A DNA stretch of 64,000 nucleotides, taken from assembly GCF_000744775.1 (NCBI RefSeq), contig NZ_JQMP01000004.1, forward strand, positions 434,001 to 498,000, given 5' to 3'. The translations under genes were made by a program, and so were the position numbers. Positions 1 through 64,000 of this stretch are shown piece by piece. Position 1 is the first letter of the stretch. Each line of letters starts with the position of its first letter. This DNA is from Thermorudis peleae (GTDB lineage Bacteria > Chloroflexota > Chloroflexia > Thermomicrobiales > Thermomicrobiaceae). The notes under the pieces are model-generated. The model did no database searches, was not told where the DNA came from, and saw only the letters and a list, made by a program, of their open reading frames with translations.

Positions 1-98
1 GCACCACCGGCAAGTTCAACATCGACTTCAACGGTCGGATTCCCTCGTGAGTCGAGGATCTCCCGAGCACTCACACGGGTAATTGTCGTTCGACTCAT
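1..98 (-). CDS. eno: enolase, N-terminal fragment
   Basis: Reading the complement from ATG at 98 gives [20 protein letters not shown] followed by [13 protein letters not shown], the conserved enolase N-terminus (the I[16 protein letters not shown] block). Enolase interconverts 2-phosphoglycerate and phosphoenolpyruvate in cytoplasmic glycolysis. Only about 32 codons lie inside the window and the gene continues beyond base 1. A purine-rich Shine-Dalgarno (GAGGGGA) precedes the ATG at the usual distance. It is transcribed divergently from the pheS operon. Confidence 0.95.
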
Positions 99-153
99 GC
101 GCCTATCCCCTCTGTACAACGTCCCTGCAGGGATTATAGAGATCGAGCGCGCG

Positions 154-182
154 TTGACAGCCCACAAGCCGCACGTTAAGCT
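154..182 (+). promoter_or_regulatory. sigma70-type promoter of the pheST-his operon
   Basis: A perfect -35 hexamer TTGACA (154-159) is separated by 17 bases from TAAGCT (177-182), which keeps the T1, A2 and T6 of the -10 consensus. Transcription would begin near 189 and leave a leader of almost 200 bases before pheS. Inferred from sequence only. Confidence 0.55.
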
Positions 183-239
183 CAACAGTGAGACAAGTGG
201 GGCGAAGATGTTGGGTACCTATAGATATGTCCAATTTCA

Positions 240-282
240 TCACCACCGCTGGCCGGCGTTGCCGGTTCATGGGCGGTGGTGA
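240..282 (+). promoter_or_regulatory. leader hairpin upstream of pheS
   Basis: TCACCACCGC (240-249) is perfectly complementary to GCGGTGGTGA (273-282), a 10-bp stem. Inside it CCGGC and GCCGG form a second, 5-bp stem. It lies within the predicted pheST leader and could be an antiterminator or pause structure. It is not a recognisable T-box: the required T-box sequence is missing or very degenerate. Confidence 0.45.
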
Positions 283-316
283 ACGCGTTCCATCCGCGCC
301 CAACACGGCAACCCGG

Positions 317-348
317 CGAGCAGGGGCACGGCCTCTGCTCGTTTCTTT
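317..348 (+). terminator. terminator-like hairpin (attenuator?) before pheS
   Basis: CGAGCAGGGG (317-326) pairs with CCTCTGCTCG (332-341), with one G-U pair and a 5-base loop, and TTTCTTT (342-348) follows. The flanking genes eno and pheS are divergent, so no gene needs an end-of-operon terminator here. A terminator inside the leader suggests transcription attenuation of pheST. The mechanism is inferred. Confidence 0.5.
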
Positions 349-385
349 GGCAAATGGCAAGGAGAGATGAGCAGGGAGCGAAACC

Positions 386-1432
386 GTGCATGGGGAAATT
401 GACCAGGTGCGCAACGAGGCGCTGGCAGCGCTTGCCGCTGCCCAGACGAGTTCAGCGCTCGCAGAATGGCATAGTCATTATCTTGGCCGGCGCGGCGTCT
501 TAACTCAGCTCATGCGCCAAATTAGCCAGATTCCACCAACCGAGCGGCCAGCGTATGGACAGGCAGTCAACGCACTGAAGGAGGAGCTTTCAGCTGCGTT
601 TACCGCGCGGCAACAAGAGGTGAGCGCTCAGGAACTCGCCCAACAACTCGCTGCTGAGACAGTCGATGTTACCCTGCCAGGTCGCCAGCCCACGTTGGGT
701 ACGCTTCACCCCGTAACGGCGATGATTCGCGAGGTAACTGGCATCTTCGCTCGCCTCGGATTCCAAGTCGTCGAAGGTCCAGAAGTTGAATACAGTGCCT
801 ATGCCTTCGACGCACTCAATATTCCGCAAGACCATCCGGCACGCGACGTCTGGGATACGATCTATATCGATTCACCGGGTCGTGAAATTGTCCTTCGTCC
901 TCACACCTCACCGATGCAAATTCGTGTCATGGAGCAACGGCAGCCACCAATCCGCGTGGTCGTTCCCGGACGGTGCTACCGCTACGAAGCCGTCGACGCG
1001 ACACATGAATGGCATTTCCACCAGATCGAAGGACTTGCTGTTGACGAGCACATCACCATGGCAGATTTGAAGGGGACACTTGCAGCCTTTGCACGGCAAC
1101 TCTTCGGGCAAGAGCGCCGGGTACGTTTTCGCTGCGACTATTTTCCCTTTGTCGAGCCAGGTGTGGATTTCGCTATTGACTGCATGTTCTGTCACGGTGA
1201 AGGCTGTCGGGTCTGCAAAGGAACTGGCTGGATCGAAATTCTCGGCGCAGGCATGGTTCATCCGCAGGTGCTCCGGAACGTCGGGTATGATCCCGAGCGC
1301 TACACGGGCTGGGCGTTCGGTATGGGGGTTGAACGGCTCGTCATGCTGAAATATGGAGTCCCTGATATTCGCCTGTTTTATCAGGGCGATCTCCGGTTTC
1401 TGGCACAGTTTAGCCGCACCACAGTCTGGTAG
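386..1432 (+). CDS. pheS: phenylalanyl-tRNA synthetase alpha subunit
   Basis: The 348-aa product is the catalytic class II subunit that, with PheT, charges tRNA-Phe in the cytoplasm as an alpha2-beta2 enzyme. An N-terminal coiled-coil arm (about residues 1-90) is followed by motif 2 (GRCYRYEAVDATHEWHFHQI) and motif 3 (GWAFGMGVERLVM, about 308-320). A four-cysteine cluster at about C266, C269, C274 and C277 (CMFC...GCRVC) looks like the zinc-binding knuckle found in some PheS proteins. The ATG is preceded by a GGGAG-type ribosome-binding site. It is the first gene of an operon, 14 bases before pheT. Confidence 0.97.
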   Translation: MHGEIDQVRNEALAALAAAQTSSALAEWHSHYLGRRGVLTQLMRQISQIPPTERPAYGQAVNALKEELSAAFTARQQEVSAQELAQQLAAETVDVTLPGRQPTLGTLHPVTAMIREVTGIFARLGFQVVEGPEVEYSAYAFDALNIPQDHPARDVWDTIYIDSPGREIVLRPHTSPMQIRVMEQRQPPIRVVVPGRCYRYEAVDATHEWHFHQIEGLAVDEHITMADLKGTLAAFARQLFGQERRVRFRCDYFPFVEPGVDFAIDCMFCHGEGCRVCKGTGWIEILGAGMVHPQVLRNVGYDPERYTGWAFGMGVERLVMLKYGVPDIRLFYQGDLRFLAQFSRTTVW

Positions 1433-1446
1433 GTGGGGAGAAGATC

Positions 1447-3900
1447 ATGCGCGTCTCGGTTCGATGGTTACGCGAGCTTGTCCCAACAGAACTGAGCACT
1501 GAAGCAATCGCGGAGCGATTAACGCTCGCCGGCCTTGCAGTCGAAGCGATTGAGCGAATCGGCGAGCACTGGGAAAAGATTTTCACTGGCCTGGTTGAGG
1601 CCATCGAGCCCCACCCCAATGCTGATCGGCTTGTCCTGGCGACTGTTGCAGCCGGCACCCATCGCCTCACCGTCGTCACTGGCGCACCGAATATCGCAGT
1701 CGGGCAAAAAGTTGCACTCGCTTTGCCCGGTGCCACCCTCTACGATGGCCATAGCATTGAGCCACGGCTGATGACGCTGACGCCCAGCACCATCCGCGGG
1801 ATACGTTCCGAGGGCATGGTCTGCTCGGAAAAAGAACTGGGGCTTTCAGATGACCATGAAGGTATTATGGTCTTGCCCGATGATACGCCAGTGGGTGTGC
1901 CACTCGCCGATGTCCTTGGCGATGAAGTGCTTGAAATCGAAATTACCCCCAACCTTGTTCATGCTTTTTCGATGATCGGTATTGCCCGTGAGTTAGGTGC
2001 TTTGACAAAGCAACCGGTCAACTATCCTGCCCTTGCAGAACTCGCTCCCTGCGGCGATCCAACGCTTGTGACAATTGACGCCCCCGATCTCTGTGCTCGG
2101 TTCGTCGGAGTCGTCATCGAAGGCGTCGAGCCAGTAGCGTCTCCGTGGTGGATGCAGCAGCGGCTCCGGGTAGCGGGCATGCGCCCAATCAATGCCATCG
2201 TCGATATCACCAACTATGTTATGCTCGAGTATGGTCAGCCACAGCACGCCTATGACCGTGCTCGGCTCCATGGTGGGCGCCTTATTGCCCGACGTGCGCG
2301 TCCCGGGGAAACACTTGAGACAATTGACCATGTCCACCGTACCCTTGACCCTGATACTCTCGTGATTGCTGATGAGGAACGAGCTGTTGGTATCGCTGGG
2401 ATTATGGGTGGACGTGAAAGTGAGATTGATGAAGAAACGCGCGTTGTCTTGCTCGAGACAGCAAACTTCGACATGCGCAGCATTCGGCGCACTGCGCGCG
2501 CTCAGCGCCTTCGCACTGAAGCTTCGGCACGCTTCGAGCGCGGACTTGATCCGAATCTCGCGTGGACGGCAACCCGCCGGGCTGTGATGCTCTTTCAGCA
2601 ACTCTTTCCTCAGAGTCGCATTACGAACGTCGCTGATGTCTACCCACATCCCCGCTTCCCGCGCCAGATCCAGGTACCACGACGGGAAATTCCACGTCTC
2701 CTTGGCACAGACTTCAGCGACGACGAGATCCTTGATGTTCTGCATCGGCTCGAACTCGCGCCAGAAGTTATCCAAGAGGGGCACGAGCAGGTTATCGTTG
2801 TGACCGTACCAACCTATCGCAGCGACCTGACCATTAAGGCGGACATTGTCGAAGAGATCGCACGCGTTATTGGCTATGATAAGCTTCCGGAACGGCTTCC
2901 CGTTGGACAGACGGTGCCGGTCGAAGTTGACCCACTACTTCAGCTTGTGCGCGCCGTCCAAGACACACTGGTCGGCGAAGGGCTTACCGAAATTATCACT
3001 TACCCCATGATCGATGAAGCAGCGCTCCGAGCGCTCGATCCGGCTGAGCGTGAGGCACCGAATCGCTATGGCTTTTTTGCTCGGCCTGATCTTCCGCTCG
3101 TTCGGGCAGTGAATCCGATTCGCCCAGAATGGTCAATGATGCGGCCCTCTCTGCTCCCAACGTTGCTCCGTGCAGGGGCAGAGCACTTGAAGTTCAATGC
3201 CGCTGTTTCTATCTTCGAAGTCGGCAAAGTTTACCTTCCACGTGGTGGTGATCAACTCCCCGACGAACGGCGGGTAGTCGGCTGTCTGCTCGCAGGCGTG
3301 CAGCACGTGCGTGACCTTTACCATGAAGAGCGACCGGTCGATTTCTTTGACCTTAAGGGCACGATTGAAGTGCTGCTGCCACGAGTTGGCGCGCTTGATG
3401 TCACCTTCCGTCCACTTGCTCACCCGAGCCTTCATCCTGGTCGAGCAGCAGAGATTGTGGTTAAAGGCGAGCCGGTTGGTGTGCTCGGCGAGGTGCATCC
3501 CCTGGTCGCTGAGCATTATGGCATCGAACGACATCACCGTGTCGTCGCAGCCGAAATTGACTTAAGCGCGCTGCTTGCACTCGGCCTTGAGCCAATCAGC
3601 GTGCATCCGGTATCGCGTTTCCAGCCAATTGAGCAGGACTTTGCCATCGTCGTTGACGAAGCTGTGCCAGCCGCGCTGGTGACGGAGGCCGTCCGTCTCG
3701 GTGCTGGTCCGCTCGCAACAAACGTCCGGCTCTTCGATGTCTACCATGGACCAGCCATCCCTGCAGGAAAGAAGAGCCTGGCATTCCGGGTAACATTCTC
3801 AGCGCTTGATCAGCCATTAAGTGACGAACAGCTTGCGAGCATCCGTGAGACAATTGCTCGCGTTGTGCACGAACGCGTTGGAGGAGCGCTACGCCAGTGA
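1447..3900 (+). CDS. pheT: phenylalanyl-tRNA synthetase beta subunit
   Basis: At 817 aa this is the full-length bacterial PheT. It has an N-terminal EMAP-II-like tRNA-binding domain (about residues 40-150, including EPHPNADRL), B3/B4 editing domains, B5 (around 405-475), the catalytic-like core and a C-terminal ferredoxin-fold anticodon-binding domain (about 723-816, ending near VHERVGGALRQ). It partners with PheS and hydrolyses misacylated Tyr-tRNA-Phe. GGGGAG lies ahead of the ATG. The stop overlaps the next gene's GTG start by four bases (GTGA), so translation is probably coupled. Confidence 0.97.
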   Translation: MRVSVRWLRELVPTELSTEAIAERLTLAGLAVEAIERIGEHWEKIFTGLVEAIEPHPNADRLVLATVAAGTHRLTVVTGAPNIAVGQKVALALPGATLYDGHSIEPRLMTLTPSTIRGIRSEGMVCSEKELGLSDDHEGIMVLPDDTPVGVPLADVLGDEVLEIEITPNLVHAFSMIGIARELGALTKQPVNYPALAELAPCGDPTLVTIDAPDLCARFVGVVIEGVEPVASPWWMQQRLRVAGMRPINAIVDITNYVMLEYGQPQHAYDRARLHGGRLIARRARPGETLETIDHVHRTLDPDTLVIADEERAVGIAGIMGGRESEIDEETRVVLLETANFDMRSIRRTARAQRLRTEASARFERGLDPNLAWTATRRAVMLFQQLFPQSRITNVADVYPHPRFPRQIQVPRREIPRLLGTDFSDDEILDVLHRLELAPEVIQEGHEQVIVVTVPTYRSDLTIKADIVEEIARVIGYDKLPERLPVGQTVPVEVDPLLQLVRAVQDTLVGEGLTEIITYPMIDEAALRALDPAEREAPNRYGFFARPDLPLVRAVNPIRPEWSMMRPSLLPTLLRAGAEHLKFNAAVSIFEVGKVYLPRGGDQLPDERRVVGCLLAGVQHVRDLYHEERPVDFFDLKGTIEVLLPRVGALDVTFRPLAHPSLHPGRAAEIVVKGEPVGVLGEVHPLVAEHYGIERHHRVVAAEIDLSALLALGLEPISVHPVSRFQPIEQDFAIVVDEAVPAALVTEAVRLGAGPLATNVRLFDVYHGPAIPAGKKSLAFRVTFSALDQPLSDEQLASIRETIARVVHERVGGALRQ

Positions 3901-5357
3901 CGACTGTTTCAACAACGGAGCCGACAACACCAATTGAGCGCCTCCGTGGCATGCCTGATATTGGCCCTGAGGTATATCGGCGGCGGGAGGCAATTCGTCA
4001 CACGCTTCAGGCCATTTTGGAGCAACACGGCTATCAGTTCATAGAGCCACCGGTCGTTGAAGCGACAGAGCTCTTCCTACGCAAATCTGGACCAGAACGA
4101 GTAGCCCAGATCTATGCCTTGCGCTATCGCAATCGTGATATCGCCCTCCGACCTGAGCATACGGCATCAGTACTGCGCTATTACGTTGAGGAGTTGCAGA
4201 ACGAGCCGCTGCCACTGCGTTTAGCGTATGTTGGGCCAGTTTTCCGCTATGAACGCCCACAAGCTGGGCGGAGTCGCCAGTTCACAGAACTTGGCTGCGA
4301 ACTCCTCGGCGCACCGAGTCCCTACGGTGATGCTGAGATTGTGCATCTCGCTGTTGAAAGCGTCACAGCGCTCGGGCTCACGCCACGACTGGTCGTTGGG
4401 CACATCGGCATTGTGCTGGAATTCCTCGATCGTCTGCCACTGCGCCAGCGTGTTCGCGACTGGTTGCTCTGGAGCATGGAACGGTTACGCAAGGGGCAGC
4501 CAGTTGATGTCGATGCTGCACTCGAAAGCTTGTCAGGAAATGAGCGGCTTGTTGCCCTCTATCACGAGCTTGGCCATGAACTCCGCGATATCTCACCAGA
4601 GCGGCTCGAGCGCTGGGTTCTTGGCATGCTTCGCGAAGTTGGTGTGCAACTCAGCGGAGGATCTCGAACACCGGAGGAGATTGTTGCCGGAGTACTGGCA
4701 AAGCTTAGTCGCGTGCAAGATCGGGAACACATCCTGCAAGCATTTGCGTTCACCCGTGAGTTAGCTGCATTGGAAGGACCGCCAGCGGAGGTTCTTCCAC
4801 AACTCCGCATGCTTCTTGACCGTCACGCGCTTGACCCGACGCCGATCCAGCAGATTGAGGCTGTGCTGCAATTGCTTCGTGCTTACGGTGTTGAAGAAGA
4901 CACCGTGGTGCTCAGCCCTGGCATGGCGCGCGGGTTGCATTACTACACCGGCGTGCTTTTTGAGGTCTATGCCGCCGAACAGCCACATCTTCAGCTTTGC
5001 GGCGGCGGTCGCTATGATGATCTCGCCCAGTTGCTCGGTGCCCGGCAGCCACTTCCCGCGTGTGGATTCTCCTGTGGTCTCGAGCGGCTTACTGAACTCG
5101 CCCGCGTGCCAGGCCCATCTCTGCCAGACATCACGCTGGTGGCACCTGTTACCCAGGAAGCCATGCCCCACGCAATCGCAACAGCAGAAGCACTGCGTCA
5201 GCGCAACGTGCAGGTTGAACTTGATGTGCGTGGCCGCTCTCCAAACGCCAACCGACGATACGCCCGACGTCGCGGTATTAGCCACGTGATCTTCGTTGAA
5301 GCAGACGGCTCAACACGCGTTGAGCAATTGCCTCTGAGGCAAGATGGACAGGAGTAA
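3897..5357 (+). CDS. HisRS-like class II protein: HisZ or histidyl-tRNA synthetase
   Basis: The 486-aa product has the HisRS catalytic fold. Motif 2 (FRYERPQAGRSRQF) is near residues 115-130, a HisA-type motif RGLHYYTGVLFE near 344, motif 3 GGGRYDDL, and GFSCGLERL. A HisRS-type anticodon-binding domain follows (about 411-475, VELDVRGRSPNANRRYARRRG), which most HisZ proteins lack. Two usually conserved HisRS positions differ: RGLDYY reads RGLHYY, and the Q of the QFHQLGCE-type block reads E (QFTELGCE). It lies directly before hisG, which suggests the HisZ regulatory subunit; the hisG product looks like the long form that normally needs no HisZ. Either identity is possible. The start is GTG. 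Confidence 0.85.
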   Translation: MTTVSTTEPTTPIERLRGMPDIGPEVYRRREAIRHTLQAILEQHGYQFIEPPVVEATELFLRKSGPERVAQIYALRYRNRDIALRPEHTASVLRYYVEELQNEPLPLRLAYVGPVFRYERPQAGRSRQFTELGCELLGAPSPYGDAEIVHLAVESVTALGLTPRLVVGHIGIVLEFLDRLPLRQRVRDWLLWSMERLRKGQPVDVDAALESLSGNERLVALYHELGHELRDISPERLERWVLGMLREVGVQLSGGSRTPEEIVAGVLAKLSRVQDREHILQAFAFTRELAALEGPPAEVLPQLRMLLDRHALDPTPIQQIEAVLQLLRAYGVEEDTVVLSPGMARGLHYYTGVLFEVYAAEQPHLQLCGGGRYDDLAQLLGARQPLPACGFSCGLERLTELARVPGPSLPDITLVAPVTQEAMPHAIATAEALRQRNVQVELDVRGRSPNANRRYARRRGISHVIFVEADGSTRVEQLPLRQDGQE

Positions 5358-5361
5358 GGAG

Positions 5362-6381
5362 ATGGCCCCAACCCTGCGTCTCGCTATCTCCTCGAAAGGG
5401 GCGTATGAGGAGGCAACGCTGCGCTTCCTTGAGAGCGCCGGCTTGCCAGTATGGCGTCCAAACCCACGGCAATATGTTGGTCGGATTAGTGGACTTGAGG
5501 GAGTCGACGTTCTGTTTCAACGAACAGAAGATATTGTCCACAAAGTTGCCGATGGTAGCGTCGACCTTGGGATTACCGGTTACGATTTAGTCGCAGAGCA
5601 TGCAAGTGACAATCCTGATGTGCTCGTCGTGCTCGACGATCTTGGCTTTCGGCGCTGTGAGCTTGTGCTCGCAGTTCCCGAGGGATGGCTCGACATTACG
5701 ACCATGGCTGATTTAGCCGATCTCTCAGTCGACTTTAAACGTTCCGGGCGCACGCTGCGCGTTGCGACGAAGTTCCCCAACTTAACACGTGATTTCCTCT
5801 ATCGCAACGGCGTGCATTACTTCAGCCTCGTTGATGCCCATGGGGCACTTGAAGTCGCTCCCGCGCTTGGACACGCGGACATTATTGCTGACCTCACTGA
5901 AACCGGGGTCACGCTGCGAGAAAACCGCCTAAGAATCCTTGAAGGTGGGGTGATTCTGCGAGCACAGGCCTGCCTTATCGCATCACGCCGTGGGTTACGA
6001 CAGGCCAGCGAAAAGCTCGAACGCGCGCGATCCATTCTTGAGCTCATCGAAGCACGGCTTCGGGCTCGTCACTACCGCGTGATTACGGCTAACGTGCGCG
6101 GCGAGAGTGAGGCAGCCGTCGCAGAACGCATCACCGCGAACGTGGCGATTGCCGGTCAACAAGGACCGACACTCTCTCGGGTTTACCCAAAGTTCCCCGA
6201 TGCTGGCTGCACATGGTATGAAGTGCGGATCATTGTGCCGCGCGATCTCTTACTCCACGCCATCGACCACTTGCGTCAGGTGGGGAGCAGCGATATTACA
6301 GTCAACTCCCCCGACTATGTTTTCGCCCAACGGTGCGAGTCCTACGATCGGTTATGTGAAGCCGTGGAGCATGAGCCGTGA
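5362..6381 (+). CDS. hisG: ATP phosphoribosyltransferase, long form
   Basis: This enzyme joins ATP and PRPP, the first committed step of histidine synthesis. The 339-aa product has the HisG core (RLAISSKGAYEEA at the N-terminus, D-L-G-I-T-G-Y-D near residue 70, HADIIADLTETG near 175) and a C-terminal ACT-like regulatory domain (about 265-330, WYEVRIIVPRDLLLHAIDHL), typical of the histidine-inhibited long form. I chose ATG 5362 because AGGAG sits seven bases upstream and it clears the previous stop. An earlier ATG at 5344 would overlap the upstream gene and give 345 aa. It overlaps hisD by four bases. Confidence 0.95.
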   Translation: MAPTLRLAISSKGAYEEATLRFLESAGLPVWRPNPRQYVGRISGLEGVDVLFQRTEDIVHKVADGSVDLGITGYDLVAEHASDNPDVLVVLDDLGFRRCELVLAVPEGWLDITTMADLADLSVDFKRSGRTLRVATKFPNLTRDFLYRNGVHYFSLVDAHGALEVAPALGHADIIADLTETGVTLRENRLRILEGGVILRAQACLIASRRGLRQASEKLERARSILELIEARLRARHYRVITANVRGESEAAVAERITANVAIAGQQGPTLSRVYPKFPDAGCTWYEVRIIVPRDLLLHAIDHLRQVGSSDITVNSPDYVFAQRCESYDRLCEAVEHEP

Positions 6382-7736
6382 ACGAGCAACCAGTAACGAT
6401 CCGCGTTGTCACAACGTTTTCTGAGGCGTATCACCTTCTCACCGAGGCACGCCAGCGCTTCGATACTGTCCTCCCACCACAGGTCCAAAAGCGCATTCAA
6501 GAACTTTTTGGCAAGGCCTTAACGGCTGAAGAAATAGTCACCCAGATTATCCACGATGTTCGCCGTGAAGGTGATACAGCGCTGGTCCGGTACACGCACC
6601 TTCTCGATGGCGTCCAGCTTGAGTCCTTGGAAGTAACGCCAGAGGAGTTTGCGGCAGCGCGTCAGCGTGTTGCTCCTGATATTCGCACAGCACTAGAAGC
6701 AGCCGCAGCCCGGATCCGGGCCTTTCACGCGCAGCAGCGGAGCCAGACCTGGCTGACATTTGATGGGACTGGCACCTTTGGGCAACTCGTACGGCCGCTT
6801 GAACGTGTCGGCGTCTATGCGCCAGCAGGACGTGCGCCGTATCCTTCTTCTCTCTTAATGTCAGCAATTCCCGCACAGGTCGCAGGTGTTCGTGAAATTG
6901 TCATTTGTACCCCGCCACTGCCTGATGGCTCAGCACATCCACTGATTCTCACTGCAGCTGAAATTGCTGGCACGCATCGTGTGTTCAAAATTGGTGGCGC
7001 GCAAGCAATTGCAGCGCTCGCCTTGGGGACAGCCACGATCCCCAAAGTCGATAAGATCGTAGGGCCCGGCAATATCTTCGTCGTCCTCGCCATGCGTGCT
7101 GTCTTCGGAATTGTCGATATTGGACTGCTCCCAGGGCCAACTGAGACCTTGCTCATTGCAGATGACTCAGCAAATCCAGTACTCTGTGCCGCCGACCTTC
7201 TTGCGCAGGCCGAACATGATCCAATGGCGAGCGCGATTCTGCTGACAACGAGCGTGGACCTTGCCCAGCAGGTCGTTGCAGAGGTACAGCGACAACTACC
7301 ACGCCTCGAACGCGCCGCCATTGCACGTGAGGCATTGGAGCGCAATGGCCTCATTGCGGTCGTTCCCACGCTTGATGACGCGTTTACGCTTGCAAATGCC
7401 TATGCCCCTGAGCACCTCTGTTTGCTTGTGCAAGATGCCTGGCGTTACCTTGATAAAGTGATGCATGCTGGTGGTGTATTTCTTGGTGAACAGTCACCCG
7501 AAGTCATTGGCGATTATGTCGCCGGCCCAAGCCACGTGATGCCAACTGGCCAAACGGCACGATTTGCCTCACCACTCAACGTTGAAACATTCCTCAAGCG
7601 AACGAGCATCATCGCGGTCCATGAGTCTGGGCTGCGCTCCCTTGGGCCAACAGCCATCACACTTGCGCGAGCCGAAGGACTCACAGCACACGCCGCAGCA
7701 ATTGAGCAACGGCTCGAGCGGTTGCGGCCTGATTAG
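6378..7736 (+). CDS. hisD: histidinol dehydrogenase
   Basis: HisD catalyses the last two NAD-dependent oxidations of histidine synthesis, histidinol to histidine, and is a zinc enzyme. The 452-aa product matches the family across its length: RVGVYAPAGRAPYPSSLLM, KIGGAQAIAALALGT, VDKIVGPGNIFV, GPTETLLIAD, LLAQAEHD and APEHL. The start GTG overlaps the hisG stop as GTGA. The 3' end overlaps the convergent ruvA by four bases, both stop codons lying in the same CTAA/TTAG stretch. The other his genes of this window (hisIE) are far away, so histidine genes are dispersed. Confidence 0.97.
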   Translation: MNEQPVTIRVVTTFSEAYHLLTEARQRFDTVLPPQVQKRIQELFGKALTAEEIVTQIIHDVRREGDTALVRYTHLLDGVQLESLEVTPEEFAAARQRVAPDIRTALEAAAARIRAFHAQQRSQTWLTFDGTGTFGQLVRPLERVGVYAPAGRAPYPSSLLMSAIPAQVAGVREIVICTPPLPDGSAHPLILTAAEIAGTHRVFKIGGAQAIAALALGTATIPKVDKIVGPGNIFVVLAMRAVFGIVDIGLLPGPTETLLIADDSANPVLCAADLLAQAEHDPMASAILLTTSVDLAQQVVAEVQRQLPRLERAAIAREALERNGLIAVVPTLDDAFTLANAYAPEHLCLLVQDAWRYLDKVMHAGGVFLGEQSPEVIGDYVAGPSHVMPTGQTARFASPLNVETFLKRTSIIAVHESGLRSLGPTAITLARAEGLTAHAAAIEQRLERLRPD

Positions 7737-8317
7737 TGCAGCCGGGCAAGCCAGCGAAGCGCTGCCACAACGCGCTCCTCTGTCGTTGAGGCAGCCTCCG
7801 GATCAAGATGCGATGCCGCCTCACGGGCTTCGGCTGCCGAATACCCGAGAGCCATCAAGGCATCGACGACATCGTGATCAATTGGCACGCTCGGCCCTCG
7901 CTCCGATGGGACAAAAGCGGGAAGCTTGCCCCGCAGTTCAAGGATGATGCGACTCGCTGTTTTCCGCCCAACGCCCGGCGCTCGACTCAGCTGGTCAACG
8001 GCTTCTCGTGCAATCAAATCAGCGATGAAGTCCGGTGTGCCAAGGGAAAGGATGCTTAATGCAGCCTTGGGTCCGACGCCGCCGATCGTTAACAGGTGCT
8101 CAAATAGTACCAGCTCCTGCTCCGTAGCAAAGCCATACAGCGCAAGTTCATCCTCGCGTACCCGCAAATGTGTCCAGAGCGAGACCACCTCTCCAAGCGA
8201 GCCGAGGTCATCAAGCGTCGTTTGGCTCGTAAAAACTTGAAATGTGACTCCCTGGACATCGATGAGCACGAAGCCAGGCTGTTTTCCTACCAAGATGCCA
8301 CGAAGACCCCGAATCAT
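7733..8317 (-). CDS. ruvA: Holliday junction DNA helicase subunit RuvA
   Basis: RuvA binds four-way junctions and loads RuvB for branch migration. The 194-aa product has the N-terminal OB fold (MIRGLRGILVGKQPGFVLI), the tandem helix-hairpin-helix region (LLTIGGVGPKAALSILS and LSRAPGVGRKTASRIILEL) and a short C-terminal UBA-like domain III (DVVDALMALGYSAAEAREA) that contacts RuvB. ruvB and ruvC are not adjacent. The ATG overlaps the stop of the upstream amidohydrolase by four bases (ATGA). Confidence 0.97.
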   Translation of the reverse strand: MIRGLRGILVGKQPGFVLIDVQGVTFQVFTSQTTLDDLGSLGEVVSLWTHLRVREDELALYGFATEQELVLFEHLLTIGGVGPKAALSILSLGTPDFIADLIAREAVDQLSRAPGVGRKTASRIILELRGKLPAFVPSERGPSVPIDHDVVDALMALGYSAAEAREAASHLDPEAASTTEERVVAALRWLARLH

Positions 8318-9165
8318 CGCGCAGCCTCTGCCAGACGAAAGACACGCAGGGCATTCTGTCCGAGGATCAAGGCACGTTCCTGCTCGGTTAGCTCTACCTC
8401 AAGCACGCGACGCAAGAAGCGATCCTGCCGCAGGACAGGATAATCACTGGCAAACAAGACGCGATCAGCCCCAACGAGATCGACAACAGCGCGGAACACA
8501 CGAAAGCGGTAGAGATAGGTACTTGCGGCTGAATCATATACGACCTGACGGGTAAGTTCTGCAACTTCTGGCATGAGTTCATAAAACGGGAGGCCGCCGC
8601 CCCAATGTGCAGCGATGACGGGTTGCCCCGGAAAAGCTTCCAAGAACGAGATAAACCGCTGGGGCCAGGCGTTGCCTTTGCCAGGATACTGATGCCCGAG
8701 CGGCTCACTGACATGGAAAAGCAACGGCCGACTGAACGCTCGGCATACGTCTACCAGTGGAGCAAAGGCCTTCTGGTCATCAAAGGCAAAGCCTTGGGCA
8801 TCAGCATTGAGCTCGCCGATACCGACTGCGCCGCACAGAAAGCAACGCTCAGCCTCAGCAGCCGCAGTGGTTGTCCCAGGTACAACAATGCCAAGCCACG
8901 CAACGCGTCCGTTGCTTCGCTGGGCAGCGTCAGCAAGATACTCGTTATGCCACGCACAGAGCCCGGGATCATGCCATGGGAAACCACAAGCGATCGCGCA
9001 GTCGATACCAGCTCCATCCATTGCAGTAAGCAAATCCTCGAGCGTCGCAATCCGTGCACGCTCAGTGGCGTAGAGCGCGCCAAACCAAGGATCACGCTCG
9101 CAATACGTATCGCGGTGCGCCACAACCTCAGGAGGGAAAATGTGGACATGTGAATCAATAATCAT
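8314..9165 (-). CDS. amidohydrolase-2 family metal-dependent hydrolase
   Basis: The 283-aa product is a TIM-barrel amidohydrolase of the ACMSD/amidohydrolase-2 type. It starts with the metal-binding HxH on strand 1 (MIIDSHVHIFPPE), has a barrel His in PLLFHVSEP, a further His in VIAAHWGGGLPF, and the conserved Asp in RVLFASDYPVL. The substrate cannot be read from sequence; relatives are decarboxylases and hydrolases of cyclic or aromatic acids. It is co-transcribed with ruvA, with a four-base overlap, and sits 14 bases after the PP2C gene. Confidence 0.88.
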   Translation of the reverse strand: MIIDSHVHIFPPEVVAHRDTYCERDPWFGALYATERARIATLEDLLTAMDGAGIDCAIACGFPWHDPGLCAWHNEYLADAAQRSNGRVAWLGIVVPGTTTAAAEAERCFLCGAVGIGELNADAQGFAFDDQKAFAPLVDVCRAFSRPLLFHVSEPLGHQYPGKGNAWPQRFISFLEAFPGQPVIAAHWGGGLPFYELMPEVAELTRQVVYDSAASTYLYRFRVFRAVVDLVGADRVLFASDYPVLRQDRFLRRVLEVELTEQERALILGQNALRVFRLAEAAR

Positions 9166-9179
9166 TGGCGTACATCACA

Positions 9180-10088
9180 CTACGGCAGAGCATGACCTAA
9201 TGCAAGAATAACGCCAACAACAGCGATAAAGACGAGAATGCCAAGCAAGACAAGAACCACAACGAGCCAGTTCGTCCCAGGACGTGCTGGCGCTGGCTCT
9301 GCGGCAGCTTCAACTGCAGGCTTCACCCAGGCAACAATGGCACTGACGTTGTCGGTTGTCTGCTTCTGAATAGCCAGGTCGATCAGCGCTTTTGCAGCAG
9401 CTTCAGGAGGGTGAGCAAGCACAATTTGCGTCAATTCCTCCGGTGTGACTACATCATGAACACCATCAGAGGTAAGAACAAGGCGGTCATCAGCGAGGAG
9501 TTGGAGCTCAAAGATATCGACATCTAAACGCTGGCGATGGCCAAGTGCGCGAGTAATGACATTGCGATAATTGCTCTCGCGCGCTTCATCTTCCGTCAGC
9601 ACACCAGCAGCCACTTGTTCAGCAACCAACGAGTGATCACGAGTAATCTGGGTCGCGCGCTTGGCACGAATGAGATAGGCCCGGCTGTCACCAACATTTG
9701 CGACGGTAAGCTGCTGATCGCGAATCACGGCAGCGACAAGAGTCGTGCCCATGAGTTGCTCTTCACCCTCGGGCTGCCATTCGGCGTAGATGCGCTCATT
9801 GGCTTGGCGAAAAGCTGTCCGGAGCCGCTGAGGAATCTCATTCGGCGCCAGGGGAGTACTGTAGTAGACAGAACGAAGCGTCTCAATCGCCAACCGCGCG
9901 GCAACCTCGCCACGCTGATAGCCTCCCATGCCATCAGCGATCGCGAGCAGAATGCCTTGTGTCCGAGCTTCCTCGCTGGCCGGATCCGTAACGAGCAACG
10001 CGTCCTCGTTCTGTTCACGGACTGGGCCAGGATCAGTTGCTGCCCCAACGTGGATAACAAGTTCTCGCGTCCGTTGCCCGACTGACAC
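9180..10088 (-). CDS. membrane-anchored PP2C-type serine/threonine phosphatase
   Basis: The 302-aa product shows the PP2C/PPM metal motifs: DPGPVREQNEDA (the R-x-NED motif), LAIADGMGGYQRGEVAA (the DGMGG motif), VGDSRAYLI, and TSDGVHD near residue 205 with QTTDNVSAIV following. A proline/alanine-rich linker leads to a single C-terminal transmembrane helix (about 274-298), so the catalytic domain faces the cytoplasm. It resembles PstP/PrpC phosphatases that oppose Hanks-type kinases; no kinase is in this window, although two FHA genes lie 6 kb away. Start GTG with GGGGAG eight bases upstream. Confidence 0.93.
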   Translation of the reverse strand: MSVGQRTRELVIHVGAATDPGPVREQNEDALLVTDPASEEARTQGILLAIADGMGGYQRGEVAARLAIETLRSVYYSTPLAPNEIPQRLRTAFRQANERIYAEWQPEGEEQLMGTTLVAAVIRDQQLTVANVGDSRAYLIRAKRATQITRDHSLVAEQVAAGVLTEDEARESNYRNVITRALGHRQRLDVDIFELQLLADDRLVLTSDGVHDVVTPEELTQIVLAHPPEAAAKALIDLAIQKQTTDNVSAIVAWVKPAVEAAAEPAPARPGTNWLVVVLVLLGILVFIAVVGVILALGHALP

Positions 10089-10179
10089 GTCCCTTTCTCC
10101 CCTTCGCCGCCGAGCACTCGTCGCTGCCCATTAGTATGAGCTGCGCTTCCCCAATCGGCAATGGGGTACACAGCATACC

Positions 10180-10208
10180 GTGGCAAGGATACGACAGGCG
10201 GGTATAAT
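10180..10208 (+). promoter_or_regulatory. promoter of the lipoprotein gene
   Basis: A perfect -10 TATAAT (10203-10208) is preceded by 17 bases and GTGGCA (10180-10185, four of six to TTGACA). It lies in the 160-base gap between the divergent PP2C and lipoprotein genes, about 40 bases before the lipoprotein ATG. Confidence 0.6.
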
Positions 10209-10248
10209 CCGGGAGGCACGTGCCCGAGAACTACTGGGAGCATAGTGC

Positions 10249-10956
10249 ATGAGCGCTTGCCGCACCCATCTACGGTGGATTCTCATCCCCCTCGCTATTT
10301 TGCTGTTTGCTGGAAGCGCCGGCTGTCGTCAGCAGAAGCCTGCACTTGATCCCGCACAACTCCGTGATTTTGCGGCAAACCAATTCGAGCAGGCACAATC
10401 ATTTCACTTTGTCCTCACGCACAGCCACGGAACGACAACAATCCTTAACGGCATGCAGCTTGTTCAGGCAGAAGGAGATGTCACAAAATCGAACCAACTC
10501 CACGCGACATTGTTGGTTCAAACCCTGGGAGCCCAGCTCCATCTCCAGCTTATTGGCATCGATGACCGAACATGGATGACGAACCCCTTTAATCCCAATC
10601 AGTGGCAGCCGCTACAAGGGGTGCGTGCACAGGATATTTTGAACCTCGGAGCGATTCCTCAGGCACTGCGCGCAATGACTGAACTGCACGTCACTGGCCA
10701 GACAAATCAGCAAGGAACACCTATGGCAATCCTTGAGGGGACACTTACATCGACCGCCCTACGGCCAGTGATCCCAAACGGGACGGAAGATGGCCTTCAG
10801 CTGAACGTACAGCTGTGGATCGGAGCCAATGACCATCGTCTTTATCAGGTCATCCTGAATGGCCCACTCACGAAGTCTGAGCCGCGCGATATCCAGCGCA
10901 CACTTTCACTCTCTAAGTACGATGCGCCAGTTACCATTACCCCACCGACATCATAG
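10249..10956 (+). CDS. LppX/LprAFG-like lipoprotein
   Basis: The 235-aa product begins with a lipoprotein signal peptide: a basic start, a hydrophobic stretch WILIPLAILLFAG, and lipobox GSAGC with the lipidated Cys near residue 26. The rest resembles the LppX_LprAFG fold, a beta sheet enclosing a lipid-binding cavity (QFEQAQSFHFVLTHSHG near the start of the mature protein, LRAMTELHVTGQTNQQGTPMA, VQLWIGANDHRLYQVILNG). Relatives carry lipids or glycolipids outside the membrane. In mycobacteria lprG pairs with an MFS transporter (the P55 pair), and here an MFS gene also follows directly. GGGAG precedes the ATG. Confidence 0.75.
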   Translation: MSACRTHLRWILIPLAILLFAGSAGCRQQKPALDPAQLRDFAANQFEQAQSFHFVLTHSHGTTTILNGMQLVQAEGDVTKSNQLHATLLVQTLGAQLHLQLIGIDDRTWMTNPFNPNQWQPLQGVRAQDILNLGAIPQALRAMTELHVTGQTNQQGTPMAILEGTLTSTALRPVIPNGTEDGLQLNVQLWIGANDHRLYQVILNGPLTKSEPRDIQRTLSLSKYDAPVTITPPTS

Positions 10957-12535
10957 TCACACGCCTGGTGCCGCCCAGTGTGATCGCGGCTTCGATGCGG
11001 TTGCAAGAGTCGGCAAGACTCGCCATGCTCACTGGCTACTGCTCACACTCACGCTCGGCTTTGGGGTGTTCTTTTCCGGCCTCGACCAGACAGTCGTGGT
11101 CACAATCCTGCCGCAGATGATGCCTGACCTTGGCATCACAGTTGATACATTTGGCAAGACTGCATGGGTCGTGAATAGCTATCTTCTGGGGTACACGATT
11201 GCCTTGCCGCTCATGGGGAAACTTGCTGATGTGTTTGGCCTGCGCCGGATGTATCTTATCAGCACAGGACTCTTCCTCGTCGGGACAGGTATCGTCGCGC
11301 TTTCACCGGGACTTGGATGGTTCACGCTCGCCCGGGCTCTCCAGGCCCTCGGTGGAGGAGCGCTACTCCCCATTACATTTGCAATTCTCGGAACGACACT
11401 GCCACCAACACGGCGGATCATGGCTCTCGGCCTTGTCGCAGCGCTTGACGATGCAAGCAGCTTGCTCGGGCCAATCTACGGAGCAGCGCTTGTTAACCAC
11501 ATTGGCTGGCGCGGGCTTTTCTGGCTGAACATTCCGTTGCAACTCCCTTGGCTAATCATGACGCTCCTGCTCCTTGGTACCGAAATTCGTCGGCAGGCTG
11601 ATCTGGATTGGCCAAGTGCTCTCTTGCTGGTATTGGCAATTGGGACGGTTTCATGGGGTCTTACTGCACAAGGGAGTACTGTTGGCACATCTGCCCCGCT
11701 TCATCTGGCCATCGGCGTGCTTTGCGCCGCCATCCTTAGCCTCGCGTTCTGGCAACGGCAGCGGCGAGCACATGCCCCGCTGCTCACGCTCGACGGATCC
11801 CAACGAGGCCGCGTCCTGACCGGCATGAGCCTCTACGGCCTCGATGGTGCTGCAACCATAACGGCACTGGTCTGTATTCCGTTAATGACTGATGTCTTAT
11901 GGGGAAAACCGACGATTGATGGAGGACTCAACCTCCTGAAATTGATGCTTTGGATGCCTATTGGTGGCATCATTGGCGGCTTGCTTACCCCACGTCTCGG
12001 ATTTCGAACCGTGACGATTGGCTCATTTAGTTTGATCGCCCTGGGCTTTAGCCTGATGCGCCTGTGGCCAAACCCGCCATCATCAGCCCTCCTCTGGGGA
12101 ACGCTCAGTCTCCTGGGGATCGGCATCGGGTTGAACGATGCGGCAATCCTTGGGCATACCTTGCATGCCTCTCCCAGTCGCGCACGCGCGACTGCTGCAG
12201 CATTCGCGCAGATGACGCAATGCATCGGTATGATGACCGGGATGGCCCTCCTTGCCTGGCTAGGGCTTGGCCACTTTACACAACAAGCAAGTCAACTGTT
12301 TGCCCAGAAAGGATTTGCCGTTTCTCCGACAGAATATCAGCGCCTCATGTTGCAGACATTTCGGGGAATCTTTCTCGTTGCAAGCATGCTCGCACTGTTG
12401 GCAGTAATACTTGCCTTTGCCCTGAACAATGACCGAGGAAAGCATCGCCTCTGGTTTGCAGAAGTAGCACTCAGCGAAGACGTTGATCACACTGCACCAG
12501 TAGATCAATCGCCATCCGATGAACCTGAACGGTGA
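10922..12535 (+). CDS. MFS transporter, DHA2 (EmrB/QacA) type
   Basis: The product (537 aa from ATG 10922) is a polytopic membrane protein of the 14-helix drug:proton antiporter-2 type. The first helix carries [21 protein letters not shown], equivalent to the LDxTIVNVALP motif, and loop 2-3 has [14 protein letters not shown]. It follows an LppX/LprG-like lipoprotein, reminiscent of the mycobacterial lprG-P55 pair. The start is uncertain: no Shine-Dalgarno is clear at 10922, and the frame is open back to 10859. The 3' end overlaps the convergent rpe by 31 bases. Confidence 0.88.
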
Positions 12536-13227
12536 GCCAGCCACGCACGCTGCGCTTCAGTGCGCAGGGCGTGTAATACCGCCGCAGGATCATCAGCGTG
12601 AAAGACAGCAGAACCAGTGACCAACACATCAGCCCCAGCAGCAATCCCAGCGCCAACATTGCTCGGCTTGATCCCTCCATCAATCTCGATCACTGCTGGA
12701 AGGCGTTGCTCATCAATACGTGCGCGCAAGCGCCGTACTTTCTGCAAGACAGACGGAATCAGTGTTTGTCCGCCGAATCCCGGATTTACCGTCATGACGA
12801 GAACGACATCAACGAAGGGAAGAATTTCCTCAATAAGCGCAAGTGGGGTTGCTGGATTCAGTGCAACGCCAGCCCGTGCCCCATGCTCATGAATAAGCTG
12901 GACAGTGCGGTGGAGATGTGGACTTACCTCTGCGTGAACCGTGACAATTGTGGCACCCGCTTCAATAAAGGCCTCAACATACCGCTCAGGCTCGACAATC
13001 ATCAAATGCACATCAAGCGGCAACCGAGTCAGGCGTCGCACAGCTGATACAACCGGAAGACCAAAGCTTATATTTGGGACAAATCGGCCATCCATGACAT
13101 CGAGATGGATAAAATCGGCGCCATGTGCCTCAAGGAGCCGGACGGCGTCAGCAAGGCAAGCAAAGTCGGCATCGAGGATTGACGGGGCAAGTGCAGGCAG
13201 CCGCGAGCGAAGGTCAACCATTGACAT
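12505..13227 (-). CDS. rpe: ribulose-phosphate 3-epimerase
   Basis: Rpe interconverts ribulose-5-phosphate and xylulose-5-phosphate in the pentose phosphate or Calvin pathway. The 240-aa TIM barrel shows [31 protein letters not shown] (metal His and catalytic Asp), [22 protein letters not shown], and [12 protein letters not shown] with the second catalytic Asp, then [13 protein letters not shown] chose ATG 13227 since AAAGGAG lies about 12 bases upstream and the protein then begins just before the conserved LAPSI; a longer frame from 13341 adds an unconserved extension. Confidence 0.96.
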
Positions 13228-13389
13228 ATGAGCGCTTCGCTCCTTTCTCTTGGGCAGAGTGTAATCGCTCTTGGTGAAGATTGCCCAATAGTAGAAGCCT
13301 CTGAAGCGGCTTCCCCTCTGGTACGCTTGAAGTAGTGGCACGCGCTCGACCGCTCGCCACCAAGATCGAGTAGCTAGGAGGAACGACCA

Positions 13390-14442
13390 ATGCGCCGCAT
13401 GACCGTGCCACTTCAGCAGATATCACCGGCAGTAGCTCAGGCAATTCTGTGCCGCGATTTGACTGCCACTATAGACGGCAAGCAGGTAACGGTGCGACGC
13501 GGGGCAACCTTGGCAGAAGCCCAGGAGCGGCTTGGCCCGCGACCTGACCTGCGCGCAACGGTGCTGCTGCCAGAACCTGATGATATAACGCAGCCTGATG
13601 CGTCACTCGCGCTGGCAAAAGCAGTGGCCGGCCCTGGCCTCACCCTCGAGGGTCCGCACCAGGGGCAAGTCAATGTTCGGGCTGAGCAATTCGGGCTGCT
13701 GCGCGTTGACAGCGACCGTGTCTACCGCCTGAATCGAACCAACGCGGCCCTCGTTGCGACAGCCTTCGACGGACGGGTTACGCAACCGGGTGACACTGTG
13801 GCGATTGTCAAGGCACCACGCCTCGTCATGGCCAAACGACTGCTGAATCGAGCCCTCGCCGTAGCCGAGGGTGGGCCAATTTTGCGGGTTGCACCATTCA
13901 CCGTGCGAGCTATCAGTCTGATCGCTGGGACAAGAATTCGCCCAACAAACCTGCAAGTTGCTTCTGAGCAACTGCGAAACAAGCTTGCCCAGTTTCAGGC
14001 GGAACTCGTTGAGGTCGTTCATCTTGATACTGATGCTCCGGCGACCATCGCGGCAACCTATCAACGGCTGCTGCAAGCGGGCAGCGAGGTCTTACTTGTC
14101 GCAGGCTCAATCGTCCTCGATCCACAGGATCCGTTTCTCGTCGCAGCCCGCCGCCTACGAGCCCAATTTGTCTGCCGTGGCGCCCCAGTTGACCCTGGCA
14201 CGATGTTTTGGGCCGCTACCTTCGGGACAGTTCCAGCCTTTGGACTTGCATCGTGTGAAATGTATGGACGAACGTCAATCCTCGACCTTGTCTTGCCCTA
14301 CGCACTAGCGCGTGAACCGTTGACGCCCGCTCTCTTTGCTGGGTTTGGTTATGGTGGACTCTTGAACGAGACCATGGTCGTGCGACATCCAGGAACCGCT
14401 GGACGGATTCACGAACACGCGGCGGCAAGCGCGGCACATTAA
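13390..14442 (+). CDS. MoeA/MogA-like molybdopterin-binding domain protein
   Basis: The 350-aa product resembles the molybdopterin-binding (MoCF_biosynth) proteins, with [15 protein letters not shown]..., [16 protein letters not shown] and [26 protein letters not shown], equivalent to the P-V-x-P-G ... P-x-x-GLP loop of MoeA-like proteins. The N-terminal part could be a MoeA-type dimerisation or substrate domain, but the fit is weak. Related stand-alone proteins occur beside molybdenum hydroxylases; no other cofactor gene is here. A strong AGGAGG precedes ATG 13390. The role is not established. Confidence 0.68.
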
Positions 14443-14484
14443 GACTTTCAGCTCACTGCGACACAAGCCCTAAGGGGGGATGCT

Positions 14485-15633
14485 GTGCCACCGCTTATTC
14501 TCGTACCGGTTACGCTTGTCCCATTGGGAGAGCAGAAACTTGAGACAATCGTTCAACAGGCGCAAGGACTCAATGGTGAAGTTGTGCTCTTACACGTCCT
14601 GCCGCGTGGGACACTTCGACCGGATATGGTCACGCCTGCTGAGGCCATGGCACGAACGCACCTTGACACGCTCAGTAGCGTGCTCCGCCGTCGTGGCGTT
14701 CCTGCTCGCAGTATGGTCAAGGAAGGCCCAGTTGTCGAAACAATTATCAACGAAGCCGAAGCGCTGGACGCAGCCTTGATTATTTTGGGCATGACAGTAC
14801 GGAGTCGTTTTCCGAGTATCTTGCGTGGCGGTGTTACCGACGAAGTCCTTCGCACTGCACCATGCCCCGTGCTCCTAGTACGGGCTGAACTCCCTGCTGA
14901 GCCCTGTTATCCCTTGCGTTCTTTTGCTGATGACGCGGCACGAGCTGGCGCCATCATTCCACGATGGCTTGGCCTGCGCACGGTCGAAGTATCGCGTATT
15001 GTGGGTAGCGTGAATCGTGTCCATGAGCTTGGCCCCGATTTTCTCCCCATCAAACCCAACCGTGCCGATCAAGAGCGGTTCCAACTTGTTCGGGCAGCAA
15101 TGCTCCGTGGCGATCCTCTGCCACCGATCGAACTGTATAAGCTTGGCTTTGGTTACTATGTCGTCGATGGGCATCATCGCGTCGCAGCTGCGCGTCAACT
15201 CGGTCCGTCCACCGAACTCGATGCGTTGGTCACAGAATTTCTTCCGGTGAACGACCAAGCTGCTCACGAGCTGTTTGTTGCTCGGCGCCAGTTCGAGCAG
15301 GCAACAGGGATAACGCGCGTCGGAGCAAGCCGTCCGGCAACCTACCAGACAATGCTGCGCATGATCCAACATTACCAGCGGGACGCTGCCATACCAGACA
15401 TACAAGAGGCTGCACGTCGCTGGTATAGCAGTGTGTTCGCACCACTGCGGCAGCAAATCCGGACACTCGGCTTTCCGCGCCAATTCCCTGGCGACCGGCC
15501 GGCTGATATTCTTGCTCGGGCAATCGAATGGTGGGAGCAGGAACATGGCCAGTTGCCTGAAGTGAAGGACCTTCAAGAAGTATTGGAGCAATTTATCCTC
15601 TATCATGACACCCTCACTGCTCCCTCAACCTAA
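14485..15633 (+). CDS. UspA domain fused to a ParB/sulfiredoxin-like domain
   Basis: The 382-aa product combines two folds. Residues 1-135 are a universal stress protein domain (LILVPVTLVPLGEQKLETIV at the start, LIILGMTVRSRFPSILRG, then VLRTAPCPVLLVR), with an ATP-loop-like pattern. Residues about 150-250 include a ParB-N/Srx-like segment: RVHELGPDFLPIKPNR, DPLPPIELYKLGFGYYVVDG and HHRVAAARQLG, the G-H-H-R-V-A-A-A-R loop typical of that superfamily. The C-terminal 130 residues are helical and unassigned. The start is GTG after an AGGGGGG ribosome site. Function unknown; adenine-nucleotide sensing coupled to a nucleotide-binding ParB-like domain is one possibility. Confidence 0.72.
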   Translation: MPPLILVPVTLVPLGEQKLETIVQQAQGLNGEVVLLHVLPRGTLRPDMVTPAEAMARTHLDTLSSVLRRRGVPARSMVKEGPVVETIINEAEALDAALIILGMTVRSRFPSILRGGVTDEVLRTAPCPVLLVRAELPAEPCYPLRSFADDAARAGAIIPRWLGLRTVEVSRIVGSVNRVHELGPDFLPIKPNRADQERFQLVRAAMLRGDPLPPIELYKLGFGYYVVDGHHRVAAARQLGPSTELDALVTEFLPVNDQAAHELFVARRQFEQATGITRVGASRPATYQTMLRMIQHYQRDAAIPDIQEAARRWYSSVFAPLRQQIRTLGFPRQFPGDRPADILARAIEWWEQEHGQLPEVKDLQEVLEQFILYHDTLTAPST

Positions 15634-15744
15634 GCGCGAGGGCAAGACGAGGGCGTACGGCAGGGAATTTGCTGACCAGTCGGCTAGCTTCGTATACTTC
15701 GCTGGCAATTGTGGTTGGGCGAGGCAACAACGGTACATCAAGCG

Positions 15745-16521
15745 ATGATCAACAGCATTCAGCGTTTTGAGGATTTTGTCCAACGCATCATGGAAGGCTC
15801 GGTGGGGCGGATCTTTCGCACACCGATTCAGCCCGTTGAGATTGGCCGTCGCCTCGAACGAGCGATGGAAAGTCAGAAACTCTCGACCGTTGAAGGGCCA
15901 ATCGTCCCAAACGACTATCTTGTCCGGCTTAACCCAGAGGATCTTGTGCAATTTGCGGATTTTCTTCGTCCACTCTGCAACCAACTTGAAGAGTGGCTAC
16001 TCGATCTTGCGGAGGAACGTGGCTACGGCTTTATTGACCTCGTCCGGGTTCGGATTGTTGGTGATAGCAACATTCCACGGCGCAACATTCAAGTTGAAGC
16101 AAGCATTGCCCAGCTCCCAGACTATGATCCAGCAGTTGAGGCCGAGTGGCAACAAACGCAAGTCTTCCGTGCCCTTGAAGAAACCGGCAACGTCCCACCG
16201 AAATTCCTTCGGATCATTGGCGGGCCGCTTCCTGAGCAAACCTTCCTGATCCGCCAAAAAGTGACGACAATTGGCCGCGCACCCGATAACGACGTTATCC
16301 TCGAAGTCCCTGAAGTATCACGGCATCATGCGCGTCTTGAGTACCATCAGGATCACTATGAAATTGTCGATCTCAACTCAACAAACGGGACAATGGTCAA
16401 CGGCCGCCCAGTCACCCGCTCCCCGATTACCGATGGCGATAGGCTCACGCTTGGTACCGTGAGTCTGCAGATTTTGCCGTATCAAGGACCGACACATGGA
16501 GAGCAATCGGCCGAGCGATGA
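15745..16521 (+). CDS. DUF3662 and FHA domain protein (FhaA-like)
   Basis: The 258-aa product has an N-terminal DUF3662 domain (about 1-115, beginning FEDFVQRIMEGSVGRIF) and a C-terminal FHA domain (about 160-250) with IGRAPDNDVILEVPEVSRHHARLEY and DLNSTNGTMVNGR, the phosphothreonine-binding loop pattern (GR, SxxH, NG). In actinobacteria FhaA is a substrate of Hanks-type kinases acting in cell-wall synthesis. ATG 15745 gives the usual family start; a TTG at 15709 would add 12 residues. It overlaps the next FHA gene by four bases. Confidence 0.9.
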   Translation: MINSIQRFEDFVQRIMEGSVGRIFRTPIQPVEIGRRLERAMESQKLSTVEGPIVPNDYLVRLNPEDLVQFADFLRPLCNQLEEWLLDLAEERGYGFIDLVRVRIVGDSNIPRRNIQVEASIAQLPDYDPAVEAEWQQTQVFRALEETGNVPPKFLRIIGGPLPEQTFLIRQKVTTIGRAPDNDVILEVPEVSRHHARLEYHQDHYEIVDLNSTNGTMVNGRPVTRSPITDGDRLTLGTVSLQILPYQGPTHGEQSAER

Positions 16522-16967
16522 TGAACGCGCTGCCGTTTGAGTGGTTCGTCTTGCTGCTTCGCATCGTGTTCATTTTTCTTCTCTACTTCTTTCTTCTGTT
16601 GGTCATTCGGGTCAGTCTTCGCGAGCTGGCAGCACTAACAAATACCCAACAACCATCCGCGCAAGTGGCTTCGGGTCATCTCGTCGTGCAAGCACCGGGC
16701 AATACGACGTTACGGCCAGGGACTCGTCTACGGCTTGAACCAATCACCGTCATCGGACGACACCCACAGTGCACGATTCGCCTTGAAGACAGCTTCGTCT
16801 CGTCTGAGCATGCCCAGCTTACCTGGGATCGTGGGCGCTGGTGGATTACCGATCTTGGTAGCACGAACGGCACAAAAGTGAACGGTTTGCCGATTACTGC
16901 GCCAACTGGCCTACGGTATGGCGACGTTATCGAAGTAGGCGACGTGCAACTCTTGCTTGTGCCATAA
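16518..16967 (+). CDS. membrane-anchored FHA domain protein (FhaB-like)
   Basis: The 149-aa product has one N-terminal transmembrane helix (about residues 8-32, very rich in Leu, Phe and Ile) and a cytoplasmic FHA domain (about 65-149): VIGRHPQCTIRLEDSFVSSEHAQLTW and DLGSTNGTKVNG. This is the FhaB/FipA layout, which binds phosphothreonine partners at the membrane. It is translationally coupled to the FhaA-like gene by an ATGA overlap. Unlike the actinobacterial cluster, no ftsW, pbpA or pkn gene follows. Confidence 0.9.
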   Translation: MMNALPFEWFVLLLRIVFIFLLYFFLLLVIRVSLRELAALTNTQQPSAQVASGHLVVQAPGNTTLRPGTRLRLEPITVIGRHPQCTIRLEDSFVSSEHAQLTWDRGRWWITDLGSTNGTKVNGLPITAPTGLRYGDVIEVGDVQLLLVP

Positions 16968-17091
16968 GTCCCCAATAGCTGCCGGGCTGGCGGATATGGT
17001 AGGGTTCTCGCCGATATGGGCATCCTGCTTACGTACGGTGGTGCCCATCGCCCAGGATAATCATCGTGGGAAGAGGAAGGGGTTCTTCTTC

Positions 17092-18849
17092 GTGGTACGG
17101 CTCGCTCGATCACACTATGGATGGGCTATTGTCCTGCTTTCTCTCCTGCTGAGTGCGTTTTCCTCTATTCCCCCTGCTCATGCTGCCCCGAATTCCCCCG
17201 ACGACCTCTTGATGCCACGGTACTTTCCTGAAACGGGGTTCTGGGTGGAAGGCGTTTTTCGCCAATATTGGGAAACGCACGGAGGTCTCTACGTCCATGG
17301 TTATCCAATTAGTGCAGTCTTTCAACAGGATGGCTATTGGCGGCAGTACTTCGAACGCTCTGTGTTCGAGTATCACCCCGAACTTGCTGGCACGCCCTAT
17401 GCGGTCCTCCTGGTCCGTGTTGGCGCATGGCGTGTAAGCAACCGCACACAAGAGCCGCCTTTCCAACCAGTGAGCGCATTCCAAAGCTCATCTGATCACT
17501 GGTACTTTTCAGAAACACAGCATAGCCTCAATTACGGCTTTAAAGCGTTTTGGATCGACCATGGGGGACTCCCCAACTTTGGCTACCCGCTTTCCGAAGA
17601 GTTCGATGAGAAGAATCCAGACCCACCAGCCGGCGATGGCAAGGTCCACACTGTCCAATACTTCGAACGCGCTCGCTTTGAGTATCATCCAGAGAATCGC
17701 GGCACCCCGTGGGAAGTTGAACTTGGCTTGCTTGGCCGCGAATATCTTCAGGCTCGTGGTGCGCCACCAGAAGCAGTCCAACGGCAGAACCCTAACCTCC
17801 CCCCGCCTGATCCCATCACCGGCCGCCTTTATGGCCCGCATCTGGGCTATGGCTTCAACATCGCCTGGCGCGGCGATGATGGTGGGGCAGCATACAACCA
17901 GAAAGCACTCGACATGGTGAAACAAGCTGGTTTTGGCTGGGTACGTATCCAGGTCCACTGGGCAACACTCGAACCGTCACCCGGGCAATACCAGCCCCAG
18001 TCACTCGACCTTATCGTGAATCAGGCCAATCAAAATGGGGTCAACATCCTTGTCAGTATTGTTCATGCACCCTCGTGGGCTGACCCCAATGGTGGTATTC
18101 CACAGGATCCCACAGCGTTTGGCGCCTTGATGCAATATCTTGCTCAACGCTATAAGGGCAAAGTCCAAGCCTGGGAGATTTGGAACGAACAAAACCTTGC
18201 CATCGAAACTGGTGGACATGTTGATCTTGTGCGCTATATCAAACTCCTTGAAGCCGGCTATCGCGGCGTCAAAGCGAGTGACCCGCAGGCTATTGTCGTC
18301 TTTGGTGGCCTTTCCCCCACAGGCGTGATGGATCCATCACTTGGCATTGACGACCGAGAATATTTGAAGCAGGCCTATGCCTATAATAATGGCGAAATCA
18401 AACAGTATTTCGATGTTCTCGGCGTTCATCCGGGTAGTAACAACAACCCCCCAGACGCAATGTGGCCAGACCATCCTGGCCCAGGACCAGGTTGGCGTGA
18501 TCACCCGAGTTTTTACTTCCGTCGGGCTGAGCAACTACGGCAAGTCATGCTTGATAACGGGGACGGCGCGAAGCAAGTGTGGTTGACCGAATTTGGCTGG
18601 ACTACTGCGAACCAAGCGCCCGGCTTTGAATACGGCAATCAGATCAGCGAAAGTGATCAAGCGCAGTACCTTGTCCGCGCCTTTGAGATTGCGCGAACAG
18701 AGTGGCCTTGGGTTGGCGTCATGTTCGTCTGGAACCTCAATTTCAGCACGATGACTCAACCATCAGATGAAAAGTATCCCTGGTCAGTACTCTATGCCGA
18801 CTGGAGTCCACGGCCATCCTACCTTGCATTGAAGAACATGCCCAAATAG
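17092..18849 (+). CDS. secreted GH-A clan glycoside hydrolase with N-terminal repeats
   Basis: The 585-aa product has a signal peptide (YGWAIVLLSLLLSAFSSIPPAHA). Two imperfect repeats of about 85-100 residues follow (roughly 40-130 and 145-240), each with F-x(3)-W-x(3)-GG-L-x(2)-F/HGYPxS and a Q-Y-F-E-R-x-x-F-E-Y-H-P signature, a module common on Chloroflexota extracellular proteins. The C-terminal TIM barrel (about 265-580) resembles GH39/GH5-type clan GH-A enzymes: the proposed acid/base is E366 in WEIWNEQN and the nucleophile E500 in WLTEFGW. Substrate unknown. Start GTG 17092, with GGAAGGGG upstream and the signal peptide directly after. Confidence 0.85.
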   Translation: MVRLARSHYGWAIVLLSLLLSAFSSIPPAHAAPNSPDDLLMPRYFPETGFWVEGVFRQYWETHGGLYVHGYPISAVFQQDGYWRQYFERSVFEYHPELAGTPYAVLLVRVGAWRVSNRTQEPPFQPVSAFQSSSDHWYFSETQHSLNYGFKAFWIDHGGLPNFGYPLSEEFDEKNPDPPAGDGKVHTVQYFERARFEYHPENRGTPWEVELGLLGREYLQARGAPPEAVQRQNPNLPPPDPITGRLYGPHLGYGFNIAWRGDDGGAAYNQKALDMVKQAGFGWVRIQVHWATLEPSPGQYQPQSLDLIVNQANQNGVNILVSIVHAPSWADPNGGIPQDPTAFGALMQYLAQRYKGKVQAWEIWNEQNLAIETGGHVDLVRYIKLLEAGYRGVKASDPQAIVVFGGLSPTGVMDPSLGIDDREYLKQAYAYNNGEIKQYFDVLGVHPGSNNNPPDAMWPDHPGPGPGWRDHPSFYFRRAEQLRQVMLDNGDGAKQVWLTEFGWTTANQAPGFEYGNQISESDQAQYLVRAFEIARTEWPWVGVMFVWNLNFSTMTQPSDEKYPWSVLYADWSPRPSYLALKNMPK

Positions 18850-18865
18850 TTGAAGGAGTACTAAC

Positions 18866-19738
18866 ATGAACGCGACGCTTCCGGCACAAGCCGCGACTGT
18901 TCGGGTACCAGGCAAGCTCTCGGTCGTTTTACCGGCATATAACGAAGCACTCAACCTTGAAGGCGTTGTTCGACGCGCGCTCGAAGTACTCCCGAGCCTT
19001 GCTCCGGAATTCGAACTAATCATCGTCGATGATGGAAGCACGGACGGGACTGGTCCGTTAGCAGATCACCTTGCCCAGCTTTCACCGACAATACGCGTTA
19101 TCCATCACGAGCGGAACCGTGGGTATGGTGCAGCGCTTACGTCGGGGTTTCAGGCTGCAACCGGCGACTTTATCATGTTCATGGATGCCGATCAGCAGTT
19201 TGACCCGGCCGATCTGGCTCAACTTCTTCCTTTCCTGCACGATGCAGATCTTGTCGCCGGCTACCGCATCAAGCGGCGTGACCCACGTATTCGTCTGATC
19301 TACGCCTGGATCTTCAACCGCGCCATGCGGCTTCTTTTTGGCATTCCTGTCCGCGATATTGACTGCGCGTTCAAAGTTTGGCGGGCAGAGCTCTTGAAAG
19401 CGTTGGAGATTACGAGTAAAGGTGCGCTGATCAATACGGAGTTGTTAATTAAGGCGCGGCGCGCGGGCGCACGGATCGTCGAAGCTGGGGTCAACCACTA
19501 TCCTCGGCCAACTGGTGAGCCAACCGGAGGCAATCCGAAGGTTATCCTGCGTGCAATGCGCGAGACGATTCGCCTATGGTGGCGAATGCTCTTCTACGAG
19601 CCACCAGCTGTGCCGACTCGCGGACAAGCACTACCACGCTATGCGCTTTGGATGCGGAGCGCAGTTCTTGGCACTGTCGGCCTTGCCGCACTCGGTGCAC
19701 TCATTGAGGGGCTCCGCCGTATTCCTCGTCAAGAGTAA
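18866..19738 (+). CDS. family 2 glycosyltransferase, polyprenyl-phosphate sugar type
   Basis: The 290-aa product is a GT-A fold enzyme like dolichol-phosphate mannosyltransferase: SVVLPAYNEALNLEGVVRRA, LIIVDDGSTDGT, HHERNRGYGAALTSGF, and the metal-binding DADQQFDP. DIDCAFKVWRAELL is the usual downstream conserved block. One C-terminal transmembrane segment (about 263-280) suggests membrane attachment. It probably transfers a sugar from a nucleotide donor to a lipid carrier. The ATG follows AAGGAG, 16 bases after the hydrolase gene, so the two are likely co-transcribed. Confidence 0.92.
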   Translation: MNATLPAQAATVRVPGKLSVVLPAYNEALNLEGVVRRALEVLPSLAPEFELIIVDDGSTDGTGPLADHLAQLSPTIRVIHHERNRGYGAALTSGFQAATGDFIMFMDADQQFDPADLAQLLPFLHDADLVAGYRIKRRDPRIRLIYAWIFNRAMRLLFGIPVRDIDCAFKVWRAELLKALEITSKGALINTELLIKARRAGARIVEAGVNHYPRPTGEPTGGNPKVILRAMRETIRLWWRMLFYEPPAVPTRGQALPRYALWMRSAVLGTVGLAALGALIEGLRRIPRQE

Positions 19739-19748
19739 TTGGAGGCAA

Positions 19749-20099
19749 TTACCCGCTGTGCCTCTCGTGATGGCAGAGGGCGCGGCAAAGACGATCGATG
19801 AGAGCTGACACTGACACGCCCCGAATGGCAACGCGCTTCTGGGGCGAGCGATGGCCACTCACAAGTGTTAACGCGCTTGGCGGCACGTCGAGTAGTTCGC
19901 TCAGAAATGCGCAGAGCGCAGCGTTGGCCTTCCCATCGAATGGCGGTGCGGCAATTCGCACGACGAGTGCGCCATCACGGACACCAACGAGCGCAGTCAC
20001 ACGCGAGCGCGGAATCACTTTCATCGAAAGGATGACGCCCTGTGCGGTCTCCTGGAGCGCATGAGATGCGAGCAGCGCCTGACATTCATCGTGCTGCAC
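19749..20099 (-). CDS. DUF167 (YggU-type) protein
   Basis: The product (116 aa from GTG 20099) contains the DUF167 core, VILSMKVIPRSRVTALVG, LVVRIAAPPFDGKANAALCAFLSELL and VSGHRSPQKRVAIRG. The family is small and widespread and its function is unknown. The start is uncertain: GTG 20099 has AAAGG eight bases upstream, GTG 20126 has GGAG, and TTG 20141 opens the same frame. It is convergent with the glycosyltransferase gene. Confidence 0.82.
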   Translation of the reverse strand: MQHDECQALLASHALQETAQGVILSMKVIPRSRVTALVGVRDGALVVRIAAPPFDGKANAALCAFLSELLDVPPSALTLVSGHRSPQKRVAIRGVSVSALIDRLCRALCHHERHSG

Positions 20100-20187
20100 G
20101 GCCAGGCCTTTCCAGCGCTTATGCACTATGCCACACTCCAAGTGTCAACAGGGGTATAGAGCAAAGGACAAAGCCTAAGGCAGCGCC

Positions 20188-21261
20188 GTGATGAAACCGC
20201 CGACACGAGAACCACAACAGACCGTCGTAACTCGGGCACCTACTCCCGAGGACACGGAAGCACCGCTTGACGGAGGATTACTCCAGCGCTTTTGGCGCCG
20301 GCTGCTTGTGAGTGTCATTTTCGGCGTTATCGTGCTCTTCGCGCTTGCGATCGCAAGCGATGCCCATGCCCTGCTGAACGCGCTCCAGCAGTTCCGTTGG
20401 CAACTGTTGCCTTTCGTCATCCTTTTGACATTCTGGAATTACCTTTTGCGGTTTGGCAAATGGCAACTGTACCTCCGTTGGCTTGACCTCCAAACGCCAT
20501 CTCGGTGGACCAGTTGGCTCATTTTCCTTTCCGGCCTGGCTATGAGCTTGACTCCAGGGAAAGTCGGAGAATTCCTGAAAGCTGCGTTTATCCGACGCTT
20601 TACTGGAGCTCCAGCAGCCCGTGCTTTGCCGATTGTCATCGCTGAACGCCTCACCGATGGTATTGCAATGCTCCTTCTCGCCCTCTTCAGCGCAAGCCTC
20701 GACCTTCATGTTCGTCCTACGTTTTTTCTCCTGCTGCTTGGCATTGTGATCGTGGGGATTCTCATGATTCTCCAACGTCCACTGATGGAACGATTACTCA
20801 GCCTCAGCGAACGTGTCCCGATTCTGAAAAACCAGGCCGCCGCCCTCCTGCATGCCTATCATGCTGCCTACGTGCTTTTCCTGCCGCATCGACTCATCGT
20901 CGCAGTTGGCATTGGCCTCATTTCATGGATGGGAGAGTGTATTGCGCTGGGACTCATTCTGACGGGACTTGGCGCTCCGTTTGCCCGTGACACATTCAGT
21001 TTGGCCACGTTTGCTCTTTCGAGCGCCTCAATCGCTGGTGCCCTCTCATTACTTCCAGGAGGGATCGGTGTAGCCGAAGCGGGTATCGTTGGACTCTTAT
21101 TTGTCTTTGGTCATTCTGCACTAACAACGCAACAGGCGAGTGCGGCGACCGTCTTGATTCGTTGCTCAACGCTCTGGTTTGGCGTACTGCTCGGATTGCT
21201 TGCTTTACTGGCATTACTTCGGTCACCGGCTCCAAACAGTACGCATAACCGTCTGGAGTAA
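20188..21261 (+). CDS. flippase-like integral membrane protein (UPF0104/YbhN type)
   Basis: The 357-aa product has about eight hydrophobic segments and motifs of the lysylphosphatidylglycerol-synthase-TM/UPF0104 family: SGLAMSLTPGKVGEFLKAAFIRR, VIAERLTDGIAMLL, and LSLLPGGIGVAEAGIVGLL near the C-terminus. Members are linked to flipping or synthesising lipid-linked compounds. It may work with the nearby GT2 enzyme, although a divergent DUF167 gene separates them. The first 35 residues are hydrophilic and cytoplasmic. Confidence 0.85.
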   Translation: MMKPPTREPQQTVVTRAPTPEDTEAPLDGGLLQRFWRRLLVSVIFGVIVLFALAIASDAHALLNALQQFRWQLLPFVILLTFWNYLLRFGKWQLYLRWLDLQTPSRWTSWLIFLSGLAMSLTPGKVGEFLKAAFIRRFTGAPAARALPIVIAERLTDGIAMLLLALFSASLDLHVRPTFFLLLLGIVIVGILMILQRPLMERLLSLSERVPILKNQAAALLHAYHAAYVLFLPHRLIVAVGIGLISWMGECIALGLILTGLGAPFARDTFSLATFALSSASIAGALSLLPGGIGVAEAGIVGLLFVFGHSALTTQQASAATVLIRCSTLWFGVLLGLLALLALLRSPAPNSTHNRLE

Positions 21262-21360
21262 TGAGGCTTCTGCGCTCCTAACGGCAACGATACTGGCTTC
21301 AACCTCACGAGAACGTGATCTTTCCGCATCGTAAAGGATGCCGAACAAGAGACACAAAAT

Positions 21361-21388
21361 ATGCAAGGCCAATTGCTTGGCCTTGCAT
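21361..21388 (-). terminator. rho-independent terminator of pnp
   Basis: A perfect 12-bp inverted repeat, ATGCAAGGCCAA (21361-21372) and TTGGCCTTGCAT (21377-21388), has a four-base loop. Read on the minus strand it lies 27 bases after the pnp stop and is followed by ATTTTGT. The convergent flippase-like gene ends about 100 bases away and may share it. Confidence 0.85.
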
Positions 21389-21414
21389 GCATCCCCTGTC
21401 ACGAACGTGTTGGG

Positions 21415-23778
21415 CTACTGTTTCTCCTCGTCCTCGAGCATGGCCTGTAGCCGTTCACCAATCGTATATGCGCCAGGCCGTGGTGCCCGTGGTCCACTGC
21501 CAGGGCGGCCGCGATCGGGAACTGAAGGCCGCGTTGGCCCTCCACCACGGGAGCCAGGGCCATGCCCACCGCTACCACGCGGACGTTCTCCACGTGGGCC
21601 ACGATCGCTGCTTGCGGCTGCGCTCACACTCGCTTGGGTTGGCTGTGCGCCTTCTTCCCGCTCTAGCAACGCCTTCCGCGAGAGGTTGATCTTGCCATCC
21701 GGCCGAATGCCGGTCACCATCACGCTAATCTCTTGACCAACCTTGAGCACATCTTCGACAGATCGGACACGGCCAGGAGCAATCTCCGAAATATGGAGGA
21801 AACCATCGCGGCCAGGCAAGATCTCGACAAACGCTCCCGACGGAATAATGGTCACCACGCGGCCAGAGAAGATTTCCCCAACTTCGGGCATGCGCGTCAG
21901 CCGTTCGATCTCGCGAATGGCTTTGCGCGCGCTTTCCTCGTTGGCTGCGCTGATGAAGACAGTGCCATCCTCTTGAATCTCGATCTTCGAGCCAGTAGCC
22001 TCTTGAATCCCACGAATCACCCGACCACCTGGGCCAATAACATCGCCAATCTGATCCGGGCGAATCTTGATCCGGAAGATCCGCGGCGCATACGGCGACA
22101 TGGTCGAGCGTGGTTCAGGAAGCACAGCCGTCATCTTGTCAAGGATGAACAGCCGAGCTTGGCGAGCCTGTTCGAGGGCTTGGCGCATAATTGCAGTGGA
22201 AAGCCCCATAACCTTAATATCCATCTGAATCGCCGTAATACCATCACGGGTCCCGGCGACCTTGAAGTCCATATCGCCAAGCGCGTCCTCGATACCCTGG
22301 ATATCCGTTAAGATGGTGTACCGTCCGCTTTGCGGGTCAGTGATAAGCCCCATGGCAATCCCACCAACGGGCTTGCGGATCGGCACCCCGGCATCCATGA
22401 GCGCGAGGGTACTCCCACAGACACTTGCCATCGAGGTTGAGCCGTTTGAGCTCAACACTTCAGAGACAAGGCGCATCGTATAGGGGAATTCCTCCTCCGA
22501 TGGAAGTACCGCGAGCAGGGCACGCTCTGCGAGTGCGCCATGGCCGATATCGCGTCGGCTCGGGCCACGCAATCGGCGGATCTCGCCCGTACTAAATGGT
22601 GGGAAATTGTAGTGATGAATGTAGCGCTTTGACTCTTCAATGCCGAGCGTATCGAGGAGTTGCTCCTCTTCCTTGGTCCCAAGTGTGCAAACTGTCAGGA
22701 CTTGCGTCTGGCCCCGGGTAAATAATGCCGAACCGTGTGGACGAGGCAGCAATCCAACCTCAATCCAGATTTCTCGGATTTCATCAGGCTTTCGGCCATC
22801 GGGCCGCTCGCCCCGCTCCAGAATCGACGTCCGGACAAGTTGCTTGACGAGGCTGTCAAAGAGGTCACCAACCTCCTTGGGCGAGGGCACGGACGTCGGC
22901 ATCTCGGAAGCGGCTGCAAGAGGCGCGAGGCAGAAGTGGGTGATGACTTCCTCGCGCAAGGAAGCGGTTGCTTCAACGCGCGCTTCCTTATCGGGATTAA
23001 ACACTGCCTGCGCAAGACGATCGCCGACATAGGCGGCAATTTGCTCTTTCAACGCAACATTCTCGACAGGAGACACAAACTCGCGTTTCGGCTTACCAGC
23101 AATCTGCTGCAACTCGCGCTGCAGTTGAACAATGCGGCGAATCTCCTGATGCGCGAGCTCGATCGCTTCAATGAAGCGGTCTTCAGAAATCTCGTTTGCA
23201 TGGCCTTCGACCATGACAACGGCATCTTCCGTGCCAGCTACCACAATATCAAGACGACTCTCCAACAACTGATGGCTGGTCGGATTGATCACCAACTCAC
23301 CATTCAATTCGCCGACTTGCACAGCCCCAACTGGGCCATACCATGGGATATCGGAGAGCATTAACGCGGCAGAAGCGCCAATGATGGAAAGGACAGCAGG
23401 ATCGTTCTCCTGATCTGCAGACAGGACGGTCGAGATCACCTGGACCTCGTTCTTATATCCCTTTGGGAAGAGTGGACGAATTGGACGATCAGTCAGACGG
23501 GCTGCAAGGATCGCAGCTTCTGACGGCCGGCCTTCGCGGCGGAAGAAACTCCCCGGGATCTTGCCGGCAGCATACATTTTCTCTTCATACTCGACCGTCA
23601 ACGGGAAGAAATCGAGCCCTTCAACGGGTTCTTTCGCGCCAACGACTGTGGTCAAGACGACAGTTTCCCCGTAGCGGACAAGAACTGCACCATCAGCCTG
23701 TTCGGCAACTCGCCCTGTCTCAATCGTTAGCGTTCTTCCGTTGATTTCAATTGAACGCGCGTGGATGACTGGCGGCAT
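21415..23778 (-). CDS. pnp: polyribonucleotide nucleotidyltransferase
   Basis: PNPase is the phosphorolytic 3'-5' exoribonuclease. The 787-aa product has two RNase PH domains (first RYGETVVLTTVVG; second GRKPDEIREIWIEVG, FTRGQTQVLTVCTLG), the intermediate helical domain, a KH domain (IGDVIGPGGRVIRGIQEATGS, about 560-620) and an S1 domain (GEIFSGRVVTIIPSGAFVEILPG, about 625-695). The last roughly 85 residues form a Gly/Arg/Pro-rich, low-complexity tail that is longer than usual, ending in a short helix-like LQAMLEDEEKQ. ATG 23778 has GAGGAG seven bases upstream; the frame also opens with GTG 23784. Confidence 0.97.
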   Translation of the reverse strand: MPPVIHARSIEINGRTLTIETGRVAEQADGAVLVRYGETVVLTTVVGAKEPVEGLDFFPLTVEYEEKMYAAGKIPGSFFRREGRPSEAAILAARLTDRPIRPLFPKGYKNEVQVISTVLSADQENDPAVLSIIGASAALMLSDIPWYGPVGAVQVGELNGELVINPTSHQLLESRLDIVVAGTEDAVVMVEGHANEISEDRFIEAIELAHQEIRRIVQLQRELQQIAGKPKREFVSPVENVALKEQIAAYVGDRLAQAVFNPDKEARVEATASLREEVITHFCLAPLAAASEMPTSVPSPKEVGDLFDSLVKQLVRTSILERGERPDGRKPDEIREIWIEVGLLPRPHGSALFTRGQTQVLTVCTLGTKEEEQLLDTLGIEESKRYIHHYNFPPFSTGEIRRLRGPSRRDIGHGALAERALLAVLPSEEEFPYTMRLVSEVLSSNGSTSMASVCGSTLALMDAGVPIRKPVGGIAMGLITDPQSGRYTILTDIQGIEDALGDMDFKVAGTRDGITAIQMDIKVMGLSTAIMRQALEQARQARLFILDKMTAVLPEPRSTMSPYAPRIFRIKIRPDQIGDVIGPGGRVIRGIQEATGSKIEIQEDGTVFISAANEESARKAIREIERLTRMPEVGEIFSGRVVTIIPSGAFVEILPGRDGFLHISEIAPGRVRSVEDVLKVGQEISVMVTGIRPDGKINLSRKALLEREEGAQPTQASVSAAASSDRGPRGERPRGSGGHGPGSRGGGPTRPSVPDRGRPGSGPRAPRPGAYTIGERLQAMLEDEEKQ

Positions 23779-23882
23779 TGACACGCTCCTCTACATTGCT
23801 CCTCAATCCGACGATACAGCAAGAGAATGAGCACCGTTTCACGTTGCATTCCAGCTAACCAGGAGCACGTCGCTGTTCAGAC

Positions 23883-23911
23883 AGAAAGCCCAGGGATGAT
23901 ATCCCTGGGCT
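23883..23911 (-). terminator. perfect hairpin between rpsO and pnp
   Basis: AAAGCCCAGGGAT (23883-23895) and ATCCCTGGGCTTT (23899-23911) form a perfect 13-bp stem with a three-base loop. It follows the rpsO stop by about 85 bases and precedes pnp by about 105 bases. The A/T arms make it bidirectional in form. It is probably a partial terminator or RNA-processing site between the two genes, as in other rpsO-pnp operons. Confidence 0.8.
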
Positions 23912-23996
23912 TTGAAGACAAATCTCGCTCTGCCGCTGCTGGCAACGGCGACGATCGTCTCCTACTGGTTCCTCAACAGCATGCTCCGATGCCATC

Positions 23997-24266
23997 TTAC
24001 CGTCGCAGCCCGAGGCGAGCAATAAGCGCCTGGTATCGATCAGCATCATTGTCCCGCAGATAGCGCAACAAGCGCCGCCGCTGCCCAACGAGCATGAGCA
24101 AGCCACGGCGTGAATGATGGTCATGAGGATGCTCACGCAGATGCTCAACAAGGTTGTTAATGCGCTCGGTTAGCAGGGCAATCTGCACCTCAGGAGAACC
24201 GGTATCATGCTCATGAACGCGAAATTGCTGAATGATTTGCTCCTTTTGTGCCTTATACAGTGCCAT
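23997..24266 (-). CDS. rpsO: ribosomal protein uS15
   Basis: The 89-aa product is full-length S15 of the 30S subunit: [39 protein letters not shown], and [21 protein letters not shown], ending IARLGLRR. It binds the three-way junction of 16S rRNA and in several bacteria regulates its own mRNA. ATG 24266 begins the conserved protein; a longer frame to 24299 is not conserved. It is upstream of pnp, the common bacterial order. Confidence 0.98.
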
Positions 24267-24621
24267 TGCCCTGCAACCCCTTATCGCTCGTACCAACAAC
24301 CTCCACCCACATCACAACGGAGGAAGTATAGCACTACAGCAGGCTGCTGCAAAAAGTGAGAAGCGCCCCAGACGAACGACACGCTGAATGTCAAATCTGG
24401 AGAAAAGTTGCCGTCCGGCGCGTCGTTCACACGTTGGGATAGAACCCTCGCTTTTTGTAGTAGAGCCGCGGAACGCTGACTTGAGGGGATTACTGTCAAA
24501 AGCTGCGCTTGTAAACAGGAAAGCCGCGACCGCATTGACCTGTCTGAGCTTGGTTTTCTCTGCAGCACTCTAAGGTACCTCTCGGGCAATTCAGAAATTG
24601 CTGGATATCTCCCAGTTGTCC
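24267..24621. other. intergenic region with a degenerate inverted repeat
   Basis: No convincing gene is visible. A TATACT (complement of 24325-24334 region) with a weak -35 could be the rpsO promoter on the minus strand. GGCTGCTGCAAAAAG (24342-24356) and CTTTTTGTAGTAGAGCC (24451-24467) form an imperfect inverted repeat bounding about 126 bases, resembling the ends of a small transposable-element remnant. Short open frames here have no recognisable domain. Confidence 0.35.
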
Positions 24622-24651
24622 TTGACAAGATGGTTTTTCTTAATCTATGAT
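24622..24651 (+). promoter_or_regulatory. strong sigma70-type promoter of the secreted-protein gene
   Basis: TTGACA (24622-24627) and TATGAT (24646-24651) are separated by 18 bases containing an AT-rich stretch. This is one of the best consensus promoters in the window. Transcription would begin near 24658, inside the palindrome that follows, leaving a leader of about 180 bases before GTG 24840. Confidence 0.75.
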
Positions 24652-24670
24652 TCTATCCATATGGGATAGA
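24652..24670. promoter_or_regulatory. palindrome overlapping the transcription start (candidate operator)
   Basis: TCTATCC (24652-24658) and GGATAGA (24664-24670) are perfect 7-base inverted arms around ATATG, immediately downstream of the -10 hexamer. The position over the predicted +1 is typical of a repressor operator. The binding protein is unknown. Confidence 0.5.
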
Positions 24671-24839
24671 CCTTATTAGTCCTTTGGTGGAAACAAGGAC
24701 CAGAGAATCAGGAGATGAATCTGCAAGGGAGCGGGCATCGTTCGCAAAATTTCTGTCCCGTCCATCATTCTGCATTCTCCTCAGAGAGCAACGCACGATA
24801 GTGCTTGTGAGGTTCCGCGTAACGAAAGGACGGAATCGG

Positions 24840-27464
24840 GTGGGGCGGTTGCACGCTCGTATCAGGTGGATAATCTGCTTCGCGCTTTTCGCAACGCTCT
24901 GTTTCTCCTCCATTGCCGCAACACCTGCACTTTCTCCTGCCCCACAGTGGCCATTCGCAGCGCAGCCACAGAGTGTCGTGTTCTTTCCCTGGCTACCAAA
25001 CGGACAGCGTATCGGCACTCTCGGTCCATGGCATAGTGTCGCCATTCTCCAAAACATCGAAGAGTACCCGATTACTATCGACCTTTGGCAGCCGGGAGAC
25101 TATACGCACCCGATTAAGACCCTGACCCTGCCATCACACGGCATCGAAACAATCGCACCAGAGGCGCTCTTCACGTCAACCGACGAAGGAGCACACGCAC
25201 TCGTGGCAACAGCGCGACCTGCCTTGCCGAGCACGTCAAACCCGCCATCGGATACCATCTGCAACAAGACCTTCGCTACTCGCACGTTTGTGGTCCACAA
25301 AGGCGGGCAAAACACGGCAGATACGATCAAACTTGATCCATCAATCACCCCAAAGGTCATCATCATCCGCTACGGTGCCTACGAGTCATTCGCTGGCATT
25401 GGCCAACTCTCAAACGACCATGAATGGCGAGCACTTCGCACGACCACTGGACTGAGTATCGACTGGCGAGCGACGAGAGATAGTACGGAGCCGGATCCGA
25501 TTAGCACGAATGCGAACTACGATGTCATCCTGCCCGTGATTGACCAGCAGTGCAGTACGATCACCGCTCGGATTGCTGGGGCAGTCAAGCTCGTTGAGCC
25601 GCTGCCAGCACCCGAAGCGATCACCTCCCAAGGGCACGCTATCGTATCAGGGTATACGGCACTTGGACTTACCGAACTACTGCACGCGGCTCAACTCCCT
25701 GAAGAGAGTAAGTTTGCTGACCTCCTGGCAAGTACTGAGCCGACACGCTGGGCGTTTCCCATTGTTCAAAGCAACAACGGTTGGGAAAGTGTCATCCATC
25801 TTACCAACCTGGCCACGGCAGGTAGCTGTAAGGCCACTATTGACCTCTTGCCTTCGGCTGAGATGGCGATGAGTCATCAACCGCTTCGTGTTCAAGCAGC
25901 AGTGACTGCTGGAGCAACACGCTCGCTCCACCTTGTTGACCTTCTGGAAAACAATGGGGTCTCCGCGCAAAACTGGGTTGGACAAGCGTGGATTACTGCG
26001 CCATGCCCGGTGGTCGCAAGCGTTGACCGTATCAAGCCCTCAACACTTATGGCCTTGACCAATGTGCCGGTCGCTCGCGCTGCCGATAGTCCACGCGTTG
26101 TGACGGCACCGCTCATCTTCCAGTCCTACAATGGCTGGAACAGTGGGATTAATATCAGCAACCTTTCGGATAGTGAGGAAAATCTGGTAACGCTCAGCTT
26201 TTACGACACCCAAGGTACACTGCTTGGCAAAGTTGAACGTACGCTGCCTCCCAGCGGCATGACCTTTGTCTACCGCCCATCATTCGATGGCGCCGGCATC
26301 GAAGGGCTCTCACAGGCCACCGTTGTTGGCACCGAGCCAATTGCGGTTGCCGTCGATGCCGTCAAGTATCAAGGCAACAAGCTCGACGGCCAGGGCCAAG
26401 CGCTCAGTTATCTTGCGCCGAGTGGCGCAGCCGAGGGAGAGTTCCTTACTCTGCCACTCGTCCAAAAAGGCGATGGTAGCCAGCGAGCTGATACGAGTGG
26501 CATCAATCTCTTCAATACAAGCGCAACGACTCCCGCTGAGGTCGTCGTGCGCTTCTTTGATCACATGGGGCATGAGGTACCGAGTAGCACTCAGTCGCTG
26601 ACGCTCGCCCCCCACAGTGGTCAAACGCTCTACACACCACGCCTCAGCGCACTAACACCTGGATTTCACGGCAGTGCGGTCGTTGCCGTACGGACAGGCG
26701 GACCAGTAAGCGCTATCTCGAATAACGTCAACTACGCTGTCGCTGTCGACGGCTCGACTACGTTTAGCCTCGTGACCACACCACCTGGGCTACCCATGCC
26801 CCAGCCAACAGGCGAGTATGCTATTACCTTAACGGCGTCGGCCGACATCAGTCAAATCAACGTTCCAATCCAATTGACCGCAAAAACTACAGGCAGTGTG
26901 ATTCCGATTACCCTCTTTTCGCTATCCGACCACAGCATCCTATGGTTCAACGTAAGCAACGAAGCAGGCCAAGTCGCATATTCCCATGTCCATACTGATC
27001 CTCAGCGAACTGACCAGGTGCTTGCCTGTATCGACCTTGACCTGAGCCTTTCATGCGATCAAGGCGAGCCACGCGCAGCCGTGACGCTCCAGTGGGTGAA
27101 CTACCAACTCGCATTCCCTGCTGACGGCTCCAATCCCCCGTATGGCGACTCAGAAACGGTCCAGCTAACGGTTCTTGTTACGGACATCGGCATGCAATCA
27201 CACAGCGTTGCAGGAGCGCGCGTCCTCTTCAGCATTCTGGAAGAGGGAAATGATAATCCGGCACCTGCCGTCATTGGTTCAGCAACACCACTAACCGATG
27301 CTAACGGGAAAGCCTCTGTCACCATCCTGCGCAACGGTAGTGAAGCTGGTACAACGACGATCGTTCGGGCCTGCGTTGACGTTAACCGAAACGGCCAGTG
27401 CGATAGTACGAGTGAGACGGCAGGAGAGCCACATGATGACTGGATTATCACGTGGAGTTCCTAA
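24840..27464 (+). CDS. large secreted surface protein with repeats and an Ig-like domain
   Basis: The product (874 aa from GTG 24840) has a signal peptide (VGRLHARIRWIICFALFATL..., cleavage after roughly residue 30). Three imperfect beta-rich repeats start near residues 304, 419 and 533, each beginning with P-L/I-V/F-Q-x(2)-NGWxSxIxLxNL-like or related sequence. The C-terminus (about 770-870) resembles a bacterial Big-1/invasin Ig-like domain (GARVLFSILEEG, TPLTDANGKASVTILRNG), with a possible calcium loop DVNRNGQCD. No enzyme motif or sorting signal is seen. It is probably extracellular; function unknown. GTG 24840 was chosen because the signal peptide follows and AAAGGA precedes. Confidence 0.78.
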   Translation: MGRLHARIRWIICFALFATLCFSSIAATPALSPAPQWPFAAQPQSVVFFPWLPNGQRIGTLGPWHSVAILQNIEEYPITIDLWQPGDYTHPIKTLTLPSHGIETIAPEALFTSTDEGAHALVATARPALPSTSNPPSDTICNKTFATRTFVVHKGGQNTADTIKLDPSITPKVIIIRYGAYESFAGIGQLSNDHEWRALRTTTGLSIDWRATRDSTEPDPISTNANYDVILPVIDQQCSTITARIAGAVKLVEPLPAPEAITSQGHAIVSGYTALGLTELLHAAQLPEESKFADLLASTEPTRWAFPIVQSNNGWESVIHLTNLATAGSCKATIDLLPSAEMAMSHQPLRVQAAVTAGATRSLHLVDLLENNGVSAQNWVGQAWITAPCPVVASVDRIKPSTLMALTNVPVARAADSPRVVTAPLIFQSYNGWNSGINISNLSDSEENLVTLSFYDTQGTLLGKVERTLPPSGMTFVYRPSFDGAGIEGLSQATVVGTEPIAVAVDAVKYQGNKLDGQGQALSYLAPSGAAEGEFLTLPLVQKGDGSQRADTSGINLFNTSATTPAEVVVRFFDHMGHEVPSSTQSLTLAPHSGQTLYTPRLSALTPGFHGSAVVAVRTGGPVSAISNNVNYAVAVDGSTTFSLVTTPPGLPMPQPTGEYAITLTASADISQINVPIQLTAKTTGSVIPITLFSLSDHSILWFNVSNEAGQVAYSHVHTDPQRTDQVLACIDLDLSLSCDQGEPRAAVTLQWVNYQLAFPADGSNPPYGDSETVQLTVLVTDIGMQSHSVAGARVLFSILEEGNDNPAPAVIGSATPLTDANGKASVTILRNGSEAGTTTIVRACVDVNRNGQCDSTSETAGEPHDDWIITWSS

Positions 27465-28621
27465 TTTGCGCGCCGGTGCTCACTGTTACGCCAGGCAGCT
27501 GGCCGTCCAGGATCAAAGGCGGACAGTTCGGCTAGTGTCTCGGTACCAGTAAGCGCTGCGACAAGGAGTTCGGCTGTGCCAGGGGCGAGCATGACTCCCA
27601 GGTGTTCGTGTCCACTTGCGACCCAGACATTTGCCCAGCCGGGCAGGCGGCCGATAACGGGAAGTCCATCGGGAGGCGCCCCTGGCCGCAGTCCAACAGT
27701 CGTGCCAGCAAAGATTGCAGGACGCAACCCGGGCGCGAGCTGATTCAGGATGGACAAGCACGTGACAAGGCCATCAACTGTTGGCTGCTGTTCCCAGCGC
27801 CCTCGTTCCTTCGTTGGACCTGCCCAAATATCGCCATCAGTGCGTGGAACAACATAGCCACCAGCCGGACCGGCAAGGATTGTTCTGAGCACCCCCGGCA
27901 CTGTACGAAGGAGCACCATCTGGCCACGCACCGGCTCGATAGCGACGGAGGAGCCAAGCAATCGCACGAGAGCCGTTGTCTCAACGCCGGCTGCGAGTAC
28001 GAGCTGGTCAACCGGCAATACTGCTGCGCCAGTCTGCAGCGCAATCACGCGGTCGCCGACTGTTTGGAAGCCGAGTACTGGGGTCTGTTGCAACACGGTT
28101 ACGCCGCGCCGGCACGCTGCGTCCAACAGTGAGCGCACAAAACGAGGCACCACCATACTGGCAGCGTCAGCGAGATACAGCCCACCAACGACCTGTTCAG
28201 CCACCACTGGTGCATCAGCTCGCACTGCTGCAGCGTCGAGCCAGGTGACATCAAAACCGAGCGACTCAAGCCATTGGCCATGATCCCGCAGCGCTTGAGC
28301 TTGCTCAGCTGTGAACGCTAACCGTAGCTCGCCCCAGGTGTGATAGCTTGGATCGATTGGCGTTTCATCCTGCAGCGTCGCAATCAACCAGGGATAAGCC
28401 CGCAGGCTTTTGAGAAGCAAGGCACGAAGGGCTTCGGGTTGTTCTCGTTCAAGATGGGGCCCAACAATTCCCGCGGATGCTTCGGCAGTCCCAGCGCCAG
28501 GTATCCCACGCTCGAGGACGCAACACGAGACTCCTTGGCGCGCCAGTAAGTAGGCAAGTGTTGCCCCAATAATGCCACCGCCGACAATGGCGATGTCAAC
28601 CCCATGCATTTGCTTTTGCAC
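27461..28621 (-). CDS. FAD-dependent oxidoreductase (DAO family)
   Basis: The 386-aa product has the N-terminal dinucleotide-binding motif VDIAIVGGGIIGATLAYLLA, then VLERGIPGAGTAEASAGIV, and a C-terminal FAD contact region with TTVGLRPGAPPDGLPVIGRL and NVWVASGHEHLGVMLAPGTAELL. This is the D-amino-acid oxidase/glycine oxidase (ThiO, SoxB, DadA) superfamily, which oxidises secondary or primary amines. No thiamine genes are nearby, so the substrate is open. GTG 28621 or ATG 28609 could be the start. Its end overlaps the surface-protein gene by four bases. Confidence 0.9.
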   Translation of the reverse strand: MQKQMHGVDIAIVGGGIIGATLAYLLARQGVSCCVLERGIPGAGTAEASAGIVGPHLEREQPEALRALLLKSLRAYPWLIATLQDETPIDPSYHTWGELRLAFTAEQAQALRDHGQWLESLGFDVTWLDAAAVRADAPVVAEQVVGGLYLADAASMVVPRFVRSLLDAACRRGVTVLQQTPVLGFQTVGDRVIALQTGAAVLPVDQLVLAAGVETTALVRLLGSSVAIEPVRGQMVLLRTVPGVLRTILAGPAGGYVVPRTDGDIWAGPTKERGRWEQQPTVDGLVTCLSILNQLAPGLRPAIFAGTTVGLRPGAPPDGLPVIGRLPGWANVWVASGHEHLGVMLAPGTAELLVAALTGTETLAELSAFDPGRPAAWRNSEHRRAN

Positions 28622-28677
28622 GATTGCCCTACTCTCCCCTCGGCATTGAGCACGGCGCCGTCAGCACGCGTGCTTTG

Positions 28678-28686
28678 TGGTATACT
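28678..28686 (+). promoter_or_regulatory. extended -10 promoter of the riboswitch operon
   Basis: TGG directly followed by TATACT (28681-28686) is an extended -10 element; no good -35 is present (CCGTCA near 28658-28663). Transcription would start near 28693, only a few bases before the fluoride aptamer. Confidence 0.65.
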
Positions 28687-28696
28687 ACGCTACGCA

Positions 28697-28762
28697 GGTG
28701 ATGAGGCTCACCAGGCGGCACAAGACCGCCGAACCGCCGAGCGGCTGATGGCCTCTACGCAG
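28697..28762 (+). ncRNA. fluoride riboswitch aptamer (crcB motif)
   Basis: GGTGATGAGGCTCACC (28697-28712) and GGCTGATGGCCTCTACG (28743-28759) match the conserved halves of the crcB fluoride aptamer, closely resembling the Thermotoga petrophila example that I recall. P1 is GGTG/CACC; the loop GAGGC (28703-28707) can form the pseudoknot with GCCTC (28751-28755); P2 is GCC/GGC (28736-28745) around GAGC, followed by the invariant TGATGG. A GGCGG/CCGCC hairpin (28714-28730) is inserted between P1 and P2. The aptamer begins just after the predicted transcription start. Recognition is from memory of the consensus. Confidence 0.9.
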
Positions 28763-28789
28763 TTCCGGATTATTCCGGTAGCGTGGAGG
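28752..28789 (+). promoter_or_regulatory. Shine-Dalgarno-sequestering hairpin of the riboswitch
   Basis: CCTCTACGC (28752-28760) can pair with GCGTGGAGG (28781-28789), nine pairs including one wobble, with an inner CCGG/CCGG. This would bury the ribosome site GGAGG (28785-28789) of the ATG at 28797. CCTC is also part of the aptamer pseudoknot, so the two structures exclude each other. Fluoride binding would therefore free the site and turn translation on. No terminator is seen before the ATG. Confidence 0.65.
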
Positions 28790-28796
28790 TTTTCTT

Positions 28797-29951
28797 ATGG
28801 TGCATGAAACACCGGCCATGCGAACAGGAGGAACAGCCGAGCAGCGTGGCGGATGGCTTGCACGCATTTCCCGCCTGTTTCGCACTCGTCCAACTATCCA
28901 GCCAGACCGCGTGCTCATTGCAATGCTCACGGAAGCGATCGCCTTACCTGGTTGCCCAGTCTGTCGGCTCCTTGCAGAGCGCGAATTGCGCGGGCTGGAA
29001 TCAATCCTGTGGGAACAGGTCACCGATCCAGATACTCATCGCGCACTACTGGCCGCGCGCGGTTTTTGCTTCATTCATAGTTGGGCACTCATACCAGCTG
29101 GTGATCATGTATTCAGTCACCATGGTGTGGCAATCCTTCTGCAGCGCATTCTCGTCGATCTACTCCAAACAGTAAAGATCGGTGGCGTTACAGCTGCTCG
29201 GCGCTGGCTCACCCCTCGTACTCCCTGCCCGGCTTGCATCTGGGAAGCCCAACGAGAATCGACGCTGCTTACCGCGCTGGCGTGGATCGCCATGCACGAG
29301 CCAGAACTCGTCGTCAGTGAGCCAGCGCTACTCTGCCAGCCACATGCCCACCTTCTTGCCATCACCCTTGAGCGAATCGCCCCAGCTCAAGCAGCGCGCT
29401 GGCGTTCGCTGCTTGACATCCTCGCCACACGATATGCGCACCACCATCGCAGCCTCGATAGTGAGCAACAGCTTGCACTGCGTGTTGGCCGACGACCACC
29501 ATATCTTCCACGCCAAGCTGAATATTGCCCATGGTGCCAAGCTGAGCGGGAATATCTCAGTAAGGGAACGGCCTGGCTGTGCGACCGCGCTCGGGCATGG
29601 ACCACCTATCTCGATGCTCCCCAGCTGGTTGCCCAGTTGCTGCTTGAGGAAGACCAAGCTTGGCCGGAAGCAGTTGCTCTGCCGATGGAGACGAGCAATC
29701 ACTCAGCGGAACCGCGCTGCCTTGGCCACCTTCGCCAAGCACTCACACAGCCAGACGCTGACCACGTTCTTGATGAGACGGTGGCCGCCTTCGAAGAGCT
29801 TGCTGAGCGTGCTCAACGATTTATTGCCAGTTCTGATTACCGTTTTCGCGGGCATCTGACTGACGAAGAGCGGCGAAGTTGGCGAGACCTTATCGCAGTC
29901 TTTGGTGGAGAAACGCCCGGTGTCTCGCTTCACGACGCACGGGTCTCGTGA
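28797..29951 (+). CDS. DUF6062 family protein
   Basis: The 384-aa product is cytoplasmic in appearance and dominated by repeated Cys/His motifs: GCPVCRLLAERELRGLESILWE (near 53), GFCFIHSWAL, CPACIWEAQRE (near 144), CQPHAHLLA, CPWCQAEREYL (near 243) and CLGHLRQAL. This pattern is that of DUF6062 proteins, of unknown function; the motifs could bind metal or form disulfides. GGAGG lies seven bases before ATG. It is the first of five closely spaced genes behind a fluoride riboswitch, so its expression is likely linked to fluoride. Confidence 0.82.
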   Translation: MVHETPAMRTGGTAEQRGGWLARISRLFRTRPTIQPDRVLIAMLTEAIALPGCPVCRLLAERELRGLESILWEQVTDPDTHRALLAARGFCFIHSWALIPAGDHVFSHHGVAILLQRILVDLLQTVKIGGVTAARRWLTPRTPCPACIWEAQRESTLLTALAWIAMHEPELVVSEPALLCQPHAHLLAITLERIAPAQAARWRSLLDILATRYAHHHRSLDSEQQLALRVGRRPPYLPRQAEYCPWCQAEREYLSKGTAWLCDRARAWTTYLDAPQLVAQLLLEEDQAWPEAVALPMETSNHSAEPRCLGHLRQALTQPDADHVLDETVAAFEELAERAQRFIASSDYRFRGHLTDEERRSWRDLIAVFGGETPGVSLHDARVS

Positions 29952-29967
29952 AACACGAGGATAAGTC

Positions 29968-30378
29968 ATGACGATGCATGGTAGCACTATCGCAGCGGAC
30001 TCCTTTACCGCTAAACTGATTGCAGGGCTGCGGCATCCTCGACCAGACATTGCTGAACACTGTGCCTGGATACTTGGCGAACAAAAGGAGCAGTACGCCG
30101 TACCCGCACTCTGCCAAACAATCCAGGAACGTCTGTGGGACGTCGATGTTGCAGCCGCCGCTGTTGCAGCACTCGGAAAGATCGGCGATCCGCAAGCTCT
30201 CCCGGCACTTCAATTTGCACTCCAGCATGGAGCAGCACGTGTCCGCGTCGAGGTTGTTGCAGCACTGCGGCAACTCCATACACCGCAAGCCGATGCGGTA
30301 TTGCGCGACATCGCGGAACATGATCCGTTAGCTAGTATTCGTGACCAAGCACTCCGCGCGCTCCAGAAGGGAAGGTAA
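29968..30378 (+). CDS. HEAT-repeat protein
   Basis: The 136-aa product consists of about three to four HEAT/PBS-lyase-type helical repeats: HPRPDIAEHCAWILGEQK, VDVAAAAVAALGKIGDPQALPALQFAL, and ARVRVEVVAALRQLHTPQADAVL. Such proteins are usually scaffolds or inhibitors. It lies 16 bases after DUF6062 and six before moxR, in the riboswitch operon, so it may mediate interaction with the MoxR ATPase. GAGGATAAGTC precedes ATG 29968. Confidence 0.88.
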   Translation: MTMHGSTIAADSFTAKLIAGLRHPRPDIAEHCAWILGEQKEQYAVPALCQTIQERLWDVDVAAAAVAALGKIGDPQALPALQFALQHGAARVRVEVVAALRQLHTPQADAVLRDIAEHDPLASIRDQALRALQKGR

Positions 30379-30384
30379 ACGTTC

Positions 30385-31389
30385 ATGGGACAAATGACGC
30401 CGATGCCCCGGCTTGATGCGACAGCCGCAGAACGTATCCAAGCACTTGCACAGCGCATTTGCGATACCGTTGAGCGAGTTATCGTGGGGAAACGGGCAGT
30501 TATCGAGCAAGTCCTTGTTGCCCTGCTCGCCGATGGCCATGTGTTAATTGAAGACGTCCCTGGTATCGGCAAAACCAAGCTCGCCCGTACGCTCTGCCAA
30601 ACGCTCGGGGGCACCTTCCAACGTATCCAATTCACACCAGATCTGCTCCCCACCGACATTCTCGGCACCCTTGCCTACCAACCGCAGGACGGATCGTTTC
30701 GTTTTCATCCTGGTCCAATTTTCGCCCATGTCATCCTCGCGGACGAAGTGAACCGCGGCACCCCGCGTACCCAAGCTGCATTGCTGGAGGCGATGGAAGA
30801 GCGCCAGGTGACGGTTGAACGCCAAACGTATCCGCTTCCACGGCCATTTTTGGTGATTGCGACACAAAATCCTGTTGAACTTGAAGGCACCTTTCCCCTA
30901 CCGGAAGCGCAACTCGACCGCTTTTTGCTGCGAATCCGCATGGGATATCCCGAGCGAGAAGACGAACGAGCGCTCCTTGGGCGATTTCTGCATGGTGATC
31001 CCCTGCAAGCAATTCAGCCCGTGACAAGTCCAGAAGAACTCATTGAGGCAAGCCAGCTGGTGCGCGCTGTGCACATCAGTCCACCCGTCGAAGATTACCT
31101 TCTTGATCTCGTTGCCCGAACGCGCACCCATCCTGACCTAACGCTCGGCGTTAGTCCACGTGGCACGCTTGCACTTGCACGGGCGGCTCAAGCCTATGCC
31201 ATCCTCCATGGCCGCGCATATGTCTTGCCAGATGACGTGCGCACGATGGCGATTCCGGCACTGGCACATCGGTTGCTCCTTGCCCCCAGCGCTGAACTCC
31301 ATGGGCGAACGGCGGAAACCGTGCTCGGGCAGATCGTGGCTGAGTTACCTGTGCCAGTCGAGCCTGATGTCGAGCTGCTGGAGACATAG
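30385..31389 (+). CDS. MoxR-family AAA+ ATPase
   Basis: The 334-aa product has Walker A (DVPGIGKTKLA, near residue 55), the following FQRIQFTPDLLPTDILGT, Walker B (VILADEVNRGTPRTQAALLEAMEE, near 118), sensor 1 (VIATQNPVELEGTFPLPEAQLDRF) and a sensor 2 region (VSPRGTLALARAAQAYAI). MoxR ATPases act as chaperones that load metals or assemble complexes. It is followed by DUF58 and DUF4129, a usual partner set, nine bases apart. Confidence 0.95.
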   Translation: MGQMTPMPRLDATAAERIQALAQRICDTVERVIVGKRAVIEQVLVALLADGHVLIEDVPGIGKTKLARTLCQTLGGTFQRIQFTPDLLPTDILGTLAYQPQDGSFRFHPGPIFAHVILADEVNRGTPRTQAALLEAMEERQVTVERQTYPLPRPFLVIATQNPVELEGTFPLPEAQLDRFLLRIRMGYPEREDERALLGRFLHGDPLQAIQPVTSPEELIEASQLVRAVHISPPVEDYLLDLVARTRTHPDLTLGVSPRGTLALARAAQAYAILHGRAYVLPDDVRTMAIPALAHRLLLAPSAELHGRTAETVLGQIVAELPVPVEPDVELLET

Positions 31390-31398
31390 GAGCAGGCG

Positions 31399-32652
31399 AT
31401 GGATGATGCCGCTGCACTCTTTGACACTGAGCAGGCTGATCGCCTTCCACCACTCCTAGGTCTTGCTTGCCTTGTCGTGCTTGCTGGACTCGCATTGCGT
31501 CAGCCCCTGCTCGCCTTTCTCGGCGCAGTCGTTGCCGTGACCTTGGTGCTCGCGCTGCTCTGGCGCCGCGTGGGGCTACGCGCCGTGCACTACACGCGCC
31601 AACTTTCCACCACACGGGCATTCCCTGGCGAACTGATCACCATGGAACTCATTCTCGAGAACAACAAACTTCTTCCACTTCCCTGGTTAGAGGTTGAAGA
31701 TGACATCCCTGATGGCCTAGCAACTCGAGAGGCCCAGCTTGAGCCGTCCTTCAAACCAAAGACGCATGTATTGCGTACCCTCTTCGGGATCCGGCCCTAT
31801 GAGCGCATTCGCCGGCGCTACACGCTCATCCCGCAACGCCGTGGAGTATTTCGATTTGGGCCAGCTCGCCTTCGTACCGGCGATCCATTCGGACTCGCAT
31901 TCACACGCCAAGAGATCGATGAGCGAACCGAACTTCTGGTTTACCCTCCGCTGCTCCCCCTCGAAGTATTCCAGGTACCAGCTGAACATCCCCTTGGAGA
32001 ACGATCACCACTGCGGCCATTCCTCGAAGACCCAACACGCTATGCGGGTGTACGCCCTTATGCCCCAGGCGACGCCCCACGACGAATCCATTGGGCAGCG
32101 ACAGCGCGGACCGGCGAAGTGCAAGTCAAACACTTTGAACCAGGCGCAACACCGCTCTTAGCACTCTTTCTCGACATCAACACCTTTCAGCATTACTGGG
32201 AAGGGCTTGATCCCGAGAAGCTTGAGCACGCGATCGCCCTCTGCGCCGCCTTAGCGCGTTGGGGACTTGATGCAGGATACCAAGTTGGCCTTTATGTCAA
32301 CGCTCCACAGGCAGGCGGTGAGCGGTTGATTCGCCTGCCGGCAAGTCGTCATCCACGTCAGCTCCAACGGATTCTGGAAGCCCTTGCGCGCCTCGTTCCG
32401 TATACGGGTTATCGCATCGAGCGCCTGCTTGCCAGTGAAGCACGCATGCTTCCTTGGGGGGCAACGCTTGCCGTGATCACCGCCCTGGTTACGCCAGAGC
32501 TTGAACGGACACTCATCCGCCTTTACCGTGAGGGGCATACGATTGCTCTCTTCGCTGTCGGAGACGCGCCAAGCCTTCCTTCGCGACCTGGCTTTGTCAT
32601 TCATACGCTGGAGGATTTGCCGAATGCGACGATGGCTGCCTCATCCGCTTGA
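31399..32652 (+). CDS. DUF58 membrane protein
   Basis: The 417-aa product has two hydrophobic helices near the N-terminus (about 15-55, LLGLACLVVLAGLAL and FLGAVVAVTLVLALL), a beta-rich region (RRGVFRFGPARLRTGDPFGLAFTR) and the DUF58 signature VRPYAPGDAPRRIHWAATARTGEVQVKHFEP near 220. DUF58 proteins pair with MoxR and often carry a vWA-like fold with a MIDAS-type site; here only LALFLDI is suggestive. It overlaps the next gene by 29 bases. Confidence 0.92.
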   Translation: MDDAAALFDTEQADRLPPLLGLACLVVLAGLALRQPLLAFLGAVVAVTLVLALLWRRVGLRAVHYTRQLSTTRAFPGELITMELILENNKLLPLPWLEVEDDIPDGLATREAQLEPSFKPKTHVLRTLFGIRPYERIRRRYTLIPQRRGVFRFGPARLRTGDPFGLAFTRQEIDERTELLVYPPLLPLEVFQVPAEHPLGERSPLRPFLEDPTRYAGVRPYAPGDAPRRIHWAATARTGEVQVKHFEPGATPLLALFLDINTFQHYWEGLDPEKLEHAIALCAALARWGLDAGYQVGLYVNAPQAGGERLIRLPASRHPRQLQRILEALARLVPYTGYRIERLLASEARMLPWGATLAVITALVTPELERTLIRLYREGHTIALFAVGDAPSLPSRPGFVIHTLEDLPNATMAASSA

Positions 32653-34084
32653 CATTATCCTCAGTGTCCTTGTCGCCAGTGCGGAAGCCCTTACGCTTCT
32701 CCCGTGGCTTCATCTTGGTGCTGCGATGGTGTCATCACAGACCCAACCCCCCGCAGGGCTCGTGCTTGGTGGACTCGGGCTCGTTGCATTCTGGCTCGCC
32801 CGCTTGCTCCTTGCTGCGGGTTGGGACGTTGGGTTTGCTCGGGCAATCAGTGCCCTGGCGTGGATCTGGTGTACGCTGCTTTGGATTGGCCTCACTTCGC
32901 ACGGCGGGATCCTTGCACCACTCATCGGGATCGTTCAACTCCTGCACCTTCGTGGCCCGGCACTTGCCTTACTCATCCTGAGCGCTCTGGCATGGTGGCG
33001 CGGCCTCACGCTCGGCGCTGACCCACGCCCATTCACGAGTGACTTTGTCCGACGCAGCCTTATTCGCGATCTGGTTCTTGTTGGCGGCGCGCTGTTCTTC
33101 GTGCTTGTTAGCAAGCACCTGGCTGAAAGCGCTGGCGCAACATTGAGCTGGGTTGTTCCGACACTCGCAGCCCTCCGTCTCATTACAGCCGCAACAGTGC
33201 AAGCGGCAGCGGTACAACACTCGGCTGCTCGACGCGTGGGAGGCACACTCCAGGTAAGACGCTGGCTGAGCAGCGCAACGGGTCTTGCGCTCTTCACTGT
33301 TGCGTTCGCAGCACTTATCAGTCTGCTTGCTGGCCCGGCACTCTGGCAGTGGCTTGCGACACCACTGAGCTGGATCCTTACCGGCATCGAAACCGTGCTC
33401 TTCTTTATCCTTGCTGCGTTTGCCTACGTCCTCTTTCTACTCCTCACTCCGATAACGTGGCTTCTCCACCATGGCGGAAGCGCGCATCAGCCACTTCCCC
33501 AACAGCCACCGGCTTTCCCGACGTTCCACGAAGCCGCTAACCATGCACGGTTTGGACTGCCGCCGATTCTTCGCTTTGGGGTCGAACTTGCTATCGGTAT
33601 TTCCCTGGCGGCTGGTATTCTTCTGCTTGTTGTTCGCGGGCTGCGTCGTTATCACATCGCAACAGGTGAAGAAAGCACGCAGGATATCCACGAAGCAACC
33701 TGGTCGCGTGCGCTTGTCATGGAGCAGATCCGCGGTCTTCTTCGGCGTCCGACACAAAAGCGTGCCCAGCGACGTGTACCAACGACGCCTCAGACCGTTC
33801 GTGAGGCATACCAGGCTGCCCTCTGGCTCCTCAGCGAGTACGGCTTCAGCCGGCGAGCCCCAGAGACACCACTGGATTATCTTGCACGCCTACAGCACAT
33901 GCTCAACGAAACAACGAGCACCTTTGCCGATTTGACAGCGCGGTATCTTGTTGCGCGCTATGGTGAGCGTGCAACCAGCGAAGATGATACTGCGGCCGTT
34001 GCCGATTGGCAGGCTCTGCACCGCTCTCTCCATGCGCGTTCTGCCCAACAAAGACAAGGGAAACGGCTGCGAGGGACATCATAA
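32624..34084 (+). CDS. multi-pass membrane protein with C-terminal DUF4129
   Basis: The 486-aa product has roughly nine to eleven hydrophobic helices in the first 350 residues (the first ILSVLVASAEALTLLPWL), and a cytoplasmic C-terminus with the DUF4129 pattern TVREAYQAALWLLSEYGFSRRAPETPLDYLARL. In related operons this is fused to or replaced by a transglutaminase; no transglutaminase triad (Cys-His-Asp) is visible here. GAGGA lies before ATG 32624, which is inside the DUF58 gene; an upstream frame to 32501 is unlikely. It is the last gene of the riboswitch operon. Confidence 0.85.
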   Translation: MRRWLPHPLDIILSVLVASAEALTLLPWLHLGAAMVSSQTQPPAGLVLGGLGLVAFWLARLLLAAGWDVGFARAISALAWIWCTLLWIGLTSHGGILAPLIGIVQLLHLRGPALALLILSALAWWRGLTLGADPRPFTSDFVRRSLIRDLVLVGGALFFVLVSKHLAESAGATLSWVVPTLAALRLITAATVQAAAVQHSAARRVGGTLQVRRWLSSATGLALFTVAFAALISLLAGPALWQWLATPLSWILTGIETVLFFILAAFAYVLFLLLTPITWLLHHGGSAHQPLPQQPPAFPTFHEAANHARFGLPPILRFGVELAIGISLAAGILLLVVRGLRRYHIATGEESTQDIHEATWSRALVMEQIRGLLRRPTQKRAQRRVPTTPQTVREAYQAALWLLSEYGFSRRAPETPLDYLARLQHMLNETTSTFADLTARYLVARYGERATSEDDTAAVADWQALHRSLHARSAQQRQGKRLRGTS

Positions 34085-34161
34085 TTCATAATGTCGAAAC
34101 TGAAGCTGCTTGCACAGCATTCTCTCTCCTTACCCGCCGTGCAGCGATGGATGCTTGCTAT

Positions 34162-34191
34162 TTGACCGTGGATACAGGAAAGTGTTACGCT
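34162..34191 (+). promoter_or_regulatory. promoter of rpsP
   Basis: TTGACC (34162-34167) and TACGCT (34186-34191) with an 18-base spacer fit a sigma70-type promoter 115 bases before rpsP. The transcript would start near the hairpin at 34200. Confidence 0.5.
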
Positions 34192-34199
34192 ATGCATTG

Positions 34200-34223
34200 C
34201 GTGCCAGCAAGAAGGCTGGCATG
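34200..34223 (+). other. 5' leader hairpin of rpsP transcript
   Basis: CGTGCCAGC (34200-34208) pairs with GCTGGCATG (34215-34223) around AAGAAG, nine pairs including one wobble. It sits at the predicted 5' end of the mRNA, so it may stabilise the transcript or serve autoregulation. The rest of 34085-34305 shows no gene. Confidence 0.45.
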
Positions 34224-34305
34224 GAGAGTGTTGTCCAAAGTTCGTAGCAGCACGCGATGAGCAGTTCCGCTGAGCGCAGGGACGAGGTTCGGAGACGGGG
34301 AGGCA

Positions 34306-34593
34306 ATGATCCGACTACGACTACGCCGGATGGGTCGCAAGGGGCAACCACACTATCGGATTGTCGCTGCAGAAGCGCGCTGGCCACGCGATGGACGCTT
34401 CATCGAGGAGATTGGGTACTATAACCCTCGTACAGAGCCAGCGACAATCCAAGTTAATGCTGAGCGAGCGCAGTACTGGCTTTCGCACGGCGCCCAGCCA
34501 ACCGAGACGGTCCGCTCCATCCTCGTCAAGGCAGGGGTTCTGCCTGGGCGCAACGGAGCTGGGCAAGGCACGACGACGCAGGCAAATGCGTAG
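34306..34593 (+). CDS. rpsP: ribosomal protein bS16
   Basis: The 95-aa product is S16 of the 30S subunit, beginning [20 protein letters not shown], with [20 protein letters not shown] and [27 protein letters not shown] precedes the ATG. It starts the rpsP-khpA-rimM cluster, a conserved ribosome-assembly set that usually continues with trmD and rplS; those are not here. Confidence 0.98.
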
Positions 34594-34615
34594 GTAACGA
34601 GGTACTGGCGTAATC

Positions 34616-34966
34616 ATGAGTGGCAGCGGAGGACGCCCACCAGGACCACCACGACGGCCACCTCACCGGTCAGAACCCGAACGCGCCATCCCAGCGTTGC
34701 GGGATCTGATCGACTATATCGTTCGCCAGCTTGTTGATGGGCCAGGAGCATTCCAGATTCGAGCACGACGTCGGGGCCGCACCGTCGTCCTGCGGCTCTC
34801 AGTGGAACCAGACCAGCTTGGCAAAGTTATTGGCCGCGAAGGCAAGATCGCTCGCGCTATGCGGACGATGCTGAGCATCGCCGCTATTCGCTACGGTGTT
34901 CACGCGAGCTTGACGATTGATGACCAGATCGAACGAACAACACGGCAAGAACCGGCAGTCAATTGA
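34616..34966 (+). CDS. khpA: KhpA-type KH-domain RNA-binding protein
   Basis: The 116-aa product has a single KH domain with VDGPGAFQIRARRRGRTVVLRLSV and DQLGKVIGREGKIARAMRTML (GxxG loop GREG) plus a 25-residue proline/arginine-rich N-terminal tail (GRPPGPPRRPPHR) that is longer than in most KhpA proteins. KhpA, with KhpB, binds RNA and affects cell-envelope growth in Gram-positive species. It lies between rpsP and rimM as usual. Its 3' end overlaps rimM by about 47 bases. Confidence 0.92.
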   Translation: MSGSGGRPPGPPRRPPHRSEPERAIPALRDLIDYIVRQLVDGPGAFQIRARRRGRTVVLRLSVEPDQLGKVIGREGKIARAMRTMLSIAAIRYGVHASLTIDDQIERTTRQEPAVN

Positions 34967-35477
34967 GCGCCTCTCAATCGGCAAAATTGTTGGCGCACAC
35001 GGCCTTCGCGGGGAAGTGCGTCTCCGCATCTGGTCGCACTTCCCTGAGCGTATTCCGAAGCTGGCGTATGTCTACATCGAAGACGAGCCAACACCGCGGA
35101 AGCTCCGCCGCGCCCGCATCCAAGGAGAAATTGCCCTACTTGCCCTGGAAGGGATTGAGACCCGAGAGGCTGCCGAGGAATTGCAAGGACGCGTGGTGCG
35201 CATTGATCTTGCTCAAGCTGCTCCCCTCGGCGAGGATGAGTACTACCACTTTCAGCTCATTGGGCTTCGTGTCCGCGATGAGCAGGGAATACTGCTCGGG
35301 GAGCTTGTCGAGATCCTCGAAACAGGAGCAAATGACGTCTACGTTGTCCAGACGGCACACGGCGAACTGCTTTTGCCAGCACTGCAATCGGTGATTCTTT
35401 CGATTGATCTGGATGCCGGTGAAATGATCGTGCGGCCACCCCTCTACTACGACGAAGAAGACGACGAGGGAGGCTGA
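34920..35477 (+). CDS. rimM: ribosome maturation factor RimM
   Basis: The 185-aa product has the RimM N-domain (LSIGKIVGAHGLRGEVRLRIWS) and the C-terminal PRC-barrel (DEYYHFQLIGLRVRDEQG, NDVYVVQTAHGELLLPALQSVI). It binds S19 and assists 30S head maturation. I used ATG 34920; a TTG three bases before also opens the frame, and no strong ribosome site is visible. The C-terminus is acidic (YYDEEDDEGG) and overlaps the convergent hisIE by 31 bases. Confidence 0.95.
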   Translation: MTRSNEQHGKNRQSIERLSIGKIVGAHGLRGEVRLRIWSHFPERIPKLAYVYIEDEPTPRKLRRARIQGEIALLALEGIETREAAEELQGRVVRIDLAQAAPLGEDEYYHFQLIGLRVRDEQGILLGELVEILETGANDVYVVQTAHGELLLPALQSVILSIDLDAGEMIVRPPLYYDEEDDEGG

Positions 35478-36133
35478 TCGATCGCTCCGCGCCCACGTCG
35501 CTGCCGTAAGACATCCCACACCCGTAGCAGTGGCACATTCATCGCTGCTAAGAGCACGAGGACGTGATAGAACAGGTCAGCGACCTCGTTCGCAAGCGGC
35601 TCAGGCTGGCCATTCTTTGCAGCAATAATGACTTCCGCCGCTTCTTCACCGATCTTTTTGCCGATCTTATCGACCCCCTCGCGGAAGAGATAGCTCGTAT
35701 AGGAGCCTTCGCGCGGAGATGCCTGCCGCTCAGCGATAACCGCCGCAACATCATCGAGAACCCAACTGCCACTGTGCGGCCAGGGACGCTGTATGAGAGG
35801 CTGCCCATCAAAGCAGCTCGTCATGCCGGTATGGCAAGTCGGGCCGTGGGGCTGCACGAGGATCAATAACGCATCGCCATCACAATCGGCACGCAATTCG
35901 ACGAGCTCAAGCACGTTACCGGAGGTTTCACCTTTCATCCAAAGACGTTGCCGGCTCCGGCTCCAGAAGTGCACGAATCCGGTCTCGATTGTGCGCTGAA
36001 CTGCCTCGGCATTCATGTAGCCGATCATACGCACGGTGCGGGTTGCTACATCTTGGATGATCGCCGGGACAAGCCCCTGCTCGTTAAAGCGGATCTTTGT
36101 CAGAACTGCTGCCCTATCAGCTGCCTGTTCCAT
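35447..36133 (-). CDS. hisIE: bifunctional phosphoribosyl-AMP cyclohydrolase / phosphoribosyl-ATP pyrophosphatase
   Basis: The 228-aa fused HisI-HisE does steps two and three of histidine synthesis. The HisI half (about 1-118) has MIGYMNAEAVQRTIETGFVHFWSRSR, metal aspartates in ADCDGDALLI and zinc cysteines in GPTCHTGMTSCF. The HisE half (about 125-215) has SYTSYLFREGVDKIGKKIGEEAAEVIIAA and NEVADLFYHVLVLL. It ends in PPSSSSSS, which is antisense to the acidic rimM tail. It lies 54 bases after aroF at the end of the trp operon. Confidence 0.96.
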   Translation of the reverse strand: MEQAADRAAVLTKIRFNEQGLVPAIIQDVATRTVRMIGYMNAEAVQRTIETGFVHFWSRSRQRLWMKGETSGNVLELVELRADCDGDALLILVQPHGPTCHTGMTSCFDGQPLIQRPWPHSGSWVLDDVAAVIAERQASPREGSYTSYLFREGVDKIGKKIGEEAAEVIIAAKNGQPEPLANEVADLFYHVLVLLAAMNVPLLRVWDVLRQRRGRGAIDQPPSSSSSS

Positions 36134-36187
36134 TGCACGTTATCCTCATGCCACAGCCACACCACGGCCCTCACCATTTTCTCCAGC

Positions 36188-37252
36188 TTACTCAGCTGGT
36201 GCCATCATTGCATACTCGCTGGTGGTTTCAGGCAAGGGCAGCCGACGGCCAATCGCTTCGGCAACGCGCGCCAGTTGCGGCATGACAGTCGCAAAGTTCT
36301 CGAACGTCAGCGACTGGCTGCCATCGGAAAGCGCTTGATCGGGATTGGGATGCACCTCGACAATCAACCCATCAGCACCAGCGGCCACAGCAGCAAGCAT
36401 CATTGCTGGGACAAGCTGCCAGCGGCCAGTGCCATGACTTGGGTCGACAATGATTGGCAAGTGGCTCAGTCGCTTGATGGCCGGCACTGCGGCAAGGTCG
36501 AGTGTATTCCGAGTGTAGGTCTCAAACGTCCGAATGCCGCGCTCACAGAGGATAATCTGATCGTTCCCTTGGGCTGCAATGTATTCAGCCGCGAGGAGCC
36601 ATTCCTCGAGTTGAACCGCCATACCACGCTTAAAGAGCACTGGCTTGTGCGTTCTTCCCACCGCCTCCAGCAAGAGGTAGTTCTGGCAATTGCGCGCGCC
36701 AATTTGCAGAACATCGGCATACTCAGCCACAAGATCCACCTCATTGGGGCTGAGCACTTCGGTCACCACTGGCAACCCCGTCTCCTCGCGAGCCTTCGCC
36801 AGCAGCTTGAGACCCTTTTCACCGAAGCCACGGAAGTCATATGGCGAAGTACGAGGCTTAAAGGCACCGCCGCGCAGGAGTTTTGCTCCAGCCGCTTTCA
36901 CGGCCCGTGCAGTTGTGATGATCTGCTCCTCGCTTTCGACCGAGCAGGGGCCAGCAATGACAACAACGTCATCGCCACCAATAGCCACATCGCCAACGCG
37001 GATCACGCTATTGACTGGATGGAAATCGCGGCTGACGAGCTTATACCGCTTGCTGATACGAACGACCTGCTCGACTCCAGGCAGCCGCTCCAGCGCCTCC
37101 TTTAGCGTGTCTGGCAAGGGGACACCAACAATACCGATCACCATCCGCTCGGCACCGGGCGCAAGCTTAGTTGAGAAGCCAAACTCCTCAACACGCTTCT
37201 GCACAGCAGCAATCTGCTCGGGAGTCGCACCCGGCTCCATGATCACGATCAT
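36188..37252 (-). CDS. aroF: 3-deoxy-7-phosphoheptulonate (DAHP) synthase
   Basis: DAHP synthase joins PEP and erythrose-4-phosphate, the entry to the shikimate pathway. The 354-aa product is the type I-beta kind: an N-terminal ferredoxin-like regulatory domain (about 1-75, [25 protein letters not shown]) and a KDO8P-synthase-like barrel ([68 protein letters not shown]). The added domain probably gives feedback inhibition by Tyr or Phe. It lies 45 bases after aroH within the trp transcription unit. Confidence 0.95.
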
Positions 37253-37297
37253 TCCTCGTCCCTCCTTGTCCTTCCCTGGGCCTGCACCATGATCGAG

Positions 37298-37675
37298 CTA
37301 CAACGCGGAACCGAATGTCCAGTCAGGACGCAAGTCACGCGCTCCACGTAAGTAGACATGGCGAATCTCATTGGCATGACGCGTTGTGTTGACATGCATA
37401 AGCACGCGCACAACGCGTTGTAAAGCACCGGGGACATTCATCTCGTGGGCGCAGAGGAGCGGAACCTGAAGCCAGCCAAGCTCACGGGCTGCGACCGCAG
37501 GGAATGTGGCGTTCAAATCAGGTGTCGTCGTAAAGATAATGCTCGCAATATCGTCAGGCTGCACGTCGTTTGCCTCGGCGATCGCCAGTAACAACTCGCG
37601 CGTCGCAGCAACAATTTCCGCAGCGTCGTTCCGCTCCACTGTCGTCGCTCCGCGAATTCCCCGGCACCAATGCAT
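37298..37675 (-). CDS. aroH: chorismate mutase, AroH type
   Basis: The 125-aa product is a monofunctional AroH-class chorismate mutase, converting chorismate to prephenate: CRGIRGATTVERNDAAEIVAA at the start (the RGATT block with the active-site Arg), SIIFTTTPDLNATFPA, and LLCAHEMNVPGALQRVVRVL near residue 75-95 with the catalytic-site region. It is 13 bases after trpA, so chorismate branching to Phe/Tyr is co-expressed with the Trp branch. Confidence 0.93.
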   Translation of the reverse strand: MHWCRGIRGATTVERNDAAEIVAATRELLLAIAEANDVQPDDIASIIFTTTPDLNATFPAVAARELGWLQVPLLCAHEMNVPGALQRVVRVLMHVNTTRHANEIRHVYLRGARDLRPDWTFGSAL

Positions 37676-37688
37676 TCCCTACCCTCCC

Positions 37689-38492
37689 CTACGACCGCAA
37701 CTCCTCGAGAAATGCCCGCGCGACCTCAGCCTGCGCCGATGGTGGCGCGCTCGCGATACGATCAAGGAGAGCGCTTCCGACGACCACCCCATCAACCAGC
37801 GCCGCTGCAGCTTGAACATGCTCGGGACGCGCGATGCCAAAGCCCAGGACAAGCGGCAAGGTGGTCACCTGGCGAACTCGAGTAATAAACGCAGGAAGAT
37901 CTTCCGGCAACTGTGTGCGTGCGCCAGTCACGCCGGTCACGGAAACGCAATAGATAAACCCACGGGCCCTGGCTGCAGCCTCGGCAATCAACTGATCCGT
38001 ACTTGTCGGAGCGACCATCTGGATAAGATCGCGCCCAGCTGCTTGACACAGTGCCAAGAGTTCATCACTTTCCTGTGGGGGTAAATCAGGCACGATCAAG
38101 CCGTCAACTCCGACTTCCACGCATGCAGCGATAAACCGCTCCAGACCATACTGGAGCAGTGGATTGTAGTATCCCATGAAGATCAGCGGCACGTCAACGC
38201 TGTTTTGCCGCAACTGCGCGGCCGTTTCAAGGCAAAAGCGAACGGTGACACCATTGGCGAGAGCGACCTGGCTTGCACGCTGGATTGTCACGCCATCGGC
38301 CAACGGATCAGAAAAAGGAATTCCCAGCTCGATTGCCGCAGCGCCCCCTTGTACAACCGCCCTGGCGAGGGCAACCGTGCTCTCACGTTGCGGGAACCCC
38401 ACGGTCAAGTAGGGAATGATCGCGACGTCGCCACGCGCACGGGCTTGAGCAAACACGTTCTGCAACCGGCTTTGGCTCGGAGCTTGCGTCAT
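37689..38492 (-). CDS. trpA: tryptophan synthase alpha subunit
   Basis: TrpA cleaves indole-3-glycerol phosphate to indole and G3P for channelling to TrpB. The 267-aa TIM barrel shows [26 protein letters not shown] (catalytic Glu and Asp), [15 protein letters not shown] and [12 protein letters not shown], then [17 protein letters not shown] overlaps the trpB stop by four bases. Confidence 0.97.
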
Positions 38493-39700
38493 AATGACAC
38501 CCCCAACACCGAGGCAACGCTATGCAGATCTTTATCACCACGCCCTGAGAGGTTGACAAGAATCACGGCATCGCGTGGGCGCTCGCGAGCGAGCCGCACT
38601 GCCAGCGCAACGGCATGCGCAGATTCAAGCGCTGGAATAATCCCTTCGGTCCGACAAAGCAACTGAAAGGCATCGAGCGCTTCGTGATCCGTGATCGGGA
38701 TATAGGTTGCGCGTCCGGTTTCCTTCAAATAGGCATGCTCTGGGCCAACGCCAGGGTAATCGAGTCCAGCAGCAATACTGTGCGCCTCAAGAATTTGCCC
38801 ATCCGCATCCTGCAACACATAAGATTGCGAGCCGTGGAGCACACCAACCCGGCCTGCGCTCAGCGAAGCAGCATGGCGTCCGGTTTCGACTCCTTCACCA
38901 CCTGCTTCAGCACCATAGAGCTCGACTTCGGCATCGTCGAGAAAGCCAGAAAAGATCCCCATCGCATTCGAACCACCACCGACACAGGCAACGACTGCAT
39001 CTGGGGGGCGACCTGCTTGCTCGAGAATCTGCCGCCGCGCTTCCTGACCGATGATCGATTGAAAATCACGAACAATCATGGGATAAGGATGCATCCCGGC
39101 GACAGAACCAATGAGGTAGTAGGTCGTGCGAACATTGGTCACCCAATCACGGATGGCCTCGTTCATCGCGTCTTTGAGCGTGCGGCTGCCTGCGTGCACT
39201 GCGCGAACCTCAGCGCCGAGTAATTTCATGCGGAAAACATTCAGCGCCTGACGCTGAATGTCCAGCTCACCCATATAGACAACACACTCAAGACCAAGCA
39301 ACGCGCAGACCGTCGCGGTTGCAACGCCGTGCTGCCCCGCTCCAGTTTCTGCAATTACTCGTCGTTTCCCCATACGTTTAGCAAGCAGGCCCTGCCCAAG
39401 AGCGTTATTAATCTTGTGGGCCCCGGTATGCGCAAGGTCTTCCCGCTTGAGATAGATCTGGGCACCACCAACTGCTCGGCTGAGGGTTGCTGCATGATAG
39501 AGTGGAGTCGGACGGCCTACATAGTCATGCAACAAGCGAGCGAATTCAGCCTGGAATGACGGATCATTGCGCGCTTCTTCGTACGCTGCTGTCAACTCTT
39601 CAAGCGCCGGAAGCAATGTCACTGGCGCATAGACACCACCGAACCGGCCGAAGCGACCACGCTCATCGGGAAGTCGTCGCACTTCACGGATCAGCGTCAT
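38489..39700 (-). CDS. trpB: tryptophan synthase beta subunit
   Basis: The 403-aa PLP enzyme condenses indole and serine. Visible are [21 protein letters not shown], with the PLP lysine in [39 protein letters not shown] (phosphate loop) and a C-terminal LSGRGDKDL. It is the standard TrpB1 length. Both ends overlap their neighbours by four bases. Confidence 0.98.
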
Positions 39701-40401
39701 GGTACTGCCTCCTTCTGCTGTTCCCGCTGTTGGGATGAAGCCTGGAGCGCAAACGCGGCTCGACTCGCCGCGACAAACGCCTGCATCTTCGCGGGGTCTT
39801 TCTGGCCATCTGTCTCAATACCACTCGACGTATCAACGCCGAAGGGTCTGACTTGGGTAATCGCCTCGCCAACATTTTCCGGCGTCAATCCTCCGGCCAA
39901 GACCACTGGCCACTCAGCGGCGAGCGCAGCAGCGAGCGCCCAGTCAGCGCGCTGTCCTGTTCCGCCATACCGGCCCGGTACATGCGCATCGACCAACAAG
40001 GCAAATGGTGGTTTGTGTGCCGCAAAGGCTTGACGGGCAAACTGCATCGCTGCTTCAGCATTTGTAGCAGTGACACGAACGGAACGCAGCACAGGTCTTG
40101 TAAGCTGCGGAATTACCGCCAGTGGTTCATCGCCACTCAACTGCACCAGGTCAAGTCCAACCGTGTCGACAACGTCGTTGATTTCTTCGGGTGCAGCATT
40201 CACGAAGACACCGACAATGAGGAGTTCGGGTGCGAGGGCTCGAACTACTCGGGCAATTTCTTTTGCTGCCGATACCGTGACTTGACGCCGACTGGGAGCA
40301 AAAACAAAGCCAATGGCATCAGCGTTAGCCCGAGCGGCAGTCAACGCATCGGCAATTGTGCGTATGCCGCAGAGCTTCACCCAGCCAGCTGCCATTGCCA
40401 C
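39697..40401 (-). CDS. trpF: phosphoribosylanthranilate isomerase
   Basis: The 234-aa TIM barrel performs the Amadori rearrangement step. It starts with [30 protein letters not shown], containing the general-base Cys in KLCG, and has DLVQLSGDE and [12 protein letters not shown], followed by GVDTSSGIE with the catalytic Asp. Start could be ATG 40401 or 40395; both overlap the end of trpC. Confidence 0.95.
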
Positions 40402-41195
40402 AATGCCTCCACTGCCGCCTTTCGATCAGCAGCCATCATCAACGACTCGCCAACAAGCACTGCATCGACACCAACCTGAGCCAGCCGCTTGACATCCTGT
40501 GGCCCATGAATGCCACTCTCCGCTACGATGACACGATCCGCCGGGACCTGCACTGCGAGGCGTTCAGTCGTTGCGAGATCAACCTGGAATGTGCGCAAGT
40601 CACGGTTGTTAATGCCGATGATCATGGCTCCAGCGTCTAACGCCGTTGCCAGCTCAGTTTCATCGTGCACTTCAACGAGGGCTTCCATCCCCCAGGTTTG
40701 CACTTCCGTTAGCAACCGCAGCAAAGTTGGTGGATCGCACGCAGCCACAATCAACAGCACGGCGTCGGCACCCGCCGCTCGCGCTTCAATAACCTGGTAT
40801 GGATCGAGCACAAAGTCTTTTCGAAGGACAGGACGTGGGGGATGCCAGGCATGAGCAAGTTGAGTAGCACAGCGCAAGTCCTCAAGCGATCCCTGGAAGA
40901 AGGGGGTGTCCGTTAAGACCGAGAGCGCCGCAGCTCCGCCCTCAAGGTACGACTGTGCGACATCTTCTACCTGAGCAGCGGGAGCAATGAGGCCGCGGGA
41001 AGGCGAAGCTCGTTTTATCTCAGCAATGACCTGAACGCCAGGAACGCGAAGTGCCGCTGAAATCGAAAAAGGGGCAGGCTGACGTGCTGCGCGCTCCTCT
41101 AGCTCGCGGAGAGGGGTTATTTGACGGCGCTGGTCGAGATCCCGCGCCGTCTGCGCAAGAATACGGTCGAGGTAGGTCGAAGTCGCTCGCATCAT
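40377..41195 (-). CDS. trpC: indole-3-glycerol phosphate synthase
   Basis: The 272-aa barrel closes the indole ring. It has VIAEIKRASPSRGLI (catalytic Lys in the E-x-KxxSPS motif), ALSVLTDTPFFQGSLEDL, PVLRKDFVLDPYQVIEARAAGADAVLLI, MIIGINNRDLRTFQVD and IVAESGIHGPQDV. It is separate from TrpF, unlike the E. coli fusion. Overlaps trpF by 25 bases and trpD by four. Confidence 0.97.
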   Translation of the reverse strand: MMRATSTYLDRILAQTARDLDQRRQITPLRELEERAARQPAPFSISAALRVPGVQVIAEIKRASPSRGLIAPAAQVEDVAQSYLEGGAAALSVLTDTPFFQGSLEDLRCATQLAHAWHPPRPVLRKDFVLDPYQVIEARAAGADAVLLIVAACDPPTLLRLLTEVQTWGMEALVEVHDETELATALDAGAMIIGINNRDLRTFQVDLATTERLAVQVPADRVIVAESGIHGPQDVKRLAQVGVDAVLVGESLMMAADRKAAVEALWQWQLAG

Positions 41196-42244
41196 GCTAC
41201 CCCCGCCTCTGTTTCTGCCAACGACTGACTCAGCCGCACGAGAGCTTCGAGGCGAGCCTGTGCTGCGCCACTATCAATCGCTGCAGTGGCGCGAGCAATT
41301 CCTTCAGCAATCGATTCAACGGCATCTGCAGCGTAGAGTGCAGCTGCCGCATTGAGCACGGTAATAGCTCGCGCGGGGCCACGTTCTTCACCGCTTAGTA
41401 TGCGGCGAATCATCAGCGCATTTTCCTGGGCCGTTCCACCGCGGACAGTAGACAGCGGCGCTGCTGGAATGCCGAGCGATTCTGGCTCAATCGTAAACGT
41501 GCGCACCGAGGACATACCATTGGTGCGCACGTCATACACGAGTGTTGGAGCGCTGAGGCTCAGCTCGTCAAGGCCATCCGTCGCGTGGACAACAAGCGCG
41601 TGTGACACCCCAAGCAGGGCAAGAACACGGGCAACTGTTTCAACCATATCAGGCATTGCGACACCGACGAGTTGGTGGCGTACCCCAGCAGGATTGGTCA
41701 ACGGCCCGAGTACGTTGAAGACTGTGCGAATACCAAGTTCCCGACGCACTGGTGCTGCGTGGCGCATTGCCGGATGAAAACGTTGGGCAAACATGAATCC
41801 GATGCCAGCCTCACGAACACAATGGGCAACGGCTTCAGGCCCAAGGTCGATTCGGACGCCCAGTGCCTCGAGTACATCAGCCGAGCCACTAGCGCTTGAC
41901 ATCGCACGGTTCCCGTGCTTGGCAACTGGCACTCCTGCGCCTGCAACAACGAAAGCGGCCGCAGTCGAGACGTTAAAGGTGCGCCCGCCATCACCACCGG
42001 TTCCACACGTGTCTACGACCGGAGTAGCGAGATCGAGTGAGACGGGCACGGCAAAACGGCGCATCGTTTCAGCAAAGCCAGCAATTTCTTCTTCACGTTC
42101 TCCGCGCACGCGCAAGGCCGTGAGCAATCCAGCAATCTGGGCGGGCGTCGCAGCACCGCCCATAATTGCCTCCATCGCCTGTGCTGCCTCATCCCGTGTG
42201 AGCGTCTCGCCAGCAACGACTTTCCGAATCGCTTCAGTGATCAT
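41192..42244 (-). CDS. trpD: anthranilate phosphoribosyltransferase
   Basis: The 350-aa product transfers PRPP to anthranilate. It has [24 protein letters not shown] (the GTGGD PRPP loop), [51 protein letters not shown] and [16 protein letters not shown]. This is the stand-alone TrpD without a fused TrpG. Confidence 0.97.
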
Positions 42245-42861
42245 GCTTGCCCTCCCTCCTGGCGTGATCCGACCAGTATGCGCTGGTGATAAGTCCGTGC
42301 GAGATCCAAGAAATTGGCCAGCAAGGCTTTGCCATGCTCGGTCAAGATCGACTCAGGGTGGAACTGGACGCCTTCAATGGGATACTGATGGTGGCGTATC
42401 CCCATGATCACTCCGTCATCACTGCGTGCCGAGACGCAGAGTTCAGCCGGCAGTGTCTCCGCCTCAACGACGAGCGAGTGATACCGGATTGCTGTGAACG
42501 GACTGGGAAGCCCAGTAAAGACACCCGAGCCATCGTGATAGACCTGTGACGTCTTGCCATGCATGAGGCTCGGGGCACGGACAACCCGTCCTCCAAAGGC
42601 TTCTGCAATGGCTTGATGGCCCAGACAAACGCCAAGCACCGGAATGTGGCCAGCAACAGCGCGGATGAGTGGCACCGAAATACCAGCTTCCCGTGGAGTG
42701 CAAGGGCCAGGAGAGATCACAATGCCATCTGGATGTAACCGGAGAACATCAGCAACATCAATCGCATCGTTGCGATAGACCGTGACTTCGGCTCCAAGTT
42801 CGACAAGATACTGGTAGAGGTTATAGGTAAAGGAGTCATAGTTATCGAGTAGGAGAATCAC
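42241..42861 (-). CDS. trpG: anthranilate synthase glutaminase subunit
   Basis: The 206-aa class I glutamine amidotransferase supplies ammonia to Trp[51 protein letters not shown] with the nucleophilic Cys, and [14 protein letters not shown] with catalytic His and Glu. It overlaps trpE and trpD by four bases each. Such subunits can also serve PabB, but no pabB is here. Confidence 0.97.
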
Positions 42862-44477
42862 ACTTCACCACCTTCCCGCTGTACACGTTCCATCGCTTCG
42901 CCCAGTTCAAGCGCACGCACGATTGCGCGAAGCTTCTGCCAGGTCTCCTGGAATTCACGTTCAGGAACGCTGTCGGCAACGATACCTGCACCCGCTTGGA
43001 GGTATGCCTTTGCGTCACGCATCACAATCGTGCGGATAGTGATCGCGGCATCGAGATTGCCGGTAAAATCGACATAGCCAACAGCACCGGCATAGGGTCC
43101 ACGCCACTCTGGTTCAAGCTCCGCGATGACTTCCATGGCACGAATCTTTGGTGCTCCACTGACCGTCCCAGCTGGGAAGCACGCCCGCAGCGCATCAATC
43201 CCACTGAGGTCAGCGCGGAGTCTTCCGGTTACCTGACTGACCAGATGCATGACATGGCTATACCGCTCGATCTCCATCAGGCGTGGCACGCGAACCGTGC
43301 CTGGTTCGGAGACGCGCCCAATGTCATTCCGGCCGAGATCAACGAGCATAATGTGCTCAGCACGTTCCTTTTCGTCAGCGAGCAATTCACGTGCCAACGC
43401 CTCGTCTTCTTCAGGCGTCCTGCCACGGGGACGGGTGCCGGCAATCGGGTGCATCGACAGCTGGTCGCCATCAAGCCGAACGAGCATCTCAGGAGATGCA
43501 CCGATGAGCACATCACGATCAAACTGCAAGAAGAACATGTAGGGCGAAGGATTGATACGGCGAAGTGCCCGATAAATCGTGAACGGGTGAGCCCCAGTCT
43601 CAGTAGCAAGACGACGCGAAAGCACCACCTGGATGATATCCCCGGCAGCAATGTAGGCCTTTGCTTGTTCAACCATGGCTTCATACTGGGACTGATCGAG
43701 ATTAGCCTGCAAGCGCTCGAGTATGGGGATGGAAGACAACGGATGGGTGCTGACCGGCACGATTGGCGGTTTTTGAAGCCGCTCGACGATCTGCTCGACC
43801 CGTGCGACTGCTGCGTCATATTCGCGGCCAGCAACACGCGGATCATCGATGACTGCATGGGCAACGACCGTCATCGTTCGTTCGATGTGATCAACAATCA
43901 CCATACTGGTCACGAGTTGGAAACACGCGTCGGGGAAGGCAAGTGGGTCCTGGGGAGCCGTTGGGATACGCTCGAAATAGCGCACTGCTTCATAGCTTAC
44001 ATAGCCGACCGCCCCACCAAGAAAGCGCGGCAACCCGGGCAACACTGCTGGACGCAAGGGCGCCAGGAGCGACTGAAGTAGCGTTAATGGATCAGTAAAA
44101 GGCCGCTGCTCTACGTGGGCTGCTCCTCCGTAATAATCTAGCCCTCCTGCGCGGTGATGAAGTCCAGAGCTATCGCCCAACGACGCGAACCATTGCACTG
44201 TCGCAAGACCATCGCGGCAGGTGAGCACCGCCGCAGGATCGGTGCCAATGAAGGAATAGCGCGCAAGCCGCTCGCCACCCTCAACACTTTCCAGCAAGAA
44301 GCCATACCGCCCTTGTGCGACTTTCAAGAAAACGGAGACGGGCGTTTCCAGATCCGCGTTCAAGACCCGATAGACGGGGATAACGGTGTAGCCAGCGTGA
44401 GCCAGTCGAATCACCTCGTCACGGCTCGGTTGGTATTGCTCGGTACGAGAGAAAGAAGGTGCGAATCCTACGACCAT
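42858..44477 (-). CDS. trpE: anthranilate synthase component I
   Basis: TrpE converts chorismate and ammonia to anthranilate. The 539-aa product has [15 protein letters not shown], the chorismate-binding domain with [83 protein letters not shown] and [18 protein letters not shown]. The S-type feedback site is not resolved here. ATG 44477 has GTGGAGC upstream; TTG 44501 lies within the T-box terminator distance and is unlikely. First gene of the trp operon. Confidence 0.97.
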
Positions 44478-44802
44478 GGCCCCGCTCCACTTTTGCTCCA
44501 ATACAAATTGCCCTCCGTCCCATCAGGGACGGAGGGCACATCGCCTTCCGCGGTACCACCCTGGTTGGGCGCAGCTCACGCGTACGCCCCACCTCTGCGA
44601 GTACGGGATCACAGCGTGATCCGATACCCCGCTCCCAGATAACGGTGGAGTCTCCGGCACCTCCTACTTGCACAAGGCGTTCGGGGTGCAGCTCCCGAGT
44701 CCATTCCGCGAAATCGCCAGCGCTGGCTTGCACCATCCGCCAGCTCTCTGAGCCGCGACCCTTCGCGTACTTGCCCCGTTCGCAGCCATTACCCTCTTTT
44801 GC
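44478..44802 (-). ncRNA. tRNA-Trp-sensing T-box riboswitch leader of the trp operon
   Basis: On the minus strand the leader contains AGGGTGGTACCGCGG (44548-44562), the T-box sequence, and an extended stem I with AGTA (E loop), GATGGTGCAAGCC, and the specifier-loop block GGAATGGACTC, whose TGG codon maps to 44701-44703. UGG is the Trp codon, matching the downstream trpE. Uncharged tRNA-Trp would pair with TGGT of the T-box and stop the terminator at 44510-44537 from forming. The leader is about 320 bases, normal for a full T-box. Confidence 0.93.
44510..44537 (-). terminator. T-box terminator hairpin upstream of trpE
   Basis: GCCCTCCGTCCC (44510-44521) and GGGACGGAGGGC (44526-44537) form a perfect 12-bp stem with a four-base loop, followed on the minus strand by AATTTGTATT. 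It competes with the T-box antiterminator. Confidence 0.9.
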
Positions 44803-44808
44803 TTTAGC

Positions 44809-44837
44809 ACTGTAGCATCGACATGGAGCCTTGTCAA
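44809..44837 (-). promoter_or_regulatory. trp operon promoter
   Basis: On the minus strand TTGACA (complement of 44832-44837) is followed after 17 bases by TACAGT (complement of 44809-44814). It lies just after the coiled-coil gene and drives the T-box leader, with a start near 44802. Confidence 0.85.
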
Positions 44838-44855
44838 GATGCGACGCTCAGCTTA

Positions 44856-45347
44856 TTACTCTGTGATCCGCTCTTTGATGTGTTGGACACGACCAAGGCT
44901 CTCCTGGAGCACTTCCTCGACGCGAGAGAGGAGATCAACAGCATAGAGATCAACTTCGCTGCGAGCACGGCGGGCTTGTTCTTTGGCCTGGCGCAGCATC
45001 TCCTCGCAGCGCGCCTTAGCTTCGTTCACAATGCCTTGCTCACTCAGAATATATTGGGCGCGCTCCTGGGCTGTTGCGAGAATCTTTTGTGCTTCCATCT
45101 GGGCATCGAGGATAATTTTCTGCCGCTCTTGTAAAACCCGTCGAGCCTGGCGGATTTCCCGAGGCAGCGCGCGACGAAGCTGTTCAAGCAAGGCAAGGGC
45201 TTCCGCTTCTTCGATCATCACGCGGCTGGTGAGCGGCACCCGGGATCCACGCACCATGAGCTCTTCAAGCCGATCGATCAGTTCATTGAGGTCAACCGGC
45301 GGCTCCGCTACGGAATATCCCCGTTGCTGTTCATCCACGATGGCCAT
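44856..45347 (-). CDS. coiled-coil protein (DivIVA / ATP synthase b-like)
   Basis: The product (163 aa from ATG 45347) is almost wholly helical, with a long coiled coil from about residue 60 to 140 (RQARRVLQERQKIILDAQMEAQ, CEEMLRQAKEQARRARSEV). The N-terminus is acidic and lacks a transmembrane helix, so it is not a true F0 b subunit. Similar genes beside coaD in Chloroflexota are annotated variously; function unknown. It directly follows coaD by one base and the upstream TTG/ATG frame to 45431 is part of the coaD gene. Confidence 0.75.
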   Translation of the reverse strand: MAIVDEQQRGYSVAEPPVDLNELIDRLEELMVRGSRVPLTSRVMIEEAEALALLEQLRRALPREIRQARRVLQERQKIILDAQMEAQKILATAQERAQYILSEQGIVNEAKARCEEMLRQAKEQARRARSEVDLYAVDLLSRVEEVLQESLGRVQHIKERITE

Positions 45348-45348
45348 C

Positions 45349-45861
45349 CTATCGACGCTCCACCCGCAGCTGACTGAACTTCTCAGCAAGCGCTTGCGCA
45401 ACGTGCGGTGGCACAAACGCTGTGATATCACCGCCCAGCATCGCCACCTCTTTGATCATGCTCGAGCTAATAAACGAGTGCTGGGCACTCGTCATGAGGC
45501 AGACGACATCAACATCTGGTGCAAGATGACGATTCATATGCGCGAGCTGAAATTCATACTCAAAGTCGGACACAGCTCGCAGCCCTCGGACAATCGTCTG
45601 CGCCCCAACCGCACGGGCATAGTCTACGGTCAAGCCAGTGAAGACGTCAACGCGAACATTTTCCACACCGGCAAGTGCTTGCCGGGCCATGGCACACCGC
45701 TCTTCAGCGCTAAACAACGGGTGCTTGCCCGCTCCATCGTGTCCTGCATAGACCCCAATGACAACGAAGTCGAACAATCGCGCCGCACGTAATGCAACAT
45801 CGACATGGCCATTCGTAATCGGATCGAAGGTGCCCGGATAGAGGGCAATATGCTGGATCAC
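45349..45861 (-). CDS. coaD: phosphopantetheine adenylyltransferase
   Basis: CoaD makes dephospho-CoA from ATP and 4'-phosphopantetheine. The 170-aa product shows ALYPGTFDPITNGHVDVALRAA with the TxGH motif reading TNGH, GLRAVSDFEYEFQLAHMN and FISSSMIKEVAMLGGDI with the ISSS/T signature. It overlaps rsmD by four bases. Confidence 0.97.
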   Translation of the reverse strand: MIQHIALYPGTFDPITNGHVDVALRAARLFDFVVIGVYAGHDGAGKHPLFSAEERCAMARQALAGVENVRVDVFTGLTVDYARAVGAQTIVRGLRAVSDFEYEFQLAHMNRHLAPDVDVVCLMTSAQHSFISSSMIKEVAMLGGDITAFVPPHVAQALAEKFSQLRVERR

Positions 45862-46433
45862 GTTTCCACCGCCTCTGAATCCTCACTTGCTTCAAGTTGG
45901 TAAATTGCCACACAACTATCCCCGTGACAACGATCGCGTAATTGTCGCCAACCAGCATGAAACGGTGGGAGGAGAAGACGCGGCGAATGGCCAAGAATTA
46001 AGACGGTCCCTGGCTGAACAGCCGCTGAGCGGGCAAGCAGAGCCATAGTCTCAAGGATGGTTGGATCAGCATAGGGAGGGTCCATAATGACGCAATCGTA
46101 CGGTTCACGCACGCGTGCAAGAAAGGAGCGGACCGGCATGCAATGCACTGCTGCGCGATCCCGAAAGCCCGTGTTTTCCAGATTCTGTCGGATGACCGTA
46201 CAGGCCGCTGAACTCATATCGACAAAATCGACCCACTGTGCACCACGTGATAGTGCTTCGATACCGATGGCCCCACTGCCGGCATAGAGATCGAGCACGC
46301 GACGCGGCCGAATCTGCAGCGAGGCAAGCATTGAAAAGAGCGCCTCACGAATCTTGTCAGCCATTGGACGTGTGCGCATGCCACGTGGTGCTTTCAGGTG
46401 TCGGCCACGTGCCACGCCTCCAATTACCCGCAC
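45858..46433 (-). CDS. rsmD: 16S rRNA (guanine966-N2)-methyltransferase
   Basis: The 191-aa SAM-dependent enzyme has RVIGGVARGRHLKAPRGMRTRP, VLDLYAGSGAIGIEALSRGA (SAM site) and DCVIMDPPYADPT, the DPPY catalytic motif. It modifies 30S rRNA. rsmD-coaD adjacency is a very common bacterial arrangement. Confidence 0.96.
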   Translation of the reverse strand: MRVIGGVARGRHLKAPRGMRTRPMADKIREALFSMLASLQIRPRRVLDLYAGSGAIGIEALSRGAQWVDFVDMSSAACTVIRQNLENTGFRDRAAVHCMPVRSFLARVREPYDCVIMDPPYADPTILETMALLARSAAVQPGTVLILGHSPRLLLPPFHAGWRQLRDRCHGDSCVAIYQLEASEDSEAVET

Positions 46434-46448
46434 GGCCGTGCCTCCGCG

Positions 46449-47309
46449 TTATTGGCGAGGAATACGACCACCCGACAGTTCCACGTCGTGACGGGGATAT
46501 GAGCCAAACAACTTGAGCTCGGCTGCTTTTGCGGCGACACGCTCAAGCGCCGCGGCCACCGGAGGATCAAGCCGGTGACCTTCAATATCGACCAAGAAGT
46601 AGTAGTCACCAAGCACCGACTTCATCGGACGACTTTCAACCTTGGTCATTTGAATCTGCGCAACCGCTAGCTCGCTCAGCACATCGACGAGCGCTCCAGG
46701 CACATTGCGTTTCACCGTAAAGCAAAATGAGGTGCGATCATGCCCAGTGGGCGGAGCATCCTCGGGTGCCAACACAACAAACCGTGTCACGTTGCCATGA
46801 TGATCCTGAATATCGCGCGCGAGGACGGCAGCGCCATAGAGCTCAGCGGCACGCAACGTCCCAATCGCGGCATATGTGCCATCTTCTCGCTGCATGACAT
46901 CAGCAACCGCAGCAGCAGTGCTCAGTGCAGCAACCTGCTGCGCTTGCGGGAGGCAGCGCTCGAGAAATCGTCGGCATTGGGCAAGCGCTTGTGGATGTGA
47001 GACAACAACACGGATCTGGTCAAGACTTGTCCCAGGGCGGACGAGAAGGAAGTGCCGAACCGGCAGGATCAACTCAGCGCAGATTTTTAAGTCCGTATCA
47101 TGGATGAGCAGGTCAACCGTCGTGCTCACCGTGCCCTCAAGCGAGTTCTCGATTGGCAGAATCGCACGATCGGCAAGCCCTGTCTCAACAGCAGAAACGA
47201 GTGCGGGAATTGACCCCAGTGGCAAGACGTCTGCACCATCACGCGACGCAACGGCCAAAGCCGCTTCTTCACTGAATGTCCCTGGCGGACCTAAATAGGC
47301 GAGTCGCAC
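46449..47309 (-). CDS. pheA: prephenate dehydratase
   Basis: The 286-aa product converts prephenate to phenylpyruvate for Phe synthesis. The dehydratase domain (about 1-180) has LAYLGPPGTFSEEAALAVA, ILPIENSLEGTVSTTVDLL and AAIGTLRAAELYGAAVLA. The ACT domain (about 195-275) has PGALVDVLSELAVAQIQMTKVESRP, whose GAL and ESRP motifs form the Phe allosteric site. GTG 47309 was preferred since GAGAGGAG precedes it; a longer frame goes to 47369. No fused chorismate mutase: that role is met by aroH. Confidence 0.95.
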   Translation of the reverse strand: MRLAYLGPPGTFSEEAALAVASRDGADVLPLGSIPALVSAVETGLADRAILPIENSLEGTVSTTVDLLIHDTDLKICAELILPVRHFLLVRPGTSLDQIRVVVSHPQALAQCRRFLERCLPQAQQVAALSTAAAVADVMQREDGTYAAIGTLRAAELYGAAVLARDIQDHHGNVTRFVVLAPEDAPPTGHDRTSFCFTVKRNVPGALVDVLSELAVAQIQMTKVESRPMKSVLGDYYFLVDIEGHRLDPPVAAALERVAAKAAELKLFGSYPRHDVELSGGRIPRQ

Positions 47310-47372
47310 GCGCTGCTCCTCTCGCTGCCCCCAATGAGTATATGCTGACAATGTGACAAACGTTGGCAACGA

Positions 47373-48563
47373 CTAGTCGAAGAAATCCGCGTCTTCAGGG
47401 CGAAGATACTGGCGCGCTGCGTCAACATTGAATTCGACGCCGAGGCCGGGACGATCCCAAACTTCGATAAAACCGTCGCGCACAATCGGCTGCGGCAACC
47501 CCTCGATAATGTCGTACCACCATTCAGGTCGTGCGACCGGATACTCAAACGCGATATAGTTCTGCGGCAGCGTCGCGGCCACCTGCACCAGTGCCGCCAA
47601 ACCGATCAAGCCGTCGAAGATGCCATGCGGGGCAATCTGGATTCCATGGAGATCAGCATACTCAGCAATCCACTTCAATTCAGCAATGCCACCAACATCT
47701 GCTGGATCGGGACCAATCACACGCACGGCATGTGTTTCAATTAACTGCATGAAATTTTGGCGCAGATAGATCTGCTCGCCTGTATGCGTTGGCGTCATCG
47801 TTTGCGTTGTTACTTCTCGATAGAGCTCAGCTAATACGTAGGGCGTGTAGTCGCCAGTGATGAGGTCCTCGAGCCAGAGAATGTTGTAGGGCTCGACAGC
47901 CCGAGCAAAGCGGATTGCATCAGGCACCGTCCAACCGGGGCCACAATCGAGAGCAAGCCCCACCTCATCACCAAGCACCGACTTCATCGCCTCAACACAC
48001 GCGACAAGATGCTTCAACCCACGCTCCGTCAGCGGGCCGCGGTTGAGATAGGGTGATCCGGTTACGTCTTCGCCGTAGCGCGAGCCGGGAAGATGCTGCA
48101 GCATTGGACCATGGTACCCAATAGCCTGCTTGATGATGGTGAATCCTTCCGGGGCAGCTTTCATCTTGGCCATATTCTCGGCGAAGTCCTCAGGTTGATA
48201 GCCACGTAAGGGAAACCGCACGCCGCCGTTATACACCCGCACACGGTCTCGAACTTTGCCACCAAGGAGCTTATAGACAGGCAGACCAGCAGCTTTGCCC
48301 GCAACATCCCACAGCGCCATTTCAATAGCGCTGACAGCACTGCCCCACGGCTTAAACGCACCGAGGCGACGAATCTTGCGAATGACGCGCTCGACATTCG
48401 TGGGGTCCTCGCCGAGGAGATAATCACGGAAGAAAAGGACCTGCGGCTTCAGGTACGGCTTTGTCGATTCAATCTGCCCGTAGCCACTTACCCCTTCATC
48501 TGTCACGATCCGTACCACCGGGCTTTGACCGATTACTGCACACTTGAGATCAACAATGCGCAT
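47373..48563 (-). CDS. enolase-superfamily dehydratase (mandelate racemase/MLE family)
   Basis: The 396-aa product has the capping domain and a barrel with metal ligands in LALDCG, LWLEDLI and HTGEQIY, and the catalytic His in IQIAPHGIFDG. Conserved PDPADVGGIAELKWIAEYAD follows. This layout is that of sugar-acid dehydratases such as galactonate or gluconate dehydratase; the exact substrate is unknown. ATG 48563 has GGGGAG upstream. Nothing nearby is a sugar-acid pathway gene. Confidence 0.88.
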   Translation of the reverse strand: MRIVDLKCAVIGQSPVVRIVTDEGVSGYGQIESTKPYLKPQVLFFRDYLLGEDPTNVERVIRKIRRLGAFKPWGSAVSAIEMALWDVAGKAAGLPVYKLLGGKVRDRVRVYNGGVRFPLRGYQPEDFAENMAKMKAAPEGFTIIKQAIGYHGPMLQHLPGSRYGEDVTGSPYLNRGPLTERGLKHLVACVEAMKSVLGDEVGLALDCGPGWTVPDAIRFARAVEPYNILWLEDLITGDYTPYVLAELYREVTTQTMTPTHTGEQIYLRQNFMQLIETHAVRVIGPDPADVGGIAELKWIAEYADLHGIQIAPHGIFDGLIGLAALVQVAATLPQNYIAFEYPVARPEWWYDIIEGLPQPIVRDGFIEVWDRPGLGVEFNVDAARQYLRPEDADFFD

Positions 48564-48638
48564 CTTTCTCCCCTTTTCACTCACTGCACCTCGGCGCTCA
48601 TTGTATGCGATTGGTGGAGTGAATGAGTCATCCTATCA

Positions 48639-48920
48639 CTATCGTGATGGTCGGCGTCGAGGGTCCGTGTGAGCAAGCAGTTCGGCTAATGGATAGGTGC
48701 GGCCACAACCCGGGCACACGAGGAAAAGATATGTTCCGGTGTCACGAGGAGGCACGAGGGGATAAAAACGACGGCGCCGCCAGACTGCAAGCACGTGACC
48801 ACAAGAGCAAGTCACGCGGCGGCCACGCAGCCGTTCCAGCGGAAATGGAAGCGAAATGCATTCAGTAGTTGAGCGAGAAGAGTCTTGCTCTGGCAATTGC
48901 TGACCTTCAGGAGTGTTCAT
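48639..48920 (-). CDS. small zinc-ribbon-like protein
   Basis: The 93-aa product has two cysteine knuckles, VTCSCGHVLAVW and LVCPGCGRTYPL, consistent with a zinc ribbon. The rest is charged and unassigned. A GGAGG lies just before the ATG. It is unrecognised beyond this fold; it may be a translation or nucleic-acid accessory protein. Length and codon pattern support a real gene. Confidence 0.62.
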   Translation of the reverse strand: MNTPEGQQLPEQDSSRSTTECISLPFPLERLRGRRVTCSCGHVLAVWRRRRFYPLVPPRDTGTYLFLVCPGCGRTYPLAELLAHTDPRRRPSR

Positions 48921-48973
48921 TCATCCTCCAGCTTTTCCTGAAATGCTGCGAACGCACGAGGTATACTTAGATC

Positions 48974-49594
48974 ATGAAGCGGCGAGAGGCACGACAGCAA
49001 CCACACGAACAAGAGGAAACGTGGCGGGTTTTTGCCGCAATTCCTTTGCCTTCTCCAGTTCATCACCGCATCGCTGAAGCCATTGCGTTTCTACAGCGTC
49101 GTGGCTGGCGAGCAAAGTGGGTCGATCCATACAACAGCCATATCACCGTAAAGTTTTATGGCAATGTACCAGTTGCACAACTGCCTGCACTCCAGGACGC
49201 CCTTGCGGCAAGCAGCCAAGCAAGCCAACCCTTCACTCTTCAGGTAGCAGGTGCCGGTATTTTCCCATCCTTGCGCCAACCGCGCGTTATCTGGCTCGGC
49301 CTTATCGGCGATCTCGCTCCCTTAACAGTGCTGCACGAACGGATCGAAGCAGCCAGTGTTGCGCTCGGCTATCAAGCCGAACACCGTCCGTTCCAGCCAC
49401 ATATTACGCTGGCCCGGTTGCGACCTGACGATACGATTCCGCCACGCGGTATCGAAGCAGCGCTCCACGAGCTTGGCGCGCTGCCACCAGTGGTGTTGCC
49501 GGTAACAACGTTAACGCTTTACCGCAGCGTTCTACGACCAAGCGGCCCAGTTTATACTGAACTCTATCAGTTCCCGCTTGGAGGCAGCACGTGA
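48974..49594 (+). CDS. thpR: RNA 2',3'-cyclic phosphodiesterase (2H family)
   Basis: The 206-aa product has the two His-x-Thr/Ser motifs of 2H phosphoesterases: NSHITVKFYGNV (about residue 56) and FQPHITLARLRPD. It hydrolyses 2',3'-cyclic phosphate ends, formerly called 2'-5' RNA ligase. The N-terminus WRVFAAIPLPSPVHHRIAEAI is typical. It overlaps the next gene by four bases. Confidence 0.93.
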   Translation: MKRREARQQPHEQEETWRVFAAIPLPSPVHHRIAEAIAFLQRRGWRAKWVDPYNSHITVKFYGNVPVAQLPALQDALAASSQASQPFTLQVAGAGIFPSLRQPRVIWLGLIGDLAPLTVLHERIEAASVALGYQAEHRPFQPHITLARLRPDDTIPPRGIEAALHELGALPPVVLPVTTLTLYRSVLRPSGPVYTELYQFPLGGST

Positions 49595-50082
49595 TCATTG
49601 CGGTCTGTGGGCCGCACGAAGCAACACCTGATGAACTTCAACTTGCCGAGCAGGTCGGAGAACTGCTTGCTCGTGCTGGGCATGTCGTCGTGTGCGGCGG
49701 CCGCGGCGGTGTGATGGAAGCAGTCTGCCGTGGCGCCAAACGTGCCGGTGGAATCACGCTCGGTATCCTCCCGGGAGTTGACCCAACGCAGGCAAATCCG
49801 TGGGTTGACTATCCGATCTGCACTGGCATCGGGGAAGCTCGAAACCTGGCAGTGGTCGCAACCGGGCAAGCCGTCATCGCGATCGGCGGAGGCCTTGGTA
49901 CGCTCTCCGAAATTGCCTTCGCGTTAAAGCTGGGCCGACCAGTTGTCTTGCTTGCAAGCTGGGATCTTGATCACCACCAGCTGCATCGGAGCGTACACCA
50001 GGCCCATCTCTCCTACGCAACAAGCCCAGAGGAAGCGGTCGCGTTTGCCTGTGCTTCTTCGCAGCCAGCCCCGCCTACGTAG
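49591..50082 (+). CDS. SLOG/LOG-like nucleotide-binding protein (TIGR00725 type)
   Basis: The 163-aa Rossmann-like product has VVCGGRGGVMEAVCRGAKRAGG, GILPGVDPTQANPWVDYP, ARNLAVVATGQAVIAIGGGLGTLSEIAFAL, resembling the PGGxGTxxE motif of LOG and TIGR00725 proteins but with GGGLGTLSE. Family members bind nucleotides or hydrolyse cytokinin-like nucleotides. The GTG start overlaps thpR as GTGA. Confidence 0.88.
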   Translation: MIIAVCGPHEATPDELQLAEQVGELLARAGHVVVCGGRGGVMEAVCRGAKRAGGITLGILPGVDPTQANPWVDYPICTGIGEARNLAVVATGQAVIAIGGGLGTLSEIAFALKLGRPVVLLASWDLDHHQLHRSVHQAHLSYATSPEEAVAFACASSQPAPPT

Positions 50083-50189
50083 CCCTTATTCCATCACAAT
50101 CGTTTTGATTCACATCGATGTACCGCAGGCGCGGTACACTTGCACGATGTGTGCAAGATCGCCGCAACTTCGCACACGTGAGGGAGACC

Positions 50190-51278
50190 ATGACGAAGAC
50201 TGTAAGTGTGCTTGACAAACTCCAGGAACTTGAACAGCGCTATATCGAGCTTGAGCACCTGCTTGCCGACCCCGAGGTCGTCACTGATCCACAGCGGCTT
50301 GCCCAGCTTGGCCGCGAGCGGGCCGAGCTTGAGGAAATTGTCAGCGTTTATCGCGAGCTCCGTCGCGTTGACGAACAGATTGCAGAAGCGGAGCAACTGC
50401 TCGATGGCTCTGATCCCGAACTTGCAGAACTTGCAGCTGACGAGCTTCCGCGGCTCAAAGAACTGCGCGAGCAGCTCTATCAAGATCTCCGTAAGCGCCT
50501 CGTCCCGAAAGACCCGAACGACGAAAAGGATGTCATTGTCGAGATCCGCGCTGGCACTGGCGGAGAAGAAGCCGCCCTCTTCGCTGCCGATCTCTTCCGT
50601 ATGTATACCCGCTACGCCGAACGCCAAGGCTGGAAAACTGAAGTGCTCTCAAGCAACCCAACCGAACTCGGCGGATTCAAAGAAATCATCTTCGAAGTAC
50701 GTGGCAAAGGCGCCTATAGTCACCTGAAACATGAGAGTGGCGTGCACCGTGTCCAACGCATCCCGATTACCGAATCAGGAGGGCGTATCCACACCTCGAC
50801 AGCGACCGTCGCTGTCCTGCCAGAAGCCGAAGAAGTCGATGTCCAGATCAATGAAGACGACCTCCGTATCGAAGTGTTCCGGTCGAGCGGCCACGGTGGG
50901 CAGAGCGTCAACACAACCGACTCAGCTGTCCGGATTACCCATCTCCCGACCGGCATTGTTGTCACGTGTCAAGATGAGCGATCGCAACTCAAGAATCGCG
51001 CACGAGCAATGGCCGTCTTGCGCGCTCGCCTCTATGATCTCGAGCGCCGCAAACTGGAAGAAGAACGCACCGGAATGCGCCGCGCACAGGTGGGCACTGG
51101 CGAACGGGCGGAAAAGATTCGGACCTACAACTTCCCGCAGGATCGCGTCACCGACCATCGGCTGAAGCTTAGCGTAAGCAACTTGCCGGCCGTGCTCGAT
51201 GGCGAACTTGATCAATTCATTAGCGAACTTCAAGCATTAGAGCAGGCTGAGCGCTTGCGCGAGGCAGGTATCAGCTAA
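50190..51278 (+). CDS. prfA: peptide chain release factor 1
   Basis: RF1 terminates translation at UAA/UAG. The 362-aa product has the GGQ motif in [23 protein letters not shown] (about residue 230), and [18 protein letters not shown]. PxT-type codon-reading region PAT-equivalent is not clearly marked by eye. ATG 50190 follows GGGAG; longer frame from 50118 is not conserved. prmC follows, which methylates the GGQ Gln. Confidence 0.96.
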
Positions 51279-51311
51279 TTACTGACGAGCCGGGCGTGTG
51301 TTTTGCATACA

Positions 51312-52160
51312 ATGACAAAGCGATTCGATACGATACGCGCCGCTCTTCACTGGGCAACACAGCACCTTCGCGAGGCCAGCGATTCGCCACGGCTTGATGC
51401 TGAACTCTTGCTCATGCATACGCTCAGCCTCGACCGAGTTGGTCTCTACCAACGACTGGCTGAACCGTTACCGCCTGAGAGTGCAGAGCGCTTTGCTCAG
51501 CTTGTGCGCCGGCGTCAAGCCGGAGAGCCGATCGCCTATATCACCGGTCACAAGGAATTTTTTGGCTTGGATCTGCTTGTCTCGCCGGCGGTGCTCATCC
51601 CTCGCCCAGAGACCGAGTTTCTGGTGCAATGGGCGCTCGCGTGGCTCAGCGACCATCCGGGAGCTACCTGTGTCGATGTCGGGACAGGCAGCGGGGCAAT
51701 TATTCTCGCAATCGCGTGGCATTTACCTCGTGAGTGGCCTGGACTGCTGATCGGCAGCGATATCTCGTTGCCAGCGCTTCAAGTCGCTAAGGCTAACCGC
51801 CAACGTCTTGGCTTGCAGCGCGTGCAGTTCGTCTGCGGCTCACTCCTGGAATGGTGCGGCGAGCCTCTTGACCTCATCGTTGCGAACTTACCGTACCTGC
51901 GGTATGAGCAGGCTCATCCTGGCATTGCCTATGAACCGGCTATCGCCCTCTACGCTGATCATGAAGGATTCGCAGCCTATGAAGCGCTTCTCGATCAAGC
52001 GCCAGGCTGCATACAAACTGGGGGTGTACTCCTCTGCGAGATCGATCCGAGCCAGGCTGCTCGCGCGCAACAAAGCGCGCGTCGGGCCTTTCCACACGCG
52101 AACGTTCGCGTTCTCCCCGATCTCGCAGGACGAGCACGCTATCTGCTGGTTGAAACCTAG
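51312..52160 (+). CDS. prmC: peptide chain release factor N5-glutamine methyltransferase
   Basis: The 282-aa SAM enzyme methylates the RF GGQ glutamine. It shows an N-terminal helical domain ([15 protein letters not shown]), [50 protein letters not shown] and [14 protein letters not shown]. The catalytic motif reads NLPY rather than NPPY, a variant also seen in other lineages. Starts are ATG 51312 or TTG 51303. Its 3' end overlaps the convergent rpmB by four bases. Confidence 0.95.
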
Positions 52161-52390
52161 CTCCTGCCCTGGACTTTCTGCCGCTTCCGCTCAGCCTTTT
52201 CGGCCATCCGAGCATCCTTATAGAGCGTTCGCAGGCAGCGGGTGCAGATGCGCAAGCGCTTGCGCTCACCATTGATGTAGATCGTCACCGGCTGAACATT
52301 GGGCTTGAAGCGCCGATTTGTGCGCCGATTCGAGTGACTGACATTATGGCCAGAAACGGGCTTTTTGCCGCAGAGTTCACAAACCGCCAT
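52157..52390 (-). CDS. rpmB: ribosomal protein bL28
   Basis: The 77-aa 50S protein has [28 protein letters not shown] and [11 protein letters not shown], with the CxxC pairs of the zinc-binding L28 type. ATG 52390 follows GGAG; the upstream frame to 52474 is not conserved. Confidence 0.96.
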
Positions 52391-52696
52391 CGCTGATCTC
52401 CAATTGTCCGTTGCATTCCCACACGCACATCCACTACTACCGGCCAGGACCGGCCCAACGAGCAAGACTAGCATGCCGCTTGGCCAGTGGCAAGCTCACC
52501 GTCATCTCGCACGCCACAGCACTCCTGATCCAAAGCCGGCAGAGCATTTTACCGAAGTCCTATCACAGGCTACAATCCGAGCGCAGTACTCGCAGGCACC
52601 ATGCGAGCTGCGGTATGCTCGACGACGTAGTCAACGACAATCAGCGCACATGCTGGCAATCTCATCGTGAAACAAGATTGGGGAGGCTTTCCGTCA

Positions 52697-54370
52697 GTGG
52701 GCAATGTACGGACTCAGCAGGCAGTAGCGACGCCACAGGTCAACTGGACAGGATCGACGCTCCGCGCTGCTTTGGCTGCGATCGTTACCCATTTTCGCCG
52801 CCATGTGCCTTCATTGAATGCCCTGAACGTTTTCCCTGTACCTGACGGCGACACCGGTACCAACATGCTCCTGACCCTCGAATCCGCCCTACAGGCAACT
52901 GATGGAGAGCGTAGCGCAACAGCCGGAACCGTGCTTGAGCAAGCTGCACGCGGTGCCTTGCTCGGCGCGCGCGGCAACTCTGGTGTTATCCTCTTCCAGC
53001 TATTCCGCGGACTCGCCCAGGTCGCGCACAACGCGCGGGTACTCGATGCCGCCCATCTCGGTGCTGGACTTGCCGAGGGAGCTCGCCTTGCCTACCAAGC
53101 AGTGTTGCATCCCGTTGAAGGAACCATGCTCACGGTTCTTCGCGAAGTCGCTGAGGCAGCACAGCAGGCCTTGGCCCAAGGCTGCACACTAGCTGAATTG
53201 CTTGCGGTCTGTCGTGATACGGCCATCGCGAGTGTCCGGAAGACACCAGACCTTCTGCCAATTCTGCGGCAAGCGGGCGTCGTCGATGCCGGTGGCCAAG
53301 GAATTGCCGTCATGCTCGACGCCGCGGCAGCATTTGCCGCGAATGCTTCGCCAATCTTGCAGCCCTCAGGTGATGTGCAAGAAGGGCACATTGCCCAGAC
53401 AATGACGTTTCTTGACAATATCGAGGCGTTGCACGGTGATGACGCGTTTGGTTATTGCGTGAACTTTGTGCTTCTTGGAGAAAACGTGCCGCTTGAAACG
53501 CTTCGTGAGACTCTCAACGAGCTTGGCACCTCTGCTGTGCTCGTTGGCGACCAGCAAGCAGTGAAAGTCCATGTTCATACGGAACACCCAGGACAGTTAC
53601 TCGAGGCAGCGTTGGCTTTCGGCGAGCTTGATGCAGTGCGCATCGACAACATGTCACTGCAAACTCGTGCACTCCGGGCAGCACGTGAGAAAGCTAGCGA
53701 ATCCCCTCACCACGCTCAATCGAGTCGGACTGGACTTGTCGCTGTTGTGCCGAGCCCTGAGCTCGCAAAAGTGTTTGCAAGCTTCGGCGCAGCGACGGTG
53801 CGCGGCGGCCCAGGCATGGTGCCCAGCGCTGAGGAAATCGCCCACGCTATTGCGGCCTTGCCGCAAGACACCGTGCTTGTACTGCCCAATGATCCAAACG
53901 TCGCCATAACCGCCCGACATGCTGCACAGTTCATCGCTGACAAACAGGTTGACGTTCTGCCTATTTCGCGCATTCCCCAAGGGCTTGTCGCAGTAACGGC
54001 GTTTCACCCTGACGCCGAAGCACACGAGGTTGCGAGGCAGATCATCGAGGCGAGCCAGCATGTTCGCGCTATTGCGGTTACCAAAGCAACACGTGATCTC
54101 GACGAGCCAGTAACCGTTCGGGCAGGAGAATGGCTTGCGCTCGTCGATGATACGATTGTTGCAAGCACGCCCGACTTTGTGACAACAGCCTTGGCGGCGT
54201 TTGAAGCAGCGAATGCAGCTGAGGCTGAGTTAGCGACACTCATTCTGGGGCGAGACGCGCCACCGATTGATTCACTCATCCAGTCCATACAGGAACGCTG
54301 GCCTGGACTCGCGCTCGAGACCATTGAAGGTGGGCAACCCCTCTACCCTCTCATGGTTGCATTAGAGTAG
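52697..54370 (+). CDS. fakA: FakA-type fatty acid kinase (DhaL/DAK2 domain)
   Basis: The product (557 aa from GTG 52697) has a DhaL ATP-binding domain (about 5-200: NALNVFPVPDGDTGTNMLLTLESAL, LLGARGNSGVILFQLFRGLA, GTMLTVLREVAEAAQQA) and a C-terminal region with DAFGYCVNFVLLGENVPLE, HPGQLLEAALAFGELDAVRIDNM and FNKP-like PNDPNVAITARHAAQ. It resembles FakA, which phosphorylates fatty acids presented by FakB (DegV). GGGGAGG precedes GTG 52697; GTG 52667 also opens the frame. The FakB gene follows after 12 bases. Confidence 0.92.
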   Translation: MGNVRTQQAVATPQVNWTGSTLRAALAAIVTHFRRHVPSLNALNVFPVPDGDTGTNMLLTLESALQATDGERSATAGTVLEQAARGALLGARGNSGVILFQLFRGLAQVAHNARVLDAAHLGAGLAEGARLAYQAVLHPVEGTMLTVLREVAEAAQQALAQGCTLAELLAVCRDTAIASVRKTPDLLPILRQAGVVDAGGQGIAVMLDAAAAFAANASPILQPSGDVQEGHIAQTMTFLDNIEALHGDDAFGYCVNFVLLGENVPLETLRETLNELGTSAVLVGDQQAVKVHVHTEHPGQLLEAALAFGELDAVRIDNMSLQTRALRAAREKASESPHHAQSSRTGLVAVVPSPELAKVFASFGAATVRGGPGMVPSAEEIAHAIAALPQDTVLVLPNDPNVAITARHAAQFIADKQVDVLPISRIPQGLVAVTAFHPDAEAHEVARQIIEASQHVRAIAVTKATRDLDEPVTVRAGEWLALVDDTIVASTPDFVTTALAAFEAANAAEAELATLILGRDAPPIDSLIQSIQERWPGLALETIEGGQPLYPLMVALE

Positions 54371-54382
54371 AGCGGGGGAAAC

Positions 54383-55228
54383 GTGACACACCATCGACCA
54401 GTCTGGATCGTTACCGACAGTACGGCAGACCTTCCTTCTTCCCTGCTTGAAGGCTTGCCGATTCGGATCGTACCGTTGATCATTGACGTCGGTGGTCGAA
54501 GCTATTTCGACCAGGTTGATATCACAAGCGAGCAGGTGGCCGCGCTGCTGCGAGCAAAGCAACTCCTCCGCACATCGCAGCCATCCGTTGGGGCATTTCA
54601 AGCCGTTTATGAGCCACTGCTACGTGAGGGGTTTGACATTGTATCAATTCATATTGCCGCACAACTCTCCGGAACCTGGAACGCTGCGCGGCTGGCGGCC
54701 CAGCAGGCTCCTGATCGTATTGCAGTGATCGATGGGCAAACCGTTTCAATTGGCACCGGCTGGCTCGTCTTTGAGGCAGCGCATCTTGCTGTTCAAGGTG
54801 CAAGCCAGGCAACCATTGTTGAAACGATTGAACGCCGCAAACGAGATGTTCGTGTTTTTGCGATGCTTGATACGCTCGAGTATCTCTATCGTGGCGGGCG
54901 AATCGGCCGTGCTTCAGCATTTCTCGGCACGGCTCTCCAGGTGAAGCCGATCTTGACAGTCCGCGAAGGGGTGGTGGAGCCTGTCGAACGTGTCCGCACG
55001 ACTCGTCGCGCGATAGAACGGCTTGTTGAGTTAGCAGCTGAACATGGTCCCTTCGACCATCTCGCGGTTCTTCACCTCGATGCACTTGCCCTCGCTGAGT
55101 CATTACGCGACCGGCTGCTCGCGCTTTACCCCGACCAAACGATTCCGCTGAGCAATCTCGGGCCAGTTGTCGGCACATATACTGGCCCAGGAACACTTGG
55201 CTTTGCTGGCCTGAAAAAGACAGGCTGA
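54383..55228 (+). CDS. DegV/FakB fatty-acid-binding protein
   Basis: The 281-aa DegV-fold product binds a fatty acid for FakA: VWIVTDSTADLPSSLLE, RTSQPSVGAFQAVYE, ISIHIAAQLSGTWNAARLAA, VIDGQTVSIGTGWLVFEAA, FAMLDTLEYLYRGGRIGRAS and GTYTGPGTLGFAGL. Threonine and serine positions TSQPS and SGT match the acyl site of FakB proteins. Start is GTG with GGGGGAA upstream. A FakA-FakB pair indicates incorporation of exogenous fatty acids. Confidence 0.94.
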   Translation: MTHHRPVWIVTDSTADLPSSLLEGLPIRIVPLIIDVGGRSYFDQVDITSEQVAALLRAKQLLRTSQPSVGAFQAVYEPLLREGFDIVSIHIAAQLSGTWNAARLAAQQAPDRIAVIDGQTVSIGTGWLVFEAAHLAVQGASQATIVETIERRKRDVRVFAMLDTLEYLYRGGRIGRASAFLGTALQVKPILTVREGVVEPVERVRTTRRAIERLVELAAEHGPFDHLAVLHLDALALAESLRDRLLALYPDQTIPLSNLGPVVGTYTGPGTLGFAGLKKTG

Positions 55229-55254
55229 ACTCAATAGCCTCAACGCAAATGCGA

Positions 55255-55277
55255 GGGAAGCGATGATAACGCTTCCC
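55255..55277. terminator. hairpin between convergent fakB and the BNR gene
   Basis: GGGAAGCG (55255-55262) pairs with CGCTTCCC (55270-55277) around a 7-base loop, between the ends of two convergent genes. There is no T-run, so it may act as a rho-aided or weak terminator. Confidence 0.4.
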
Positions 55278-55295
55278 CCGCAAACCGTTCTCAGC

Positions 55296-56985
55296 CTACG
55301 GCGTTGGATCAACGAAACTGCCACCGTAGATGTCGGTATTCCCAAACGCTTTCGGACAATCTTGCTGGGGCACAGGGCGGGTCGCGGGTGTGCCGCTCGC
55401 GAGGTTCTGGCGATAGACATTGATCGCCTCGCAGACACTCACATTACGACCATCATTCCAGACGGCAAAAGCTGCAGTATCGGTTGCGACGATCCAGTTA
55501 TAGTCTCCAAGAAATTCCGCTGCGAGGCTATTGGTACTCGACCCTCGAGCATCGCCAATCGCGCCGCGGAACAGGGTTGTCCAGGCATCAGGGTGGGCAG
55601 TATCAGCATGGCGGACGATTCCGAGGAACCGACGGGGCGAACTGGTTTCAGTGCGCCACGGATCGATGAACGCGTCGTACACCACATAGAGGTCACGGCC
55701 ATTTGGAGAAAGAGCGATCCACGGAAAGTCTGGACGATCGCCAGCTTGAGCTGCATTCATCGGAGGTGACCATGTATTTCCGCCATCTGTTGAAATCTGG
55801 ACGAGCAATTGCTCTCGATTGAGTCCAAGGCGCGCATCGGCCCAAGCGACCGCGATAATATCTGGTCCGCCGCCGTAAGGAGCACCATTGGCAATACTCA
55901 CCGCGGGGAAGCTGTTCGTCCGTGCGCCAGCAACACCGTCAAACGTCACATCACCCTGCACAGGGTCATACTGACCAACGTCGACCACCGTTGCAATAAC
56001 GCGCGGTTGCTCAAAGTGGGCACCGCCATCAAATGAGCGCGCCATGTACTGGACACTCGACTTCAGCGTCGGTTCAAAGCCTTCCCAAAAGACATAGACA
56101 GTGCCTTTACTGTCAGTGCGCAGCTGACATCCTTGCCGTCCGGGATTGGCTCCAGTATTAGCAGCAGCAGTTACCTGGACTGGTGCTGACCAGGTATCGC
56201 CTCCATCAGAGGAGTGACTCACAAGCAATGGCTCAGGCGCAGCACCGTCACTACGGAAAGAAACCCAACAGACATAGACCCAGCTGAAATATGGGCTCGA
56301 CGCAGCATTATCCGCCCAGATGTTGTCTTTATCGCTAAAGGTTGTCGTGCTGAGCCGTTGCGAGACAAGAACTGGAGGCATCCACGCATTTTTATCGCCA
56401 TTTGCAGCGGCCTGGAGGTCATCGGTGCGTGAGACCGCAATCGCTTCTGCACCACGGAAAGCCTCTTGACCACGTTGGTCCGAGAAATTTGCGGTCAAAT
56501 TCGCATAGTACAGGCGAACCCCATTACTCCATGCAAAGCGCCCATCTGGACCGGGCTTTGGCCCGAAAGCAAGCGCAGGATCGCCATCAGAAACGAGGCC
56601 ATTTTCGTAATACCAGGGCAGGGTGCCGATCGGCCCGACATGTGGCTGGCAGGGGGCTGGGCCGAGACAATCCCGGGCAGTCCAACCGGTATAGGTTGGC
56701 TGAATCCAACTCTTGCCCCCGTTAAAAGATAAACGGACAGGTGGTTGGATCACCGGCATTGCAGGCCTCAATATCAATTTCATCATTCGCGCCAGCAACG
56801 AGGATTTGTGGATTAAGGGGATGGACCGCAATGGCTGGTTCATTCTGCTTATTTTGCGCAAAAGGACTTGATGGACTCCCAACATTCACGCGAGTCGCGG
56901 TACTCGCCGCAGTGGCAGGCATGCTCAGGAGAAGAAGAACCGCAAGAGTCACGATCAACCAGCGCGCTGACTTCTGCAGCACCAT
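55296..56985 (-). pseudogene. secreted BNR/sialidase-like repeat protein, frameshifted
   Basis: Two overlapping frames make one broken protein. The first (from ATG 56985) has a signal peptide (WLIVTLAVLLLLSMPATAAS) and QNEPAIAVHPLNPQILVAGANDE, and stops at 56722 after TTCPFIF. The second, open to 55296, continues the pattern: LSFNGGKSWIQPTYTGWTARDC, then BNR Asp-box repeats (SSDGGDTWSAPVQV, SFDGGAHFEQPR, STDGGNTWSPPM). The family usually has about ten residues between CPF and the SFDGG block, so a deletion with frame change near 56722-56760 is likely. Sequencing error or decay cannot be separated here. Confidence 0.8.
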
Positions 56986-57192
56986 CACGCCACTCCCTCC
57001 ACAGGAGATACTCTCCCCTCGAATACCCCAAGCAGGCTACACCACGCCCTGGCCAACACCTCCTTTCGGTTTTCATTAGCGAATTGCGCTAAAGCGAGAA
57101 TACAGGAAGGTCATCACCAGATCAAGCCTTGGCTTGACACAGACGGAGCTGATCGCTTCACTTGGCAGTACGGACACGGGGTGGCAGGGAGT

Positions 57193-59670
57193 ATGATGCG
57201 AGAATCGAATCTTCAACCAGATATGGCTACGCTCCTCCAGCGCGTTCTCAGCCTTGAGCAACGAAAAGGCTATCGTGATACTGCGGTCGCTGGCGGCATC
57301 CAACGGTTTCTCGATCAGCAAACGCCAATCTGGCGCAAACATGCCCCGCACCATCACGTGCTCATTGACGAAATCTGTCGGCTCTTTGCACGATACCAGC
57401 AGGCTTCAGTCACCGAACGCAAGCAGATTGTCGAGCAAGCACTGACACTCTTGACCCACGCCGCCACCCCCACGCACACCCAGGCAGTGTCACCAGCCCC
57501 AGACAACCACGTTACCGGTCATCCAGTGTTGCGCACACGCCATCACCACAGCGCACGACCACAGTCAATCCGCCCACCATCTGACTTGACGCTCGACTCG
57601 CCGGTGACAGCACTTGCCGGCGTCGGGAGGCAACGTGCACACCAGCTGGCAGGGCTGGGAGTTCACACTATTGGCGACCTGCTCTATCTCGCGCCACGAC
57701 GATATGAGGATTACCGAACAATTCAGCCAATCGGCAAGCTCGCGCGACTTTTTGCAGCGCAAAGAACCGATGGCGAGGTACGCTGTACGGTCATCGGCAC
57801 ACTGACTACTCTTGAACAACGCGAATCCCAAAGTGGTGTGCGTTATGTCTACGCTGAGATTACTGACCAGACCGGCACAATGCCCATCATTTGGTTCAAT
57901 CCCTACGTGGCGCGCCAATTGCAGGTGGGAATGGAAGTGGCCATTAGCGGCAAGCTTGAACTCCAGCGGGCAATGCTTTGCTTCCGTAACCCAGAGTGGG
58001 AGCGTGCTGATGAAGCATCAGTGCAGACGGGGCGCATCGTCCCCGTCTATCCGTTGACACGGAATCTCTCTCAGAAACAGCTACGGCAGCTTACGCGCCT
58101 AGCCCTTGATGTCGCCCTTCCACTCGTTGAGGACCCTGTGCCGCCCGCGATCCTTGAGGCACATGCACTCCTGTCGCTTCGCGATGCATTGGAGCAAATC
58201 CACTATCCAGATACCCCCGAACACTGCGAGGCCGCTCGACGACGACTCGCCTTTGATGAATTCCTGGTCCTGCAACTTGGGCTCGTACGCCGAAAAGCCG
58301 AATGGCAGGCACAGCCAGGACAGGCATTCCCAACTCCCCCCGACATCTTAGAGACATTCCTTACAAGCCTGCCATTTCAACTCACCGCCGCTCAGCGGCG
58401 CGCGCTTGACGAGATTCTGGCCGACATGGCACAACCGCGCCCAATGAGTCGGCTCCTCCAAGGCGATGTCGGCTCAGGTAAGACGGTCGTGGCTGCTGCG
58501 GCCGCACTCATTGCCATCACTGCTGGTGCGCAAGTAGCCGTGCTCGCGCCAACCGAAGTCCTCGCCGAGCAACACGCGCGAAGCTTTACGCGGCTCTACG
58601 AACGCTTACCTGACGAACTTCGTCCAAATGTCGCGCTCTTAACCGGCAGCACGAGTGAACGTGGACGACGCGCAATCGAGGCTGGGTTGCTTGATGGAAG
58701 CATCAATCTGCTGATTGGCACCCACGCGCTCCTGGAGGACTGGGTGCAGTTTCAGCGCCTTGGCCTTGCCGTGATCGACGAGCAACACCGCTTCGGTGTC
58801 CTGCAGCGAGCGACGTTACGAGCCAAAGGCATCAATCCCGACGTCCTAGTGATGACCGCAACGCCTATTCCGCGAAGCCTTGCGCTCGTTCTCCATGGCG
58901 ATTTAGATGTTTCGATTATCGACGAACTGCCTCCGGGACGGCAAGTTGTCCAGACATACTTGCTCACCGGTAAGCAGCGTGAACGCGCCTATGCCTTCAT
59001 TCGAAAGCAAATCGAAGCAGGTCATCAGGCATTCATTATCTACCCGCTCGTTGAAGAGTCAGAAGCGATCGACGCCAAAGCAGCCACCGTTGAGTTTGAA
59101 CGCCTCCAGGAAGTTGTTTTCCCGGATTTCCGCCTCGGCCTCTTACATGGCCGTATGCGTCCAGCTGAGAAAGAAGCCGTCATGACGGCATTCCGTGATC
59201 ATGAGCTTGATATTCTGGTCTCAACGGCAGTAGTTGAGGTTGGCATCGATGTCCCGAACGCGACGGTGATACTCATCGAAGGGGCCGACCGGTTTGGACT
59301 GGCCCAACTTCACCAATTTCGTGGACGCGTCGGGCGAGGAGCAGCGCAATCGTACTGCCTTTTGATCTCAGACAGTGAGAGTGATGAAAGCCGGCAGCGG
59401 CTGCAAGCACTTGTGAAGACGCACGATGGCTTCCGCCTCGCTGAGATCGACCTGCAAATGCGCGGTCCGGGAGAATTCCTGGGCACGCGGCAAAGCGGAT
59501 TACCAGACCTCCGTTTCGCGAGCCTCGCTGATGTTCCAACCTTGCAACACGCCCGGCGAGCCGCCGAAGCGATCTTGCGACGTGATCCAACGCTATCTCG
59601 GCCAGAACATCGCTTACTGCGACAGCGAATGGAGCAGTTTTGGCAGCCTGGCGTCGGCGACGTGAGCTAG
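57193..59670 (+). CDS. recG: ATP-dependent DNA helicase RecG
   Basis: RecG reverses stalled forks and branch-migrates junctions. The 825-aa product has an N-terminal extension and wedge/OB domain (TALAGVGRQRAHQLAGLGVHTIGDLL, about 140-300), Walker A LLQGDVGSGKTVVAAAAA (about 424), DEQH in VIDEQHRFGVLQR (about 528), TATPIPRSLALVLHGDLD and RVGRGAAQSYCLL. ATG 57193 or 57196 and GTG 57181 are possible starts. Extension of about 110 residues ahead of the wedge is longer than E. coli RecG. Confidence 0.96.
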   Translation: MMRESNLQPDMATLLQRVLSLEQRKGYRDTAVAGGIQRFLDQQTPIWRKHAPHHHVLIDEICRLFARYQQASVTERKQIVEQALTLLTHAATPTHTQAVSPAPDNHVTGHPVLRTRHHHSARPQSIRPPSDLTLDSPVTALAGVGRQRAHQLAGLGVHTIGDLLYLAPRRYEDYRTIQPIGKLARLFAAQRTDGEVRCTVIGTLTTLEQRESQSGVRYVYAEITDQTGTMPIIWFNPYVARQLQVGMEVAISGKLELQRAMLCFRNPEWERADEASVQTGRIVPVYPLTRNLSQKQLRQLTRLALDVALPLVEDPVPPAILEAHALLSLRDALEQIHYPDTPEHCEAARRRLAFDEFLVLQLGLVRRKAEWQAQPGQAFPTPPDILETFLTSLPFQLTAAQRRALDEILADMAQPRPMSRLLQGDVGSGKTVVAAAAALIAITAGAQVAVLAPTEVLAEQHARSFTRLYERLPDELRPNVALLTGSTSERGRRAIEAGLLDGSINLLIGTHALLEDWVQFQRLGLAVIDEQHRFGVLQRATLRAKGINPDVLVMTATPIPRSLALVLHGDLDVSIIDELPPGRQVVQTYLLTGKQRERAYAFIRKQIEAGHQAFIIYPLVEESEAIDAKAATVEFERLQEVVFPDFRLGLLHGRMRPAEKEAVMTAFRDHELDILVSTAVVEVGIDVPNATVILIEGADRFGLAQLHQFRGRVGRGAAQSYCLLISDSESDESRQRLQALVKTHDGFRLAEIDLQMRGPGEFLGTRQSGLPDLRFASLADVPTLQHARRAAEAILRRDPTLSRPEHRLLRQRMEQFWQPGVGDVS

Positions 59671-59678
59671 GCAACTGC

Positions 59679-60269
59679 TCAGGTAGCAGCCTCAGCTTCT
59701 TCTTCAGAGGCAACACGAACGCGATACAGCTTGGCACCGCTCACATACGCTTCGCCGCCGAGATGATGGACAAGGGGGAAGCCTTCGGCTTCAACAACCT
59801 CCCAACGATCGTGGAAAAGCGTCTCTTCAGCGGTAACGGCGAGGACTTGTCCAATAAAAAGATCGTGGTCACCAAAGCGAACCCGCTCAATGAGGCCACA
59901 TTCGATATGCCCAACACACTCCTCAATGATTGGAATATCGAGTTCACGAGCATCTGCCGGTGTAAGGCTAGCTGCCGCAAACTTATCGTGGTCCCGACCA
60001 GACAGCAGGCCACAGAGATGAATTGCCCGTAGTTGCTCGGCGGTCGGAATATTGACAATGAACGTCTCGCTTCGACTAATCAGCTCATGTGAGAAGCGAT
60101 CAGGATGCAGCGCGATGGCAAGTTGTGCAGGCGAGAAACTCAGTGGCATCAGCCAGGCCACAGTTAACACGTTCGGCTGGCTCCGAAATTGACTCGTGAC
60201 AAGAGCAACTGGACTCGGCTCAAGCAAGCGGAGGGCGTCACGCGGCTCATAGTCACGCTTTGGGCTCAT
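59679..60269 (-). CDS. flavin reductase-like domain protein
   Basis: The 196-aa product has the FMN-binding split-barrel pattern: LEPSPVALVTSQFRSQPNVLTVAWLMPLSF, LAIALHPDRFSHELISRSETFIVNIP and CVGHIECGLIERVRFGDHDLFIGQV. Such proteins bind FMN and reduce flavins or act in flavoenzyme pairs. ATG 60269 has GGAGG close upstream. It overlaps the glycosyltransferase upstream by 17 bases. Unusual acidic C-terminus (EEEAEAAT). Confidence 0.9.
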   Translation of the reverse strand: MSPKRDYEPRDALRLLEPSPVALVTSQFRSQPNVLTVAWLMPLSFSPAQLAIALHPDRFSHELISRSETFIVNIPTAEQLRAIHLCGLLSGRDHDKFAAASLTPADARELDIPIIEECVGHIECGLIERVRFGDHDLFIGQVLAVTAEETLFHDRWEVVEAEGFPLVHHLGGEAYVSGAKLYRVRVASEEEAEAAT

Positions 60270-61425
60270 AGTGCCTCCGTGCCGCTTCACGTGCGCTGTG
60301 CGGTGCATTTGCAGCACGCTGTCGAGGACGCATCATGTCCTGATACAGCGCATAGTACCGTTCGGCAATCCGAGCTTGCGTATAGTGCGCAAGCACCCGA
60401 GCGCGTCCTTGCTCGGCCTTCTGCTCGAGCAGATCGGGACGGCTCAGCAGCTGATCGAGCATGCGCGCAAGCGCATCCACATCCCCCTCAGGAAACACGA
60501 GATCAGGATCACCAATGACATTTGGGATCTCACCAGAATTCGAACCAATCACTGGCACACCAGACGCCATTGCTTCAATGATGACGCGGCCAAACTGCTC
60601 CTTCCAGTTTCGCCGTGTCCGCGACGGGACAACGAGAAGATCGAAATCATGGTAGACCTGATGCATAAACGCCGGGGCAATATTGCCACGGAAATGGACG
60701 CGATCTCGGATTCCAAGGTTTGTCGCGAGCAATTCGAGCGGAACACGCTCAACACCACCGCCAACAAGATGAAGCTGAGCGCGTACACGCATGCGCGCGA
60801 GAGCTTGCACAAGCAGGTCAGCGCCCTTTTCCGGCACTAACCGTCCAACAAATCCAATGACCGGTTCTTCTCGACGAGGCTTCGCTTGCGGACGAAAGAG
60901 ATCAGGGTCAACCCCGAATTGCGGAATAACTGCCAGCGGGCCGCGATAGCCCTTGCGTCGAAGCACCGCAGCCGCCTCTTCATTGCCGGCTACAGCGGCT
61001 GTCGCAAGCCGATAATTGAGTTGTTCAAACAGCGAAAACGGCGGAGGATATCGACGATAGAGATTCTGCCAGGTAAAGAAGAGAATGCGTGCACCGACAA
61101 GCCGTCCGAGGACAGCAGCATGAGCCGTGACGAGGTTGTAGGGTTCTTCATCAATATGAAGAATGTCCGGCCGAAAATGTCGCAGATGTCGCCACAAACG
61201 CGGATAAATATGCACGTGGTGATGGCCGTTGAACCACATTGGCTCAACGATCAGGGTATAGCCGTTGGTGTAGCGCCGTTCCAATTGCAGCACGCCAACG
61301 CGGGACTCTTGCCACGCTGGGGGCACAATGGCAACCAGCTCGACATCAGGCAACTTCGCTAATTCCTCCAGCTTCTTCTGATAGATGCCATTGACAAGCG
61401 CTTTGGAAATCATGACGATTCTCAA
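60253..61425 (-). CDS. family 4 glycosyltransferase (GT-B)
   Basis: The product (390 aa from TTG 61425) is a GT-B enzyme: IVMISKALVNGIYQKKLEELA, ILHIDEEPYNLVTAHAAVL, IGFVGRLVPEKGADLLVQAL, LHLVGGGVERVPLELLA and EQFGRVIIEAMASGVPVIGSNSGEIPNVIGD (the E-x7-E motif). The donor is unknown. TTG 61425 gives the usual family start and overlaps the upstream stop as TTGA. A longer frame to 61479 also exists. Confidence 0.9.
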   Translation of the reverse strand: MRIVMISKALVNGIYQKKLEELAKLPDVELVAIVPPAWQESRVGVLQLERRYTNGYTLIVEPMWFNGHHHVHIYPRLWRHLRHFRPDILHIDEEPYNLVTAHAAVLGRLVGARILFFTWQNLYRRYPPPFSLFEQLNYRLATAAVAGNEEAAAVLRRKGYRGPLAVIPQFGVDPDLFRPQAKPRREEPVIGFVGRLVPEKGADLLVQALARMRVRAQLHLVGGGVERVPLELLATNLGIRDRVHFRGNIAPAFMHQVYHDFDLLVVPSRTRRNWKEQFGRVIIEAMASGVPVIGSNSGEIPNVIGDPDLVFPEGDVDALARMLDQLLSRPDLLEQKAEQGRARVLAHYTQARIAERYYALYQDMMRPRQRAANAPHSAREAARRHYEPKA

Positions 61426-62579
61426 GTGCCACGATGCCCTTTCTGCCATGCCGCAAGAACGCGCTCGTACACCTGCCACGTCTGCTGAGCTGTTCGCTCC
61501 CAGGTAAAGGCTGCCGCACGCCGCCGTGCACGTTCGGCGAGTTGCCGCCGCAATGATGTATTCTGCATCAGGCGAACGATTTCACGGGCAAACGCCTCAG
61601 CCGTTGGCTCAACGAGGACGCCAGCATCGCCAACGACTTCGGGAAGGCTTGTCCGATTGGCAACGATCACCGGGGTGCCACATGCCATCGCCTCTAATGG
61701 CGACAATCCAAATCCCTCATAGATCGAGGGATAGACGTAGAGATCGGCCATGCAATAGAGCGCTCGCTTTTCCTCTTCGCGAAGCGGTCCGGTGATCACG
61801 ACATGGTTGACAAGACCAAGGCGTTGTATCGTCGGCTCAAGCGGTGGGTAGCGCTGCGAATTCGCTGAATGTGGCTTGCCTCCAATAACTAAGCGCGTAC
61901 GTGGATCAAGCGCGGGCAACGCGCAGGCAAATGCCTCAAGGAGCATCAACAAATTTTTGCGAACGTCGAAACCACCAACATTAAAGATCACTGGACCATG
62001 CAAACCAAAACGCTGCCGTAGATCTTCGATCAACGCGGCGTCGCACGCAGAAGCATGATAGGATGCATCGACAGCCAACGGAATTACATGCACCCGCTCG
62101 GCAGGGATGCGAAGGTAGCGCACGATATCGCGATATGAGGCGTCAGAATCGGTGATAATGGCGGCTGCTCGGCGTGCCGCTCGGACCGCAAGAAGCAAGT
62201 AAAGTCGCATGGCGAAGGTGCGATACTCAGGTAAGACCAGCGGGATCACATCGTGGACAGTGAGGACGACGGGAAACGGCGCACGCAGTGGGCCAGCGAA
62301 ATAGGGCACATGCAAGAGTTGCACACCAATCTGGCGAGCGACATGAACTATCCCCCACTGTTCCCACTGTACCTTCGCTACCTTCCCAAGTGGTTCTTGA
62401 CGAGTCCGCTGGGCAACGTCGGGCATTCGCACTGGCTCACTGCCTGGACGGAGGAGAACAACGGGACGCGCTTGCATACACAAAGCGTGCCATAGACCAC
62501 GGGTATATTGCCCGCTGCCGGTGAGAGGTTGGTCGTAAAATGCTCCATCGAGCGCAATACACGGCGCACTGCAAGCCAT
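61422..62579 (-). CDS. mannosyltransferase-like family 4 glycosyltransferase
   Basis: The 385-aa GT-B product has [76 protein letters not shown] and [42 protein letters not shown]. It resembles WbaZ/PimB-type mannosyltransferases of polysaccharide pathways. Paired with the next GT, it probably builds a glycolipid or surface glycan. Start ATG 62579, with GGGAG upstream (GTG 62585 also possible). Confidence 0.93.
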
Positions 62580-62686
62580 CACCACCGCTCCCTATGGGAG
62601 TATACCGAGCGTACTCGTGCAATTACGCGCTGCATTCCATGCGCGGCTTTCGGCATAAAGTGTGGTGGTTGCGCGTTCTTTTCCAT

Positions 62687-62716
62687 TTGCAGGGATACCG
62701 ATCCCTTGAGTATAGT
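62687..62716 (+). promoter_or_regulatory. promoter of trxA
   Basis: TTGCAG (62687-62692) and TATAGT (62711-62716) are separated by 18 bases, about 45 bases upstream of the trxA ATG. Confidence 0.65.
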
Positions 62717-62762
62717 CAGTCACAAGCCCTTTACCCGGGCAGCCATTGGAGGGAGCAGGACA

Positions 62763-63089
62763 ATGGCCAAACCAGTCACAGTCAGTGATGAGACGTTTGA
62801 GTCAGAGGTTATTCAATCTGCTGTTCCAGTGCTTGTTGACTTTTGGGCACCCTGGTGCGGTCCATGCCGCATCATCGCGCCAATCCTTGAGGAGATCGCT
62901 GAGGAGAAGGGCGAGCAACTCAAGGTCGCGAAGGTCAACGTCGATGAAAACATGCGCATTGCGACAGAACTCGGCGTGACGAGCATTCCAACCCTTGTCC
63001 TCTATAAGAATGGCCGTCCAGTTGAGCGTATTATCGGCGCCCAGCCGAAGCAGCGTCTTCTTCAGCAGATTGAAAAGCACCTCGCATAG
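62763..63089 (+). CDS. trxA: thioredoxin
   Basis: The 108-aa thioredoxin has the redox motif [15 protein letters not shown] (WCGPC at about residues 31-35), the buried KVNVDEN and the cis-Pro in [14 protein letters not shown]. It reduces protein disulfides in the cytoplasm. GGAGGGAGCAGGAC precedes ATG; the frame extends upstream but is not conserved. Confidence 0.97.
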
Positions 63090-63112
63090 GTATTCAAGTC
63101 AACAACACTGTG

Positions 63113-63141
63113 AGGCCTCTCAGCGTTATGCTGAGAGGCCT
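63113..63141. terminator. bidirectional terminator between trxA and the last gene
   Basis: AGGCCTCTCAGC (63113-63124) and GCTGAGAGGCCT (63130-63141) form a perfect 12-bp stem around GTTAT. It lies 23 bases after the trxA stop and just before the end of the convergent final gene. On the plus strand TGCTCTTCTC follows. Confidence 0.85.
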
Positions 63142-63150
63142 TGCTCTTCT

Positions 63151-64000
63151 CTACCGAGCTGTGGCACGACGCCGCCAGACATAGGCAGTCAAAGCAAGGA
63201 CACTACCGGTGAACATGACGATGGGCCATCGTGGGCCATACAACACCATATTGGCCAAGCTGGCTAGCACAGCGGTGCGACCGCGGAGATAGTGCGGCAA
63301 CCGCACTGCAACGATGGTCACCCGGTCATTGGGCGTAATCAAGGGAGGATAGGCATAGCGATTTCGTCGTAAATCAATGCTGAGCACAGTCTCGGAAGCA
63401 CGATCGGGCGCATTCGGGTCAAAGACCCAGACTGCAGCATGATCGGGACGTTGCTGCTGAAAGGCATAGGGAACAACCGTATGTCCCTGACCAAGTAAGG
63501 CCTGAATGACGTCACGGCGCCACGGTACAGGGACATTAATATCAAAACAAAGATCGCTCTCACGACGCTGAAGCACATCCTGCATGAACCGGAAGTAGGC
63601 ACGGCGAGGACTTGGGAAGAAGAACCACGGGGCACCAGCAAGGAGCGCACGATCAGTCAGTTGCCGGCCATGCAGGACAATGACCTGCTCAAGCAGTGTT
63701 CCTTCTGGCAATGGTGAAGCTTCTAACGCTCGTGCTAGGGCAAGGCGCGAGAGGCCAGTACACAGCCCACCAATGACCTGTGTCCCTCGCTGACGAATGC
63801 CAACGGTATCACGATAGAGACCACGGAAGAATGCCCACGGGAACAAGCAAAACCGGAAGGTCTGCGTGAACTGCTGATGAGACGGCTCGATTTCACCAAG
63901 ATCCGCAAGAGTGTTCGCCCAGGGAAGACGATGCTGCTCGGGGACAAAGCGATGATAGCCCATGATCCAGATCGGGAGGCCCAACCTCCCTCGGGCGATG
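63151..64000 (-). CDS. membrane-anchored papain-like protein, partial
   Basis: The visible 280 or so codons continue beyond the window end. The protein has a possible cysteine-protease-like triad: Cys in TQVIGGLCTGLSRLALA, His in QGHTVVPYAFQ, and Asn in VWVFDPNAPDRAS, the GHxVxxY ... YDPNxP pattern seen in papain-fold families. A transmembrane helix near the C-terminus (VMFTGSVLALTAYVW) with a basic tail anchors it to the membrane. Whether it is an active peptidase is unknown. No start is in view, since the frame remains open at 63999. Confidence 0.7.
   Translation of the reverse strand, partial: IARGRLGLPIWIMGYHRFVPEQHRLPWANTLADLGEIEPSHQQFTQTFRFCLFPWAFFRGLYRDTVGIRQRGTQVIGGLCTGLSRLALARALEASPLPEGTLLEQVIVLHGRQLTDRALLAGAPWFFFPSPRRAYFRFMQDVLQRRESDLCFDINVPVPWRRDVIQALLGQGHTVVPYAFQQQRPDHAAVWVFDPNAPDRASETVLSIDLRRNRYAYPPLITPNDRVTIVAVRLPHYLRGRTAVLASLANMVLYGPRWPIVMFTGSVLALTAYVWRRRATAR

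Follow-up and report, generated by a model that had tools for sequence, protein, structure and literature searches.

Fluoride riboswitches of the crcB motif (RF01734) form a known class in which control of transcription and control of translation have both been described, as separate modes. In the riboswitches of T. petrophila and B. cereus, the 3′ strand of the aptamer pseudoknot is shared with the base of a terminator, and fluoride blocks invasion by the terminator (PMC11077080, PMC13273304). The pseudoknot of this class forms first regardless of fluoride, and fluoride then stops the terminator from disrupting it (PMC11077080), a protective role of binding that is also reported in PMC13273304. 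In the translational type of Pseudomonas syringae and Burkholderia pseudomallei, to which we liken the present locus by type, an alternative to the pseudoknot that sequesters the Shine-Dalgarno (SD) sequence is expected, and no fluoride-dependent anti-termination is seen in vitro (PMC13273304), whereas the stem described below runs into a terminator-like U-tract. The precedent for a hybrid hairpin is the pT181 repC attenuator, with its engineered dual-control versions, which carries AGGAG in the 3′ half of the terminator hairpin; there, a single hairpin is able both to end transcription and to mask the ribosome-binding site, with the main effect in natural pT181 being on transcription (PMC5435934). 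Control of repC is by antisense RNA, unlike the ligand control that we propose below.

The locus described here lies in a 64,000-nt stretch of the Thermorudis peleae genome (hereafter the window). Like the T. petrophila and B. cereus riboswitches, it has an RF01734 aptamer whose pseudoknot strand is shared with the base of a terminator-like hairpin, and fluoride would likewise keep that hairpin from invading. It differs from them in that the first gene takes its SD from the 3′ arm of the hairpin, the U-tract runs directly into the start codon, the aptamer has an extra hairpin between P1 and P3, and the output is a DUF6062-HEAT-MoxR-DUF58-DUF4129 operon rather than crcB or eriC. We consider it reasonably likely that this is a fluoride ON riboswitch with a hybrid platform, in which transcription attenuation and SD sequestration would share one hairpin.

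The aptamer (28688–28764, forward strand, as are all features of this locus) matches RF01734 with 40.2 bits (E = 1.1e-7), above the gathering cut-off of 34 bits. The Rfam alignment and covariation identify P1 (28697–28701 with 28708–28712), P3, and the pseudoknot that joins the P1 loop to the 3′ strand. The first-pass annotation of the window had proposed that the P1 loop GAGGC (28703–28707), the 5′ strand of this pseudoknot, pairs with GCCTC (28751–28755); these coordinates are exact, all five of the five pairs can form, and the pairing covaries in relatives. By sequence and covariation, GCCTC is a shared switch strand, available either as the 3′ strand of the pseudoknot or as the base of the terminator/SD hairpin. 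The extra hairpin, GGCGG...CCGCC (28714–28730), is an insert in the Rfam alignment; similar inserts occur in the orthologous leaders of the family and are absent in the shorter aptamers of another family (L013, L024). P1–P3 inserts are probably common in the phylum, since many of its aptamer matches are 73–106 nt long rather than 60–65 nt. A simple promoter scan gave no match upstream of the window aptamer; a predicted extended −10 element, TGGTATACT, occupies 28678–28686, with a predicted RNA start at ∼28692–28694, just 5′ of P1. Either TGTGGTATACT or TGCTATACT stands at a similar distance 5′ of the aptamer in most orthologous leaders. The same genome holds four fluoride riboswitches, and the window aptamer scores below two of them (46.2 and 43.2 bits), as might a decayed or non-responsive riboswitch whose hairpin had become a constitutive attenuator. 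However, with a score above the cut-off and with five of five pseudoknot pairs and their covariation kept, we regard such decay as very improbable.

Downstream, the switch strand runs into a terminator-like, SD-sequestering hairpin, P4 (28752–28789). Its outer stem joins CCTCTACGC (28752–28760) to GCGTGGAGG (28781–28789) in 9 bp, including one G-U pair (U28756–G28785), and its inner helix joins 28765–28769 to 28774–28778. The first-pass annotation had placed the outer pairing exactly, and its 3′ arm does contain the SD of the ATG at 28797: GGAGG at 28785–28789, 7 nt before the start codon. Instability of this stem, which would have counted against the annotated switch, was not found; P4 and its tail (28752–28796) have a folding energy of −23.9 kcal/mol, where shuffles average −9.1 kcal/mol (z = −6.35) and 0 of 200 did as well. 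In the free fold the SD has an unpaired probability of 0.00 at 37°C, and the folding model keeps it fully paired across 37–70°C. Holding the pseudoknot strands frees most of it in the model: residues 28786–28789 become unpaired with a probability of 0.6–0.99 at 37°C and 0.8–0.97 at 60–70°C, 28785 stays mostly paired (unpaired 0.10–0.18), and the upper stem (28756–28760 with 28781–28785) persists. An SD that is paired in the free fold and released, in the model, by the pseudoknot is what an SD-sequestering platform calls for, and the annotated principle of an ON switch by mutual exclusion between the pseudoknot and the SD-containing stem is supported by fold, covariation, and SD placement. As isolated duplexes at 37°C, the 5-bp pseudoknot is the weaker of the two (−7.1 versus −14.8 kcal/mol for P4), and the ON state must therefore rest on ligand, Mg2+, and folding order or kinetics.

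P4 also has the form of an intrinsic terminator. The stem adjoins TTTTCTT (28790–28796; T-tail score 4.33) without a gap, so that the U-tract UUUUCUU doubles as the spacer between SD and start; this candidate tail includes one C and ends at the AUG. Hairpin and tail score d = +21.0 on a d’Aubenton-Carafa-type scale, which adds a T-tail term to hairpin energy per nucleotide. Values of d ≥ 20 occur at 3 sites on both strands of the 64-kb window and at 0 sites in 256 kb of four first-order shuffles, a background estimated on this window only. The d-score scan with shuffles replaced a simple terminator scan, which misses P4 because it accepts loops of up to 8 nt and the one that the outer stem closes is longer. 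The earlier statement that no terminator mode is visible is therefore wrong: a stable hairpin built on the pseudoknot 3′ strand and followed by a U-tract is the arrangement of a transcriptional platform, and the intrinsic terminator that a purely translational platform would lack has a clear candidate here.

The first-pass annotation had read the locus as a simple translational ON switch in which the hairpin only hides the SD, a reading that a transcription-level switch with a downstream terminator would have undone. Such a terminator is present in sequence, but it and the SD stem are one hairpin, so the translational half of the reading survives; ON control with SD sequestration holds up, and ‘simple translational’ does not, since the stem, with its T-rich tail, has the shape of a terminator as well. 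A purely translational switch would account for the placement of the SD and start codon, fluoride riboswitches of this type exist in P. syringae and B. pseudomallei (PMC13273304), and in some leaders of the order (L017, and L002 by eye) the arm carries an SD and there is no U-tract. Nonetheless, the window’s stable stem is directly followed by a terminator-like U-tract, and hairpin and T-rich tail are kept in nine of nine orthologous leaders, which makes this reading rather improbable.

Under the hybrid reading, the aptamer would form during RNA synthesis. With fluoride bound, the pseudoknot between the P1 loop and 28751–28755 would hold the switch strand so that lower P4 could not form, polymerase would pass the U-tract, and the SD GGAGG would be free. 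Without fluoride, the growing P4 would invade the pseudoknot, most transcripts would stop at UUUUCUU just 5′ of the AUG, and in those that read through, P4 would still tie up the SD in its 3′ arm. The output of the switch would be the five-gene operon. What the analysis shows directly is the sequence, its predicted folds, covariation, conservation, and the operon order; from these we infer fluoride binding, termination, the translational block, and the folding order, and sequence does not tell termination apart from SD blocking.

Comparison across the family bears on both halves of this scheme. Ten family genomes, the window’s own included, contain the first operon gene or a homolog, and in each the aptamer lies 33–96 nt upstream of the matched stretch; all nine orthologous leaders also keep the hairpin and the T-rich tail. 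Across 31 homologous leaders the P1 loop, the pseudoknot strand, and the hairpin 3′ arm change together (GAGGC/GCCTC/GAGGY, GGAGY/GCTCC/GGAGC, GAAGC/GCTTC/GAGGC, and GGGGT/ACTCC/GGAGT), so both alternative pairings are maintained. Leaders of genus g3 (L023, L025, L027, L029) read GCCTCTACGC...GCGTGGAGGC-TTTTGTG, with a 9-bp stem as in the window and an unrelated inner loop; their probable start codon is the GTG inside the U-tract, which gives an SD-to-start spacing of ∼5 nt versus 7 nt in the window. Leaders of genus g6 (L016, L018, L026, L028, L030) instead read GCCTCTGTC...GGCAGAGGC (GACAGAGGT in L028) and then a T-rich tail; L026, L028, and L030 have a separate GGAGG and ATG 3′ of the hairpin, and L016 and L018 have a weaker SD there. 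The SD thus lies inside the hairpin in g1, the window’s genus, and in g3, and outside it in g6, from which we assign the hybrid form to g1 and g3 and a plain terminator to g6.

These leaders also allow the hybrid reading to be weighed against a pure transcription attenuator of the B. cereus and T. petrophila kind. On that view, the overlap with the SD would be incidental, because any arm that pairs with CCUC must resemble GAGG. The terminator score of P4 fits this explanation, as do the terminator-like hairpins with separate SDs in the g6 orthologs and in the same-genome riboswitches L001 and L004, and the consensus of the class favours purines along the 3′ arm of the terminator (PMC13273304). 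Against it, the SD spacing in both g1 and g3 suits use, no other SD was seen before the ATG at 28797, and g1 and g3 accept a G-U pair to give GGAGG in the arm, where g6 has the Watson-Crick AGAGG. The window’s 3′ arm and tail are predicted to pair with the 16S tail at ∼−12.3 kcal/mol, compared with −5.8 kcal/mol for the g6 arm GGCAGAGG; use of the arm as an SD would predict such a stronger pairing. We therefore judge a pure attenuator unlikely.

By MoxR identity (71–74% versus 64–68%), g1 is probably a nearer relative of g3 than either is of g6, and for this reason the hybrid layout may reflect one evolutionary event. A similar overlap of SD and terminator, with a weaker score, occurs in an eriC-like leader of another family (L024, named by eye). 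In a survey of 68 leaders from the phylum, 39 score as terminators, and a terminator with a strong SD in its arm appears only in the g1 and g3 leaders of this operon and in L118, which has a poor tail; the survey takes the most stable hairpin, mis-assigns some loci (e.g. L001), and is a rough guide only. The window switch is thus a natural case in which one hairpin is apparently both terminator and SD lock, and the plain terminator form in g6 makes the step from transcriptional to translational control comparable within one operon.

The first gene of the operon (28797–29951) encodes a 384-aa protein that matches PF19538, the DUF6062 family, at 26.2 bits (E = 6.6e-6), just below the gathering cut-off of 27 bits. 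Two g6 homologs pass when their matching stretches are combined (30.6 and 30.5 bits), and by these sequence matches the window protein is a longer, related form of DUF6062. Homologs in nine other family genomes all stand behind a fluoride aptamer (9/9). The gene is followed by those for a 136-aa HEAT-repeat protein (29968–30378; in the same position in 8/8 relatives), a MoxR-type AAA+ ATPase (30385–31389; Pfam AAA_3), a DUF58 protein (31399–32652), and a DUF4129 protein (32501–34084), all assigned with Pfam. The mechanical ORF start of the last overlaps the DUF58 gene; its true start is probably near the DUF58 end. This five-gene order behind the aptamer is conserved in eight of eight relatives checked, from two other genera. 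A ThiO-like oxidase gene lies divergently upstream of the operon in both the window and g3. Convergent with the ThiO-like gene is a 926-aa ORF (24684–27464, forward strand) that has no NCBIfam match.

The association of DUF6062 with fluoride riboswitches extends beyond this family. Counting orthologs separately, 18 of 58 DUF6062 genes in the class lie within 4 kb downstream of a fluoride riboswitch on the same strand, and 18 of the 49 fluoride riboswitches have a DUF6062 gene so placed. In other Chloroflexota classes, at least 10 of 100 DUF6062 genes lie within 2.5 kb of one, against 0.025 expected under uniform placement. By these counts, DUF6062 genes of the Chloroflexota follow fluoride riboswitches much more frequently than chance placement would give. 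The link takes several forms, among them direct leaders, antiporter-DUF6062, and crcB-DUF6062 cases, with antiporter and CrcB recognised by eye from their sequences; ∼80% of DUF6062 genes lack a nearby riboswitch. A search with a 5-sequence DUF6062 alignment returned 15 named loci, four of them with a fluoride riboswitch above the cut-off and one with a weaker match; loci labelled Clostridia, Truepera, Rubrobacter, and Calditrichia had no fluoride riboswitch in the flanks examined. A 16-sequence alignment proved too diverse as a query and was dropped, and a pattern search with the window protein found no relative in named genomes.

DUF6062 proteins are predicted to be all-helical (pLDDT 87) and are rich in Cys and His, with the invariant motifs CxxC, GFC-x2-H (GYC in one member), CxxC, and C-x2-H. 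Searches of PDB folds with both predicted models gave no match (best E 1.7 and 1.0), and the matches from a profile search were all weak (best E 0.02, ribosomal protein bS18). As these searches yielded nothing beyond weak matches, we propose no biochemical function; a search of the available literature found no paper on DUF6062. This uncharacterised family probably belongs to the fluoride regulon. We lean slightly towards a fuller reading, in which DUF6062 would take part in how Chloroflexota respond to fluoride stress and, in the window’s family, would be connected to the MoxR-DUF58 operon by a dual transcription/translation fluoride switch. The regulon link is a more useful and interesting lead than the switch itself: it offers a way into the study of DUF6062 and hints at induction of a MoxR AAA+ operon by fluoride stress.

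Several other loci were noted along the way. The same-genome riboswitch L004 (G000:C3:478301-478376) has a strong terminator-like hairpin (d = 50) and leads to an apparent dynamin-type GTPase (GHFKRGKSTLVNAL, by eye), unusual for the class. Fluoride riboswitches stand back to back, as divergent pairs separated by less than 400 nt, at G002:C58:3803-4280, G011:C110:32179-32650, G213:C399:17336-17542, and G193:C1:235500-235729, and several fluoride riboswitches are clustered in G261:C30 and G328:C46; such clusters suggest fluoride-regulon islands. Elsewhere in the window, a terminator-like hairpin (317–341, forward strand; d = 30.3) ∼45 nt before pheS (386–1432) could be a pheS leader attenuator or the end of an upstream gene. 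Finally, a T-box leader (RF00230, 107.7 bits; 44522–44792, reverse strand) lies just upstream of trpE (42858–44501, TIGR00564), where it probably places tryptophan synthesis under tRNA-sensing control.
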